This document shows, piece by piece, positions 1-34,602 of a DNA stretch of 34,602 nt. The DNA is from Thermoplasmata archaeon. Lineage in GTDB: Archaea; Thermoplasmatota; E2; UBA202; JdFR-43. The notes below the pieces were generated by a model, which saw only the letters and a program-made list of their open reading frames with translations, was not told the origin of the DNA and ran no database searches. The stretch is from contig JAGGZK010000037.1 of the NCBI GenBank assembly GCA_021162065.1, forward strand, positions 1 through 34,602, written 5' to 3'. Position 1 is the first letter of the stretch; each line of letters begins with the position of its first letter. A program made the translations under genes and the position numbers.

Positions 1-211
1 AAACAAAAACTGCAACGATTATTGGATTTAATCCCATGCCAATACCTGCCGCAATAGATGTTATTTCTCCAGTTGCGACTTCAAAAAGGTCAACCGCTAC
101 CACCACGGCAAATTTATTATAATAAGAAGGAAACCACAGATAAATAATCAAAAATAACAATCCGACATGGAGAATTGGGCATACAACCTTTGTAATTTCC
201 TTTAGTCTCAT
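1..211 (-). CDS. N-terminal part of an unrecognised membrane protein (runs off window)
   Basis: The reading frame opens at an ATG at 211 and stays open to the window edge, giving about 70 residues. A Shine-Dalgarno-like GGAAG lies about five bases before the ATG, which supports this start. Two hydrophobic segments are visible, near residues 10-28 and 50-70, with a Gly-rich stretch (AAGIGMGLNP) between the loop and the second segment. This pattern is reminiscent of small multidrug-export or DedA-like membrane proteins, but too little is present to assign a family. The C-terminal part lies outside the window. The base composition is AT-rich, like the next gene and unlike the ribosomal region. 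Confidence 0.5.
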   Translation of the reverse strand, partial: MRLKEITKVVCPILHVGLLFLIIYLWFPSYYNKFAVVVAVDLFEVATGEITSIAAGIGMGLNPIIVAVFV

Positions 212-394
212 ATCTCTTCCTGCTAATTCATCTGCATAGATATGATTTTCCCTTTTGATTCCGCCTTCATAATTTTTCTAAACATTTTATATTATGATGG
301 CATATGGCATAATATTCACTATAGTAGCGGTTCCATTGTTCAGCAGGATGGTGAATAAATAAAACGGGGCAAAATAATTTCCGACGTGTGAAAG

Positions 395-402
395 TATAAA
401 TA
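395..402 (+). promoter_or_regulatory. TATA box of the winged-helix regulator gene
   Basis: TATAAATA is centred about 24-25 bases before the ATG at 423. At the usual archaeal spacing, transcription would start at or next to the start codon, predicting a leaderless mRNA. No Shine-Dalgarno motif is seen. Confidence 0.6.
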
Positions 403-422
403 CGATTTTTTTCATACATATT

Positions 423-794
423 ATGGTAAAAAATGCGGTTTCAGAGATAGAAAAAGCATTAAAACAAAGGAAAAAGCCAGTTGAATTGCTGAATCTAATT
501 TTTGCATTCCTCAATTTTAAAAAAGCGGAGGTAAAAATTTATAATCTGCTTTTAAAAAAATCCTTAACAATAAAAGAGATGGAAAAACAACTCGGCATAT
601 CGGAAAGAACAATCAGAAAATATTTAAAAAAACTGCATGAAGAGGGCTTTATTCAAAGGAGGGTGGATGAAAGTGAAAGACTTAGATATATCTACAGAGC
701 TGTTTCATTGCGGGAAGCATGGAAACTGGTAAGAAAGAGAATAGAAAATATAATGGATGAAATCTCGCAAGTTATTGCAGAGAGTTTTAACTAA
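423..794 (+). CDS. TrmB-like winged helix-turn-helix transcriptional regulator
   Basis: This 123-residue protein is probably a DNA-binding regulator. Residues about 35-95 form a winged helix: a helix starting KAEVKIYNLL, then the recognition segment MEKQLGISERTIRKYLKKL, then a wing ending in YIYRAV. That order is typical of TrmB/MarR-like archaeal HTH proteins. A basic, helical C-terminal tail (about 97-123) could mediate dimerisation. There is no effector-binding domain, so the inducer cannot be guessed. The gene is AT-rich and divergent from the partial membrane protein. It overlaps the 3' end of the RND exporter gene by 8 bases, tail to tail, so a regulatory link to the exporter is possible but not shown. 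Confidence 0.8.
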   Translation: MVKNAVSEIEKALKQRKKPVELLNLIFAFLNFKKAEVKIYNLLLKKSLTIKEMEKQLGISERTIRKYLKKLHEEGFIQRRVDESERLRYIYRAVSLREAWKLVRKRIENIMDEISQVIAESFN

Positions 795-3240
795 TTTCTC
801 TTCTTTTTATTATTCTTGCCCATATGGCCAGTATGGAAGGCAGTATGAATGCGGAGGCGATGAAACTGTAGAATATCGTCAGGGCCGTTATTCCTCCAAA
901 TTGCTGGAGAGGTGGCATTAAAGCAAATACAAGCAGCCCGAAGCCGGCGATGGTGGTGGCGGCTGCGCCAAATAATGCTGAGCCCGTATGCTGCACGGTA
1001 TTTTTTACCGCCATCTCCACATCATTTTTTTCTATCTCCTCCGCGAAGCGATGGGTTATGTGAATGCCGTAGGTTACTCCAAGACCTATGGTGAGGGAGG
1101 CAATGCTTATGGTCATGACATTGAGGGGGATTCCGAAGAGATACATGGTTCCCAGTATCCACACAACGCATAGGGCTACGGGGAGAAGGGTGAGGGTGCC
1201 GAGGACGGCGGATTTATCCTTTATATAGAATATTATCACAAGTATTATCAGGGACGCAATCAGGGTAATCACGAGGGAACGAATCTGACTCTCCTCCAGA
1301 ATGTTCATTATGGTGTTGGTCAGGATGGGACCGCCCGTTATGACGGCATGGTAGCCGTCGAGGGGCTGTATGTCATTCTTCAGCTCATCATATAGCGAAG
1401 AGGCGTCCGCATCCCCGCTCACCTCAATCCTTATCACGCTTTCATCGTATCCGTTTCCTCTGTGAAGAAGCATTTTCGTATCTAAGGGGGCATGGGTGCA
1501 CAGCCATTCATAGAGCATGGAGATATTTTCGGCAGTGGTGTTTTCCTTTGGAACTCCTCTCTCGAAATATCTGTTGTACATGGAGGAAAAGGTTTCATTG
1601 TATTTCATATCCGTAAAACCATCGAAGGTGGCGTAGTCCTTCATGAGAGAGAGTATGGAACTCGCCTTTGCCCTTTCCTCCGCCTTAAGGATATTCTCAT
1701 CATCATCCATGTTGGTAATTGCCTCCGCCATTGCCCTCAATATCTGAGGAGAGGTCATATCGCCCTTCACAAGCACATATACATGCTCCGTCGTCCCCCC
1801 TCCGACAAACTCATTCATCATATAGCGAACATTCTGGGTAATCTCCAGATCTTCAGGCAGGAAGTCCTCTATCTCAAATCTTGTGGAGAGATGGGATGCC
1901 TGATAACCCATGAAAATGGAAACCAGGATGGTTATTGCTATGACAACGGCGGCATGCTTATGGAGATAGACGGCAACGCCTGCCATGGCCCTTCCGATTA
2001 TTCCATCTCCCTTTCTCGCCTTTTCTTCCTTTCTTCCCCTCCTGTCCCTCAGCACCCTGCAGGAGGGGACAAAGAGAATCATTATTATGAAACTTGCCGT
2101 TATCCCCACGGCGGAGAGTATGCCGAATTCACCCAGCAGGGTGATGGGTGATGTAATATTCGAGAGGAACGCCACCACCGTCGTTATGGTGGCGAGCAGC
2201 AAAGCCATGCCCACATGTTTCACCGTCGTTATTACTGCCTCCTTCGCCTCCTTGCTTCTCCTTTCCTCCCTATACCTCATGGTAAGATGTATGCCGTAAT
2301 CTATGCCGAGGCCCACAAGTAAAACTGGGATGGCTGTGGTCATTGGATTGAAGGAATAGCCCATGGCTGCCCCAAAACCGTACATCCACATTATGGCGAA
2401 GGCTAAGGCCAGCAAACTTATGAGAACATCGATGACATCTCTGTAGATTATTGCCAGCACTACTATTACCATGGCGAAGGCGAGGGGGAGAAGTATCTTC
2501 ATGCTCTCGTTGTTGGCCTTCATTATCTCATCCGAGATGAGTTGCTGCCCCATTACATAGGCGGATATGCTTTCCTTGCTGCCTCCTGAAACAATGTTGT
2601 CCAGCGACTTCTCCACCTGAAGAGCCCGGCTATCGTTTCTTCTCAGCGCCCCATCGAAATTCACATTTATTATGGTTGCCTCCGCCGCCATGGTGGTGGA
2701 GTTGAAGTCCTTTGACAAACTCATGGTAAACATAGGCTCAAGGCGGTGGAAGGGGGAGAAGGGGTAAAAAATGCTATCCAGTATTGCTTTTTTTATCTCG
2801 CTGTCATTCATTCCCTGCAATGCCTCTATCTTTTCATCATATGATATGACGCCCTGTTTTTTAATGACAATCTGTGCAACCATGTCGGCAACACTTCCCA
2901 TGGAATACTGGGGCGTATCAGGGGTGAAAAGCATATCTTGCAGAGATGAATTGGCGATATCCCTTTCAATCTCCAGCATCTCCACAAGGGCATCTTTTGT
3001 AAGAACATCTCCATGCTTGGCCTTCACTAATATGGAGACATCATAGGAGGATGTGAAATTTGTCATTATCTCATCATTTGCCCTCACCATCTCCATGTCC
3101 GGCATGAAGGTTTCCTCACTGAACTCCTGCTTTAACCCAAAGGTGGCTACACTTGCCACAGATGCAACTGTGATTGCGAGAACCACTGCTATGGCCATCA
3201 GGGGATGCTTCGCTATAACTTTGCCTGCCCTCTCCATCAT
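787..3240 (-). CDS. RND/MMPL family exporter (HAE3-type), 817 aa
   Basis: This is a predicted proton-driven exporter of the archaeal and bacterial HAE3/MMPL branch of the RND superfamily, relatives of which move hydrophobic molecules such as lipids. It has the two-fold repeat of the family: one TM helix (about 12-34), a large external domain, a bundle of five TM helices (about 245-400), then the same plan again from about residue 430. The TM4 motif GLGIDYGIH carries the expected Asp at 314. The equivalent motif in the second half reads GLGVTYGIH, with Thr 723 where relatives usually have Asp. A TATA-like TATTTAAA at 3262-3269 predicts a leaderless start at 3240. A second ATG follows directly at 3237. 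Substrate unknown. Confidence 0.85.
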   Translation of the reverse strand: MMERAGKVIAKHPLMAIAVVLAITVASVASVATFGLKQEFSEETFMPDMEMVRANDEIMTNFTSSYDVSILVKAKHGDVLTKDALVEMLEIERDIANSSLQDMLFTPDTPQYSMGSVADMVAQIVIKKQGVISYDEKIEALQGMNDSEIKKAILDSIFYPFSPFHRLEPMFTMSLSKDFNSTTMAAEATIINVNFDGALRRNDSRALQVEKSLDNIVSGGSKESISAYVMGQQLISDEIMKANNESMKILLPLAFAMVIVVLAIIYRDVIDVLISLLALAFAIMWMYGFGAAMGYSFNPMTTAIPVLLVGLGIDYGIHLTMRYREERRSKEAKEAVITTVKHVGMALLLATITTVVAFLSNITSPITLLGEFGILSAVGITASFIIMILFVPSCRVLRDRRGRKEEKARKGDGIIGRAMAGVAVYLHKHAAVVIAITILVSIFMGYQASHLSTRFEIEDFLPEDLEITQNVRYMMNEFVGGGTTEHVYVLVKGDMTSPQILRAMAEAITNMDDDENILKAEERAKASSILSLMKDYATFDGFTDMKYNETFSSMYNRYFERGVPKENTTAENISMLYEWLCTHAPLDTKMLLHRGNGYDESVIRIEVSGDADASSLYDELKNDIQPLDGYHAVITGGPILTNTIMNILEESQIRSLVITLIASLIILVIIFYIKDKSAVLGTLTLLPVALCVVWILGTMYLFGIPLNVMTISIASLTIGLGVTYGIHITHRFAEEIEKNDVEMAVKNTVQHTGSALFGAAATTIAGFGLLVFALMPPLQQFGGITALTIFYSFIASAFILPSILAIWARIIKRREIS

Positions 3241-3261
3241 GGGAAGTGTAATGGATGAAAA

Positions 3262-3269
3262 TATTTAAA
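3262..3269 (-). promoter_or_regulatory. TATA box of the RND exporter gene
   Basis: The sequence reads TTTAAATA on the minus strand, centred about 25 bases before the ATG at 3240. The predicted mRNA is leaderless. It shares a 71-base gap with the divergent AbrB-type gene. Confidence 0.5.
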
Positions 3270-3284
3270 ATTTTGTAAAAAACA

Positions 3285-3291
3285 TTAAATA
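3285..3291 (+). promoter_or_regulatory. TATA box of the AbrB-type gene
   Basis: TTAAATA is centred about 24 bases before the ATG at 3312, so a leaderless transcript is predicted. Confidence 0.5.
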
Positions 3292-3311
3292 CATGATTTT
3301 TCATTATTTTC

Positions 3312-3572
3312 ATGGATGATGTTGACTTCTATGGGAGCGCGACCGTCGGCGAGAGGGGCCAGATAGTCCTGCCCAGCAAACTCAGGAAGAAACTGGGCAT
3401 AAAGGCGGGGGATAAGATTCTCGTGCTTGGCAGAGAGAAATATGGCAAATGGGGAATAATGCTTGTTAAGGCGGAAGTGCTGGCGAAGATGCTGGAGGAA
3501 TGGGAGGGAAAGATAAAGGACATATTCATGAAATCGGAAGGGGGGAAAAGAAGCAATAATGAAAAGGAATGA
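3312..3572 (+). CDS. AbrB/MazE/SpoVT-fold DNA-binding protein
   Basis: This 86-residue protein has one swapped-hairpin AbrB domain at about residues 6-55. The signature GSATVGERGQIVLPSKLRKK is followed by LGIKAGDKILVLG and a strand ending in MLVKAE. Members dimerise and bind DNA, either as transition-state regulators or as antitoxins. Here no toxin gene is adjacent, so a regulator is more likely. A charged, lysine- and glutamate-rich C-terminal tail follows (about 60-86). It is divergent from the RND exporter over a 71-base promoter gap, which would suit control of that gene, though this is inference. Its stop lies only 6 bases from the convergent flavodoxin stop. Confidence 0.8.
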   Translation: MDDVDFYGSATVGERGQIVLPSKLRKKLGIKAGDKILVLGREKYGKWGIMLVKAEVLAKMLEEWEGKIKDIFMKSEGGKRSNNEKE

Positions 3573-3578
3573 TGCTAC

Positions 3579-4040
3579 TTAGCAGCCCCTAATTTTGCTG
3601 ATTTTCCGGGCGAATTTTCTGGCTTTGTCCATATCTTTTTCATCAGGTCTTCCTTTGTTTATGCCCCCGATATATTTCAATATCCCGAAGGTGTCATAAC
3701 CCTTGCATGAAAACTCGCCAATTATTCTGAAGCCCTTCTTCCTCAACCTTTTTCTCAGGGCTCTATGGTTGAGCCATGTGGGGGTTCCTCCTCTTGTTGA
3801 AAATATGAATGCTCTCTTTTCATCCATGGGAGGTAGCGAATCAACAAACTCCAGCAGACTCCTGTGATGTTTTCCAAAGAAAATGCCGGAGCCCATGCCA
3901 ATTATGTCATACTCCTGCATTTCTTCCTTGCCGACCTCCTCCACCTTTTTAATATCCGCATTCAACGCCTCGGCCATAACCTCTGCTATCTTTTCTGTAT
4001 TTCCGTGATGAACCGATTTATATATGATGAGGCACCTCAT
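3579..4040 (-). CDS. Flavodoxin-domain protein
   Basis: This 153-residue single-domain protein should bind FMN and act as a cytosolic electron carrier. It begins with a beta strand (MRCLIIYKS), followed by the FMN phosphate loop KSVHHGNTEK at residues 8-17. The mid-region GSGIFFGKHHRS and the C-terminal SCKGYDTFG and GGINKGRPDE motifs are characteristic of archaeal flavodoxin-family proteins. I chose the ATG at 4040, although the frame opens 60 bases earlier, because it begins the first strand and sits one base after the stop of the upstream GAF gene. The two genes are therefore almost certainly co-transcribed and translationally coupled. Confidence 0.85.
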   Translation of the reverse strand: MRCLIIYKSVHHGNTEKIAEVMAEALNADIKKVEEVGKEEMQEYDIIGMGSGIFFGKHHRSLLEFVDSLPPMDEKRAFIFSTRGGTPTWLNHRALRKRLRKKGFRIIGEFSCKGYDTFGILKYIGGINKGRPDEKDMDKARKFARKISKIRGC

Positions 4041-4041
4041 T

Positions 4042-4491
4042 TTAATCAAAGAGGGATGCAATTTTCTCGCATACCTTCTGGAGGAAAGTTTCATCATCAT
4101 CGGTGAAAGCGTTTACCTGATGGGAATCTATGTCCAGCTGTGCCAACATTCTGCCATCTTTCATTATAGGGACGACTATCTCGGATTTCACGTTGGGAGA
4201 GCAGGAAAGATAATTGCTCTCCTTTGATACATCAGGAACAAGAAATGTTTTATGGGTGAGCGCCGCCTGCCCGCATATCCCTCTGCCGAATTCTATCCTC
4301 ACATGCTCTGTTGGCTCGCCTACGAAAGGACCGAGCAACAATTCCCTTTTATCCTCATCCACCATGTAAAAGCCCACCCAGTTGTAGCGGGGGATGTTAT
4401 CATGGAGAAGGGCACATATTTTCTGCAATTTTTCATCTCTGCTTCCATTGCCTTCCACAATCTCATCTATTTTATCCAGCACATCCTCCAT
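4042..4491 (-). CDS. GAF-domain protein resembling free methionine-(R)-sulfoxide reductase
   Basis: This 149-residue protein is one GAF domain. It matches the free-Met-R-sulfoxide reductase (fRMsr, YebR-like) pattern: NWVGFY at 37-42, GRGICGQAA at 69-77, SEIVVP at 103-108 and LDIDS at 119-123. Such enzymes reduce free methionine sulfoxide using a cysteine relay. Cys 73 and Cys 97 align with two of the three cysteines known in E. coli. The position of the third, just before GRG, is His 63 (EHVRI) here, so the relay would differ. It sits immediately upstream of a flavodoxin in one operon. The start at 4491 excludes a non-homologous leader-like extension. A TATA-like element at about 4499-4508 lies unusually close, so a slightly later GTG start at 4482 is possible. 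Confidence 0.7.
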   Translation of the reverse strand: MEDVLDKIDEIVEGNGSRDEKLQKICALLHDNIPRYNWVGFYMVDEDKRELLLGPFVGEPTEHVRIEFGRGICGQAALTHKTFLVPDVSKESNYLSCSPNVKSEIVVPIMKDGRMLAQLDIDSHQVNAFTDDDETFLQKVCEKIASLFD

Positions 4492-4564
4492 GCTACCCAA
4501 TATAAAAATTCTTAAGTAATTTTCTCTTGCCCAAAAATGGAGGGTAAATCTTTTAAACATCAGT

Positions 4565-4572
4565 TTTATATA
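4565..4572 (+). promoter_or_regulatory. TATA box of the ribosomal protein operon
   Basis: TTTATATA lies about 43 bases before the L3 start codon. Transcription would begin near 4594, leaving a leader of about 18 bases that contains the Shine-Dalgarno AGGTG at 4602-4606. Unlike most promoters in the window, this one predicts a leadered message. Confidence 0.55.
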
Positions 4573-4611
4573 TGCCCTCATATATTTGGGTAAAAAAGTC
4601 CAGGTGTAAAG

Positions 4612-5589
4612 ATGGCACAGCACAGCAGGCCAAAGAGAGGATCACATGCATATTCGCCCCGAAAGAGAGCAGCGAAGGAGACGCCCCGCATAAAGGCATG
4701 GCCGGATAATGGGGAGAAGCCATTGCTTCAGGGTTTTGCGGGCTATAAGGCAGGGATGAGCCATGTGTTGCTCGTCGATTATCGCCCCACATCCACCACC
4801 TCCGGCCAGGAGGTTTTCGTTCCTGTTACGGTGGTTGAGACTCCTCCCATGAAGATAGCAGCCATAAGGTTTTATGAATATACTCCCTATGGCCTAAAAA
4901 CCAAGACGGAATTGTGGGCGGATAACATTGACGAGTTGTCAAAGAGATTGCCTGTCCCGAAGAATAAAAAGGGGAAGGAGACGGAGGAGTTTGATGAGAT
5001 AAGGGTTCTTGCCTACACAGAACCATGGAGAATAAGCGGTATTCCGAAGAAAGTGCCGGATTTAATGGAGATAAGGATTGGGGGAGGCGAGTTGCCACAG
5101 CGCCTGGAATATGCGAAAAGCATTCTGGGGAAGGAGATTGGCATAAAGGATGTTTTCAAGGAAGGAGAGATGATTGACACAATAGTGGTGACGAAGGGCA
5201 AGGGATTCCAGGGTCATGTGAAGAGATGGGGTGTGAAGAAACTGCATCACAAAAACAGGAAGCACCGCCGCATGATAGGCACCCTTGGCCCCTGGCTTTC
5301 ATGGGTTCGCCCCACCGTGCCTCAGGCGGGGCAGATGGGATATCATAAAAGGACGGAGTACAACAAAAGAATTCTCAAGATAGGTGACAATGGGGAGGAA
5401 ATAACGCCAGATGGCGGTTTCCTTCATTATGGTGTTGTGAGGAATGAGTATGTGATGTTGCACGGCAGCATCCCCGGGCCCGTAAAGAGGCTGATAAGGA
5501 TGCGCCCCGCTGTGAGATACTGGAAGGGAGTGAAGGTTGAGAAACCGGAAATAACATATGTGTCCACAACAAGCAAGCAGGGTGTGTAA
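4612..5589 (+). CDS. rpl3: Large-subunit ribosomal protein uL3
   Basis: This 325-residue protein is uL3, which binds 23S rRNA near the peptidyl transferase centre and nucleates 50S assembly. The basic N-terminus with RPKRGSHAYSPRKRA, the VTKGKGFQGHVKRWG segment, and the HHKNRKHRRMIGTLGPW and PQAGQMGYHKRTEYN motifs are the archaeal/eukaryotic uL3 pattern. Its length is usual for archaea, longer than the roughly 210 residues in bacteria. An AGGTG Shine-Dalgarno precedes the ATG at 4612. It is the first gene of the archaeal S10-type operon, and L4 starts on the base directly after its stop. Confidence 0.97.
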   Translation: MAQHSRPKRGSHAYSPRKRAAKETPRIKAWPDNGEKPLLQGFAGYKAGMSHVLLVDYRPTSTTSGQEVFVPVTVVETPPMKIAAIRFYEYTPYGLKTKTELWADNIDELSKRLPVPKNKKGKETEEFDEIRVLAYTEPWRISGIPKKVPDLMEIRIGGGELPQRLEYAKSILGKEIGIKDVFKEGEMIDTIVVTKGKGFQGHVKRWGVKKLHHKNRKHRRMIGTLGPWLSWVRPTVPQAGQMGYHKRTEYNKRILKIGDNGEEITPDGGFLHYGVVRNEYVMLHGSIPGPVKRLIRMRPAVRYWKGVKVEKPEITYVSTTSKQGV

Positions 5590-6345
5590 ATGGCGAAGGT
5601 TTATGGTATAGATGGTAAGGTGATTCAGGAACTGGACCTGCCCGATTGCTTTAACACGGAATACCGCCCTGATTTAATCCAGAAGGCGGTGAACGTGATA
5701 AGGGCCAACAGAAGGCAGCCCTATGGGGCAAGCAAGGATGCAGGCCACTATGTGGCATGGTCCATGGGTCCGGGTAGGGGAATGTCGCGCATACCCCGTC
5801 TTGCCTCAGGCAGGGGGGCGTTTGCACCGGGAACTGTCAAGGGGAGGAGAGCACATCCTCCGAAGCCTGAGAAGATATGGGCGAGGAGGATGAACAGAAA
5901 GGAAATGATTCTTGCAAGATTATCCGCCCTTGCTGCCACCGCCAACGAGGAGATTGTCAGGGGGAGGGGACACAGATTCCAGACAGAGTTGCCCATTATA
6001 GTGGAGGAGAAGTTTGAAAAACTCACCAAGACATCGGAAGTTCTCAAGGTTCTTGAAAATCTCGGTCTGATGGAAGATGTTATGAGGGCCAAGGAGGGAA
6101 AGCACATAAGGGCTGGAAAGGGAAAAATGAGGGGAAGGAGATACAAGGTGCCAAAATCCCTGCTCATTATTGCTGAAAACAAGGAAAATGTTAAAAAAGC
6201 AGCTGGCAATTTACCTGGTGTGGACGTAATAAGCCCGGAAGAGATAAATGTCGAATATCTCGCCCCGGGAGGACATGCTGGAAGATTGACTCTGTACACA
6301 CTGAACGCTCTGCAGAAAATAGGTGATAGATATGGATCCCTATGA
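5590..6345 (+). CDS. rpl4: Large-subunit ribosomal protein uL4
   Basis: This 251-residue protein is uL4, which lines part of the exit tunnel. The long basic loop is recognisable: RRQPYGASKDAGHYVAWSMG, then GPGRGMSRIPRL and FAPGTVKGRRAHPPK. The C-terminal globular part includes GKMRGRRYKVPKSLLI and ends HAGRLTLYT. These are archaeal/eukaryotic L4 features. The gene abuts L3 with no gap, and its last 14 bases overlap the start of L23, which suggests translational coupling. Length is normal for archaea. Confidence 0.97.
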   Translation: MAKVYGIDGKVIQELDLPDCFNTEYRPDLIQKAVNVIRANRRQPYGASKDAGHYVAWSMGPGRGMSRIPRLASGRGAFAPGTVKGRRAHPPKPEKIWARRMNRKEMILARLSALAATANEEIVRGRGHRFQTELPIIVEEKFEKLTKTSEVLKVLENLGLMEDVMRAKEGKHIRAGKGKMRGRRYKVPKSLLIIAENKENVKKAAGNLPGVDVISPEEINVEYLAPGGHAGRLTLYTLNALQKIGDRYGSL

Positions 6346-6589
6346 TGTGATTGAGCACCCGTACGTTACAGAAAAAACGCTTTCCCTTATTGAGGAGAAT
6401 AATGCCCTTCAGTTCGTCGTCAAAATGGATGCCAACAAGAAGATGATAAAGGAAGCAGTGGAGAAGATATTTGAGGTTAAGGTGGAGAAGGTAACAACCA
6501 GAATCACAAAGATAGGAAAGATTGCGGTGGTAAAACTCTCACCAGAATACAATGCGGAGGATATTGGAATGAGGATAGGTATATTCTGA
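6332..6589 (+). CDS. rpl23: Large-subunit ribosomal protein uL23
   Basis: This 85-residue protein is uL23, which sits at the exit-tunnel opening where SRP docks. The motif HPYVTEKT near the N-terminus and the strand-helix-strand ending VEKVTTRI are typical. I start it at the ATG at 6332, because AGGTGAT at 6321-6327 is a well-placed Shine-Dalgarno for it. A GTG three codons earlier, at 6323, lies inside that Shine-Dalgarno and is less likely. The gene overlaps the end of L4. Confidence 0.95.
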   Translation: MDPYDVIEHPYVTEKTLSLIEENNALQFVVKMDANKKMIKEAVEKIFEVKVEKVTTRITKIGKIAVVKLSPEYNAEDIGMRIGIF

Positions 6590-6597
6590 GGTGAAAA

Positions 6598-7302
6598 ATG
6601 GGAAAGAGATTGCGACACCAGAGGCGTGGCTCCGGAAATCCGCCCTACACAAGCCCTTCGTTCAAGCACAAGGGGCCTGTGAGATACCCTGCAATAGGCG
6701 AGTATGACGGGATAGTGGAGGATATCATTCATAACCCCGGCTCCACGACACCGCTGGCAATAGTGAGGACCAAGGAGAGGGGGAAAATAAAACTCATCGC
6801 CTATGAGGGAATGAGAGTGGGGGAGAGGATAAGATTCACAACAGAGAGCATAGTTAAGCCCGGCAACGTTTTGCCCCTCTCGTCCATACCTCAGGGAGCG
6901 CCGGTTTACAATATAGAGGGAGAGCCGGGTGATGGAGGCAAATTTGTTCGCTCAGCCGGCACTTATGCAGTCATCGTTTCCCATGAAAAGGATGGAGTCA
7001 TAGTGAAGTTGCCATCTGGAAAGCACAAGAAGTTCCTCCCCGGATGCAGGGCCACCATAGGTCTTCCGGCAGGGGGAGGAAGGGATGAAAAGCCGTTTGT
7101 GAAGGCAGGTAAGAAGTATTACGCCATGAAGCCAAGGGCGAAGATATGGCCCATTACAAGCGGCGTTGCCATGAACCCCGTTGACCATCCCCACGGAGGA
7201 GGGAGTCATCAGCATGTCGGCAGGCCGAAGACGGTGGCGAGAGGCGCGCCGCCTGGCAGAAAGGTTGGCTCCATAGCAGCCCGCAGGACGGGTAAGAGGT
7301 GA
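6598..7302 (+). CDS. rpl2: Large-subunit ribosomal protein uL2
   Basis: This 234-residue protein is uL2, needed for subunit joining and peptidyl transfer. The N-terminal MGKRLRHQRRGSGNP is the archaeal form. The C-terminal VDHPHGGGSHQH loop contains the conserved histidine near the catalytic centre, followed by the basic RKVGSIAARRTGKR tail. A GAGGTG Shine-Dalgarno lies four to five bases before the ATG. It is eight bases from L23 and five from S19, in the same operon. Confidence 0.97.
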   Translation: MGKRLRHQRRGSGNPPYTSPSFKHKGPVRYPAIGEYDGIVEDIIHNPGSTTPLAIVRTKERGKIKLIAYEGMRVGERIRFTTESIVKPGNVLPLSSIPQGAPVYNIEGEPGDGGKFVRSAGTYAVIVSHEKDGVIVKLPSGKHKKFLPGCRATIGLPAGGGRDEKPFVKAGKKYYAMKPRAKIWPITSGVAMNPVDHPHGGGSHQHVGRPKTVARGAPPGRKVGSIAARRTGKR

Positions 7303-7307
7303 TGTGA

Positions 7308-7730
7308 ATGGTGAAGAGAAGGAAGAGGAAGATTGAAATCGAGAGCAAGAAGGAATTCCGATATCGCGGCCTTACACTGGAGGAGTTACTGGAGAAGAGC
7401 ATTGAAGAGTTGCTGCCCTATCTGCCTGCCAGGGCGAGAAGAAGTTTGAAACGCGGGCTGACACCACGGCAGTACAGGCTGCTGGAGAAGATAAGGAAGA
7501 CGGAGAAGGGGAAGGCAATAAGGACTCATCTCAGGGACATGATAATACTGCCAGAATTTGTGGGGCATACCATTGCCGTATATAATGGAAAGGAGTTTCA
7601 GCCCGTAACCATTAAGCCGGAAATGATAGGTCATTATCTTGGTGAATTCGCTCTCACCAGAAAGGAGGTAAAGCATAGCGGACCTGGCGTGGGAGCCACG
7701 CGCTCCTCAAAGTATCTGCCGTTGAAGTGA
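7308..7730 (+). CDS. rps19: Small-subunit ribosomal protein uS19
   Basis: This 140-residue protein is uS19 of the 30S head. The core contains [19 protein letters not shown] and [10 protein letters not shown], then [13 protein letters not shown], all family hallmarks. It ends with [12 protein letters not shown], the archaeal/eukaryotic form. The basic N-terminus and the RARRSLKRG segment precede the core, as usual in archaea. GAGGTGAT at 7296-7303 serves as Shine-Dalgarno and overlaps the L2 stop. Confidence 0.96.
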
Positions 7731-7736
7731 TGAAAG

Positions 7737-8198
7737 ATGAAGTACTCAATAGAGTTTGACCCGGAAAAAAGTGCAAGGGCCTATGGAAGGGAGCTGCACA
7801 TCTCCCCCAAACACTGTGAGAACATAGCGAGAGCAATCAAGGGAATGAAGGTGAAGGAGGCCAAGAAGTATCTTGAGGATGTGATAAACCTCAAAAGACC
7901 CATACCCTTCAAGACCCACAACAGGGAGAGGGCCCACAAGAAGGGAATGGGGCCAGGAGGATATCCGGAGAAGGCGTGCAGGGAGATACTGAAGGTAATA
8001 AAGAATGCTGAGAATAATGCGGAATACAAGGGAATGGACCCAGAGGAGATGTATATAGCCCACATATCCACCTACAGGGGAAGGATAATAAGAGGCTATA
8101 TGCCCCGTGCTTTTGGACGCTCAACGGCGTGGAATGAGAGGACAACGAATGTGGAAATTATCATAGCGGAAAGGGAAGAAGAAGAGGAGGAGGGATGA
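7737..8198 (+). CDS. rpl22: Large-subunit ribosomal protein uL22
   Basis: This 153-residue protein is uL22, whose long beta hairpin lines the exit tunnel. The signatures are SARAYGRELHISPKHCENIA, then GPGGYPEKAC, and a C-terminal AHISTYRGRIIRGYMPRAFG segment for the hairpin. The tail ends in a run of seven Glu before a final Gly. It starts six bases after S19 and is followed by S3 with a one-base gap. Confidence 0.96.
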   Translation: MKYSIEFDPEKSARAYGRELHISPKHCENIARAIKGMKVKEAKKYLEDVINLKRPIPFKTHNRERAHKKGMGPGGYPEKACREILKVIKNAENNAEYKGMDPEEMYIAHISTYRGRIIRGYMPRAFGRSTAWNERTTNVEIIIAEREEEEEEG

Positions 8199-8199
8199 C

Positions 8200-9084
8200 A
8201 TGGCCATAGAGAGAAAATTTGTGCAGGAAAATCAGAAGCGCGTGTTGATGAAGGAATTTCTGATGAAGGAGAGCGAGAGGGCTGGCTTCGGAGGACTCAA
8301 GATACAGCGCACTCCTATGGGAACCCTGATAACATTGCAGATAGAGAGGCCTGGTCTCATCATAGGAAGGGGGGGCAAGAGGATAAAGGAGATAACGGAG
8401 TTCATAGAAAATAGGTTTCAGGTGGAGAATCCACAGATAGAAATCGAGGAGGTGGAGGGTAATATTGCATTGAATGCACAGCTCATGGCCCAGAAAGTTG
8501 CATCTGCTCTGGAAAGAGGATGGCATTTCAGGCGAGTGGGCCATTCCACCGTGCGCCGCATCATGGATGCGGGGGCAAGGGGATGCCAGGTGATAATCGC
8601 CGGCAAATTAACGGGCGCAAGGCACAGGACGGAGAAGTTCACATCCGGCTATGTTAAATACTGCGGAGAGGTTGCAAAGGAGGTAATGGACGAGGGGATG
8701 GCGGTTGCCATAACAAAGCCCGGCATAATAGGAGTCAAGGTAAGGATAATGCGTCCCGATGCTCGTTTGCCCGATGAGGTGGAGGTATTCGAGGAGAGAA
8801 AGGAAGAAGTAAAGGCGGAAATCGAGAGGGCCATGGAGAAGGAGGATGTGCTGGAGAAACTGGAGAAGATTGACGTTCTCGACATTCCTGATATGCCCAA
8901 GAATGTGCTGGAGGCATTGAAAAAGGCAGGGCTGAAGAATGCCCGCGAGGTCTACGAGATGGACATAAATGACATGGTGGAGATAAAGGGGATAGGTATA
9001 AAAAGGGCTGAGAAATTGAAGGAAATATTGAAGGAGGTGCTGGAGAAAGATGAAGACGAAGGAAATAAGAGCGATGAGCAGTGA
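8200..9084 (+). CDS. rps3: Small-subunit ribosomal protein uS3 with C-terminal helix-hairpin-helix extension
   Basis: This 294-residue protein is uS3, at the mRNA entry channel of the 30S head. The N-terminal type II KH domain has the GxxG loop IIGRGGK at 54-60. The C-terminal S3 domain contains RRIMDAGARGCQVIIAGKLT and the KPGIIGVKVRI strand, up to about residue 197. After an acidic linker (about 197-222), residues about 225-283 form an additional Rad51-like helix-hairpin-helix module with EIKGIGIKRAEKLKEIL at 261-277. The tail is acidic. Archaeal S3 proteins are usually about 200-240 residues, so the extension is notable. The last 35 bases overlap the L29 gene. Confidence 0.95.
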   Translation: MAIERKFVQENQKRVLMKEFLMKESERAGFGGLKIQRTPMGTLITLQIERPGLIIGRGGKRIKEITEFIENRFQVENPQIEIEEVEGNIALNAQLMAQKVASALERGWHFRRVGHSTVRRIMDAGARGCQVIIAGKLTGARHRTEKFTSGYVKYCGEVAKEVMDEGMAVAITKPGIIGVKVRIMRPDARLPDEVEVFEERKEEVKAEIERAMEKEDVLEKLEKIDVLDIPDMPKNVLEALKKAGLKNAREVYEMDINDMVEIKGIGIKRAEKLKEILKEVLEKDEDEGNKSDEQ

Positions 9085-9247
9085 GGAAAGAAGGAAAAAA
9101 CTCCTGGAACTGAGGAACGAACTCATGGAGGAGTATGGAAGAGCGTCCATGGGTGGCTCACCTCCCTCCCCGGGAAGGATAAGATATCTCCGCAAGTCAG
9201 TGGCGAGATTGCTCACCATAATGAGGGAGGAAGGAGATATAGAATGA
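9050..9247 (+). CDS. rpl29: Large-subunit ribosomal protein uL29
   Basis: This 65-residue protein is uL29, a helical-hairpin protein near the tunnel exit. The opening MKTKEIRAMSSEERRKKLLE matches the family pattern of a short basic start followed by the first long helix. The second helix is IRYLRKSVARLLTIMRE. Starting at 9050 keeps the conserved opening; an ATG at 9074 would remove it. The gene overlaps the acidic end of S3 by 35 bases, and its stop overlaps the aIF1 start as ATGA. Confidence 0.93.
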   Translation: MKTKEIRAMSSEERRKKLLELRNELMEEYGRASMGGSPPSPGRIRYLRKSVARLLTIMREEGDIE

Positions 9248-9540
9248 GTGAGATATGCAAAGTTTGCGGTCTGCCGAAGGAACTTTGTGTGTGTGAAAAA
9301 ATCGCCAGGGAAGGAAAGGAAGTAAAAATAACAACGGAGAAGAGGAGATATGGAAAAATTGTTACTGTCATATCTGGCCTGGATTCGTCTGTTGACGTTG
9401 GCGAGCTGGCAAAGGAATTGAAAAGGTGTTGCGCATGTGGAGGAACAATAAAGAAGGATACCATAGAACTTCAGGGAGAGCACAAGGAGAAAGCGAAGCA
9501 GAAGCTGGAGGAAATGGGATTCGACGTAGAGGTAGAATGA
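9244..9540 (+). CDS. sui1: Translation initiation factor aIF1 (SUI1 family)
   Basis: This 98-residue protein is aIF1, which acts on the small subunit to ensure correct start-codon choice. The N-terminal zinc-knuckle-like cysteines at 5, 8, 15 and 17 (CKVCG and CVCEK) are typical of euryarchaeal aIF1. The SUI1 fold follows: YGKIVTVISGLD, then CCACGGTIKKDTIELQGEH and a final helix and strand. The place between L29 and the RNase P protein gene is the classical archaeal arrangement. Both ends overlap the neighbouring genes by ATGA junctions, indicating coupled translation. Confidence 0.94.
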   Translation: MSEICKVCGLPKELCVCEKIAREGKEVKITTEKRRYGKIVTVISGLDSSVDVGELAKELKRCCACGGTIKKDTIELQGEHKEKAKQKLEEMGFDVEVE

Positions 9541-9785
9541 GGAAAAATTTTTTAAAGCAGGAGTTTATAGGGTTGCCAGTTAGAGTCGTTGAATGTAGCG
9601 ACACCACCATGAAAGGCATGGAAGGAGAGATAATTGACGAGACGAAGAACATGCTGGTGGTGGAGACGGAGCATGGAATAAAAAGAATTGCCAAAAAAAT
9701 AGCCACCTTCGAGATTAACGGCATGGTGGTGGAAGGGAAAAAAATCGCATATAGGCCTGAGGACAGGATAAGGAAGATAAGATGA
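9537..9785 (+). CDS. rnp1: Ribonuclease P protein component 1 (Rpp29/Pop4)
   Basis: This 82-residue protein is the archaeal Rpp29 homologue, a subunit of RNase P that processes tRNA 5' ends. It has the small Sm-like beta barrel: [30 protein letters not shown], and a final basic strand ending [10 protein letters not shown]. The ATG at 9537 overlaps the aIF1 stop as ATGA, which identifies it as the start although the frame is open further upstream. Length is close to the core of the family. Its location within the S10-type operon is conserved among euryarchaea. Confidence 0.93.
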
Positions 9786-10093
9786 TAGGAATAGAAGTTG
9801 AAGAACCGGAAGAGAAATGCAACGACCCCAAGTGCCCATTTCACGGGCATCTTAAGGTGAGAGGGGTAGCCATAAGGGGAAAGGTAGTGTCCACAGCCAT
9901 GCAGCATACCGTAGTGGTGGAGAGAGAGCGCCTTCATTACGTTCCAAAGTATGAGAGATATGAGAAGAGGACAAGTAGATATAAGGCTCATCTGCCCCCG
10001 TGCATTCATGTGAAGAAGGGGGATGAGGTGCTGATAATGGAATGCCGTCCTTTGAGCAAGACAAAACATTTTGTGGTGGTGGCTAAAAAATGA
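9782..10093 (+). CDS. rps17: Small-subunit ribosomal protein uS17
   Basis: This 103-residue protein is uS17, an early-assembly 16S rRNA-binding protein with an OB fold. The N-terminal [16 protein letters not shown] segment is the archaeal-specific start with two cysteines and nearby histidines. The OB core has [20 protein letters not shown] and ends [20 protein letters not shown]. Start and stop both overlap the neighbouring genes by four bases (ATGA). Confidence 0.96.
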
Positions 10094-10488
10094 AGGGAAT
10101 AGCAGCTACTGTTACGAGAGGATTACCCACAGGCGCCCGCCTTGAGTGCGTGGACAACACAGGAGCGAGGGTGGTGGAGATAGTTACCGTGAAGAACATA
10201 AAGGGAACGCATCGCCGATATCCCGCTGCGGGCGTTGGTGATCTGGTCATGGTTACCGTAAAGAAGGGGAAGCCAGAGATGAAAAGGCAGGTCTGGCATG
10301 CCGTTATAGTCCGCCAGCGCATGCCCTATCGCCGCCCGGATGGCACAAGGGTGCAGTTTGAGGATAATGCAGCCGTGATAGTTACGCCGCAGGGGGATAT
10401 GAAGGGTTCTGCCATCAAAGGTCCTGTTGCCAGAGAGGCGGCGGACAGATGGCCCCGTATAGCTGCCACTGCATCCATAATAGTGTGA
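10090..10488 (+). CDS. rpl14: Large-subunit ribosomal protein uL14
   Basis: This 132-residue protein is uL14, at the subunit interface. The motif [16 protein letters not shown] and the basic [15 protein letters not shown] segment are diagnostic, followed by [13 protein letters not shown] and [16 protein letters not shown]. Length is normal for archaea. The ATG overlaps the S17 stop. L24 begins four bases after its stop. Confidence 0.97.
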
Positions 10489-10492
10489 TAAA

Positions 10493-11146
10493 ATGAGCAA
10501 GCAACCGAGAAAGCAGAGGAAAATGATGCATACCGCGCCCCTCCACAGAAGGAGGAAGATGATAGCATCTCATCTTGCAGAAGATTTGATATTGAAATAC
10601 AGGAGAAGAAGCCTGCCCGTTGTGAAAGGGGACACTGTCAAGGTAATGAGGGGCGAATTCAGGGGGCATACAGGAAAGGTCAGAGAGGTTGATACCAAAA
10701 GATGGAGAGTGGAGGTGGAAGGCGTTATCATCACAAAGGTGGATGGCAAGAAGGTTCCACGCCCTGTGCATGCATCAAATCTGCTTATAACAAAACTCAA
10801 TCTCACCGATCCGTGGAGAAGAAGGAAGCTGGAGGAGGGATTGCCCGAGGAAGTTAAAAAGGAGATAGAGAAGGAGGCGGAGGAGCAGGTAAGAGTCATG
10901 GAAGAGGAGATGGCCGCAGCCGAGGAGGAAGCAAGAAAGGCGGAGGAGGAAGCGGAGGAGGAAATGGAAGAAGCCCCCTCCGAATCCGAGGAAGTTCCCG
11001 AAGAAGTTGAGGAAATCAGCGAAGAAACGGCGGAGACGGCAGAGGAAGAGGAAAAGGAAGAGATAGCAGAGATGGAGGAAGAGAAGGAAATGCCTGAGGA
11101 GACAGCGGAGGAGGAGACAGAAAAGAAGAAAGAGGAGGGTGATTAA
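10493..11146 (+). CDS. rpl24: Large-subunit ribosomal protein uL24 with long acidic tail
   Basis: This 217-residue protein is uL24, an assembly initiator of the 50S subunit. Residues 1-112 are ordinary archaeal L24: a basic N-terminus (KQPRKQRK), the KOW motif VVKGDTVKVMRGEFRGHTGK at 43-62, and the NLLITKLNL strand. From about 114 to 217 there is an extra tail dominated by Glu, with some Ala, Ser and Lys, repeatedly of the form EEAEEE. It is probably a charged helix or disordered. Archaeal L24 is normally about 120 residues, so the tail nearly doubles the protein. It directly precedes S4e with no gap. Confidence 0.95.
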   Translation: MSKQPRKQRKMMHTAPLHRRRKMIASHLAEDLILKYRRRSLPVVKGDTVKVMRGEFRGHTGKVREVDTKRWRVEVEGVIITKVDGKKVPRPVHASNLLITKLNLTDPWRRRKLEEGLPEEVKKEIEKEAEEQVRVMEEEMAAAEEEARKAEEEAEEEMEEAPSESEEVPEEVEEISEETAETAEEEEKEEIAEMEEEKEMPEETAEEETEKKKEEGD

Positions 11147-11857
11147 ATGGTTCACATGAAGAGATTGAAGGCCCCGAGAACATGGAGGATAGAAAGGAAA
11201 GTTGCAAAGTGGACGGTGAAGCCATCTCCAGGGCCGCACCCCTCAAAGCAGAGCGTTCCCTTACTTCTCATAGTCAGAGATTTTATAAAGCTCGCTGACA
11301 GGGCCAAGGAGGCCAAGAAGATAATCACCTCCCGCGAGATATATGTGGATGGGAAGGCAAGGAGAGATTACAAATTCCCGTGTGGCCTCATGGATGTCAT
11401 TTCCATTCCAAAAATAAATGAGCATTACAGGGTGCTGTTTGACACCCGTGGAGTGTTGAGGACGGTGAAAATTGACGAGGAGAGGGCCAAGTGGAAACTA
11501 TGCAGGATAGAGGACAAGACCATGGTTAAAGGAGGCAAGATACAGCTCAACCTTCATGATGGGAGAAACATACTGGTGGAGGAGGATACATACAAAACGG
11601 GAGATGTGCTTAAAATATCTCTCCCCGAGCAGGAGATACTGGATGTGATTCCTCTTGAGGCAGGAAATCTCGCCATGATTACAGGAGGAAGCCACAGGGG
11701 AGAGATTGCTGAGATAGAGGGTGTGGAGATAACAAGAAACCCCATGCCTAATGTGGTTAAGTTGAAGGGATTCTCCACCATAAAGCCCTACGTGTTCCCT
11801 GTGGGTAAGGATAAGCCGCTGGTGCAATTGCCAGGAGTTGAGGAATATGTCGAATAA
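11147..11857 (+). CDS. rps4e: Small-subunit ribosomal protein eS4
   Basis: This 236-residue protein is eS4, a small-subunit protein of archaea and eukaryotes. The start [13 protein letters not shown] is typical. An S4-type RNA-binding domain is at about 45-90 ([20 protein letters not shown] through [19 protein letters not shown]), and a C-terminal KOW segment, [20 protein letters not shown], is at about 180. The gene begins on the base after the L24 stop, and its last codons overlap the L5 start. Confidence 0.96.
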
Positions 11858-12362
11858 TCCCATGAGAGAGATAAAGATAGAGAAGGTCGTCGTTAACATA
11901 GGCGTTGGCGAGGGCGGAGAGCGCCTCAGGAAGGCGGAGAAGGTAGTGGAGATGATCACTGGCAAAAAGCCGGTTCAGACCATATCCAAGGGAACCAACA
12001 GGGATTTCGGCATAAGGAAAGGGATGCCCATAGGATGCAAAGTAACGCTGAGGAAGAAGGATGCGGAGGAATTCCTGAAGAAGGCATTATGGGTGAGGAA
12101 TAACAAACTGCCGGAGTGGTCTTTTGACGAAGAGGGCAACTTCTCCTTCGGCATAACGGAGCATACTGACTTCGAGGGAATGAAATACGATCCCGAGATA
12201 GGCATATTCGGAATGGACATATGCGTTACCTTGGAGAGAAACGGCTACAGGATAAAGAGGAGAAAACTGAGAAAGACGAAGATACCCCACAGACACAGAA
12301 TAACGAGGGAGGAGGCCATGGAATTTATGAAGAGCAAATTTAATGTAGAGGTGGTGGAGTGA
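11847..12362 (+). CDS. rpl5: Large-subunit ribosomal protein uL5
   Basis: This 171-residue protein is uL5, which binds 5S rRNA and contacts the P-site tRNA. The motifs are [20 protein letters not shown], then [20 protein letters not shown] and FGITEHTDF. The start at 11847 gives [13 protein letters not shown], matching archaeal L5 openings, with GAGG just before it. A TTG nine bases upstream is an unlikely start. It overlaps the S4e gene by 11 bases. Confidence 0.95.
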
Positions 12363-12514
12363 AGATAAAGGAGAAGCAGAAGGATTATGGGAGAAACAAG
12401 GGATGCGTGAGATGCGGGAGAAAGAGGGGCATAATAAGAAGATATGGAATGCACCTCTGCAGACAGTGCTTCAGAGAAGTAGCAGAGGAGATGGGCTTCA
12501 AGAAATACAGTTAA
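12359..12514 (+). CDS. rps14: Small-subunit ribosomal protein uS14, zinc-binding form, GTG start
   Basis: This 51-residue protein starts at a GTG that overlaps the L5 stop (GTGA). Its translation includes [20 protein letters not shown] and [15 protein letters not shown]. Cysteines at 16, 19, 34 and 37 make the zinc-binding C-x2-C...C-x2-C set of uS14. The length is usual for archaeal S14. It is easily missed because it is short and lacks an ATG at its true start. It is the last ribosomal gene here; the S8 gene that normally follows in archaea is absent. Confidence 0.93.
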
Positions 12515-12540
12515 ATGGGGGAGATGGTTTTATATAAAAT

Positions 12541-13524
12541 ATGTTCTGGGAAATTCTAACCCTGCTGGCTATAGCACTGCTTATAGCCCTCTCAGCCTTT
12601 TTTGCAGCCGCAGAGATGGCCTTCGTTTCCGTAAACAGGATAAGGGTGGTGGATGAAGCAAGTAAAGGGAATAAAAGGGCTAAACTGCTGGAGAAACTGC
12701 TGGAAAAGCCAGATGAGGTTGTGAGCGCCATTGTGGTGGGGAATAACATTGTGAACATAACTGCTTCCATAATTGCCGGTGTGGCCGCCGCCTATGTGAT
12801 GGGGAATGTGGGTGTGGGTATAGCCACGGCGGTGATGACGATACTGATAATAATATTTGGCGAATCAACACCTAAAGCCATAGGGCTGGAGAACGATGCC
12901 CTCGCCATAAAACTGGCGCCCCATCTCAGGATAATAAGGATGGTTTTTTATCCAATATCGAGGGTTTTCACCTACATATCCCAATCCATAATAAGGATAT
13001 TTCACATCAAAAAATCTAGGCGGAACAAGGTGACGGAGGAGGAGATAAAGACGATGCTGGACATAGGAGTAAGGGAAGGAACGATAAACAGCGACGAGAA
13101 GGAGCTGGTGGAGGAGATATTCGATTTCGATGAGACGAGGGCGGTGGAGGTTTATGTTCCGAGAGACGAGATGGTGTATCTCTATGAAACAGACACCGTG
13201 GAGGATTTAATAAATAAATCTCTGGAAACCGGCTATTCTCGTTTCCCCGTCTGCAGGGAAAGTATAGACGACGTGGTGGGAATGGTGCATGTGAAGGACG
13301 CTCTGGCTGTAGATAAAAAAACTCCTCTGGGAGAGATAATGAGGGACATCCTGAAAATATCCCCCGGAATGAAGGTGGATGATGTGCTGAGGGAGATGCA
13401 GAAAAGAAAGGTTCACATGGCGGTGATACAGGCCAAGGATGGAAAGATAATAGGCCTCGTCACCTTAGAAGATTTGATAGAGGAAATATTCGGGGAGATA
13501 AGGGACGAGCATGATATGAAATGA
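12541..13524 (+). CDS. CNNM/CorC-type membrane protein with CBS pair (Mg2+ transport candidate)
   Basis: This 327-residue protein has a DUF21/CNNM transmembrane domain (about 1-150) followed by a pair of CBS domains (about 205-255 and 268-320). CNNM/CorB proteins take part in Mg2+ transport, with the CBS pair binding Mg-ATP. The conserved GESTPK motif is at 107-112. An acidic-helical segment (EEEIKTMLDIGVREG, then SDEKELVEEIFDF) links the two parts, as in the family. The protein ends right after CBS2, so the C-terminal CorC/HlyC domain common in bacteria is missing. It follows S14 by 26 bases. A strong TATA-like stretch at 12528-12539 lies directly before the ATG, too close to serve this start. 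Confidence 0.85.
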   Translation: MFWEILTLLAIALLIALSAFFAAAEMAFVSVNRIRVVDEASKGNKRAKLLEKLLEKPDEVVSAIVVGNNIVNITASIIAGVAAAYVMGNVGVGIATAVMTILIIIFGESTPKAIGLENDALAIKLAPHLRIIRMVFYPISRVFTYISQSIIRIFHIKKSRRNKVTEEEIKTMLDIGVREGTINSDEKELVEEIFDFDETRAVEVYVPRDEMVYLYETDTVEDLINKSLETGYSRFPVCRESIDDVVGMVHVKDALAVDKKTPLGEIMRDILKISPGMKVDDVLREMQKRKVHMAVIQAKDGKIIGLVTLEDLIEEIFGEIRDEHDMK

Positions 13525-14207
13525 AGGTTGCATGTTTGATGAGCGGGGGTAAAGATTCCATATATGCTGCTTACATAGCCATGAATTACGGGTGGGAGAT
13601 AACGCATCTCATCTCCATCATCCCTGAAAAACTCTCATGGATGTATCACCGGGAAAATATTGAGTTAATGCCATCCATCGCTGAAGCAATGGACATCCCG
13701 TTGCTCATCAAAAAGAGCAGGGCAGAAAAGGAGGAAGAGCTGGAGGATTTGAAGGAGTTGATAGAGGAGGCGAAGGTGGAAGCGGTCATTTCCGGAGCCA
13801 TAGCCAGCGAGTATCAGAGGACGAGAATAGAGAAAATATGCCATGAAATCGGTGTTAAATCCTTCACGCCTTTATGGCACAAAAGGCAGGAGGAGTTGCT
13901 GAGGGAAATGATGCATGCCGGCTTTAAAATAATGATTACCGCCGTTGCCGCTGAGGGAATGGGCGAGGAATGGCTTGGGAGAGTAATTGATGAAAAATGT
14001 TTCGATGATTTGCTTCACCTCCAGAAAAAATACGGGATGAATGTGGCAGGGGAGGGAGGAGAGTATGAAACTCTTGTGCTTGACTGCCCGCTCTACAGAA
14101 AAAAAATTGAGGTGACAAAGGCCAGAAAGACCTGGGACGGCAGCAGAGGAAGTTATGAGATAGGGGAGTATGAGCTGGTGGAGAAACTTAACACATGTGA
14201 GAGTTGA
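13521..14207 (+). CDS. dph6: Diphthine--ammonia ligase (Dph6 family)
   Basis: This 228-residue protein is an ATP pyrophosphatase-type enzyme of the Dph6 family, which catalyses the last step of diphthamide synthesis on elongation factor 2. The PP-loop SGGKDS is at 8-13. The family-specific GEGGEYETLVLDCP is at 177-190, and the mid-region SGAIASEYQRTRIE (91-104) is also typical. Length agrees with archaeal single-domain members. The ATG overlaps the CNNM gene stop as ATGA, so the two are probably translated together. Its 3' end overlaps the convergent orphan gene by 55 bases. Confidence 0.9.
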   Translation: MKVACLMSGGKDSIYAAYIAMNYGWEITHLISIIPEKLSWMYHRENIELMPSIAEAMDIPLLIKKSRAEKEEELEDLKELIEEAKVEAVISGAIASEYQRTRIEKICHEIGVKSFTPLWHKRQEELLREMMHAGFKIMITAVAAEGMGEEWLGRVIDEKCFDDLLHLQKKYGMNVAGEGGEYETLVLDCPLYRKKIEVTKARKTWDGSRGSYEIGEYELVEKLNTCES

Positions 14208-14914
14208 ATCCAAGGTAACTCCGTAATATCCAAATCGTAGCAGGAGCCAATGGCTATATGATACACTTTAAAAAGTGGCACTATATTTATCTCAATCCAG
14301 CATCCTGTAAAAAAATATCCAGAAATAAATCTTGCGGAATCTATTTTTGTTGGGTTATATCCATCTTTTTCAATTATCCATAAATATGCATTTTCTACTA
14401 ACGAGAAGAAGAATGGAGCAAATAATGTAACAGGCAAGATAAGATGATGAACTGTTGGGAAAAGAAAGAATAAAAAATCGTAAAGAAAGATGATTATATC
14501 CCAATTAAGAAAAGAGGAAAGATAGTCTCCTATAAACCAAAAGAGATAATCCGCAAAAAACATCCATATTGCATCAATTAATTTGTAAAATATTCCCCAT
14601 CCTGCAAGAATGAATATATCTCCCAGTAGATTTCTTTTCGCTTCTATAAACTTCTTTGCGGGAAAACGGATTTCTTTCTCTAAAAACTCTATCAGAATCT
14701 GATACTTTTCATCAGATGATATATTACTGGAATCCATCTTATCTATGAGTTCCAACACTCTTTTTTCATCAATTTTATGCTCAAGTTCTCTGATGCCATC
14801 CTCATTCATAATCCTCACTTTCATTAACACTTTCTCTTCATATGAAATGCCCTCATTCACAGGTATAATGAGTAACAAAGCAACGGCAAATAATGATATG
14901 ACCCGTGATAACAT
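14153..14914 (-). CDS. Unrecognised exported or membrane protein
   Basis: I do not recognise this 253-residue protein. From the ATG at 14914 it has a signal-peptide-like start (MLSRVISLFAVALLLIIPVN), then a charged helical segment (about 30-90, with EKVLMKVRIMNEDG and SSDEKYQILIEFLEKEI). Several hydrophobic aromatic-rich segments follow at about 95-175, including IWMFFADYLFWFIGDY. The last 60 residues are polar and include two cysteines (CW and SCYDLD). A TATA box about 27 bases upstream predicts a leaderless start. The gene is markedly AT-rich compared with its neighbours, and its last 55 bases lie antisense to the end of dph6. Lineage-specific or acquired origin is plausible but not shown. 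Confidence 0.7.
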   Translation of the reverse strand: MLSRVISLFAVALLLIIPVNEGISYEEKVLMKVRIMNEDGIRELEHKIDEKRVLELIDKMDSSNISSDEKYQILIEFLEKEIRFPAKKFIEAKRNLLGDIFILAGWGIFYKLIDAIWMFFADYLFWFIGDYLSSFLNWDIIIFLYDFLFFLFPTVHHLILPVTLFAPFFFSLVENAYLWIIEKDGYNPTKIDSARFISGYFFTGCWIEINIVPLFKVYHIAIGSCYDLDITELPWIQLSHVLSFSTSSYSPIS

Positions 14915-14936
14915 GAAACACAAATAAGATTTGAAA

Positions 14937-14945
14937 TTTATATTT
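14937..14945 (-). promoter_or_regulatory. TATA box of the orphan membrane protein gene
   Basis: AAATATAAA on the minus strand is centred about 27 bases before the ATG at 14914. It lies in the 62-base gap after the PolX stop, so the gene can be transcribed on its own. Confidence 0.55.
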
Positions 14946-14976
14946 TTTTCGAATTGTGATGGGGATATGAACCAAA

Positions 14977-16677
14977 TCACTTCTCAAACATCCTCTTCAG
15001 CTTATCCACATCATAGGTGTTTATGACATCCTTCTTTGTGGCCCATCCTCGCCTTGCCACGGCGGTGCCGAGATCGTAGAAGCGAAGATGTTCCTTTGCA
15101 TGGGCATCGGTTCCTATGGAGAGTTTTACACCATATTCCACTGCCATCTTCACATTCAAATCATTTAGATCTAAGCGTTCCGGATAGGCGTTTATCTCCA
15201 TGACTATGTCATTCTCCTTCGCCTTCTCCATCACCTTCTCCATATCCACCTTTATGGGTTCCCTCTTCTGTATTATTCTGCAGGTGGGATGCGCTATTAT
15301 ATCTACATACTCATTATCCATTGCCTTCAAGAGACGGGCCGTCATCTCCTTTTCCTCCATTCTGAATGCCGAGTGGATGCTTGCAAGAACAACATCCACA
15401 TTCTTCAACACCTCCTTCCCCACATCTATACTCCCATCCTTCATTATATTGGCCTCCACCCCATGAAAGATGTATATGTCATCGTATTTTTCCCTCACCT
15501 TTTCAATTTCCCTCGCCTGCTCTGCAATTTTTTCCTCATCCATTCCACCTGCTATTTTCAAACTTCCAACATGGTCTGTTATGGCTATGAACTTATGTCC
15601 CAGTTTCCTCGCCTCCTGAACCATCTCTTCTATGGTGTTGGCTCCATCACTCCATTTTGTGTGCATCTGCAAATCTCCCTTTACATCCTCATATTCCACA
15701 ATTTCCGGCAACTTCCTTTGCAAAGCCAACTCTACTTCCCCCCTGTTTTCCCTCATTTCTGGCGGAATCCACTGCATCCCCAGCGCCTTGTAAACATCTT
15801 CCTCCTTTTCCCCTGCAATCCTCTCCTCACCTTTGAAGAGGCCATACTCATTGAGCTTGTATCCCTTCTTTATGGCAATCTTTCTCAACTCTATGTTATG
15901 CTCCTTGCTTCCCGTGAAATACTGGAGGGCGGAGCCAAAACTTTCCTCCGCCACCACTCTCAAATCCACCTGCATTCCTCCGTGCAAACGAACCGATGAC
16001 TTTGTGCTTCCTCTGGCGAGTATCTTCTCCACTTCCTTCATTTCGGTAAATAAATCCATCACCCTCTCCGCATCCTCGGCCACCGCAAGTATATCAACAT
16101 CTCCGATGGTTTCCTTCCTCCTTCTTATTGAGCCAGCCATGCTTATTTTTTTCACATATGGTTTCAGGGTTTCAATTATTCTGTTGGCCTCCGGAAGCGC
16201 ATAGCCCAGAATGAAGCGGTGCTGCCTCCGCCTGGCAATCTCTATGCCCTCGAGAATTTTCAGTTCCGTCTTCTCTCCAAATCCCTTGAGGCGCCTTATT
16301 CTTCTCTCCTTCGCCACCCTTTCCAGGTCATCGAGGTTTTTAACTCCCAGTTTTTCATAGAGGGTCTTGATCATCTTTGGCCCCAGCCCCTCCACCTCCA
16401 TCAGGGACTCGATGTCCACAGGTATCTCCTCTTTCAATTCCTCCAGTTTTTTAACCTTCCCTGTTTTTATATACTCCTCTATCTTCTTTGCTATGTTTTT
16501 GCCCACTCCCGGTATGCTCTCCAGTTTTCCCTCCCTGTATAAATCCTCTATGTCCACACTGAGCCCCTCTATGTTCTGCGCCGCCTTTCTGTAGGCTCTG
16601 GGTTTGAACTCCACGCCTTTTATCTCCAGCAAATCGGCAATCTGATAAAGAATGCGAGCGATTTCCTGATTCTTCAT
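14977..16677 (-). CDS. polX: Family X DNA polymerase with PHP domain (PolX)
   Basis: This 566-residue protein is a PolX repair polymerase with a C-terminal PHP phosphoesterase, of the kind shown elsewhere to fill gaps and act as a 3'-5' exonuclease. The order is an 8-kDa-like domain with helix-hairpin-helix motifs (SIPGVGK at 54-60, EVEGLGPKM at 94-102), a polymerase palm with GSIRRRKETIGDVD (catalytic Asp 193 and 195) and QVDLRV (Asp 238), then PHP. The PHP metal ligands all appear intact: DLQMHTKWSDG (335-345), TDH (367-369), GVEAN (406-410), IHSAF (434-438), AHPT (462-465) and GTDAH (522-526). I start at 16677 because the upstream open frame has no homologous sequence. Confidence 0.93.
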   Translation of the reverse strand: MKNQEIARILYQIADLLEIKGVEFKPRAYRKAAQNIEGLSVDIEDLYREGKLESIPGVGKNIAKKIEEYIKTGKVKKLEELKEEIPVDIESLMEVEGLGPKMIKTLYEKLGVKNLDDLERVAKERRIRRLKGFGEKTELKILEGIEIARRRQHRFILGYALPEANRIIETLKPYVKKISMAGSIRRRKETIGDVDILAVAEDAERVMDLFTEMKEVEKILARGSTKSSVRLHGGMQVDLRVVAEESFGSALQYFTGSKEHNIELRKIAIKKGYKLNEYGLFKGEERIAGEKEEDVYKALGMQWIPPEMRENRGEVELALQRKLPEIVEYEDVKGDLQMHTKWSDGANTIEEMVQEARKLGHKFIAITDHVGSLKIAGGMDEEKIAEQAREIEKVREKYDDIYIFHGVEANIMKDGSIDVGKEVLKNVDVVLASIHSAFRMEEKEMTARLLKAMDNEYVDIIAHPTCRIIQKREPIKVDMEKVMEKAKENDIVMEINAYPERLDLNDLNVKMAVEYGVKLSIGTDAHAKEHLRFYDLGTAVARRGWATKKDVINTYDVDKLKRMFEK

Positions 16678-16760
16678 CGCCAAAATAATTGTGCGAGAGT
16701 TAATAGTTTTTTGCTGGGTTGTTCCAAATATAGTCAAAAAACCTCTTTTTTACCACAAAA

Positions 16761-16770
16761 TATTTATTTA
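16761..16770 (+). promoter_or_regulatory. TATA box of aglB
   Basis: TATTTATTTA lies about 31 bases before the ATG at 16797, predicting transcription from about 16791 with a leader of only a few bases. The same gap holds the divergent polX promoter, for which CTATATTT on the minus strand at 16726-16733 is a candidate. Confidence 0.5.
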
Positions 16771-16796
16771 CAAATCTTTATCCATTCCTGATTAGA

Positions 16797-19700
16797 ATGA
16801 GAAAGGTAGATGCATTACTGGTGGGCGCAGCACTTTTGATGGTATTGTTTCTCAACACATATTTCAACCTCACATCTGGGGTAGCAATAAACGAGGATGG
16901 CAAACACCTGGAGGATAAGTTCTATCTCGCAGGTCCTGACCCCTATTACAACATGCGCCTGGTCAACACCACCCTCACCACCGGAAAATATCCTTTTATG
17001 GGTGGAGCTCATGGGGAAAATGATCCCCTCCTCAACTACCCGCTGACCGGCTCCGGTCACAGACCGCCCCTTTTCAACATGATGGCCGTCACCTTCGGCA
17101 GTTTTCTTTCTCTTTTCATGGGCGAGGTAGATGGTGTTGGGTATGCCATGCAGTTTCTCCCGGCCCTATATGGAGCCATGCTTGTTATTCCTGTTTATCT
17201 CATCGCCTCCATGCTCTTCGGCAGGAAGGCAGGCATAATAGCAGCATGGATTGTGCCTCTTCTGCCAGTTCATCTTGCCTCGGGACACGGCTCATCCTAC
17301 GCCCTCTTCGACCATGACTCTTTCATTCTTATGCTCACCTCCTTTGCCCTGGCATTTCTCATGATGAGCCTGAAGGAGGAGGATAAGAAAAAGTCCAGCC
17401 TTTATGCCGCCCTTTCCGGAGTGTTTATAGCCGGCATAGGGATGACATGGGTTGCCTCCCACTACATCTATGCCATAATAGCCGTCTTTGCCATTCTTCA
17501 GATGATTGTCGACATAGTGGCGAAGAAAATAAATGCGGATGTGATTAGAAAGACACTCATAGCCATGTTCACCGGATACATTATTGCATTTCCGATTTTC
17601 TGGGTGAGAGCAGGGTTCGATCCCACCGTGCATGTTGTAATTCTACTCGGTGTTGCCCTGTTTGGTGTGATATACCTATATCTTGGAAAAAAGAATATGC
17701 CATGGATTCTCTCCATCCCTGCTCTTTTTGCTGTTGCAGGCGTTGTTTTAACCTTCCTCTACTTCATAAGAAACTCCACTGCACCATGGGCAAAGGCATT
17801 TGTGAGCGTGGCGAACATAATTTTTGGGAGTGGAATATATGGCAAGAAGGTTTCTTTGACAATCGCAGAGGCATCCACCTTCGACATAAGCAAGATAATG
17901 ATGTCCTTCGGACCAGCCATATTCCTGCTCGGATGGCTCGGATTCTTCCTTCTCCTTTACCGCTACTACAAGAAGGGGTTAAAGAGCTATCAGATGGTGG
18001 CCATAGCGTGGTTCATAATCGAGGTGTGGCTGCTCTCCATAGCAGGTCGTTTCCTGAATGACATGGTGCCCTTGATGGCAATACTTGCATCCTTCCCCCT
18101 GGTTATTTTCATAAACAAAATCGACTTTGCGAAGATGGTCAAAACTCTCAAGGGAGTTGGAGGAGGTTTCTACGGAATAAAGAAGGCGGTGAAGACAAGA
18201 CATGTGGCAGGAGCTCTGCTCATTGCCATCTTCATAATATTTCCCAACGGATGGCTGGCTGTCGATGCCTCCATACCTTCTACCATGAAAAACAAATTTG
18301 ATACGGACAAGGTTGGGGCCTTTGGGCTATCCGTTTCAACGGAACAGTACTGGCAGGACGCATTTCAGTGGCTTAGGGGGCAGACAGGAAGCATGAACGA
18401 CAGCGAAAAACCGGCCTTCCTCTCATGGTGGGACTATGGTTTCTACTGCGTTGCCATCTCCCACAACCCCACGGTGGCGGATAACTTCCAGGAGGGCATA
18501 CCTGCTGCTGCCAACTTTCACACTTCAGAAGGCGAAACGGAGGCAATAACTGTGATGATTACCCGCCTGGTGGAGGGAGATATGGCGCAGCATGGGGGGA
18601 AGGTAAGTGATGCGGTGAGGAATGCATTTGAAAAATATCTCGGCAACTCCACGGCGGATATCATTCAGATAATGGAAGACCCGACGAAGTATAAAAACAC
18701 CTCCTACGGCACTCTAATAGGGGAGAAATATGGAGGAAAAAGATACAGGGTGACTGTGGAGGGAGCGAGATATCATGATGCAACCAAGTTTCTGATGAGC
18801 AAACTCGATGAGGATAAGATGGTAATGCTTTACAGGGAAATACAGAATGTTACTGGAAAAAGCATAAGATATTATGGAGTTGAGGGATATGACATTAACA
18901 TCTTCAACGTTTTCACCTTCTTGGCTGATAAGGGCTCATATGGTTATGATACCACCGAGGATGATTATTTCAAACTCTGGTACATATCTGAGAAGACCGG
19001 CAAAAAATTCACTCCCGATGAGGTAAGAAATCTTACCGAAAGTATGACGCAGCAGGACATAAGAGATATCTATGGAACATTTAAACCCTATGTGGAGAGA
19101 AAGGACAAGTTCTATCAGAGCATGGTTTACAGGGTGTATATAGGGCCTGCTCCAAAGCAGATATTCGAGAATCTTTCCAGGAGCGGACTACTTCCCTTCT
19201 GGACGGATAACCAGAATAATCCTCTGGGAGGAGAGGGAAATTATTACTACTATCCAACCGCCTATCTTAAACATTTTGTGATACAGTATTTATCGCCTGT
19301 AAATGATGAGAAAAAGCTGTATTTCACACGTGCCAGTTTATGCGCAGGGATGCCCGCCGTGGTGATAGCCAAATATTATGAGGGGGCAAAGATAGAGGGT
19401 GTGGTGGAAAGCGATGGAAAGCCCATGAAGGATGTCGTGGTTATTGTTAGAGATGATTTTCATCAGACCATAAAGATGGGTTATGGCGGACAGACGCTGG
19501 AAAGGACCATAGAAAAGATACCGCATGATGTGACCACCACCGATGAGGATGGAAGATTCAGTGTGATAGTTCCTGCGGGAAATATAACCTTGTCCTTCTA
19601 TTCGGGAAGTGTTCTCATAAAGGAGATAACCTTCAACGGCACAGGCGTCTTTGCGCCCATAACTGAGGAGGAGGCGACAAGAACGGCTGCATGGACACGG

Positions 19701-20303
19701 GATATAGGGACGGTAAAAATAGAAAAGGGCTCTGTAAAGGGAATAGTGTTCTGGGATAAGGATGCGGATGGCCAGTACAACGCCAGCGTGGATGAGCCTG
19801 TTAAGGCGGAGGTAAGAATAGGCGATAATCAGGTGAGCACCACATCCAATGGAAGGTATGAGGTGAAGAATCTTCTTCCGGATACCTATACAGCCAGTGC
19901 GGTGAAGAGTGGCTATGATGCAAGGAGAGCCAATGTGAATGTGGAGCCGGGCGAGACAGTCTGGCACAACATATCTATGACGCCTTCCAAGGTGGATGTG
20001 GAAGGAAAGGTATGGTATGACAGAAATGGAAATGGAAAGATGGATGACAACGAGATACTCCAGGGAGCGAGTGTGAAGTTCACCCTCATAAATGCCTTGG
20101 ATAAGAATGCAAGAAACAGTTCCACCACTTCAGATGCCAACGGAACCTATTCCCTCCAGTTATTCCCGTCAACATACAAGATAAGTGTGAAGTATGTGGA
20201 GACAGTGGGCAATGAAACCATCTCGTATACCTATGAAGGCACCATGGACATAAAGATTGGAGACACCAAAAAGATAAAGGATATAAAGGTAGCCAGGGAT
20301 TAA
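16797..20303 (+). CDS. aglB: Oligosaccharyltransferase AglB/STT3 with C-terminal surface-type beta domains
   Basis: This 1168-residue protein transfers lipid-linked glycans to Asn of exported proteins. A first TM helix (about 4-22) is followed by an external loop with GPDPYYNMR (Asp 48, expected metal ligand), then about a dozen more TM helices up to about 495. An acidic FDHDS motif sits in an early loop. The STT3 signature WWDYG is at 544-548. The catalytic fold seems to end near 860. Three extra beta-sandwich domains follow: a carboxypeptidase-regulatory-like domain (about 864-960) and two SdrD/CnaB-like ones (about 980-1060 and 1068-1168). The latter two carry Ca-loop-like sequences DKDADG and DRNGNGKMDDNE. 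Archaeal AglB is commonly 850-1000 residues. Confidence 0.93.
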   Translation: MRKVDALLVGAALLMVLFLNTYFNLTSGVAINEDGKHLEDKFYLAGPDPYYNMRLVNTTLTTGKYPFMGGAHGENDPLLNYPLTGSGHRPPLFNMMAVTFGSFLSLFMGEVDGVGYAMQFLPALYGAMLVIPVYLIASMLFGRKAGIIAAWIVPLLPVHLASGHGSSYALFDHDSFILMLTSFALAFLMMSLKEEDKKKSSLYAALSGVFIAGIGMTWVASHYIYAIIAVFAILQMIVDIVAKKINADVIRKTLIAMFTGYIIAFPIFWVRAGFDPTVHVVILLGVALFGVIYLYLGKKNMPWILSIPALFAVAGVVLTFLYFIRNSTAPWAKAFVSVANIIFGSGIYGKKVSLTIAEASTFDISKIMMSFGPAIFLLGWLGFFLLLYRYYKKGLKSYQMVAIAWFIIEVWLLSIAGRFLNDMVPLMAILASFPLVIFINKIDFAKMVKTLKGVGGGFYGIKKAVKTRHVAGALLIAIFIIFPNGWLAVDASIPSTMKNKFDTDKVGAFGLSVSTEQYWQDAFQWLRGQTGSMNDSEKPAFLSWWDYGFYCVAISHNPTVADNFQEGIPAAANFHTSEGETEAITVMITRLVEGDMAQHGGKVSDAVRNAFEKYLGNSTADIIQIMEDPTKYKNTSYGTLIGEKYGGKRYRVTVEGARYHDATKFLMSKLDEDKMVMLYREIQNVTGKSIRYYGVEGYDINIFNVFTFLADKGSYGYDTTEDDYFKLWYISEKTGKKFTPDEVRNLTESMTQQDIRDIYGTFKPYVERKDKFYQSMVYRVYIGPAPKQIFENLSRSGLLPFWTDNQNNPLGGEGNYYYYPTAYLKHFVIQYLSPVNDEKKLYFTRASLCAGMPAVVIAKYYEGAKIEGVVESDGKPMKDVVVIVRDDFHQTIKMGYGGQTLERTIEKIPHDVTTTDEDGRFSVIVPAGNITLSFYSGSVLIKEITFNGTGVFAPITEEEATRTAAWTRDIGTVKIEKGSVKGIVFWDKDADGQYNASVDEPVKAEVRIGDNQVSTTSNGRYEVKNLLPDTYTASAVKSGYDARRANVNVEPGETVWHNISMTPSKVDVEGKVWYDRNGNGKMDDNEILQGASVKFTLINALDKNARNSSTTSDANGTYSLQLFPSTYKISVKYVETVGNETISYTYEGTMDIKIGDTKKIKDIKVARD

Positions 20304-20307
20304 ATCC

Positions 20308-20661
20308 ATGGGATACAAGGAGTTTGTGGAATACAGACAGCGAATGAATGATAAGATTCTAAAGGAGGGAGGCCTCAACACAAAGAGATTCTTCGCCCTT
20401 GACAGCAACGTATACAGAGATGGAGAACTCTCTGCAAAAACAAAGGAGATGATGGGGCTGGTGGCATCTCTTGTACTCAGATGCAATGATTGCATCCTGT
20501 ATCATCTGGACAGGTGCATAGAGCATGGTTATTCCAATGAGGAAATCTATGAGGCCATGGAGGTGGCACTGATTGTGGGCGGCTCCATTACCATTCCTCA
20601 TCTGAGATATGCATATGAAATGATAGATGAAATAAGGAGGGAAAAGAAAATCAGCGGGTGA
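20308..20661 (+). CDS. AhpD-like carboxymuconolactone-decarboxylase-fold protein
   Basis: This 117-residue protein has the all-helical CMD/AhpD fold. The redox motif C-x2-C-x3-H is present as CNDCILYH at 59-66, with an additional Cys 70. The family's GYSNEEIYEAMEVALIVGG segment (74-92) follows. AhpD-type members use the CxxC pair as a disulfide reductase or peroxidase relay, so a thiol-redox role is likely, though the partner is unknown. It starts four bases after aglB and may share its transcript. Its last 11 bases overlap the convergent DRG-type gene. Confidence 0.83.
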   Translation: MGYKEFVEYRQRMNDKILKEGGLNTKRFFALDSNVYRDGELSAKTKEMMGLVASLVLRCNDCILYHLDRCIEHGYSNEEIYEAMEVALIVGGSITIPHLRYAYEMIDEIRREKKISG

Positions 20662-21712
20662 CAATCGTCACCACATCACCATCCTTAACCTCGTGTGTGA
20701 GTCCCACCCTCTGCCCGGGAAAACTTGCGGATGGCCCGCTCACCACGGCATATCTGAAGTCCCTAACAAAGTCACGGTGAAGACGGAGGCATACATCCTT
20801 TATGGTTGCCCCCTTTCTGAGAACCATGGGTCTTTTCTCAACCTTTTTTCCCTCCGGCTTGAGATATATCCTCACCAGTTCCAGCTTTTCGAATATTTTT
20901 TGTTTAAGCTCCTCTATGCCCTCGCCCCTCTTTGCGGAGATATAAACAACATCCATATCCGCCTCAACCCTCACATCCTTCAAATCCACCTTGTTAACCA
21001 CCAGAATGCCTGGGAGATATGCCCTGTTTCCCAGAACAGCATCTATGAGTTCCTCCGCCGTCAGGTCATCTCGAATAACAACATCGGCGTTGCTCATATA
21101 TTCCATCAGTATCGCCCTTGCCGTCTCCTCACTTAAACTGCATTTCTTGGAAAACTCTATGTTTATCCCTCCTCTGTCCTTCTTCTTTATTATTACCTCT
21201 GGCTTCCTTTTGTTTATCCTTATGCCTGCATTCTTCAACTCCTCCTTTATGTACTCCACCTCATCAAGCGTGAAAACATCCACCATTATGATTATTAAAT
21301 CCACCACTCTTGCCATGGCTATTACTTCTCTTCCCCTTCCTTTTCCAGAAGAGGCACCATATATTATGCCCGGCAGGTCAAGCAACTGTATTTTACATCC
21401 TCCATATTCCATCATACCCGGAATTATCTCGGTGGTGGTGAAGCCATAGTCGCCCACCCTGCTTCTGGCATTGGTGAGAATATTGAGTAAAGTGGATTTG
21501 CCGACGGAGGGAGGCCCTATGAGGGCGACACTGGCATCTCCTGTTTTCCTGACAAAAAAGCCATGCCCTCCTCCCGATTTACTCTTCTTCGCCTCCTCCC
21601 TCAGGCGGGCAAGCTTTGCCTTTAATTTTCCTATATGATGCTCGGTTGCCTTGTTGTAAGGCGTATTTTTTATCTCCTCCTCCAGCCTTTTTATCTCTTC
21701 CTCTATGCTCAT
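20651..21712 (-). CDS. DRG-type (Obg-related) GTP-binding protein with TGS domain
   Basis: This 353-residue protein is the archaeal counterpart of DRG GTPases, linked to ribosome function. A coiled, basic N-terminus (about 1-55) precedes the G domain: P-loop GPPSVGKST (66-74), switch threonines in GFTTTEIIPG (90-99), DLPG (112-115) and NKVD (240-243). A roughly 60-residue S5D2L-like insertion lies between G3 and G4. The C-terminal TGS domain is at about 280-353 (KGATIKDVCLRLH and ending GDVVTIVTR). Length is close to the family's usual 360-370. A TATA-like element about 27 bases upstream predicts a leaderless start. Confidence 0.92.
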   Translation of the reverse strand: MSIEEEIKRLEEEIKNTPYNKATEHHIGKLKAKLARLREEAKKSKSGGGHGFFVRKTGDASVALIGPPSVGKSTLLNILTNARSRVGDYGFTTTEIIPGMMEYGGCKIQLLDLPGIIYGASSGKGRGREVIAMARVVDLIIIMVDVFTLDEVEYIKEELKNAGIRINKRKPEVIIKKKDRGGINIEFSKKCSLSEETARAILMEYMSNADVVIRDDLTAEELIDAVLGNRAYLPGILVVNKVDLKDVRVEADMDVVYISAKRGEGIEELKQKIFEKLELVRIYLKPEGKKVEKRPMVLRKGATIKDVCLRLHRDFVRDFRYAVVSGPSASFPGQRVGLTHEVKDGDVVTIVTR

Positions 21713-21735
21713 CTCTGCTGAAATATGAGAAAGTG

Positions 21736-21743
21736 TAAATAAA
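21736..21743 (-). promoter_or_regulatory. TATA box of the DRG-type GTPase gene
   Basis: TTTATTTA on the minus strand is centred about 27 bases before the ATG at 21712. Confidence 0.5.
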
Positions 21744-21771
21744 ATTATGCATCCTGCAAACTAAGCAAATC

Positions 21772-21779
21772 TTATATAA
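21772..21779 (+). promoter_or_regulatory. TATA box of leuS; decides the start codon
   Basis: TTATATAA is centred about 24-25 bases before the ATG at 21800. The last base of the box is also the first base of an earlier in-frame ATG at 21779, which would therefore not be on the message. This favours 21800 as the true start. Confidence 0.65.
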
Positions 21780-21799
21780 TGTTGGATTTTTTCCTTTTG

Positions 21800-24553
21800 A
21801 TGGATTTTGAGGAGATGGAGAGGAAATGGCAGAAAAGATGGTTCGATGGTAAGATATATGAGGCGAGAAGGGAAAAGGGGAAAAAGTTTTTCATCCATTT
21901 TGCCTATCCCGGCATCTCTGGCTATCTGCATGTGGGCCATATGCGCGGCTTCACCTATGCCGATGTGATAGCAAGATATATGAGAATGAATGGCTACGAT
22001 GTTATTTTCCCCGCCGGCTTTCATGCCACTGGCTTACCGGCCGTCAGCCTTGCCAAGAAGGTGGCAAGAAATGATGAGAAAATGCTGGAATACCTTCGCC
22101 AAAATGGATGTCCCGAGGAAATCATACCGAAGCTTAAGGATCCTGAGGAAGTGGTGAGATATTTCAGCAGGGTTTATGTGGAGGATTACTGGAAGAAGTT
22201 TGGCTTCCTCATAGATTATACACGCCTCATGAACACCATCTCCCTTGGCTATAAAAAATTCATTCAGTGGCAGTTCCGCCAGCTCATGAAAAAGGAACTG
22301 CTTGTTCAGAAGCCCCATTATGCACCCTACTGCCCCAATTGCGGGCCCGTGGCGGTGGATAAATCCGAGACGGACATTTCAGAGGGAGGAGATGCGGAAA
22401 TTCTGGAATTCACTCTCATAAAATTCAGATTCGATGGCAGAATCCTGCCTGCCGCCACCTTGAGGCCGGAGACAATATTCGGTGTCACCAACATGTGGGT
22501 GAATGATTCTATAGAATATGTGATTGCAAGGGTCGGCGATGAGGAATGGATTGTTTCAGAGAAGGCGGCGGAGAAACTCAGATATCAGATGGAGGATGTG
22601 GAGGTAGTGGGAAGAATACATGGAAGCGAGATTGTGGGAAAAAAATGTGTTGCCCCCATAGTTAACAGAGAGGTGCCAATATTTCCCGCAGAGTTTGCAG
22701 ATCCGGATATTGCCACAGGCATAGTAATGAGCGTTCCCGCCCATGCCCCCTATGACTATGTTGCCCTTCGTGATATAGGCATGCCCGTTGAGCCCATCGT
22801 TATCATAGACATAAAGGGATACGAAATCCCCGCAAAGGAAATCGTGGAAAAAATGGGAATAGAGAATCAGAGGGACGAGAGGCTTGAGGAGGCGACCCAG
22901 ATAATATACAAGGATGAATTCCACAAGGGCGTGATGAACGAGAACTGCAATGGATATGCCGGCATGTCGGTGAATGAGGCAAAGGAGGAGATAAAGGAGA
23001 GGATGTTCAGCGAGGGAATTGCGGAATTGATGAGAGAATTTTCTAGGCGTGTTATATGCAGATGCGGCGAGGAGGTTGTTATAAAGAGGGTGCCCAATCA
23101 GTGGTTCATAAAATACAGTGATGAGGATCTGACTAGAAAAAGCATAGAGTGGGTAAATGAGATGAACATATTTCCCAGAGAGTATAAGGATGAATTGCCA
23201 AAAATTCTTGAGTGGTATGGCGACAGGGCATGCATAAGGCAGGGCTCATGGCTCGGCACTCCCTTCCCCTTCGACGAAAACTGGATAATAGAGCCCATAT
23301 CTGATTCAACGCTCTATCCCGCATACTACATAATAGCAAAGTATGTGAATGAGGGAAAAATAGATGTGGAGGAGATGGACGACGATTTCTTCAACTACGT
23401 TTTCCTTGGAGAGGGAGCGGCCAGGAGAGAAATATGGGAGAGGATAAAAGAGGAGTTTGAATACTGGTACCCCGTGGATATAAATCTGGGGGGGAAGGAG
23501 CACAAGACCGTGCATTTTCCGGTTTTCATAATGAATCATGTTGCCATAATGCCCCGCCGTCACTATCCCAGAGGCATCTTTGCCCACTGGTGGGTGACCC
23601 AGAAGGCGGGCATGAAGATATCCAAATCCAAAGGTGGAGCGGAGCCAATACCCGATGCGGCGAAAAAATATGGTGTAGACGCCCTCCGCCTTTATTACTG
23701 CCACATAGGAAGCCCCTTTGTGGATGTTGAGTGGGACGATGAGACGGTGGAGCAGTATAAGAAAAGGATTGCCAGGACGTGGAATCTTTTCCAGCAATTG
23801 CTTTCGCTGAACGGGAAGAAGGCGGAGATAGATGAATGGCTTGTGTCTGCTTTCAATGAGAAACTGAAGGTGGCAAGGGAGGCGATGCGGGAATTTGACA
23901 TGAGGAAGGCATCCAACGCTCTCTTCTTTGAAATGCACAACATCTTCAACTGGTATATGAAGAGGGGCGGAGGAAATGAGGGGGTGGTGAAAGATATACT
24001 ACACAAATGGGTGAGGGCCATCGCTCCCTTTACCCCCCATATGGCAGAAGAGATGTGGGAAAACCTTGGAATGAAGGAATTTGTCACCCTTCAGAATTAT
24101 CCGGAAGAGGAGGAGATAGATTACGGGGTGCTGAAGGCAGAGAGTGTTCTCACAAAAACCATGGACGATATAGAGGAGATAAGAAAGGTTACGGGCATCA
24201 AAGCAAGTAATATTTACATCTACATCGCTCCCCCATGGAAATGGAAGATTCTTGAGATGGCTCTCCAGCTGGAGGAGGAGGAGGGCATCCTGAACATGAA
24301 GAATCTGATGGAAAAGGTCAAGGAAATGGATGTGAACATGAAGGAGGCATCCCAGTATGCTGCCAAACTTATTCAGGAGATGAGGAAAGAGAAGTTCATG
24401 GTTATCGATGAGAGAAAATACATGGAAAATGCAAAGGAGTTTATGGAGAGAGAGCTAGGAGCGAAGGTTCATATCTGTGGAGATGATTGTCCGGACCCTG
24501 CAAACAAGAGAAGGCATGCCTTCCCCCACCGCCCTGCCATATATATGGAATAG
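21800..24553 (+). CDS. leuS: Leucyl-tRNA synthetase, archaeal type
   Basis: This 917-residue class I synthetase charges tRNA-Leu. The HIGH-type motif is YLHVGHMRG at 42-50, and the KMSKS-type motif is KISKS at 606-610. The CP1 editing domain lies between, with TLRPETIFGVTNMWVN and later GIVMSVPAHAPYD. The C-terminus ends PDPANKRRHAFPHRPAIY, the typical end of archaeal LeuRS. Cysteine pairs (YCPNCG and CRCGEE) may bind zinc. The start at 21800 is chosen because of the TATA box position, and yields MDFEEMERKWQKRW, which matches the usual synthetase opening. Its stop is 23 bases from the convergent YbjQ stop. Confidence 0.96.
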   Translation: MDFEEMERKWQKRWFDGKIYEARREKGKKFFIHFAYPGISGYLHVGHMRGFTYADVIARYMRMNGYDVIFPAGFHATGLPAVSLAKKVARNDEKMLEYLRQNGCPEEIIPKLKDPEEVVRYFSRVYVEDYWKKFGFLIDYTRLMNTISLGYKKFIQWQFRQLMKKELLVQKPHYAPYCPNCGPVAVDKSETDISEGGDAEILEFTLIKFRFDGRILPAATLRPETIFGVTNMWVNDSIEYVIARVGDEEWIVSEKAAEKLRYQMEDVEVVGRIHGSEIVGKKCVAPIVNREVPIFPAEFADPDIATGIVMSVPAHAPYDYVALRDIGMPVEPIVIIDIKGYEIPAKEIVEKMGIENQRDERLEEATQIIYKDEFHKGVMNENCNGYAGMSVNEAKEEIKERMFSEGIAELMREFSRRVICRCGEEVVIKRVPNQWFIKYSDEDLTRKSIEWVNEMNIFPREYKDELPKILEWYGDRACIRQGSWLGTPFPFDENWIIEPISDSTLYPAYYIIAKYVNEGKIDVEEMDDDFFNYVFLGEGAARREIWERIKEEFEYWYPVDINLGGKEHKTVHFPVFIMNHVAIMPRRHYPRGIFAHWWVTQKAGMKISKSKGGAEPIPDAAKKYGVDALRLYYCHIGSPFVDVEWDDETVEQYKKRIARTWNLFQQLLSLNGKKAEIDEWLVSAFNEKLKVAREAMREFDMRKASNALFFEMHNIFNWYMKRGGGNEGVVKDILHKWVRAIAPFTPHMAEEMWENLGMKEFVTLQNYPEEEEIDYGVLKAESVLTKTMDDIEEIRKVTGIKASNIYIYIAPPWKWKILEMALQLEEEEGILNMKNLMEKVKEMDVNMKEASQYAAKLIQEMRKEKFMVIDERKYMENAKEFMERELGAKVHICGDDCPDPANKRRHAFPHRPAIYME

Positions 24554-24576
24554 GGGGGATGTATGGCCCCGATAAA

Positions 24577-24891
24577 TCACTTCAGTTTTACTGCTGTGCC
24601 ATAGGCGAGTATTTCTGCCGCTGCCCTCATTACGGAGGCGGTCATAAACCTCACGTTGATTACAGCATCCGCTCCCATCTTTTCCGCCTTTTCCACCATC
24701 CGTTTGAGAGCGATTTCCCTGGCCTCGTTGAGCATCTCGGTGTATTCCTTTAACTCCCCTCCGACAATCTGGCGGAATCCAGCCACTATGTCCTTTCCAA
24801 TATGCTTGGCCCTTATGGTGCTTCCCCTAACAAGTCCCAGAACTTCCTTTATCTCTCTCCCCGGCACATAATCTATGCTCACAACAATCAT
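24577..24891 (-). CDS. YbjQ/DUF74 family protein
   Basis: This 104-residue protein belongs to the YbjQ (UPF0145, PF01906) family, which forms pentamers and is sometimes called a putative heavy-metal-binding family, without proven function. Typical segments are GREIKEVLGLVRG near residue 11, a middle helix with EYTEMLNEAREIALKRMVEK, and GADAVINVRFMT followed by the last strand EILAYGTAVKL. Its ATG overlaps the stop of the small membrane protein upstream (ATGA), so the two form an operon. Confidence 0.85.
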   Translation of the reverse strand: MIVVSIDYVPGREIKEVLGLVRGSTIRAKHIGKDIVAGFRQIVGGELKEYTEMLNEAREIALKRMVEKAEKMGADAVINVRFMTASVMRAAAEILAYGTAVKLK

Positions 24892-25112
24892 GTTCTCAAA
24901 TTCTCTTCATCTATTTTTTCCTTTTCCCTCAATCTTTCTACAATAACTGAAATCAGAAGGATAAGAATCCCTGCAAAGATGGCAGCCGCACTTGCAAAAA
25001 TCACAGGGTCAACGGAGCTCATCTCTTTAAGTATATTGTACACTCCATACATCACGAGAGCAAAGAATCCGGAGCCCATTAATATAAGCCCAGCCCATTT
25101 AATCGCATCCAT
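24888..25112 (-). CDS. Small two-helix membrane protein upstream of ybjQ-like gene
   Basis: I do not recognise this 74-residue protein. It has two hydrophobic segments, about residues 6-26 and 35-60 (IFASAAAIFAGILILLISVI), with a short polar link and a charged C-terminal tail (RLREKEKIDEENLRT) likely in the cytosol. A TATA-like element at 25133-25142 centred 26 bases before the ATG supports a leaderless start and transcription from here through the YbjQ gene. The ATGA junction suggests the two proteins are made together, and the membrane protein may anchor or partner the YbjQ protein. Confidence 0.75.
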   Translation of the reverse strand: MDAIKWAGLILMGSGFFALVMYGVYNILKEMSSVDPVIFASAAAIFAGILILLISVIVERLREKEKIDEENLRT

Positions 25113-25132
25113 CTCCTTTAAAAATCACTCGG

Positions 25133-25142
25133 ATTATTTAAA
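25133..25142 (-). promoter_or_regulatory. TATA box of the small membrane protein / YbjQ operon
   Basis: TTTAAATAAT on the minus strand is centred about 26 bases before the ATG at 25112. The divergent PKD-protein gene has its own element about 25 bases away. Confidence 0.5.
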
Positions 25143-25162
25143 ATTATTTTTCCACCAAAAAA

Positions 25163-25170
25163 CATAAAAG
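25163..25170 (+). promoter_or_regulatory. TATA-like element of the PKD-protein gene
   Basis: CATAAAAG is centred about 25 bases before the ATG at 25191. It favours that ATG over a GTG two codons upstream at 25185. Confidence 0.4.
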
Positions 25171-25190
25171 AAGGAAAACAATAAGTGCAT

Positions 25191-26384
25191 ATGATTTCAA
25201 AATCGGAGAAGGGGATAGCAGTTATTATCGCACTTCTTATTGCCATTTCCTGGAATGTCACGGCGGATGGCGTTCCTCCAGTGGCTGATTTCACCTACTC
25301 TGTAAATGCTTACAATGTCACCTTTAATGCATCCCTTTCCCATGATGCCGATGGCATCATAGTAAACTATACCTGGGACTTTGGAGATGGAAGCGTTGGT
25401 TATGGAATGGTGGTGAATCATTCCTATGCGGTGGAGGGCATATACACGGTTAATCTCACCGTAAAGGATAACCAGTCCATGGAGAATGTGACGTCTGCTC
25501 AGGTTATAATAGATGTTACCCCTCCTGTTTCTCATATGGTAACCCTTCCCTCTTCTCCAAATGGAGCGGAGGGATGGTATGTGACAGAGTTGCAATTTTG
25601 GTTCAATGCCTCGGACAATTTTTCCGGGGTGAAGAATATACTTTACAGAATCAACGATGGAAACTGGACAACTTTTGACCCCAATGTTTCTATTAATAAG
25701 GAGGGAATCTACAACATATCCTACTATGCCATTGATGCATATGGAAATGAGGAGGAGATGCATAACACAACGCTGAAGATGGATTTAAAACCACCCTCTA
25801 CTCTTTTCAACACCTCAAAAAATGCAAGCGATGGATGGTATTCTGGAGAGGTAGAAATAAAACTTATGCCCTATGATAGCATGTCGGGAGTTAAGACGCT
25901 CTACTATCGCCTGGATGATGGGGTTTATGCAGAATATGAAGGCAGCATAAGTGTGGGAGAAGGTTTCCATGTCCTGGAATATTTTGCTGTGGACAATGCT
26001 GGCAATGCGGAGGAGCTGGTAAGAAAGGAGATAAATGTTGACTCCACTCCGCCCTCCGTTGATATAACCCCCTATAATGGAATTTACTTTTTCGGAAGAA
26101 AGATAATCTCCTCGGATACCACCATAGTGGTGGGCAACATAACAGTGGAAGCAATGGTGAGTGATGTCATATCAGGTGTGAAGGAGGCAAAGTTTTACGT
26201 AGACGGCGAGTTCAAGGGAAAGGATTCTGTTCCGCCCTATCAGTGGCTCTGGGATGATTTTTCCTTGGGAAGTCATGAAATAAAGGTGGTGGCCTATGAT
26301 AACGCTGGCAACAAGGGAGAAAAGGAGATTACGGTGCTTTTCATAAATCCAAAAATCTCCAATCAGATTTCAGTCAATGAGTAG
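25191..26384 (+). CDS. Secreted PKD-domain and Ig-like repeat protein
   Basis: This 397-residue protein is predicted to be exported. A signal peptide (hydrophobic core about 9-21) probably ends near residue 26. A PKD domain follows (about 28-108) with the hallmark WDFGDGS at 62-68. Next come two similar repeats of about 85 residues (about 110-197 and 198-287), each opening near a GWY motif and containing SGVK and YRxxDG/NDG motifs, like OmpL47-type or Y_Y_Y-like beta domains. A third Ig-like unit (about 290-390) follows. Many N-x-S/T sequons fit glycosylation by AglB. No C-terminal TM helix or sorting signal is seen, so it is either released or bound through partners. Confidence 0.8.
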   Translation: MISKSEKGIAVIIALLIAISWNVTADGVPPVADFTYSVNAYNVTFNASLSHDADGIIVNYTWDFGDGSVGYGMVVNHSYAVEGIYTVNLTVKDNQSMENVTSAQVIIDVTPPVSHMVTLPSSPNGAEGWYVTELQFWFNASDNFSGVKNILYRINDGNWTTFDPNVSINKEGIYNISYYAIDAYGNEEEMHNTTLKMDLKPPSTLFNTSKNASDGWYSGEVEIKLMPYDSMSGVKTLYYRLDDGVYAEYEGSISVGEGFHVLEYFAVDNAGNAEELVRKEINVDSTPPSVDITPYNGIYFFGRKIISSDTTIVVGNITVEAMVSDVISGVKEAKFYVDGEFKGKDSVPPYQWLWDDFSLGSHEIKVVAYDNAGNKGEKEITVLFINPKISNQISVNE

Positions 26385-27411
26385 GCGGCTTTTCCAAGGC
26401 CCACCTTCTCCGCCTCTTTTATCTGTATTGTTCCATCTATTCCGTGTATATCCATGAATACATCCTTTCCATACTCCCTGCACACCATATCGTAGCATGC
26501 CCTGTCTATAGCCACCGCATCTCTGGATGAAAGGATGCCCATATCGTTGACCACCGGCTTTCCAGCAAAGGAACAGCAATCGCATCTTGGAGTTATGTCC
26601 ATCAAAAAATTCAGGAAAGCAACTTTTCCATCAAATTTTTTGGCAGCTGCTGCGGCAGCCATGGCCACCCTCTGCTGAAATTTTTTCCACATTTCTTCTG
26701 AGAGAGAAAAGCATCCCTGCTCACACAGCACCGTGCATGCCCACATCCCCTGCATTTTTCATAATCAATCCCTATTTTTCCATTCTCTTCAAAGATGGCA
26801 TCTGCGGGGCAGAACTGGAGACACTCCAAGCAGAGTATGCATTTGCTATCATCATGAAGGGGTTTGCTCACCTCATGCTGCCATAGTTTGCCGGCCCTGC
26901 TGCAGCATCCCATTCCCAGATTTTTTATGGCCCCTCCAAAGCCAGCCATTCCATGCCCTTTGAAATGGCTGAGGACAATCATGCAATCTGCTTCATATAT
27001 TGCCCTTGCAATGGCTATCCTCTCTCCATTCATTTCCACATGGACTTCTTCATTGCCTCTCAACCCATCTGCTATTATGATGGGGCAGTTCATGGAGGAG
27101 ATGCTAAAGCCGTTCATGGCTGCGGTCATTAAATAATCGATGGCGTTTCCTCTGTGCCCTCCGTATAATGTCGTTGTGTCCGTAAGGAAGGGCTTGCCTT
27201 TTCGCTCCTTCACAAAATCCACAATCATTCTCACAAAAATGGGACGGATGTGGCCAGTATTCCCTCTCTCTCCCATATGAAGTTTTATGGCAACCACATC
27301 TTCTCTCTCAATCACATCCACCCTGTCCATGAGTTTTTTCACAGCAAGATGAAGCGCATCCTTTGAATATGGAGTGGAGGCAGACTTAAAATATACAGGA
27401 CTCTGCGTCAT
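26363..27411 (-). pseudogene. DUF362 iron-sulfur protein gene interrupted by a one-base frameshift
   Basis: Two overlapping frames together encode one DUF362 protein with ferredoxin domain. The first part starts at 27411 and reads through ILCLECLQFCP (Cys 191, 194, 197, 201, first 4Fe-4S set) to EKCRGCG, ending at Gly 224 (26740-26742). In that frame the sequence then turns into unrelated residues and stops at 26611. The natural continuation, ACTVLCEQGCFSL and onward, lies in the minus-1 frame and ends at 26363. Adding a single G at the GGG of 26740-26742 restores CRGCGACTVLC, the second 4Fe-4S set, and a protein of about 349 residues. It is the last gene of the radical SAM unit, starting 10 bases after the preceding stop. 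It could be a true mutation or a sequencing error. Confidence 0.85.
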
Positions 27412-27421
27412 GAGTCCATAT

Positions 27422-28765
27422 CTAAATTTCGTTTATATTTCTATCCGGATTTTTGCTGGGGATGGAATGGAGATGCGTGAAGATATCTCTTCTTGCCTTC
27501 ATGAAATGTGAATAGCCAATTTTTGATGAGAGGAGGTGGTGGGCAAGGGCCATCCTTGTGATAAAACCAAATCTTTTCCCAAGCAATCTTTTCAGTATTT
27601 TTTCAGCCGAGAAAAATTCTCTGGTTATTTTTCTCACTCCCTCATATAACTCCGCTGGCGATAGAAGGCGGGGTTTATGAACAACATGATAGAAATCGTA
27701 TTTGCTCCAGTCTCTGGTTAGAATCCTGTTTTCTCTTTTCATTTCATCAAAAAGAGGTGTGCCGGGAAGGGGTGTGAGTATGTTCACCCCTACGGAGTCG
27801 ATATTCCATTCCTGAAAAAATTTGAGGGTGGTATCAAATATATCCGGAGGGTCATAATCGAATCCAAACACAAAGGAGCCGATGAGGGCCATACCATGCT
27901 CGTTGACCTTCCTTATAACTTTCCCATATTCTTCAACTCTGTTGGATTTTTTATTTACGTTTATCATGGATTCCTGGGAAACACTTTCAAAACCGACAGC
28001 CCACGCCACACATCCAGCATCATAGGCGAGGGAAAGCAGCTCATCATCCCTCGCAAGCACATTTGCATTTCCGAAACATGCAAATCTTTTTCCCGTCTCC
28101 TTTATCCGTCTGAATAACTCTTTGGTGTATTCGATATCGATGGTGAGGGATGAATCGTAGAATACGAATCCTCTATTTTTCATGGATTCTATTTCCTGGA
28201 CAACAGCATCAATGGATTTTTTCCTGTACTTCCCCATGGGGGTGCTGGCGATGGCGCAGAAGTCGCATTTGTTCACACATCCTCTGCTCGCCTCCACATA
28301 TCCGAATAGAGCCCCATTATTACTTATGGGAGACGCAATTCTTTTGGAGGTGCCCCTGTAGAAATCCCTCAGTTTTCCCTTTTCCACATCTTTTATTACC
28401 TGCGGCCACACCTCCTCCGCCTCTCCTATAACAACAGCATCAGCATGCTGCTTTGCCTCCTCCGGCATGGCAGTTGGATGGTATCCGCCGAGAACCACCT
28501 TTACACCTCTTGCCCTAAACTCATCCGCAATTTTGTAGGCGCGGGGTGCTGTGGCTGTCATGGAGGATATGCCAACGAGGTCGTAATCTCCGCTGAATCG
28601 AATGTGGCGATGGTTCTCATTTATAAGAGTAACATCATGCTTTTCCGGTGTGCATGCGGCAATCTGGCGGAGGGTGAGTGGTTCCCACATGGTGAATTTC
28701 ATAAAGATTCTGTCATAGAGGGTGACTCTCTCCTTTATGGACGGCATGACAAGCAGTATCTTCAT
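27422..28765 (-). CDS. B12-binding-type radical SAM protein (COG1032-like), downstream paralogue
   Basis: This 447-residue protein has an N-terminal Rossmann-like B12-binding domain (about 1-135), with DLVGISSMTATAPRAYKIAD and GGYHPTAMPEEA. The cobalamin-ligand motif DxHxxG is absent, as in many relatives. The radical SAM core carries C-x3-C-x2-C at Cys 163, 167 and 170 (SRGCVNKCDFC). A DUF4070-like C-terminal part has PLPGTPLFDEM and DWSKYDFYHVV. Such enzymes modify unreactive carbons in lipids or cofactors; archaeal tetraether-ring synthases (Grs) belong to the same broad group. Substrate here is unknown. GGAGGAG a few bases before the ATG at 28765 fixes the start, which lies 53 bases inside the upstream paralogue. 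Confidence 0.87.
   Translation of the reverse strand: MKILLVMPSIKERVTLYDRIFMKFTMWEPLTLRQIAACTPEKHDVTLINENHRHIRFSGDYDLVGISSMTATAPRAYKIADEFRARGVKVVLGGYHPTAMPEEAKQHADAVVIGEAEEVWPQVIKDVEKGKLRDFYRGTSKRIASPISNNGALFGYVEASRGCVNKCDFCAIASTPMGKYRKKSIDAVVQEIESMKNRGFVFYDSSLTIDIEYTKELFRRIKETGKRFACFGNANVLARDDELLSLAYDAGCVAWAVGFESVSQESMINVNKKSNRVEEYGKVIRKVNEHGMALIGSFVFGFDYDPPDIFDTTLKFFQEWNIDSVGVNILTPLPGTPLFDEMKRENRILTRDWSKYDFYHVVHKPRLLSPAELYEGVRKITREFFSAEKILKRLLGKRFGFITRMALAHHLLSSKIGYSHFMKARRDIFTHLHSIPSKNPDRNINEI
28464..28504. repeat. Identical 41-base segment shared by the two radical SAM genes, copy 1
   Basis: This segment is base-for-base identical to 29779-29819, including third codon positions. It lies in the middle of a 37-residue stretch that is identical in both proteins (residues 86-122 here), while the flanking sequence is clearly diverged. 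Confidence 0.8.
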
Positions 28766-30071
28766 ATTTTTCTCCTCCAGTTTCATAATTTCTATCAAAA
28801 TCCGTAAACATCTTTACGGCGAGGTTTGCGGCAAGAACAAAAATTTTGTTTCCCATGTGGGGTGTGGAAAAGAAGGATTTAAGAATTCTGTGGGGTGAAA
28901 AGAATTTTCTATAGAGTTTTTTGATCCCCTTCTCCAGCTCCCGCATTTCCATATTTTTGGGCTTAAAAACGACGTGATTTAAATCGTATCTGCTCCAGTC
29001 AAGAGATCCTATTCTCTTCTCCTTCATGAACTTTTCAAAGATGGGTGTTCTTGGAAAGGGCGTAAGGATGTTGAATTCCGCCACCCTGATTCCCCACTCA
29101 TTCAGTTTTTCAAAGGTGGTATCAAAAACATCGGGAGTATCGCTGTCAAAACCAAAAATGAAGGATGCCCACACCTCCATTCCCTCCCTCTCTATTTTTT
29201 CCACCATTCCGGGAATTCTATCTATTCTGTTACCTCCTTTTCCTATCTCCTCGTTTATGGTTTTCTGGGATACACTTTCCAGCCCCACCATCCATGCTAT
29301 GCATCCCGCCTTCTTTGCAAGATGAAGAAACTCCTCGTCCCTGGAAAGAAGAGCAGCATTTCCGAAGGCAATCCATTTTTTCTTTATTTTTCTCTCGATC
29401 ATTTTTCTGAATAATTTTTTTGTGTAGATCGGATTTATGGTGAGGGAGGCATCATGAAACCAGAATATTCTGCCCGGCAATTTTTCAATCTCCTCCACCA
29501 CATCCCCTATCCTCCTTTTTCTGTGGATTGTATCCCCAAATCCCGTCATCTGGCAGAATTCACATTTGTAAGGGCACCCCCTGCTGGTCTGGACGGCGGA
29601 AAATAGAGAGCCATGCTTTACTATCCCTCTCCTTGCCGGAGGTATTTTCTCTCCTTGGACCTTTTTCCAGCCATAGAAGGGCTTTAACTTTCCCTTTTCC
29701 GCATCTTTTATTGCCTGCGGCCACACCTCCTCCGCCTCGCCTATGACGACGGCATCCGCATGTTGCTTTGCCTCCTCTGGCATGGCAGTTGGATGGTATC
29801 CGCCGAGAACCACCTTTACTCCTCTTTCCCTGAAAGCATCTGCTATCTCATAGGCGCGATATGCATCTTTTGTAAAAGCGGAGATGGCCACCAGATCACA
29901 TTCTATGTTTAAATCAACCTTTTCATACCACTCATTCACAGCCATTATTTCATGCTGACTGGGAGTGCATGCGGCGATCTGTTCCAGTGCAAGTGAGGGA
30001 ATAAAAAATCTTGCTGCTATCCGGCCATAGCGACCTGCATCCCTGTCCGCCTGCACAAGCAATATCCTCAT
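28713..30071 (-). CDS. B12-binding-type radical SAM protein (COG1032-like), upstream paralogue
   Basis: This 452-residue protein has the same plan as its downstream neighbour: a B12-binding-like domain without the DxHxxG motif (about 1-135), radical SAM cysteines at 166, 170 and 173 (SRGCPYKCEFC), and a DUF4070-like end with PFPRTPIFEKFM and DWSRYDLNHVV. A strong Shine-Dalgarno, AAAGGAGGATGA, precedes the ATG at 30071 and rejects a start 24 bases further up. It is the first gene of a three-gene unit with the second radical SAM gene and the DUF362 gene. Its final 53 bases overlap the next gene. The promoter carries a palindromic operator, so expression is probably repressible. Reaction and substrate are unknown. 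Confidence 0.88.
   Translation of the reverse strand: MRILLVQADRDAGRYGRIAARFFIPSLALEQIAACTPSQHEIMAVNEWYEKVDLNIECDLVAISAFTKDAYRAYEIADAFRERGVKVVLGGYHPTAMPEEAKQHADAVVIGEAEEVWPQAIKDAEKGKLKPFYGWKKVQGEKIPPARRGIVKHGSLFSAVQTSRGCPYKCEFCQMTGFGDTIHRKRRIGDVVEEIEKLPGRIFWFHDASLTINPIYTKKLFRKMIERKIKKKWIAFGNAALLSRDEEFLHLAKKAGCIAWMVGLESVSQKTINEEIGKGGNRIDRIPGMVEKIEREGMEVWASFIFGFDSDTPDVFDTTFEKLNEWGIRVAEFNILTPFPRTPIFEKFMKEKRIGSLDWSRYDLNHVVFKPKNMEMRELEKGIKKLYRKFFSPHRILKSFFSTPHMGNKIFVLAANLAVKMFTDFDRNYETGGEKYEDTACHAVHKGESHPL
29779..29819. repeat. Identical 41-base segment shared by the two radical SAM genes, copy 2
   Basis: Exact copy of 28464-28504, in the same orientation and the same place in the paralogous gene (within residues 83-119 of the upstream protein). 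The length of silent-site identity suggests recent exchange between the genes. Confidence 0.8.
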
Positions 30072-30083
30072 TTCATCCTCCTT

Positions 30084-30109
30084 TTGAACGTTCAAATAAC
30101 GAACGTTAA
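30084..30109 (-). promoter_or_regulatory. Palindromic operator of the radical SAM operon
   Basis: A perfect 12-base palindrome, TTGAACGTTCAA, occupies 30084-30095. A second copy of its core, GAACGTT, is at 30101-30107, spaced 15 bases from the first. The two together also form an inverted repeat, AACGTTC and GAACGTT separated by seven bases. The sites cover the predicted transcription start and reach the TATA box, a position where a bound protein would block initiation. The regulator is not identifiable within the window. Confidence 0.7.
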
Positions 30110-30115
30110 TATATT
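30108..30115 (-). promoter_or_regulatory. TATA box of the radical SAM operon
   Basis: AATATATT is centred about 40 bases before the ATG at 30071. Transcription would start near 30086, inside the palindrome, giving a leader of about 15 bases that contains the Shine-Dalgarno. Confidence 0.6.
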
Positions 30116-30124
30116 GGATGTTGA

Positions 30125-30133
30125 TTTAAAAAC
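30125..30133 (+). promoter_or_regulatory. TATA-like element of the secreted amidotransferase-fold gene
   Basis: TTTAAAAAC lies about 30 bases before the ATG at 30158. It is only 16-17 bases from the operator half-site of the divergent operon, so shared control is possible. Confidence 0.4.
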
Positions 30134-30157
30134 TTTTCTAAAGGCATATTAAGGAAA

Positions 30158-31288
30158 ATGCCATGTTATTTCATGGCGAAGATTCTGCTTTTCGTTGTTT
30201 TGGCGGTGATGGCAATGCCAAATGTTATTTCTCTCATGCCTCCGGCAGAGAAAACCATAAGGGTGGCGATACTGGACTCTTTCATCCCGAGTTTTACCTC
30301 ACCTCCTGAGATGATGGAGATAATAGATAACTATACATGGGAAGCAGATGGGGCAAGATACACTTTCCAAGCCCGATGGCTCTCCGATGGAGACATATGT
30401 AGGGGAAAGTTGAAAGAATATGATGTGCTGGTTATCCCGGGTATAGGGAAGGAATTCTGGCGCATGAATGACAAAAATCTCAGCACATGGAAGAGAGAGA
30501 TAAGAAATTTTGTCGCCAGCGGAGGAGGATATTTTGGCACATGCGGTGGAGCCAATCTTGCAGGTATGGGACTACTTTCTCCTGCTGAGAGGGGATGGAA
30601 GCACTGGACGATGTGGGAATGGTTCATGAACAGGGCGGCGCTGGGAATTGCTCCAGTAAAATCCTATCAGGACATGGCGGATCCCTTTGCCTCCACCCTC
30701 CTATGGAAAAATCCTGCCAGGGTGGGCATTTCCGCCTACGTATGGTATAATCTTTCCATAGATGGTACGGGTATATGCCAGAACTGCCATGTCAATACAA
30801 CTCATCCTGTATTTGAGGGCTATGGGAGGAGCAGCAGAATAATAAGGTGGGTTGCAGGTCCTGCCCTCATTCCATATGGCAATGTGAGCATAATGGTAAC
30901 ATACCCTGAAGAAAATATCTCAGGAAAGAATGGAAATGAGAGCACCACCATACATGCATGGAGATTTACTCCCTTTTCCCCACCTTTCACCGATTTCTGG
31001 AGCATGGGGGAGATAATAGAAACCCGTATTGCCGGAAAGCCGGCTGCCATATCATGCAATTTTGGGGAGGGAAGGGTGGTTATATTCGGAAATCATCCAG
31101 AGCATCCTGTATGGCGTGGGGGGCAAATATATGAGGTGGATGACTCTTTCAATCATCTATTTTTTAAGGGGCTTTTTAGATGGAGAAACAGGGATATGCT
31201 TCCTCCCTCTTATAACTGGTGGATTGTGAGGAGAAGCGTTGCATGGGTGGCTGGGCTGGATAATAATATGCTCCCTCCCATTGAATGA
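30158..31288 (+). CDS. Secreted class I glutamine-amidotransferase-fold protein (BPL_N-like)
   Basis: This 376-residue protein has an N-terminal signal peptide (hydrophobic core about 8-25). The mature part starts with RVAILDSFI and has the flavodoxin-like order of class I glutamine amidotransferase domains: DVLVIPGIGKEFW at about 89-101, then GGGYFGTCGGANLAG at 122-136. Cys 129 sits in the nucleophile elbow. This resembles the biotin-protein-ligase N-terminal domain family (PF09825), whose exported members have no proven activity. A later GEGRVVIFGNHPEHP (about 328-342) carries histidines and a glutamate that could complete a catalytic set. It is divergent from the radical SAM operon. Start could also be the ATG at 30173. 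Confidence 0.72.
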   Translation: MPCYFMAKILLFVVLAVMAMPNVISLMPPAEKTIRVAILDSFIPSFTSPPEMMEIIDNYTWEADGARYTFQARWLSDGDICRGKLKEYDVLVIPGIGKEFWRMNDKNLSTWKREIRNFVASGGGYFGTCGGANLAGMGLLSPAERGWKHWTMWEWFMNRAALGIAPVKSYQDMADPFASTLLWKNPARVGISAYVWYNLSIDGTGICQNCHVNTTHPVFEGYGRSSRIIRWVAGPALIPYGNVSIMVTYPEENISGKNGNESTTIHAWRFTPFSPPFTDFWSMGEIIETRIAGKPAAISCNFGEGRVVIFGNHPEHPVWRGGQIYEVDDSFNHLFFKGLFRWRNRDMLPPSYNWWIVRRSVAWVAGLDNNMLPPIE

Positions 31289-31302
31289 TATGCAGCATGC
31301 TT

Positions 31303-31310
31303 TTTATATG
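31303..31310 (+). promoter_or_regulatory. TATA-like element of the METTL5-like methyltransferase gene
   Basis: TTTATATG is centred about 20-22 bases before the GTG at 31327. The spacing is slightly short, but it suits a leaderless GTG start better than the ATG at 31285, which lies upstream of the box. Confidence 0.45.
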
Positions 31311-31326
31311 CTCGGATAATAAAATT

Positions 31327-31941
31327 GTGAAGAAGAAACTGGAAATGATGTTGCAGAAAATAGAGCAGCCATCCAGCATAAAGGCGGAGATGGAGCAGTA
31401 TCCAACGCCTGCCAGCATAGCAGCAGATGTGCTTTGGCATGCATATCAGAATGGCGATATCAAAGATAAAGTTGTTTTAGATGCCGGATGTGGCACAGGC
31501 ATATTTGCCATAGGGGCAGCGTTGCTGAATGCAGGGAAAGTTGTGGCGGTGGATCTGGATGAGGAACTGATCAAGAAAGCAGAGGAGGAGGCGAGTAAGT
31601 TTGGCGTTGATGTGGAGTTTGTGGTGGCAAACATTGAAGATTTTGAAACACGGGTGGATACCGTTATAATGAACCCTCCCTTTGGCGCCCAGTTTTCAAA
31701 CAGAGGGGCAGATTCCCTTTTTGTCAGAAAAGCCATGGAGGTGGGGGATGTCATCTATTCCCTTCATCTTGAAAAATCATTGCATTTCATAAAAAATCTG
31801 CTTAAAAAAGAGGGATGGGGAATAGGAGGTGAGAAAAAATACAGATTTCCCATAAAAGCATCCCTTCATTTCCACGAAAAGAGGGTGATGTATTATGATG
31901 TTGTGTTAATACACGCCTTCAGAACGCCTCCACGATTATGA
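31327..31941 (+). CDS. METTL5-like N6-adenine rRNA methyltransferase
   Basis: This 204-residue protein is a class I SAM-dependent methyltransferase. The N-terminal KKKLEMMLQ and MEQYPTPASIAADVL (22-36) match the METTL5 family, whose human member methylates 18S rRNA adenine. SAM motif I is LDAGCGTG at 51-58, the acidic end of strand two is AVDLDEE, and the catalytic NPPF is at 116-119. The GTG at 31327 is chosen because the family begins there. An ATG at 31285 overlaps the previous stop (ATGA) but adds an unmatched 14 residues. The eukaryotic enzyme needs a TRMT112 partner, which is not in this window. The end overlaps the convergent DUF92 gene by 23 bases. Confidence 0.83.
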   Translation: MKKKLEMMLQKIEQPSSIKAEMEQYPTPASIAADVLWHAYQNGDIKDKVVLDAGCGTGIFAIGAALLNAGKVVAVDLDEELIKKAEEEASKFGVDVEFVVANIEDFETRVDTVIMNPPFGAQFSNRGADSLFVRKAMEVGDVIYSLHLEKSLHFIKNLLKKEGWGIGGEKKYRFPIKASLHFHEKRVMYYDVVLIHAFRTPPRL

Positions 31942-32632
31942 ATGCAATCAGAGCGGTTATTGCTATGGATATAAGGTTGACATCGCTGTTGGTTATTATG
32001 GTGTTCTCCCCTCTTAATGAGCCGCTATAGCCGCCCTGAAATGTGGCTCCCAGCACAGAATCAATATGGCATCCAAGAAGGGCGAGAAGTATTGATAGAA
32101 ATATCTCCGTCACCGTTAATCCAACAAGAAAATATCCTGCCACGGATATGATTAATGCTCCAATAAGTGCCATTCCCTCCCCAAGCCATGAGATGGCGCC
32201 ATTTGTTCCCGGTTTAACAGGTTTCATATTGGTGATGATATACGCCTTATCTGAAAGAACTCCAAGCTCTGAAGCAAGAGTGTCTGCCATGGCGACGGAT
32301 ATGGCGGCAACGAAGGGAAGCGCAAGATTATGCTCCACAGAAAAGAGAGCGAGTATGGCAGGCACCGAGCCGTTGGCAATCACATTCATGGTTTTTCTTC
32401 CATATCCTTCGTGCAATCTTCTCCTTTTCAGATTGTGTTTGTATCTCGTGGCGGCGGAGCCAATCACAAAGAAAATAAGGAGAAGGGAAAACCATCCTAT
32501 GCCGCCTGTAAATATTATCACCCCTCCTATTATGAGGGCCATCACCGTGCCGCCCACATCCAGTATCCTGTATCTCACGCTTATGAGTGCAAACACCACG
32601 CATATGGCTGCCTTTATCGCTATCTCAATCAT
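31919..32632 (-). CDS. DUF92/TMEM19 family membrane protein
   Basis: This 237-residue integral membrane protein belongs to DUF92 (PF01940). About six or seven hydrophobic helices are seen, with the conserved loop segments [20 protein letters not shown] (about 67-86) and [15 protein letters not shown] (about 113-127). Other family segments are [12 protein letters not shown] and [15 protein letters not shown]. Plant VTE6, a phytyl-phosphate kinase, is in this family, so a role with isoprenoid phosphates is conceivable in an archaeon with isoprenoid lipids; this is inference only. Its ATG overlaps the rtcB stop (ATGA), placing it third in the archease-rtcB operon. Confidence 0.87.
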
Positions 32633-34092
32633 CCTTTTACCACTCCCAGGGGTCGCATTTTCGCCACTTTGAGGGACAGACCGGCGCCATGGGTTGTTTC
32701 AACAACCTTGCTCACATCCTTATAGGCATCGGGACTCTCCTCAGCCATGACACTCCAGCTTGCGGCATGGGCGTATATGCCCTTGCTCTCCAGCATTCTT
32801 GCTATCTCCCTCCCATTCCATCTCCTTTTCGCCTGCTGTCTGCTCATCACTCTGCCTGCTCCATGGCAGGTGGAGCCGAAGGTTTCCTCCGATTCATCCG
32901 TGCCCCGCAGGAGGTAGCTTTCGGTTCCCATATCTCCAGGAATAAGAACGGGCTGTCCCACTTTGCTGTACTTTGCCGGCACTTCCTTTCTGCTGGGTCC
33001 GAAAGAGCGAGTTGCTCCCTTTCTGTGAACATACAGCATCTTCTTCTCGCCATCCACCACATGTTCCTCCAGCTTGGCTATGTTGTGGCACACATCATAT
33101 ACAATATGCATTCCCATTTCCTCAGCATCCCTCTTGAGCACATTCTCGAAGGACTGGCGGACCCAGTGAACAATCATCTGCCTGTTTGCCCATGCAAAGT
33201 TGGCGCCGCACGCCATGGCTTTGAAGTAATTTTCTCCCTCCCTGCTTTTTACGGGAGCGCATGCCAGCTGCCTGTCGGGCAGGGAAATGTTATATTTTCT
33301 TACCGCATTTTCAAAAACTCTCAGGTAGTCGGAACATATCTGATGCCCGCAACCTCTTGAGCCGGTGTGAATCATGACAACTATCTGATCCTTTTCCACT
33401 CCATATGCCTTTGCCGCCTCCTCATCGTAAATCTCCGCCACCCTCTGGATTTCCAGAAAATGATTGCCCGCTCCCAACGAGCCCACCTGTGATTTACCCC
33501 TCTCCTTTGCTTTCTCCGATACAAGGCCGGCATCAGCCACCTCCATCCTCCCATTTTCTTCAAGATATTCCAAATCTTCGTCCCATCCATAACCCTGGTC
33601 GACAGCCCATTTTGCTCCCAGCTCCAGCACCTCATCCAGCTGGGCTCTGTTTAGCTGCACTCTTGCCTTGCTTCCCACACCGGAAGGCACATTTTTGAAA
33701 AGCTCGTCCACCAGTTGCCTTATGGCGCTTTTATCCAGGTCAGATACCCTAAGATCTGTCCTCACCAGCCGCACACCGCAGTTTATGTCGAAGCCGACAC
33801 CTCCTGGAGAGATAACACCCTCTTCAGCATCAGTGGCGGCAACGCCTCCTATTGGAAAGCCGTAGCCCCAATGGATGTCGGGCATGGCCATGGACTTCCC
33901 CACTATGCCCGGCAGGGTGGCGACATTGGCCGCCTGCTCAGGGGCGTTGTCCTTCTTTATGCTGTCCAGCATGTCGGGGCTGGCATATATCACGGCAGGA
34001 ACTCTCATTTTCAGATTTCCCTTTATTCCTCTATAGCTTTTGGGTATCTGATATCTGTATTCTCCTATCTTCTCAAGCGGACCTTCCCACAT
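32629..34092 (-). CDS. rtcB: RtcB, tRNA-splicing RNA ligase
   Basis: This 487-residue protein joins 2',3'-cyclic-phosphate and 5'-OH RNA ends using GTP and Mn2+, sealing tRNA exons after intron removal. The metal-binding and catalytic residues seen in characterised archaeal RtcB are present: Asp 102 and Cys 105 (GFDINCG), His 211 (GAGNHF), His 242 (IHTGSRG), His 336 (DVCHN) and the expected guanylylated His 410 (CHGAGR). No intein interrupts it. Length is standard. GGGTGAG just before the ATG at 34092 selects this start, which is 10 bases after the archease stop. Confidence 0.96.
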
Positions 34093-34102
34093 TTTCTCAC
34101 CC

Positions 34103-34510
34103 TCATATGTCAAATAATACTCTAATGAGCACTCCTTTTTTATCTCTTTTTATTTCCAGCATGTGATATGTAACCGCCTTTATCTCCACACCATAACCGT
34201 GCTTTTCCCTGCTGTACTCCTCGCCATATGCCACGCCAACAAGTTTTTTGTCTATTGCGACATCAAATCTTCCGAAGACAAGGCCTTCCACGTCATGAAT
34301 ATAAAGAAGTTCTGACAGCCAGTCCACCAGAAGCATTTCCTCGTCCCCTTCATGGGGTATTTCCACCCTCCTTTCCACCTTTTCCTCTATTTTTGCATCA
34401 TTGGTGATTATGGCAAACATTCCTCTGGCTGCTTCCTCGAAGGCCTCCTCAAGTGTTTTTCCTCTTGCCTCTATCCCCACATCTGCGGTGTGCTCAATAA
34501 TTTTATACAC
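34103..34510 (-). CDS. Archease, activator of RtcB
   Basis: This 135-residue protein is archease, which speeds the guanylylation and turnover of RtcB. The N-terminal [11 protein letters not shown], with the metal-binding Asp, and the middle [17 protein letters not shown] are diagnostic. The conserved acidic end LFDI closes the protein. The start is a GTG at 34510, giving [17 protein letters not shown]-like element centred 24 bases upstream predicts a leaderless GTG start. It leads an operon with rtcB and the DUF92 gene. Confidence 0.94.
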
Positions 34511-34528
34511 GTGTGAGAAAAAAGGCGC

Positions 34529-34538
34529 ATTATAAAAA
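34529..34538 (-). promoter_or_regulatory. TATA box of the archease-rtcB-DUF92 operon
   Basis: TTTTTATAAT on the minus strand is centred about 24 bases before the GTG at 34510, predicting a leaderless message. Confidence 0.6.
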
Positions 34539-34554
34539 TATTGGGGAGGGTAAG

Positions 34555-34560
34555 AAAAAA
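34555..34560 (-). terminator. Possible oligo-T terminator of a gene beyond the window
   Basis: The minus strand reads GGG followed by six T here, about 20 bases before the archease TATA box. Oligo-T runs end transcription in archaea, so this could terminate a minus-strand gene lying to the right. No such gene is visible in the remaining 42 bases. Confidence 0.25.
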
Positions 34561-34602
34561 CCCGGAAGGCGTGGAGGCATCTTACACTCCCCTCCCCATT
34601 TA

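Follow-up and report, generated by a model that had tools for sequence, protein, structure and literature searches.

Introduction

Radical SAM enzymes are known to modify archaeal lipids, though few of those responsible have been identified. The GDGT enzymes Tes, Grs, Cds and Gms are radical SAM enzymes that act on archaeal membrane lipids, and the group of BchE, HpnJ, HpnR and the ladderane-associated proteins (TIGR04072), which has a B12-Rossmann plus radical SAM architecture, itself spans ring chemistry and lipid modification. We know of no dedicated repressor and operator that control such radical SAM enzymes. The large cobalamin-type radical SAM class has ring- and lipid-forming members, and tetraether ring formation has been described as proposed cobalamin-dependent radical SAM chemistry (PMC13142503).

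Here we analyze a locus in a 34,602-nucleotide stretch of DNA (the window) from a Thermoplasmata archaeon, whose genome we call G000. We compared it across 22 genomes of its order, 17 of which enter the family count for the DUF362 gene described below. A sequence-only reading of this DNA had proposed that it encodes an undescribed regulated system. Our analysis strengthens that hypothesis, with corrections: the locus is a regulon under local control, not previously described, of a single order of archaea (uncultured Thermoplasmatota).

Two radical SAM enzymes stand opposite an exported amidotransferase-like protein

The genes of the locus are as follows.

26363–27411, minus strand: DUF362 protein, two 4Fe-4S motifs, with a frameshift near 26740 (PF04015 on both fragments)
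27422–28765, minus strand: rSAMb, B12-binding domain plus radical SAM (scores over the PF02310 and PF04055 cut-offs); shares ~53 bases with the 3' end of rSAMa
28713–30071, minus strand: rSAMa, B12-binding domain plus radical SAM (scores over the PF02310 and PF04055 cut-offs); heads the transcript under operator control
30158–31288, plus strand: GD, exported class-I-glutamine-amidotransferase/BPL_N-like protein (PF09825, 33.2 bits against a cut-off of 24.2)
31285–31941, plus strand: small methyltransferase that shares 4 bases with GD and sits where several relatives have a winged-helix regulator; probably outside the module

The sequence-only reading had described three tightly packed minus-strand genes, two of them radical SAM paralogues, and a divergent exported protein with a cysteine nucleophile elbow. 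Our analysis bears this out: rSAMa and rSAMb overlap, the DUF362 gene starts 10 bases past rSAMb, and GD lies across an 86-base gap (30072–30157). The two B12-binding/radical SAM proteins are 49% identical over 404 residues, and the rSAMb start (ATG at 28765) agrees with its homologues. The three cysteines of the CX3CX2C motif (CPYKCEFC) are invariant across 42 homologues. An AF2 model of rSAMa (pLDDT 91) is nearest to the solved folds of AprD4 (PDB 6FD2; TM 0.74) and MgmA (PDB 9CCB; TM 0.63–0.68), and profile searches against the PDB agree in placing these two best. Against this likeness stand an identity of 17–18%, scores far under the NCBIfam equivalog cut-offs, and the different organisms and contexts of AprD4 and MgmA. 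By domains, CX3CX2C motif and fold, rSAMa and rSAMb are cobalamin-type radical SAM enzymes with predicted cobalamin use; a B12-like fold alone does not prove cobalamin binding.

In NCBIfam, both proteins match BchE best (129.5 bits for rSAMa and 115.9 bits for rSAMb, cut-off 481); the HpnJ model gives 106.5 bits against a cut-off of 578, and the remaining equivalog models score lower. Neither protein reaches the equivalog cut-off of the BchE, HpnJ, HpnR, ladderane-type, AprD4 or MgmA models. Because the best score, to BchE, is 130 of the required 481 bits, no named function applies to rSAMa or rSAMb. The BchE/HpnJ/HpnR/TIGR04072 group thus supplies the best matches and the same architecture, but at no more than 130 bits against cut-offs of 360–650, and porphyrin, hopanoid and ladderane genes are not at this locus. 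The GDGT enzyme Tes also differs: its model (NF045702) has no match to rSAMa at E 1e-3 in the complete list and is absent from the best 25 of 28 matches of rSAMb. A separate Tes-like gene lies elsewhere in the genome (G000:C12:9413-10861; 437 bits, cut-off 450). Together these observations rule out that rSAMa or rSAMb is Tes. The window's own neighbouring genes include no lipid enzymes.

In a tree of class members, rSAMa orthologues form one clade (SH-aLRT 98) and rSAMb orthologues another (97), both within a class-wide radiation. These are separate, old clades, so we reject a recent tandem duplication as the origin of the pair. By this tree and the NCBIfam cut-offs, the module clades are distinct from named families, in line with the sequence-only reading. 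A strong match occurs in 52 of 194 genomes drawn from the phylum, all but 3 of the 52 within the class, whose members often hold 5–20 such enzymes per genome. Our results indicate that the radical SAM radiation is large, has no name so far and lies mostly within one archaeal class, each enzyme perhaps with its own chemistry. One paralogue of G000, on contig C20, adjoins a LuxE-type ligase and a transglutaminase-like gene.

GD begins with a hydrophobic, signal-peptide-like helix and is predicted to be exported; an ATG at 30173 is an alternative start. It carries the nucleophile elbow GTCGGAN and a triad, C129-H313-E315, that is invariant across 29 homologues. Sequence searches of GD against solved structures matched nothing, and an AF2 model (pLDDT 86) matches ThuA-like/GATase folds with TM ~0.5–0.65 on the target side. 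By motif, model and Pfam match, GD is a predicted Cys-His-Glu triad protein of GATase-like fold. It resembles BPL_N/class I GATase-like proteins in scoring above the PF09825 cut-off and in its elbow and triad, but differs in being exported, in having no biotin ligase or synthetase domain, and in an extra CxxC (C207, C210) that is invariant in the orthologues of families f1 and f2. GD is single-domain, and we found neither a synthetase fusion nor a conserved synthetase gene adjacent to it.

We found GD orthologues (56–68% identity) in nine genomes, including the window's own, with GD and a radical SAM gene divergently arranged across a short gap in 9/9. The slot opposite GD is filled by rSAMa, rSAMb or both, and in other genomes rSAMb heads the transcript behind the operator. 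Some genomes keep the radical SAM gene and operator and have no GD (for example G002, G007 and G013–G016). The neighbourhood proposed from sequence alone is therefore conserved beyond its own genome. We checked for two outcomes that would speak against the proposal, a neighbourhood not conserved elsewhere and radical SAM genes orthologous to an enzyme of known but unrelated function, and found neither.

The sequence-only reading of the DUF362 gene needs correction. It had counted DUF362 as one gene of the module, but in the window the gene is not intact. A frame break near 26740 splits it into two open reading frames (26611–27411 and 26363–26755), and no single open frame in the window holds the DUF362 domain with both 4Fe-4S motifs. 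The break falls between the second and third cysteines of the second motif, where the first fragment reads KCRGCG and then loses frame; orthologues continue KCKGCGACTVLC. Either a true lesion or a homopolymer error of a metagenome-derived genome could account for the break. In relatives, 10 of 11 orthologues are open across the full ~347 aa, and that of G012 has an in-frame stop. Of the 17 genomes in the family, 12 have the gene, and 8 of these 12 have it next to the radical SAM gene. Because genus g8 and family f2 lack DUF362 but keep the radical SAM gene and operator, we reject it as an obligatory partner and regard it as a loose accessory.

A conserved operator overlaps the predicted start of the radical SAM transcript

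The gap between rSAMa and GD contains three nested or neighbouring elements.

30087–30107, no strand: core operator AACGTTC-N7-GAACGTT, overlapping the predicted rSAMa transcription start; the same dyad and TATA distance recur in 18 genomes
30074–30120, no strand: extended dyad, an inverted repeat around the core operator with outer arms CATCC ... GGATG
30124–30132, minus strand: rSAMa TATA box TTTTTAAAT, near-palindromic and possibly shared with divergent GD

The sequence-only reading had seen a palindromic operator here. Operator control is supported, but the conserved unit is another one: the perfect 14-base palindrome TTTGAACGTTCAAA is single-copy in the genome, is not conserved, and spans only the left part of the core dyad, so we rejected it as the operator. 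Upstream of radical SAM genes in 18 genomes of the order, the dyad AACGTTC-N7-GAACGTT matches at 11–14 of 14 positions, and in all 18 genomes with a readable promoter the operator begins 24 or 25 bases past the first TATA base. Outer arms (CATYCA...TGRATG) stretch the operator to ~47 bases, with the outer C and G positions invariant in the 18 sites. As a control, random 240-base stretches of the same loci gave at least 11 matches in 24 of 3000 cases, some of these being true sites. In both G003 and G005 the contig ends at the radical SAM gene, and the operator region falls outside it.

The combined TATA and operator pattern of the window has a single site in G000; a scan of the genome for the bare dyad gave mostly chance matches. 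Radical SAM paralogues outside the module, including that on C20 of G000, are without the operator, with the exception of a further radical SAM gene of G004 (L288), which has it at 13 of 14 positions. We placed the TATA box using the general spacing of archaeal promoters. The operator would then lie over the expected archaeal transcription start, the classical position of a repressor site, which suggests repression. With a conserved dyad at a constant place in the promoter and at least two targets, the module is, as judged from these comparisons, an operator-controlled regulon. A SPASM radical SAM operon of G003 (C43) carries one half-site only and is a possible further target, though this may be chance. 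Searches of the locus for known RNA families found none, and sigma-70 and terminator scans, whose models are not apt for archaea, stayed at chance level.

A winged-helix protein co-occurs with the operator

The candidate regulator is a 180-residue tandem winged-helix protein whose N-terminal domain scores 36.7 against the PF25213 cut-off of 35. In scoring just above this cut-off it resembles HVO_A0261-type archaeal winged-helix regulators, but it differs in carrying no Pfam-named sensor domain and in being linked to a different kind of target. Its gene is present in one copy in each of exactly the 18 of 22 order genomes in which we saw the operator; our search of the 22 did not find it in G003, G005, G018 or G021, and G018 also has no module radical SAM gene.

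In 7 of these 18 genomes the regulator gene is next to, or one gene away from, GD or the radical SAM gene; in the other 11 it is unlinked. It adjoins GD in G006, G012, G017, G019 and G020, lies one gene away from the radical SAM gene in G002, and in G014 is the immediate divergent neighbour of rSAMa across the operator. Its frame is broken in G001. In the window's own genome it lies elsewhere (G000:C37:29984-30511), flanked by GIY-YIG/DUF123, PurM and UbiA genes as beside GD in G006; the simplest reading is that the regulator was left behind when an ancestral locus split. A 36% homologue occurs in family f10 (G051), two genes from a radical SAM gene. Co-occurrence and linkage together indicate that the winged-helix protein is probably the operator binder, though shared presence across a single order does not prove binding.

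The regulon extends to a lipid-type methyltransferase

We also found the TATA and operator pattern at a membrane-type methyltransferase gene in G013 and G016. A protein search added the same gene in G010, where a perfect 14/14 dyad stands at its promoter, so the operator is present in 3/3 order genomes that possess the gene. In NCBIfam this protein, which has a hydrophobic C-terminus, comes closest to the cyclopropane fatty acid synthase, geranyl-diphosphate C-methyltransferase and UbiE models, with all scores far under cut-off. A homologue in family f4 (G032:C21) stands opposite two radical SAM genes in divergent orientation. A UbiA gene lies a few genes from the module in G006 and G012; UbiA/PaaK linkage is otherwise seen at paralogues and not at the module of the core genomes.

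A model for the regulon

The best overall explanation, to which we assign a probability of roughly one half, is a locally regulated modification regulon. Gene content, synteny, operator, regulator co-occurrence, further targets and intact catalytic motifs come from sequence comparison; the repression and the roles of GD and DUF362 we infer. The winged-helix protein would bind AACGTTC-N7-GAACGTT over the radical SAM transcription start and keep the operon off until a signal relieves repression and the operon is expressed. One or two cobalamin-type radical SAM enzymes would then perform C-H chemistry on a substrate associated with the membrane, most likely an isoprenoid, with help where present from the co-regulated lipid-type methyltransferase and possibly from DUF362 as electron supplier. 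Outside the membrane, exported GD would hydrolyse or transfer an amide by means of its Cys-His-Glu triad.

We tentatively favour a lipid or isoprenoid substrate because the lipid-type methyltransferase is co-regulated, the partner is exported, UbiA is near in G006 and G012, and paralogues in the class cluster with UbiA, PaaK and methyltransferase genes. Of the inducible lipid or envelope pathway that the sequence-only reading had suggested, operator control has held up; a lipid or Grs-like role is no more than plausible, and inducibility is deduced from the operator's position. More doubtful is the full proposal of a repressor-controlled pathway in which radical SAM enzymes and an exported Cys-His-Glu amidase carry out an undescribed modification of an archaeal membrane lipid or other envelope isoprenoid. 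Sitting awkwardly with the model, rSAMa and rSAMb take each other's place from genome to genome, and the substrate may therefore vary as well.

The main rival concerns the product: the radical SAM enzymes could act on an aromatic or CoA-activated scaffold to make a soluble or quinone-like secondary metabolite, with GD trimming or amidating the exported product. Radical SAM and GD-like paralogues of class-level relatives do cluster with PaaK-like adenylating ligases, UbiA prenyltransferases, methyltransferases and GNAT genes, the C20 paralogue of G000 has its LuxE-type ligase and transglutaminase-like neighbours, and the antibiotic-pathway enzymes AprD4, CysS and TokK are among the closest solved folds. 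We nevertheless consider it unlikely, given that the module of operator-bearing genomes has no ligase, carrier or prenyltransferase and the regulon few biosynthetic genes. The presence of MgmA (an MCR glutamine methylase) and TsrM among the nearest structures, together with an exported GD with a protease-like triad, would also fit modification of a RiPP-like peptide or specific target protein that GD processes outside the cell. This we regard as distinctly improbable: we noticed no precursor peptide at the locus (by inspection rather than a systematic small-ORF scan), there is no SPASM or peptide-recognition domain, and RiPP models score far under cut-off.

Other readings question the regulation or the module itself. 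Another transcription factor could bind the operator, leaving the winged-helix gene a mere lineage marker of the order; the 11 unlinked cases and a co-occurrence that could stem from shared descent would be explained. Set against this are the seven genomes with the regulator beside the module, its place directly across the operator in G014, the G051 homologue near a radical SAM gene, and the joint absence of both genes from G018, and we judge a different binder rather unlikely. Chance adjacency of the four genes around a noise palindrome might draw on the movable, here broken DUF362 gene and on the several module genes disrupted in individual genomes, but synteny and an operator at fixed spacing are kept across many genera, and we give this reading almost no weight.

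A locally regulated modification regulon supplies its own candidates: two radical SAM clades, an exported amidase-like protein, a lipid-type methyltransferase and a 180-aa regulator. A binding assay and a lipidome experiment are therefore directly possible.

Module genes are disrupted across relatives

Counting by hand, we found 8 of ~58 module genes disrupted across relatives. Two of these have stops, both in G012; the other six have lost frame, for the most part within single-base runs. All 67 control genes, taken from neighbours and paralogues, were undisrupted (Fisher p = 0.0016). Metagenome assembly errors are a possible alternative source of the disruptions. Their presence in module genes and in none of the controls suggests that the module is conditionally dispensable.

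Disruption of module genes

Genes of the module, which comprises two B12-type radical SAM genes, a DUF362 Fe-S gene and a divergent gene for an exported protein (GD), are recurrently disrupted both in the window and in relatives (8 of ~58 module genes, versus 0 of 67 control genes). The disrupted genes lie at:

Window, about 26740, minus strand: frame break in the DUF362 gene (26363-27411)
Related genomes: G012, G014, G004, G016, G020 and G001
Loci of the whole set: L092, L101, L096, L109, L099 and L299

These disruptions could reflect either conditional dispensability of the module or assembly error.

Neighboring genes in the window

Convergent with the DUF362 gene is a gene for an exported protein of PKD/OmpL47 type (25185-26384), whose homologue stays beside DUF362 in most relatives, also where DUF362 lies outside the module. 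Elsewhere in the window, a 1168-aa STT3/AglB oligosaccharyltransferase-like protein (16797-20303) carries CarboxypepD_reg and SdrD_B-like domains at its C-terminus, a fusion that appears unusual.

Radical SAM paralogues and the operator beyond the module

Relatives in families f4 and f10 of the class encode up to ~20 radical SAM paralogues per genome, clustered with other genes (L112-L117, L249-L263). Partners include UbiA, a PaaK-like ligase, a nicotianamine-synthase-like methyltransferase (F216), GNAT genes, an unnamed 435-aa family, and GD-like genes that lack a signal peptide. These clusters are a previously undescribed biosynthetic theme of the class. Within the window's own family, another radical SAM paralogue belongs to a conserved group that lacks the operator:

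G000:C20:1381-6121 (L110), also L282-L287: LuxE-type ligase, transglutaminase-like, Mut7-C and radical SAM paralogue

A homologue (36%) of the candidate regulator, a tandem winged-helix protein, is encoded in a different family (G051:C141:1552-2052, L264). A radical SAM paralogue lies two genes away, but we saw no operator match at this locus. A SPASM radical SAM and methyltransferase operon in G003 (C43:808-2092, L222) has a TATA element and a single operator half-site, and is possibly a further operator target, or the half-site may have arisen by chance.
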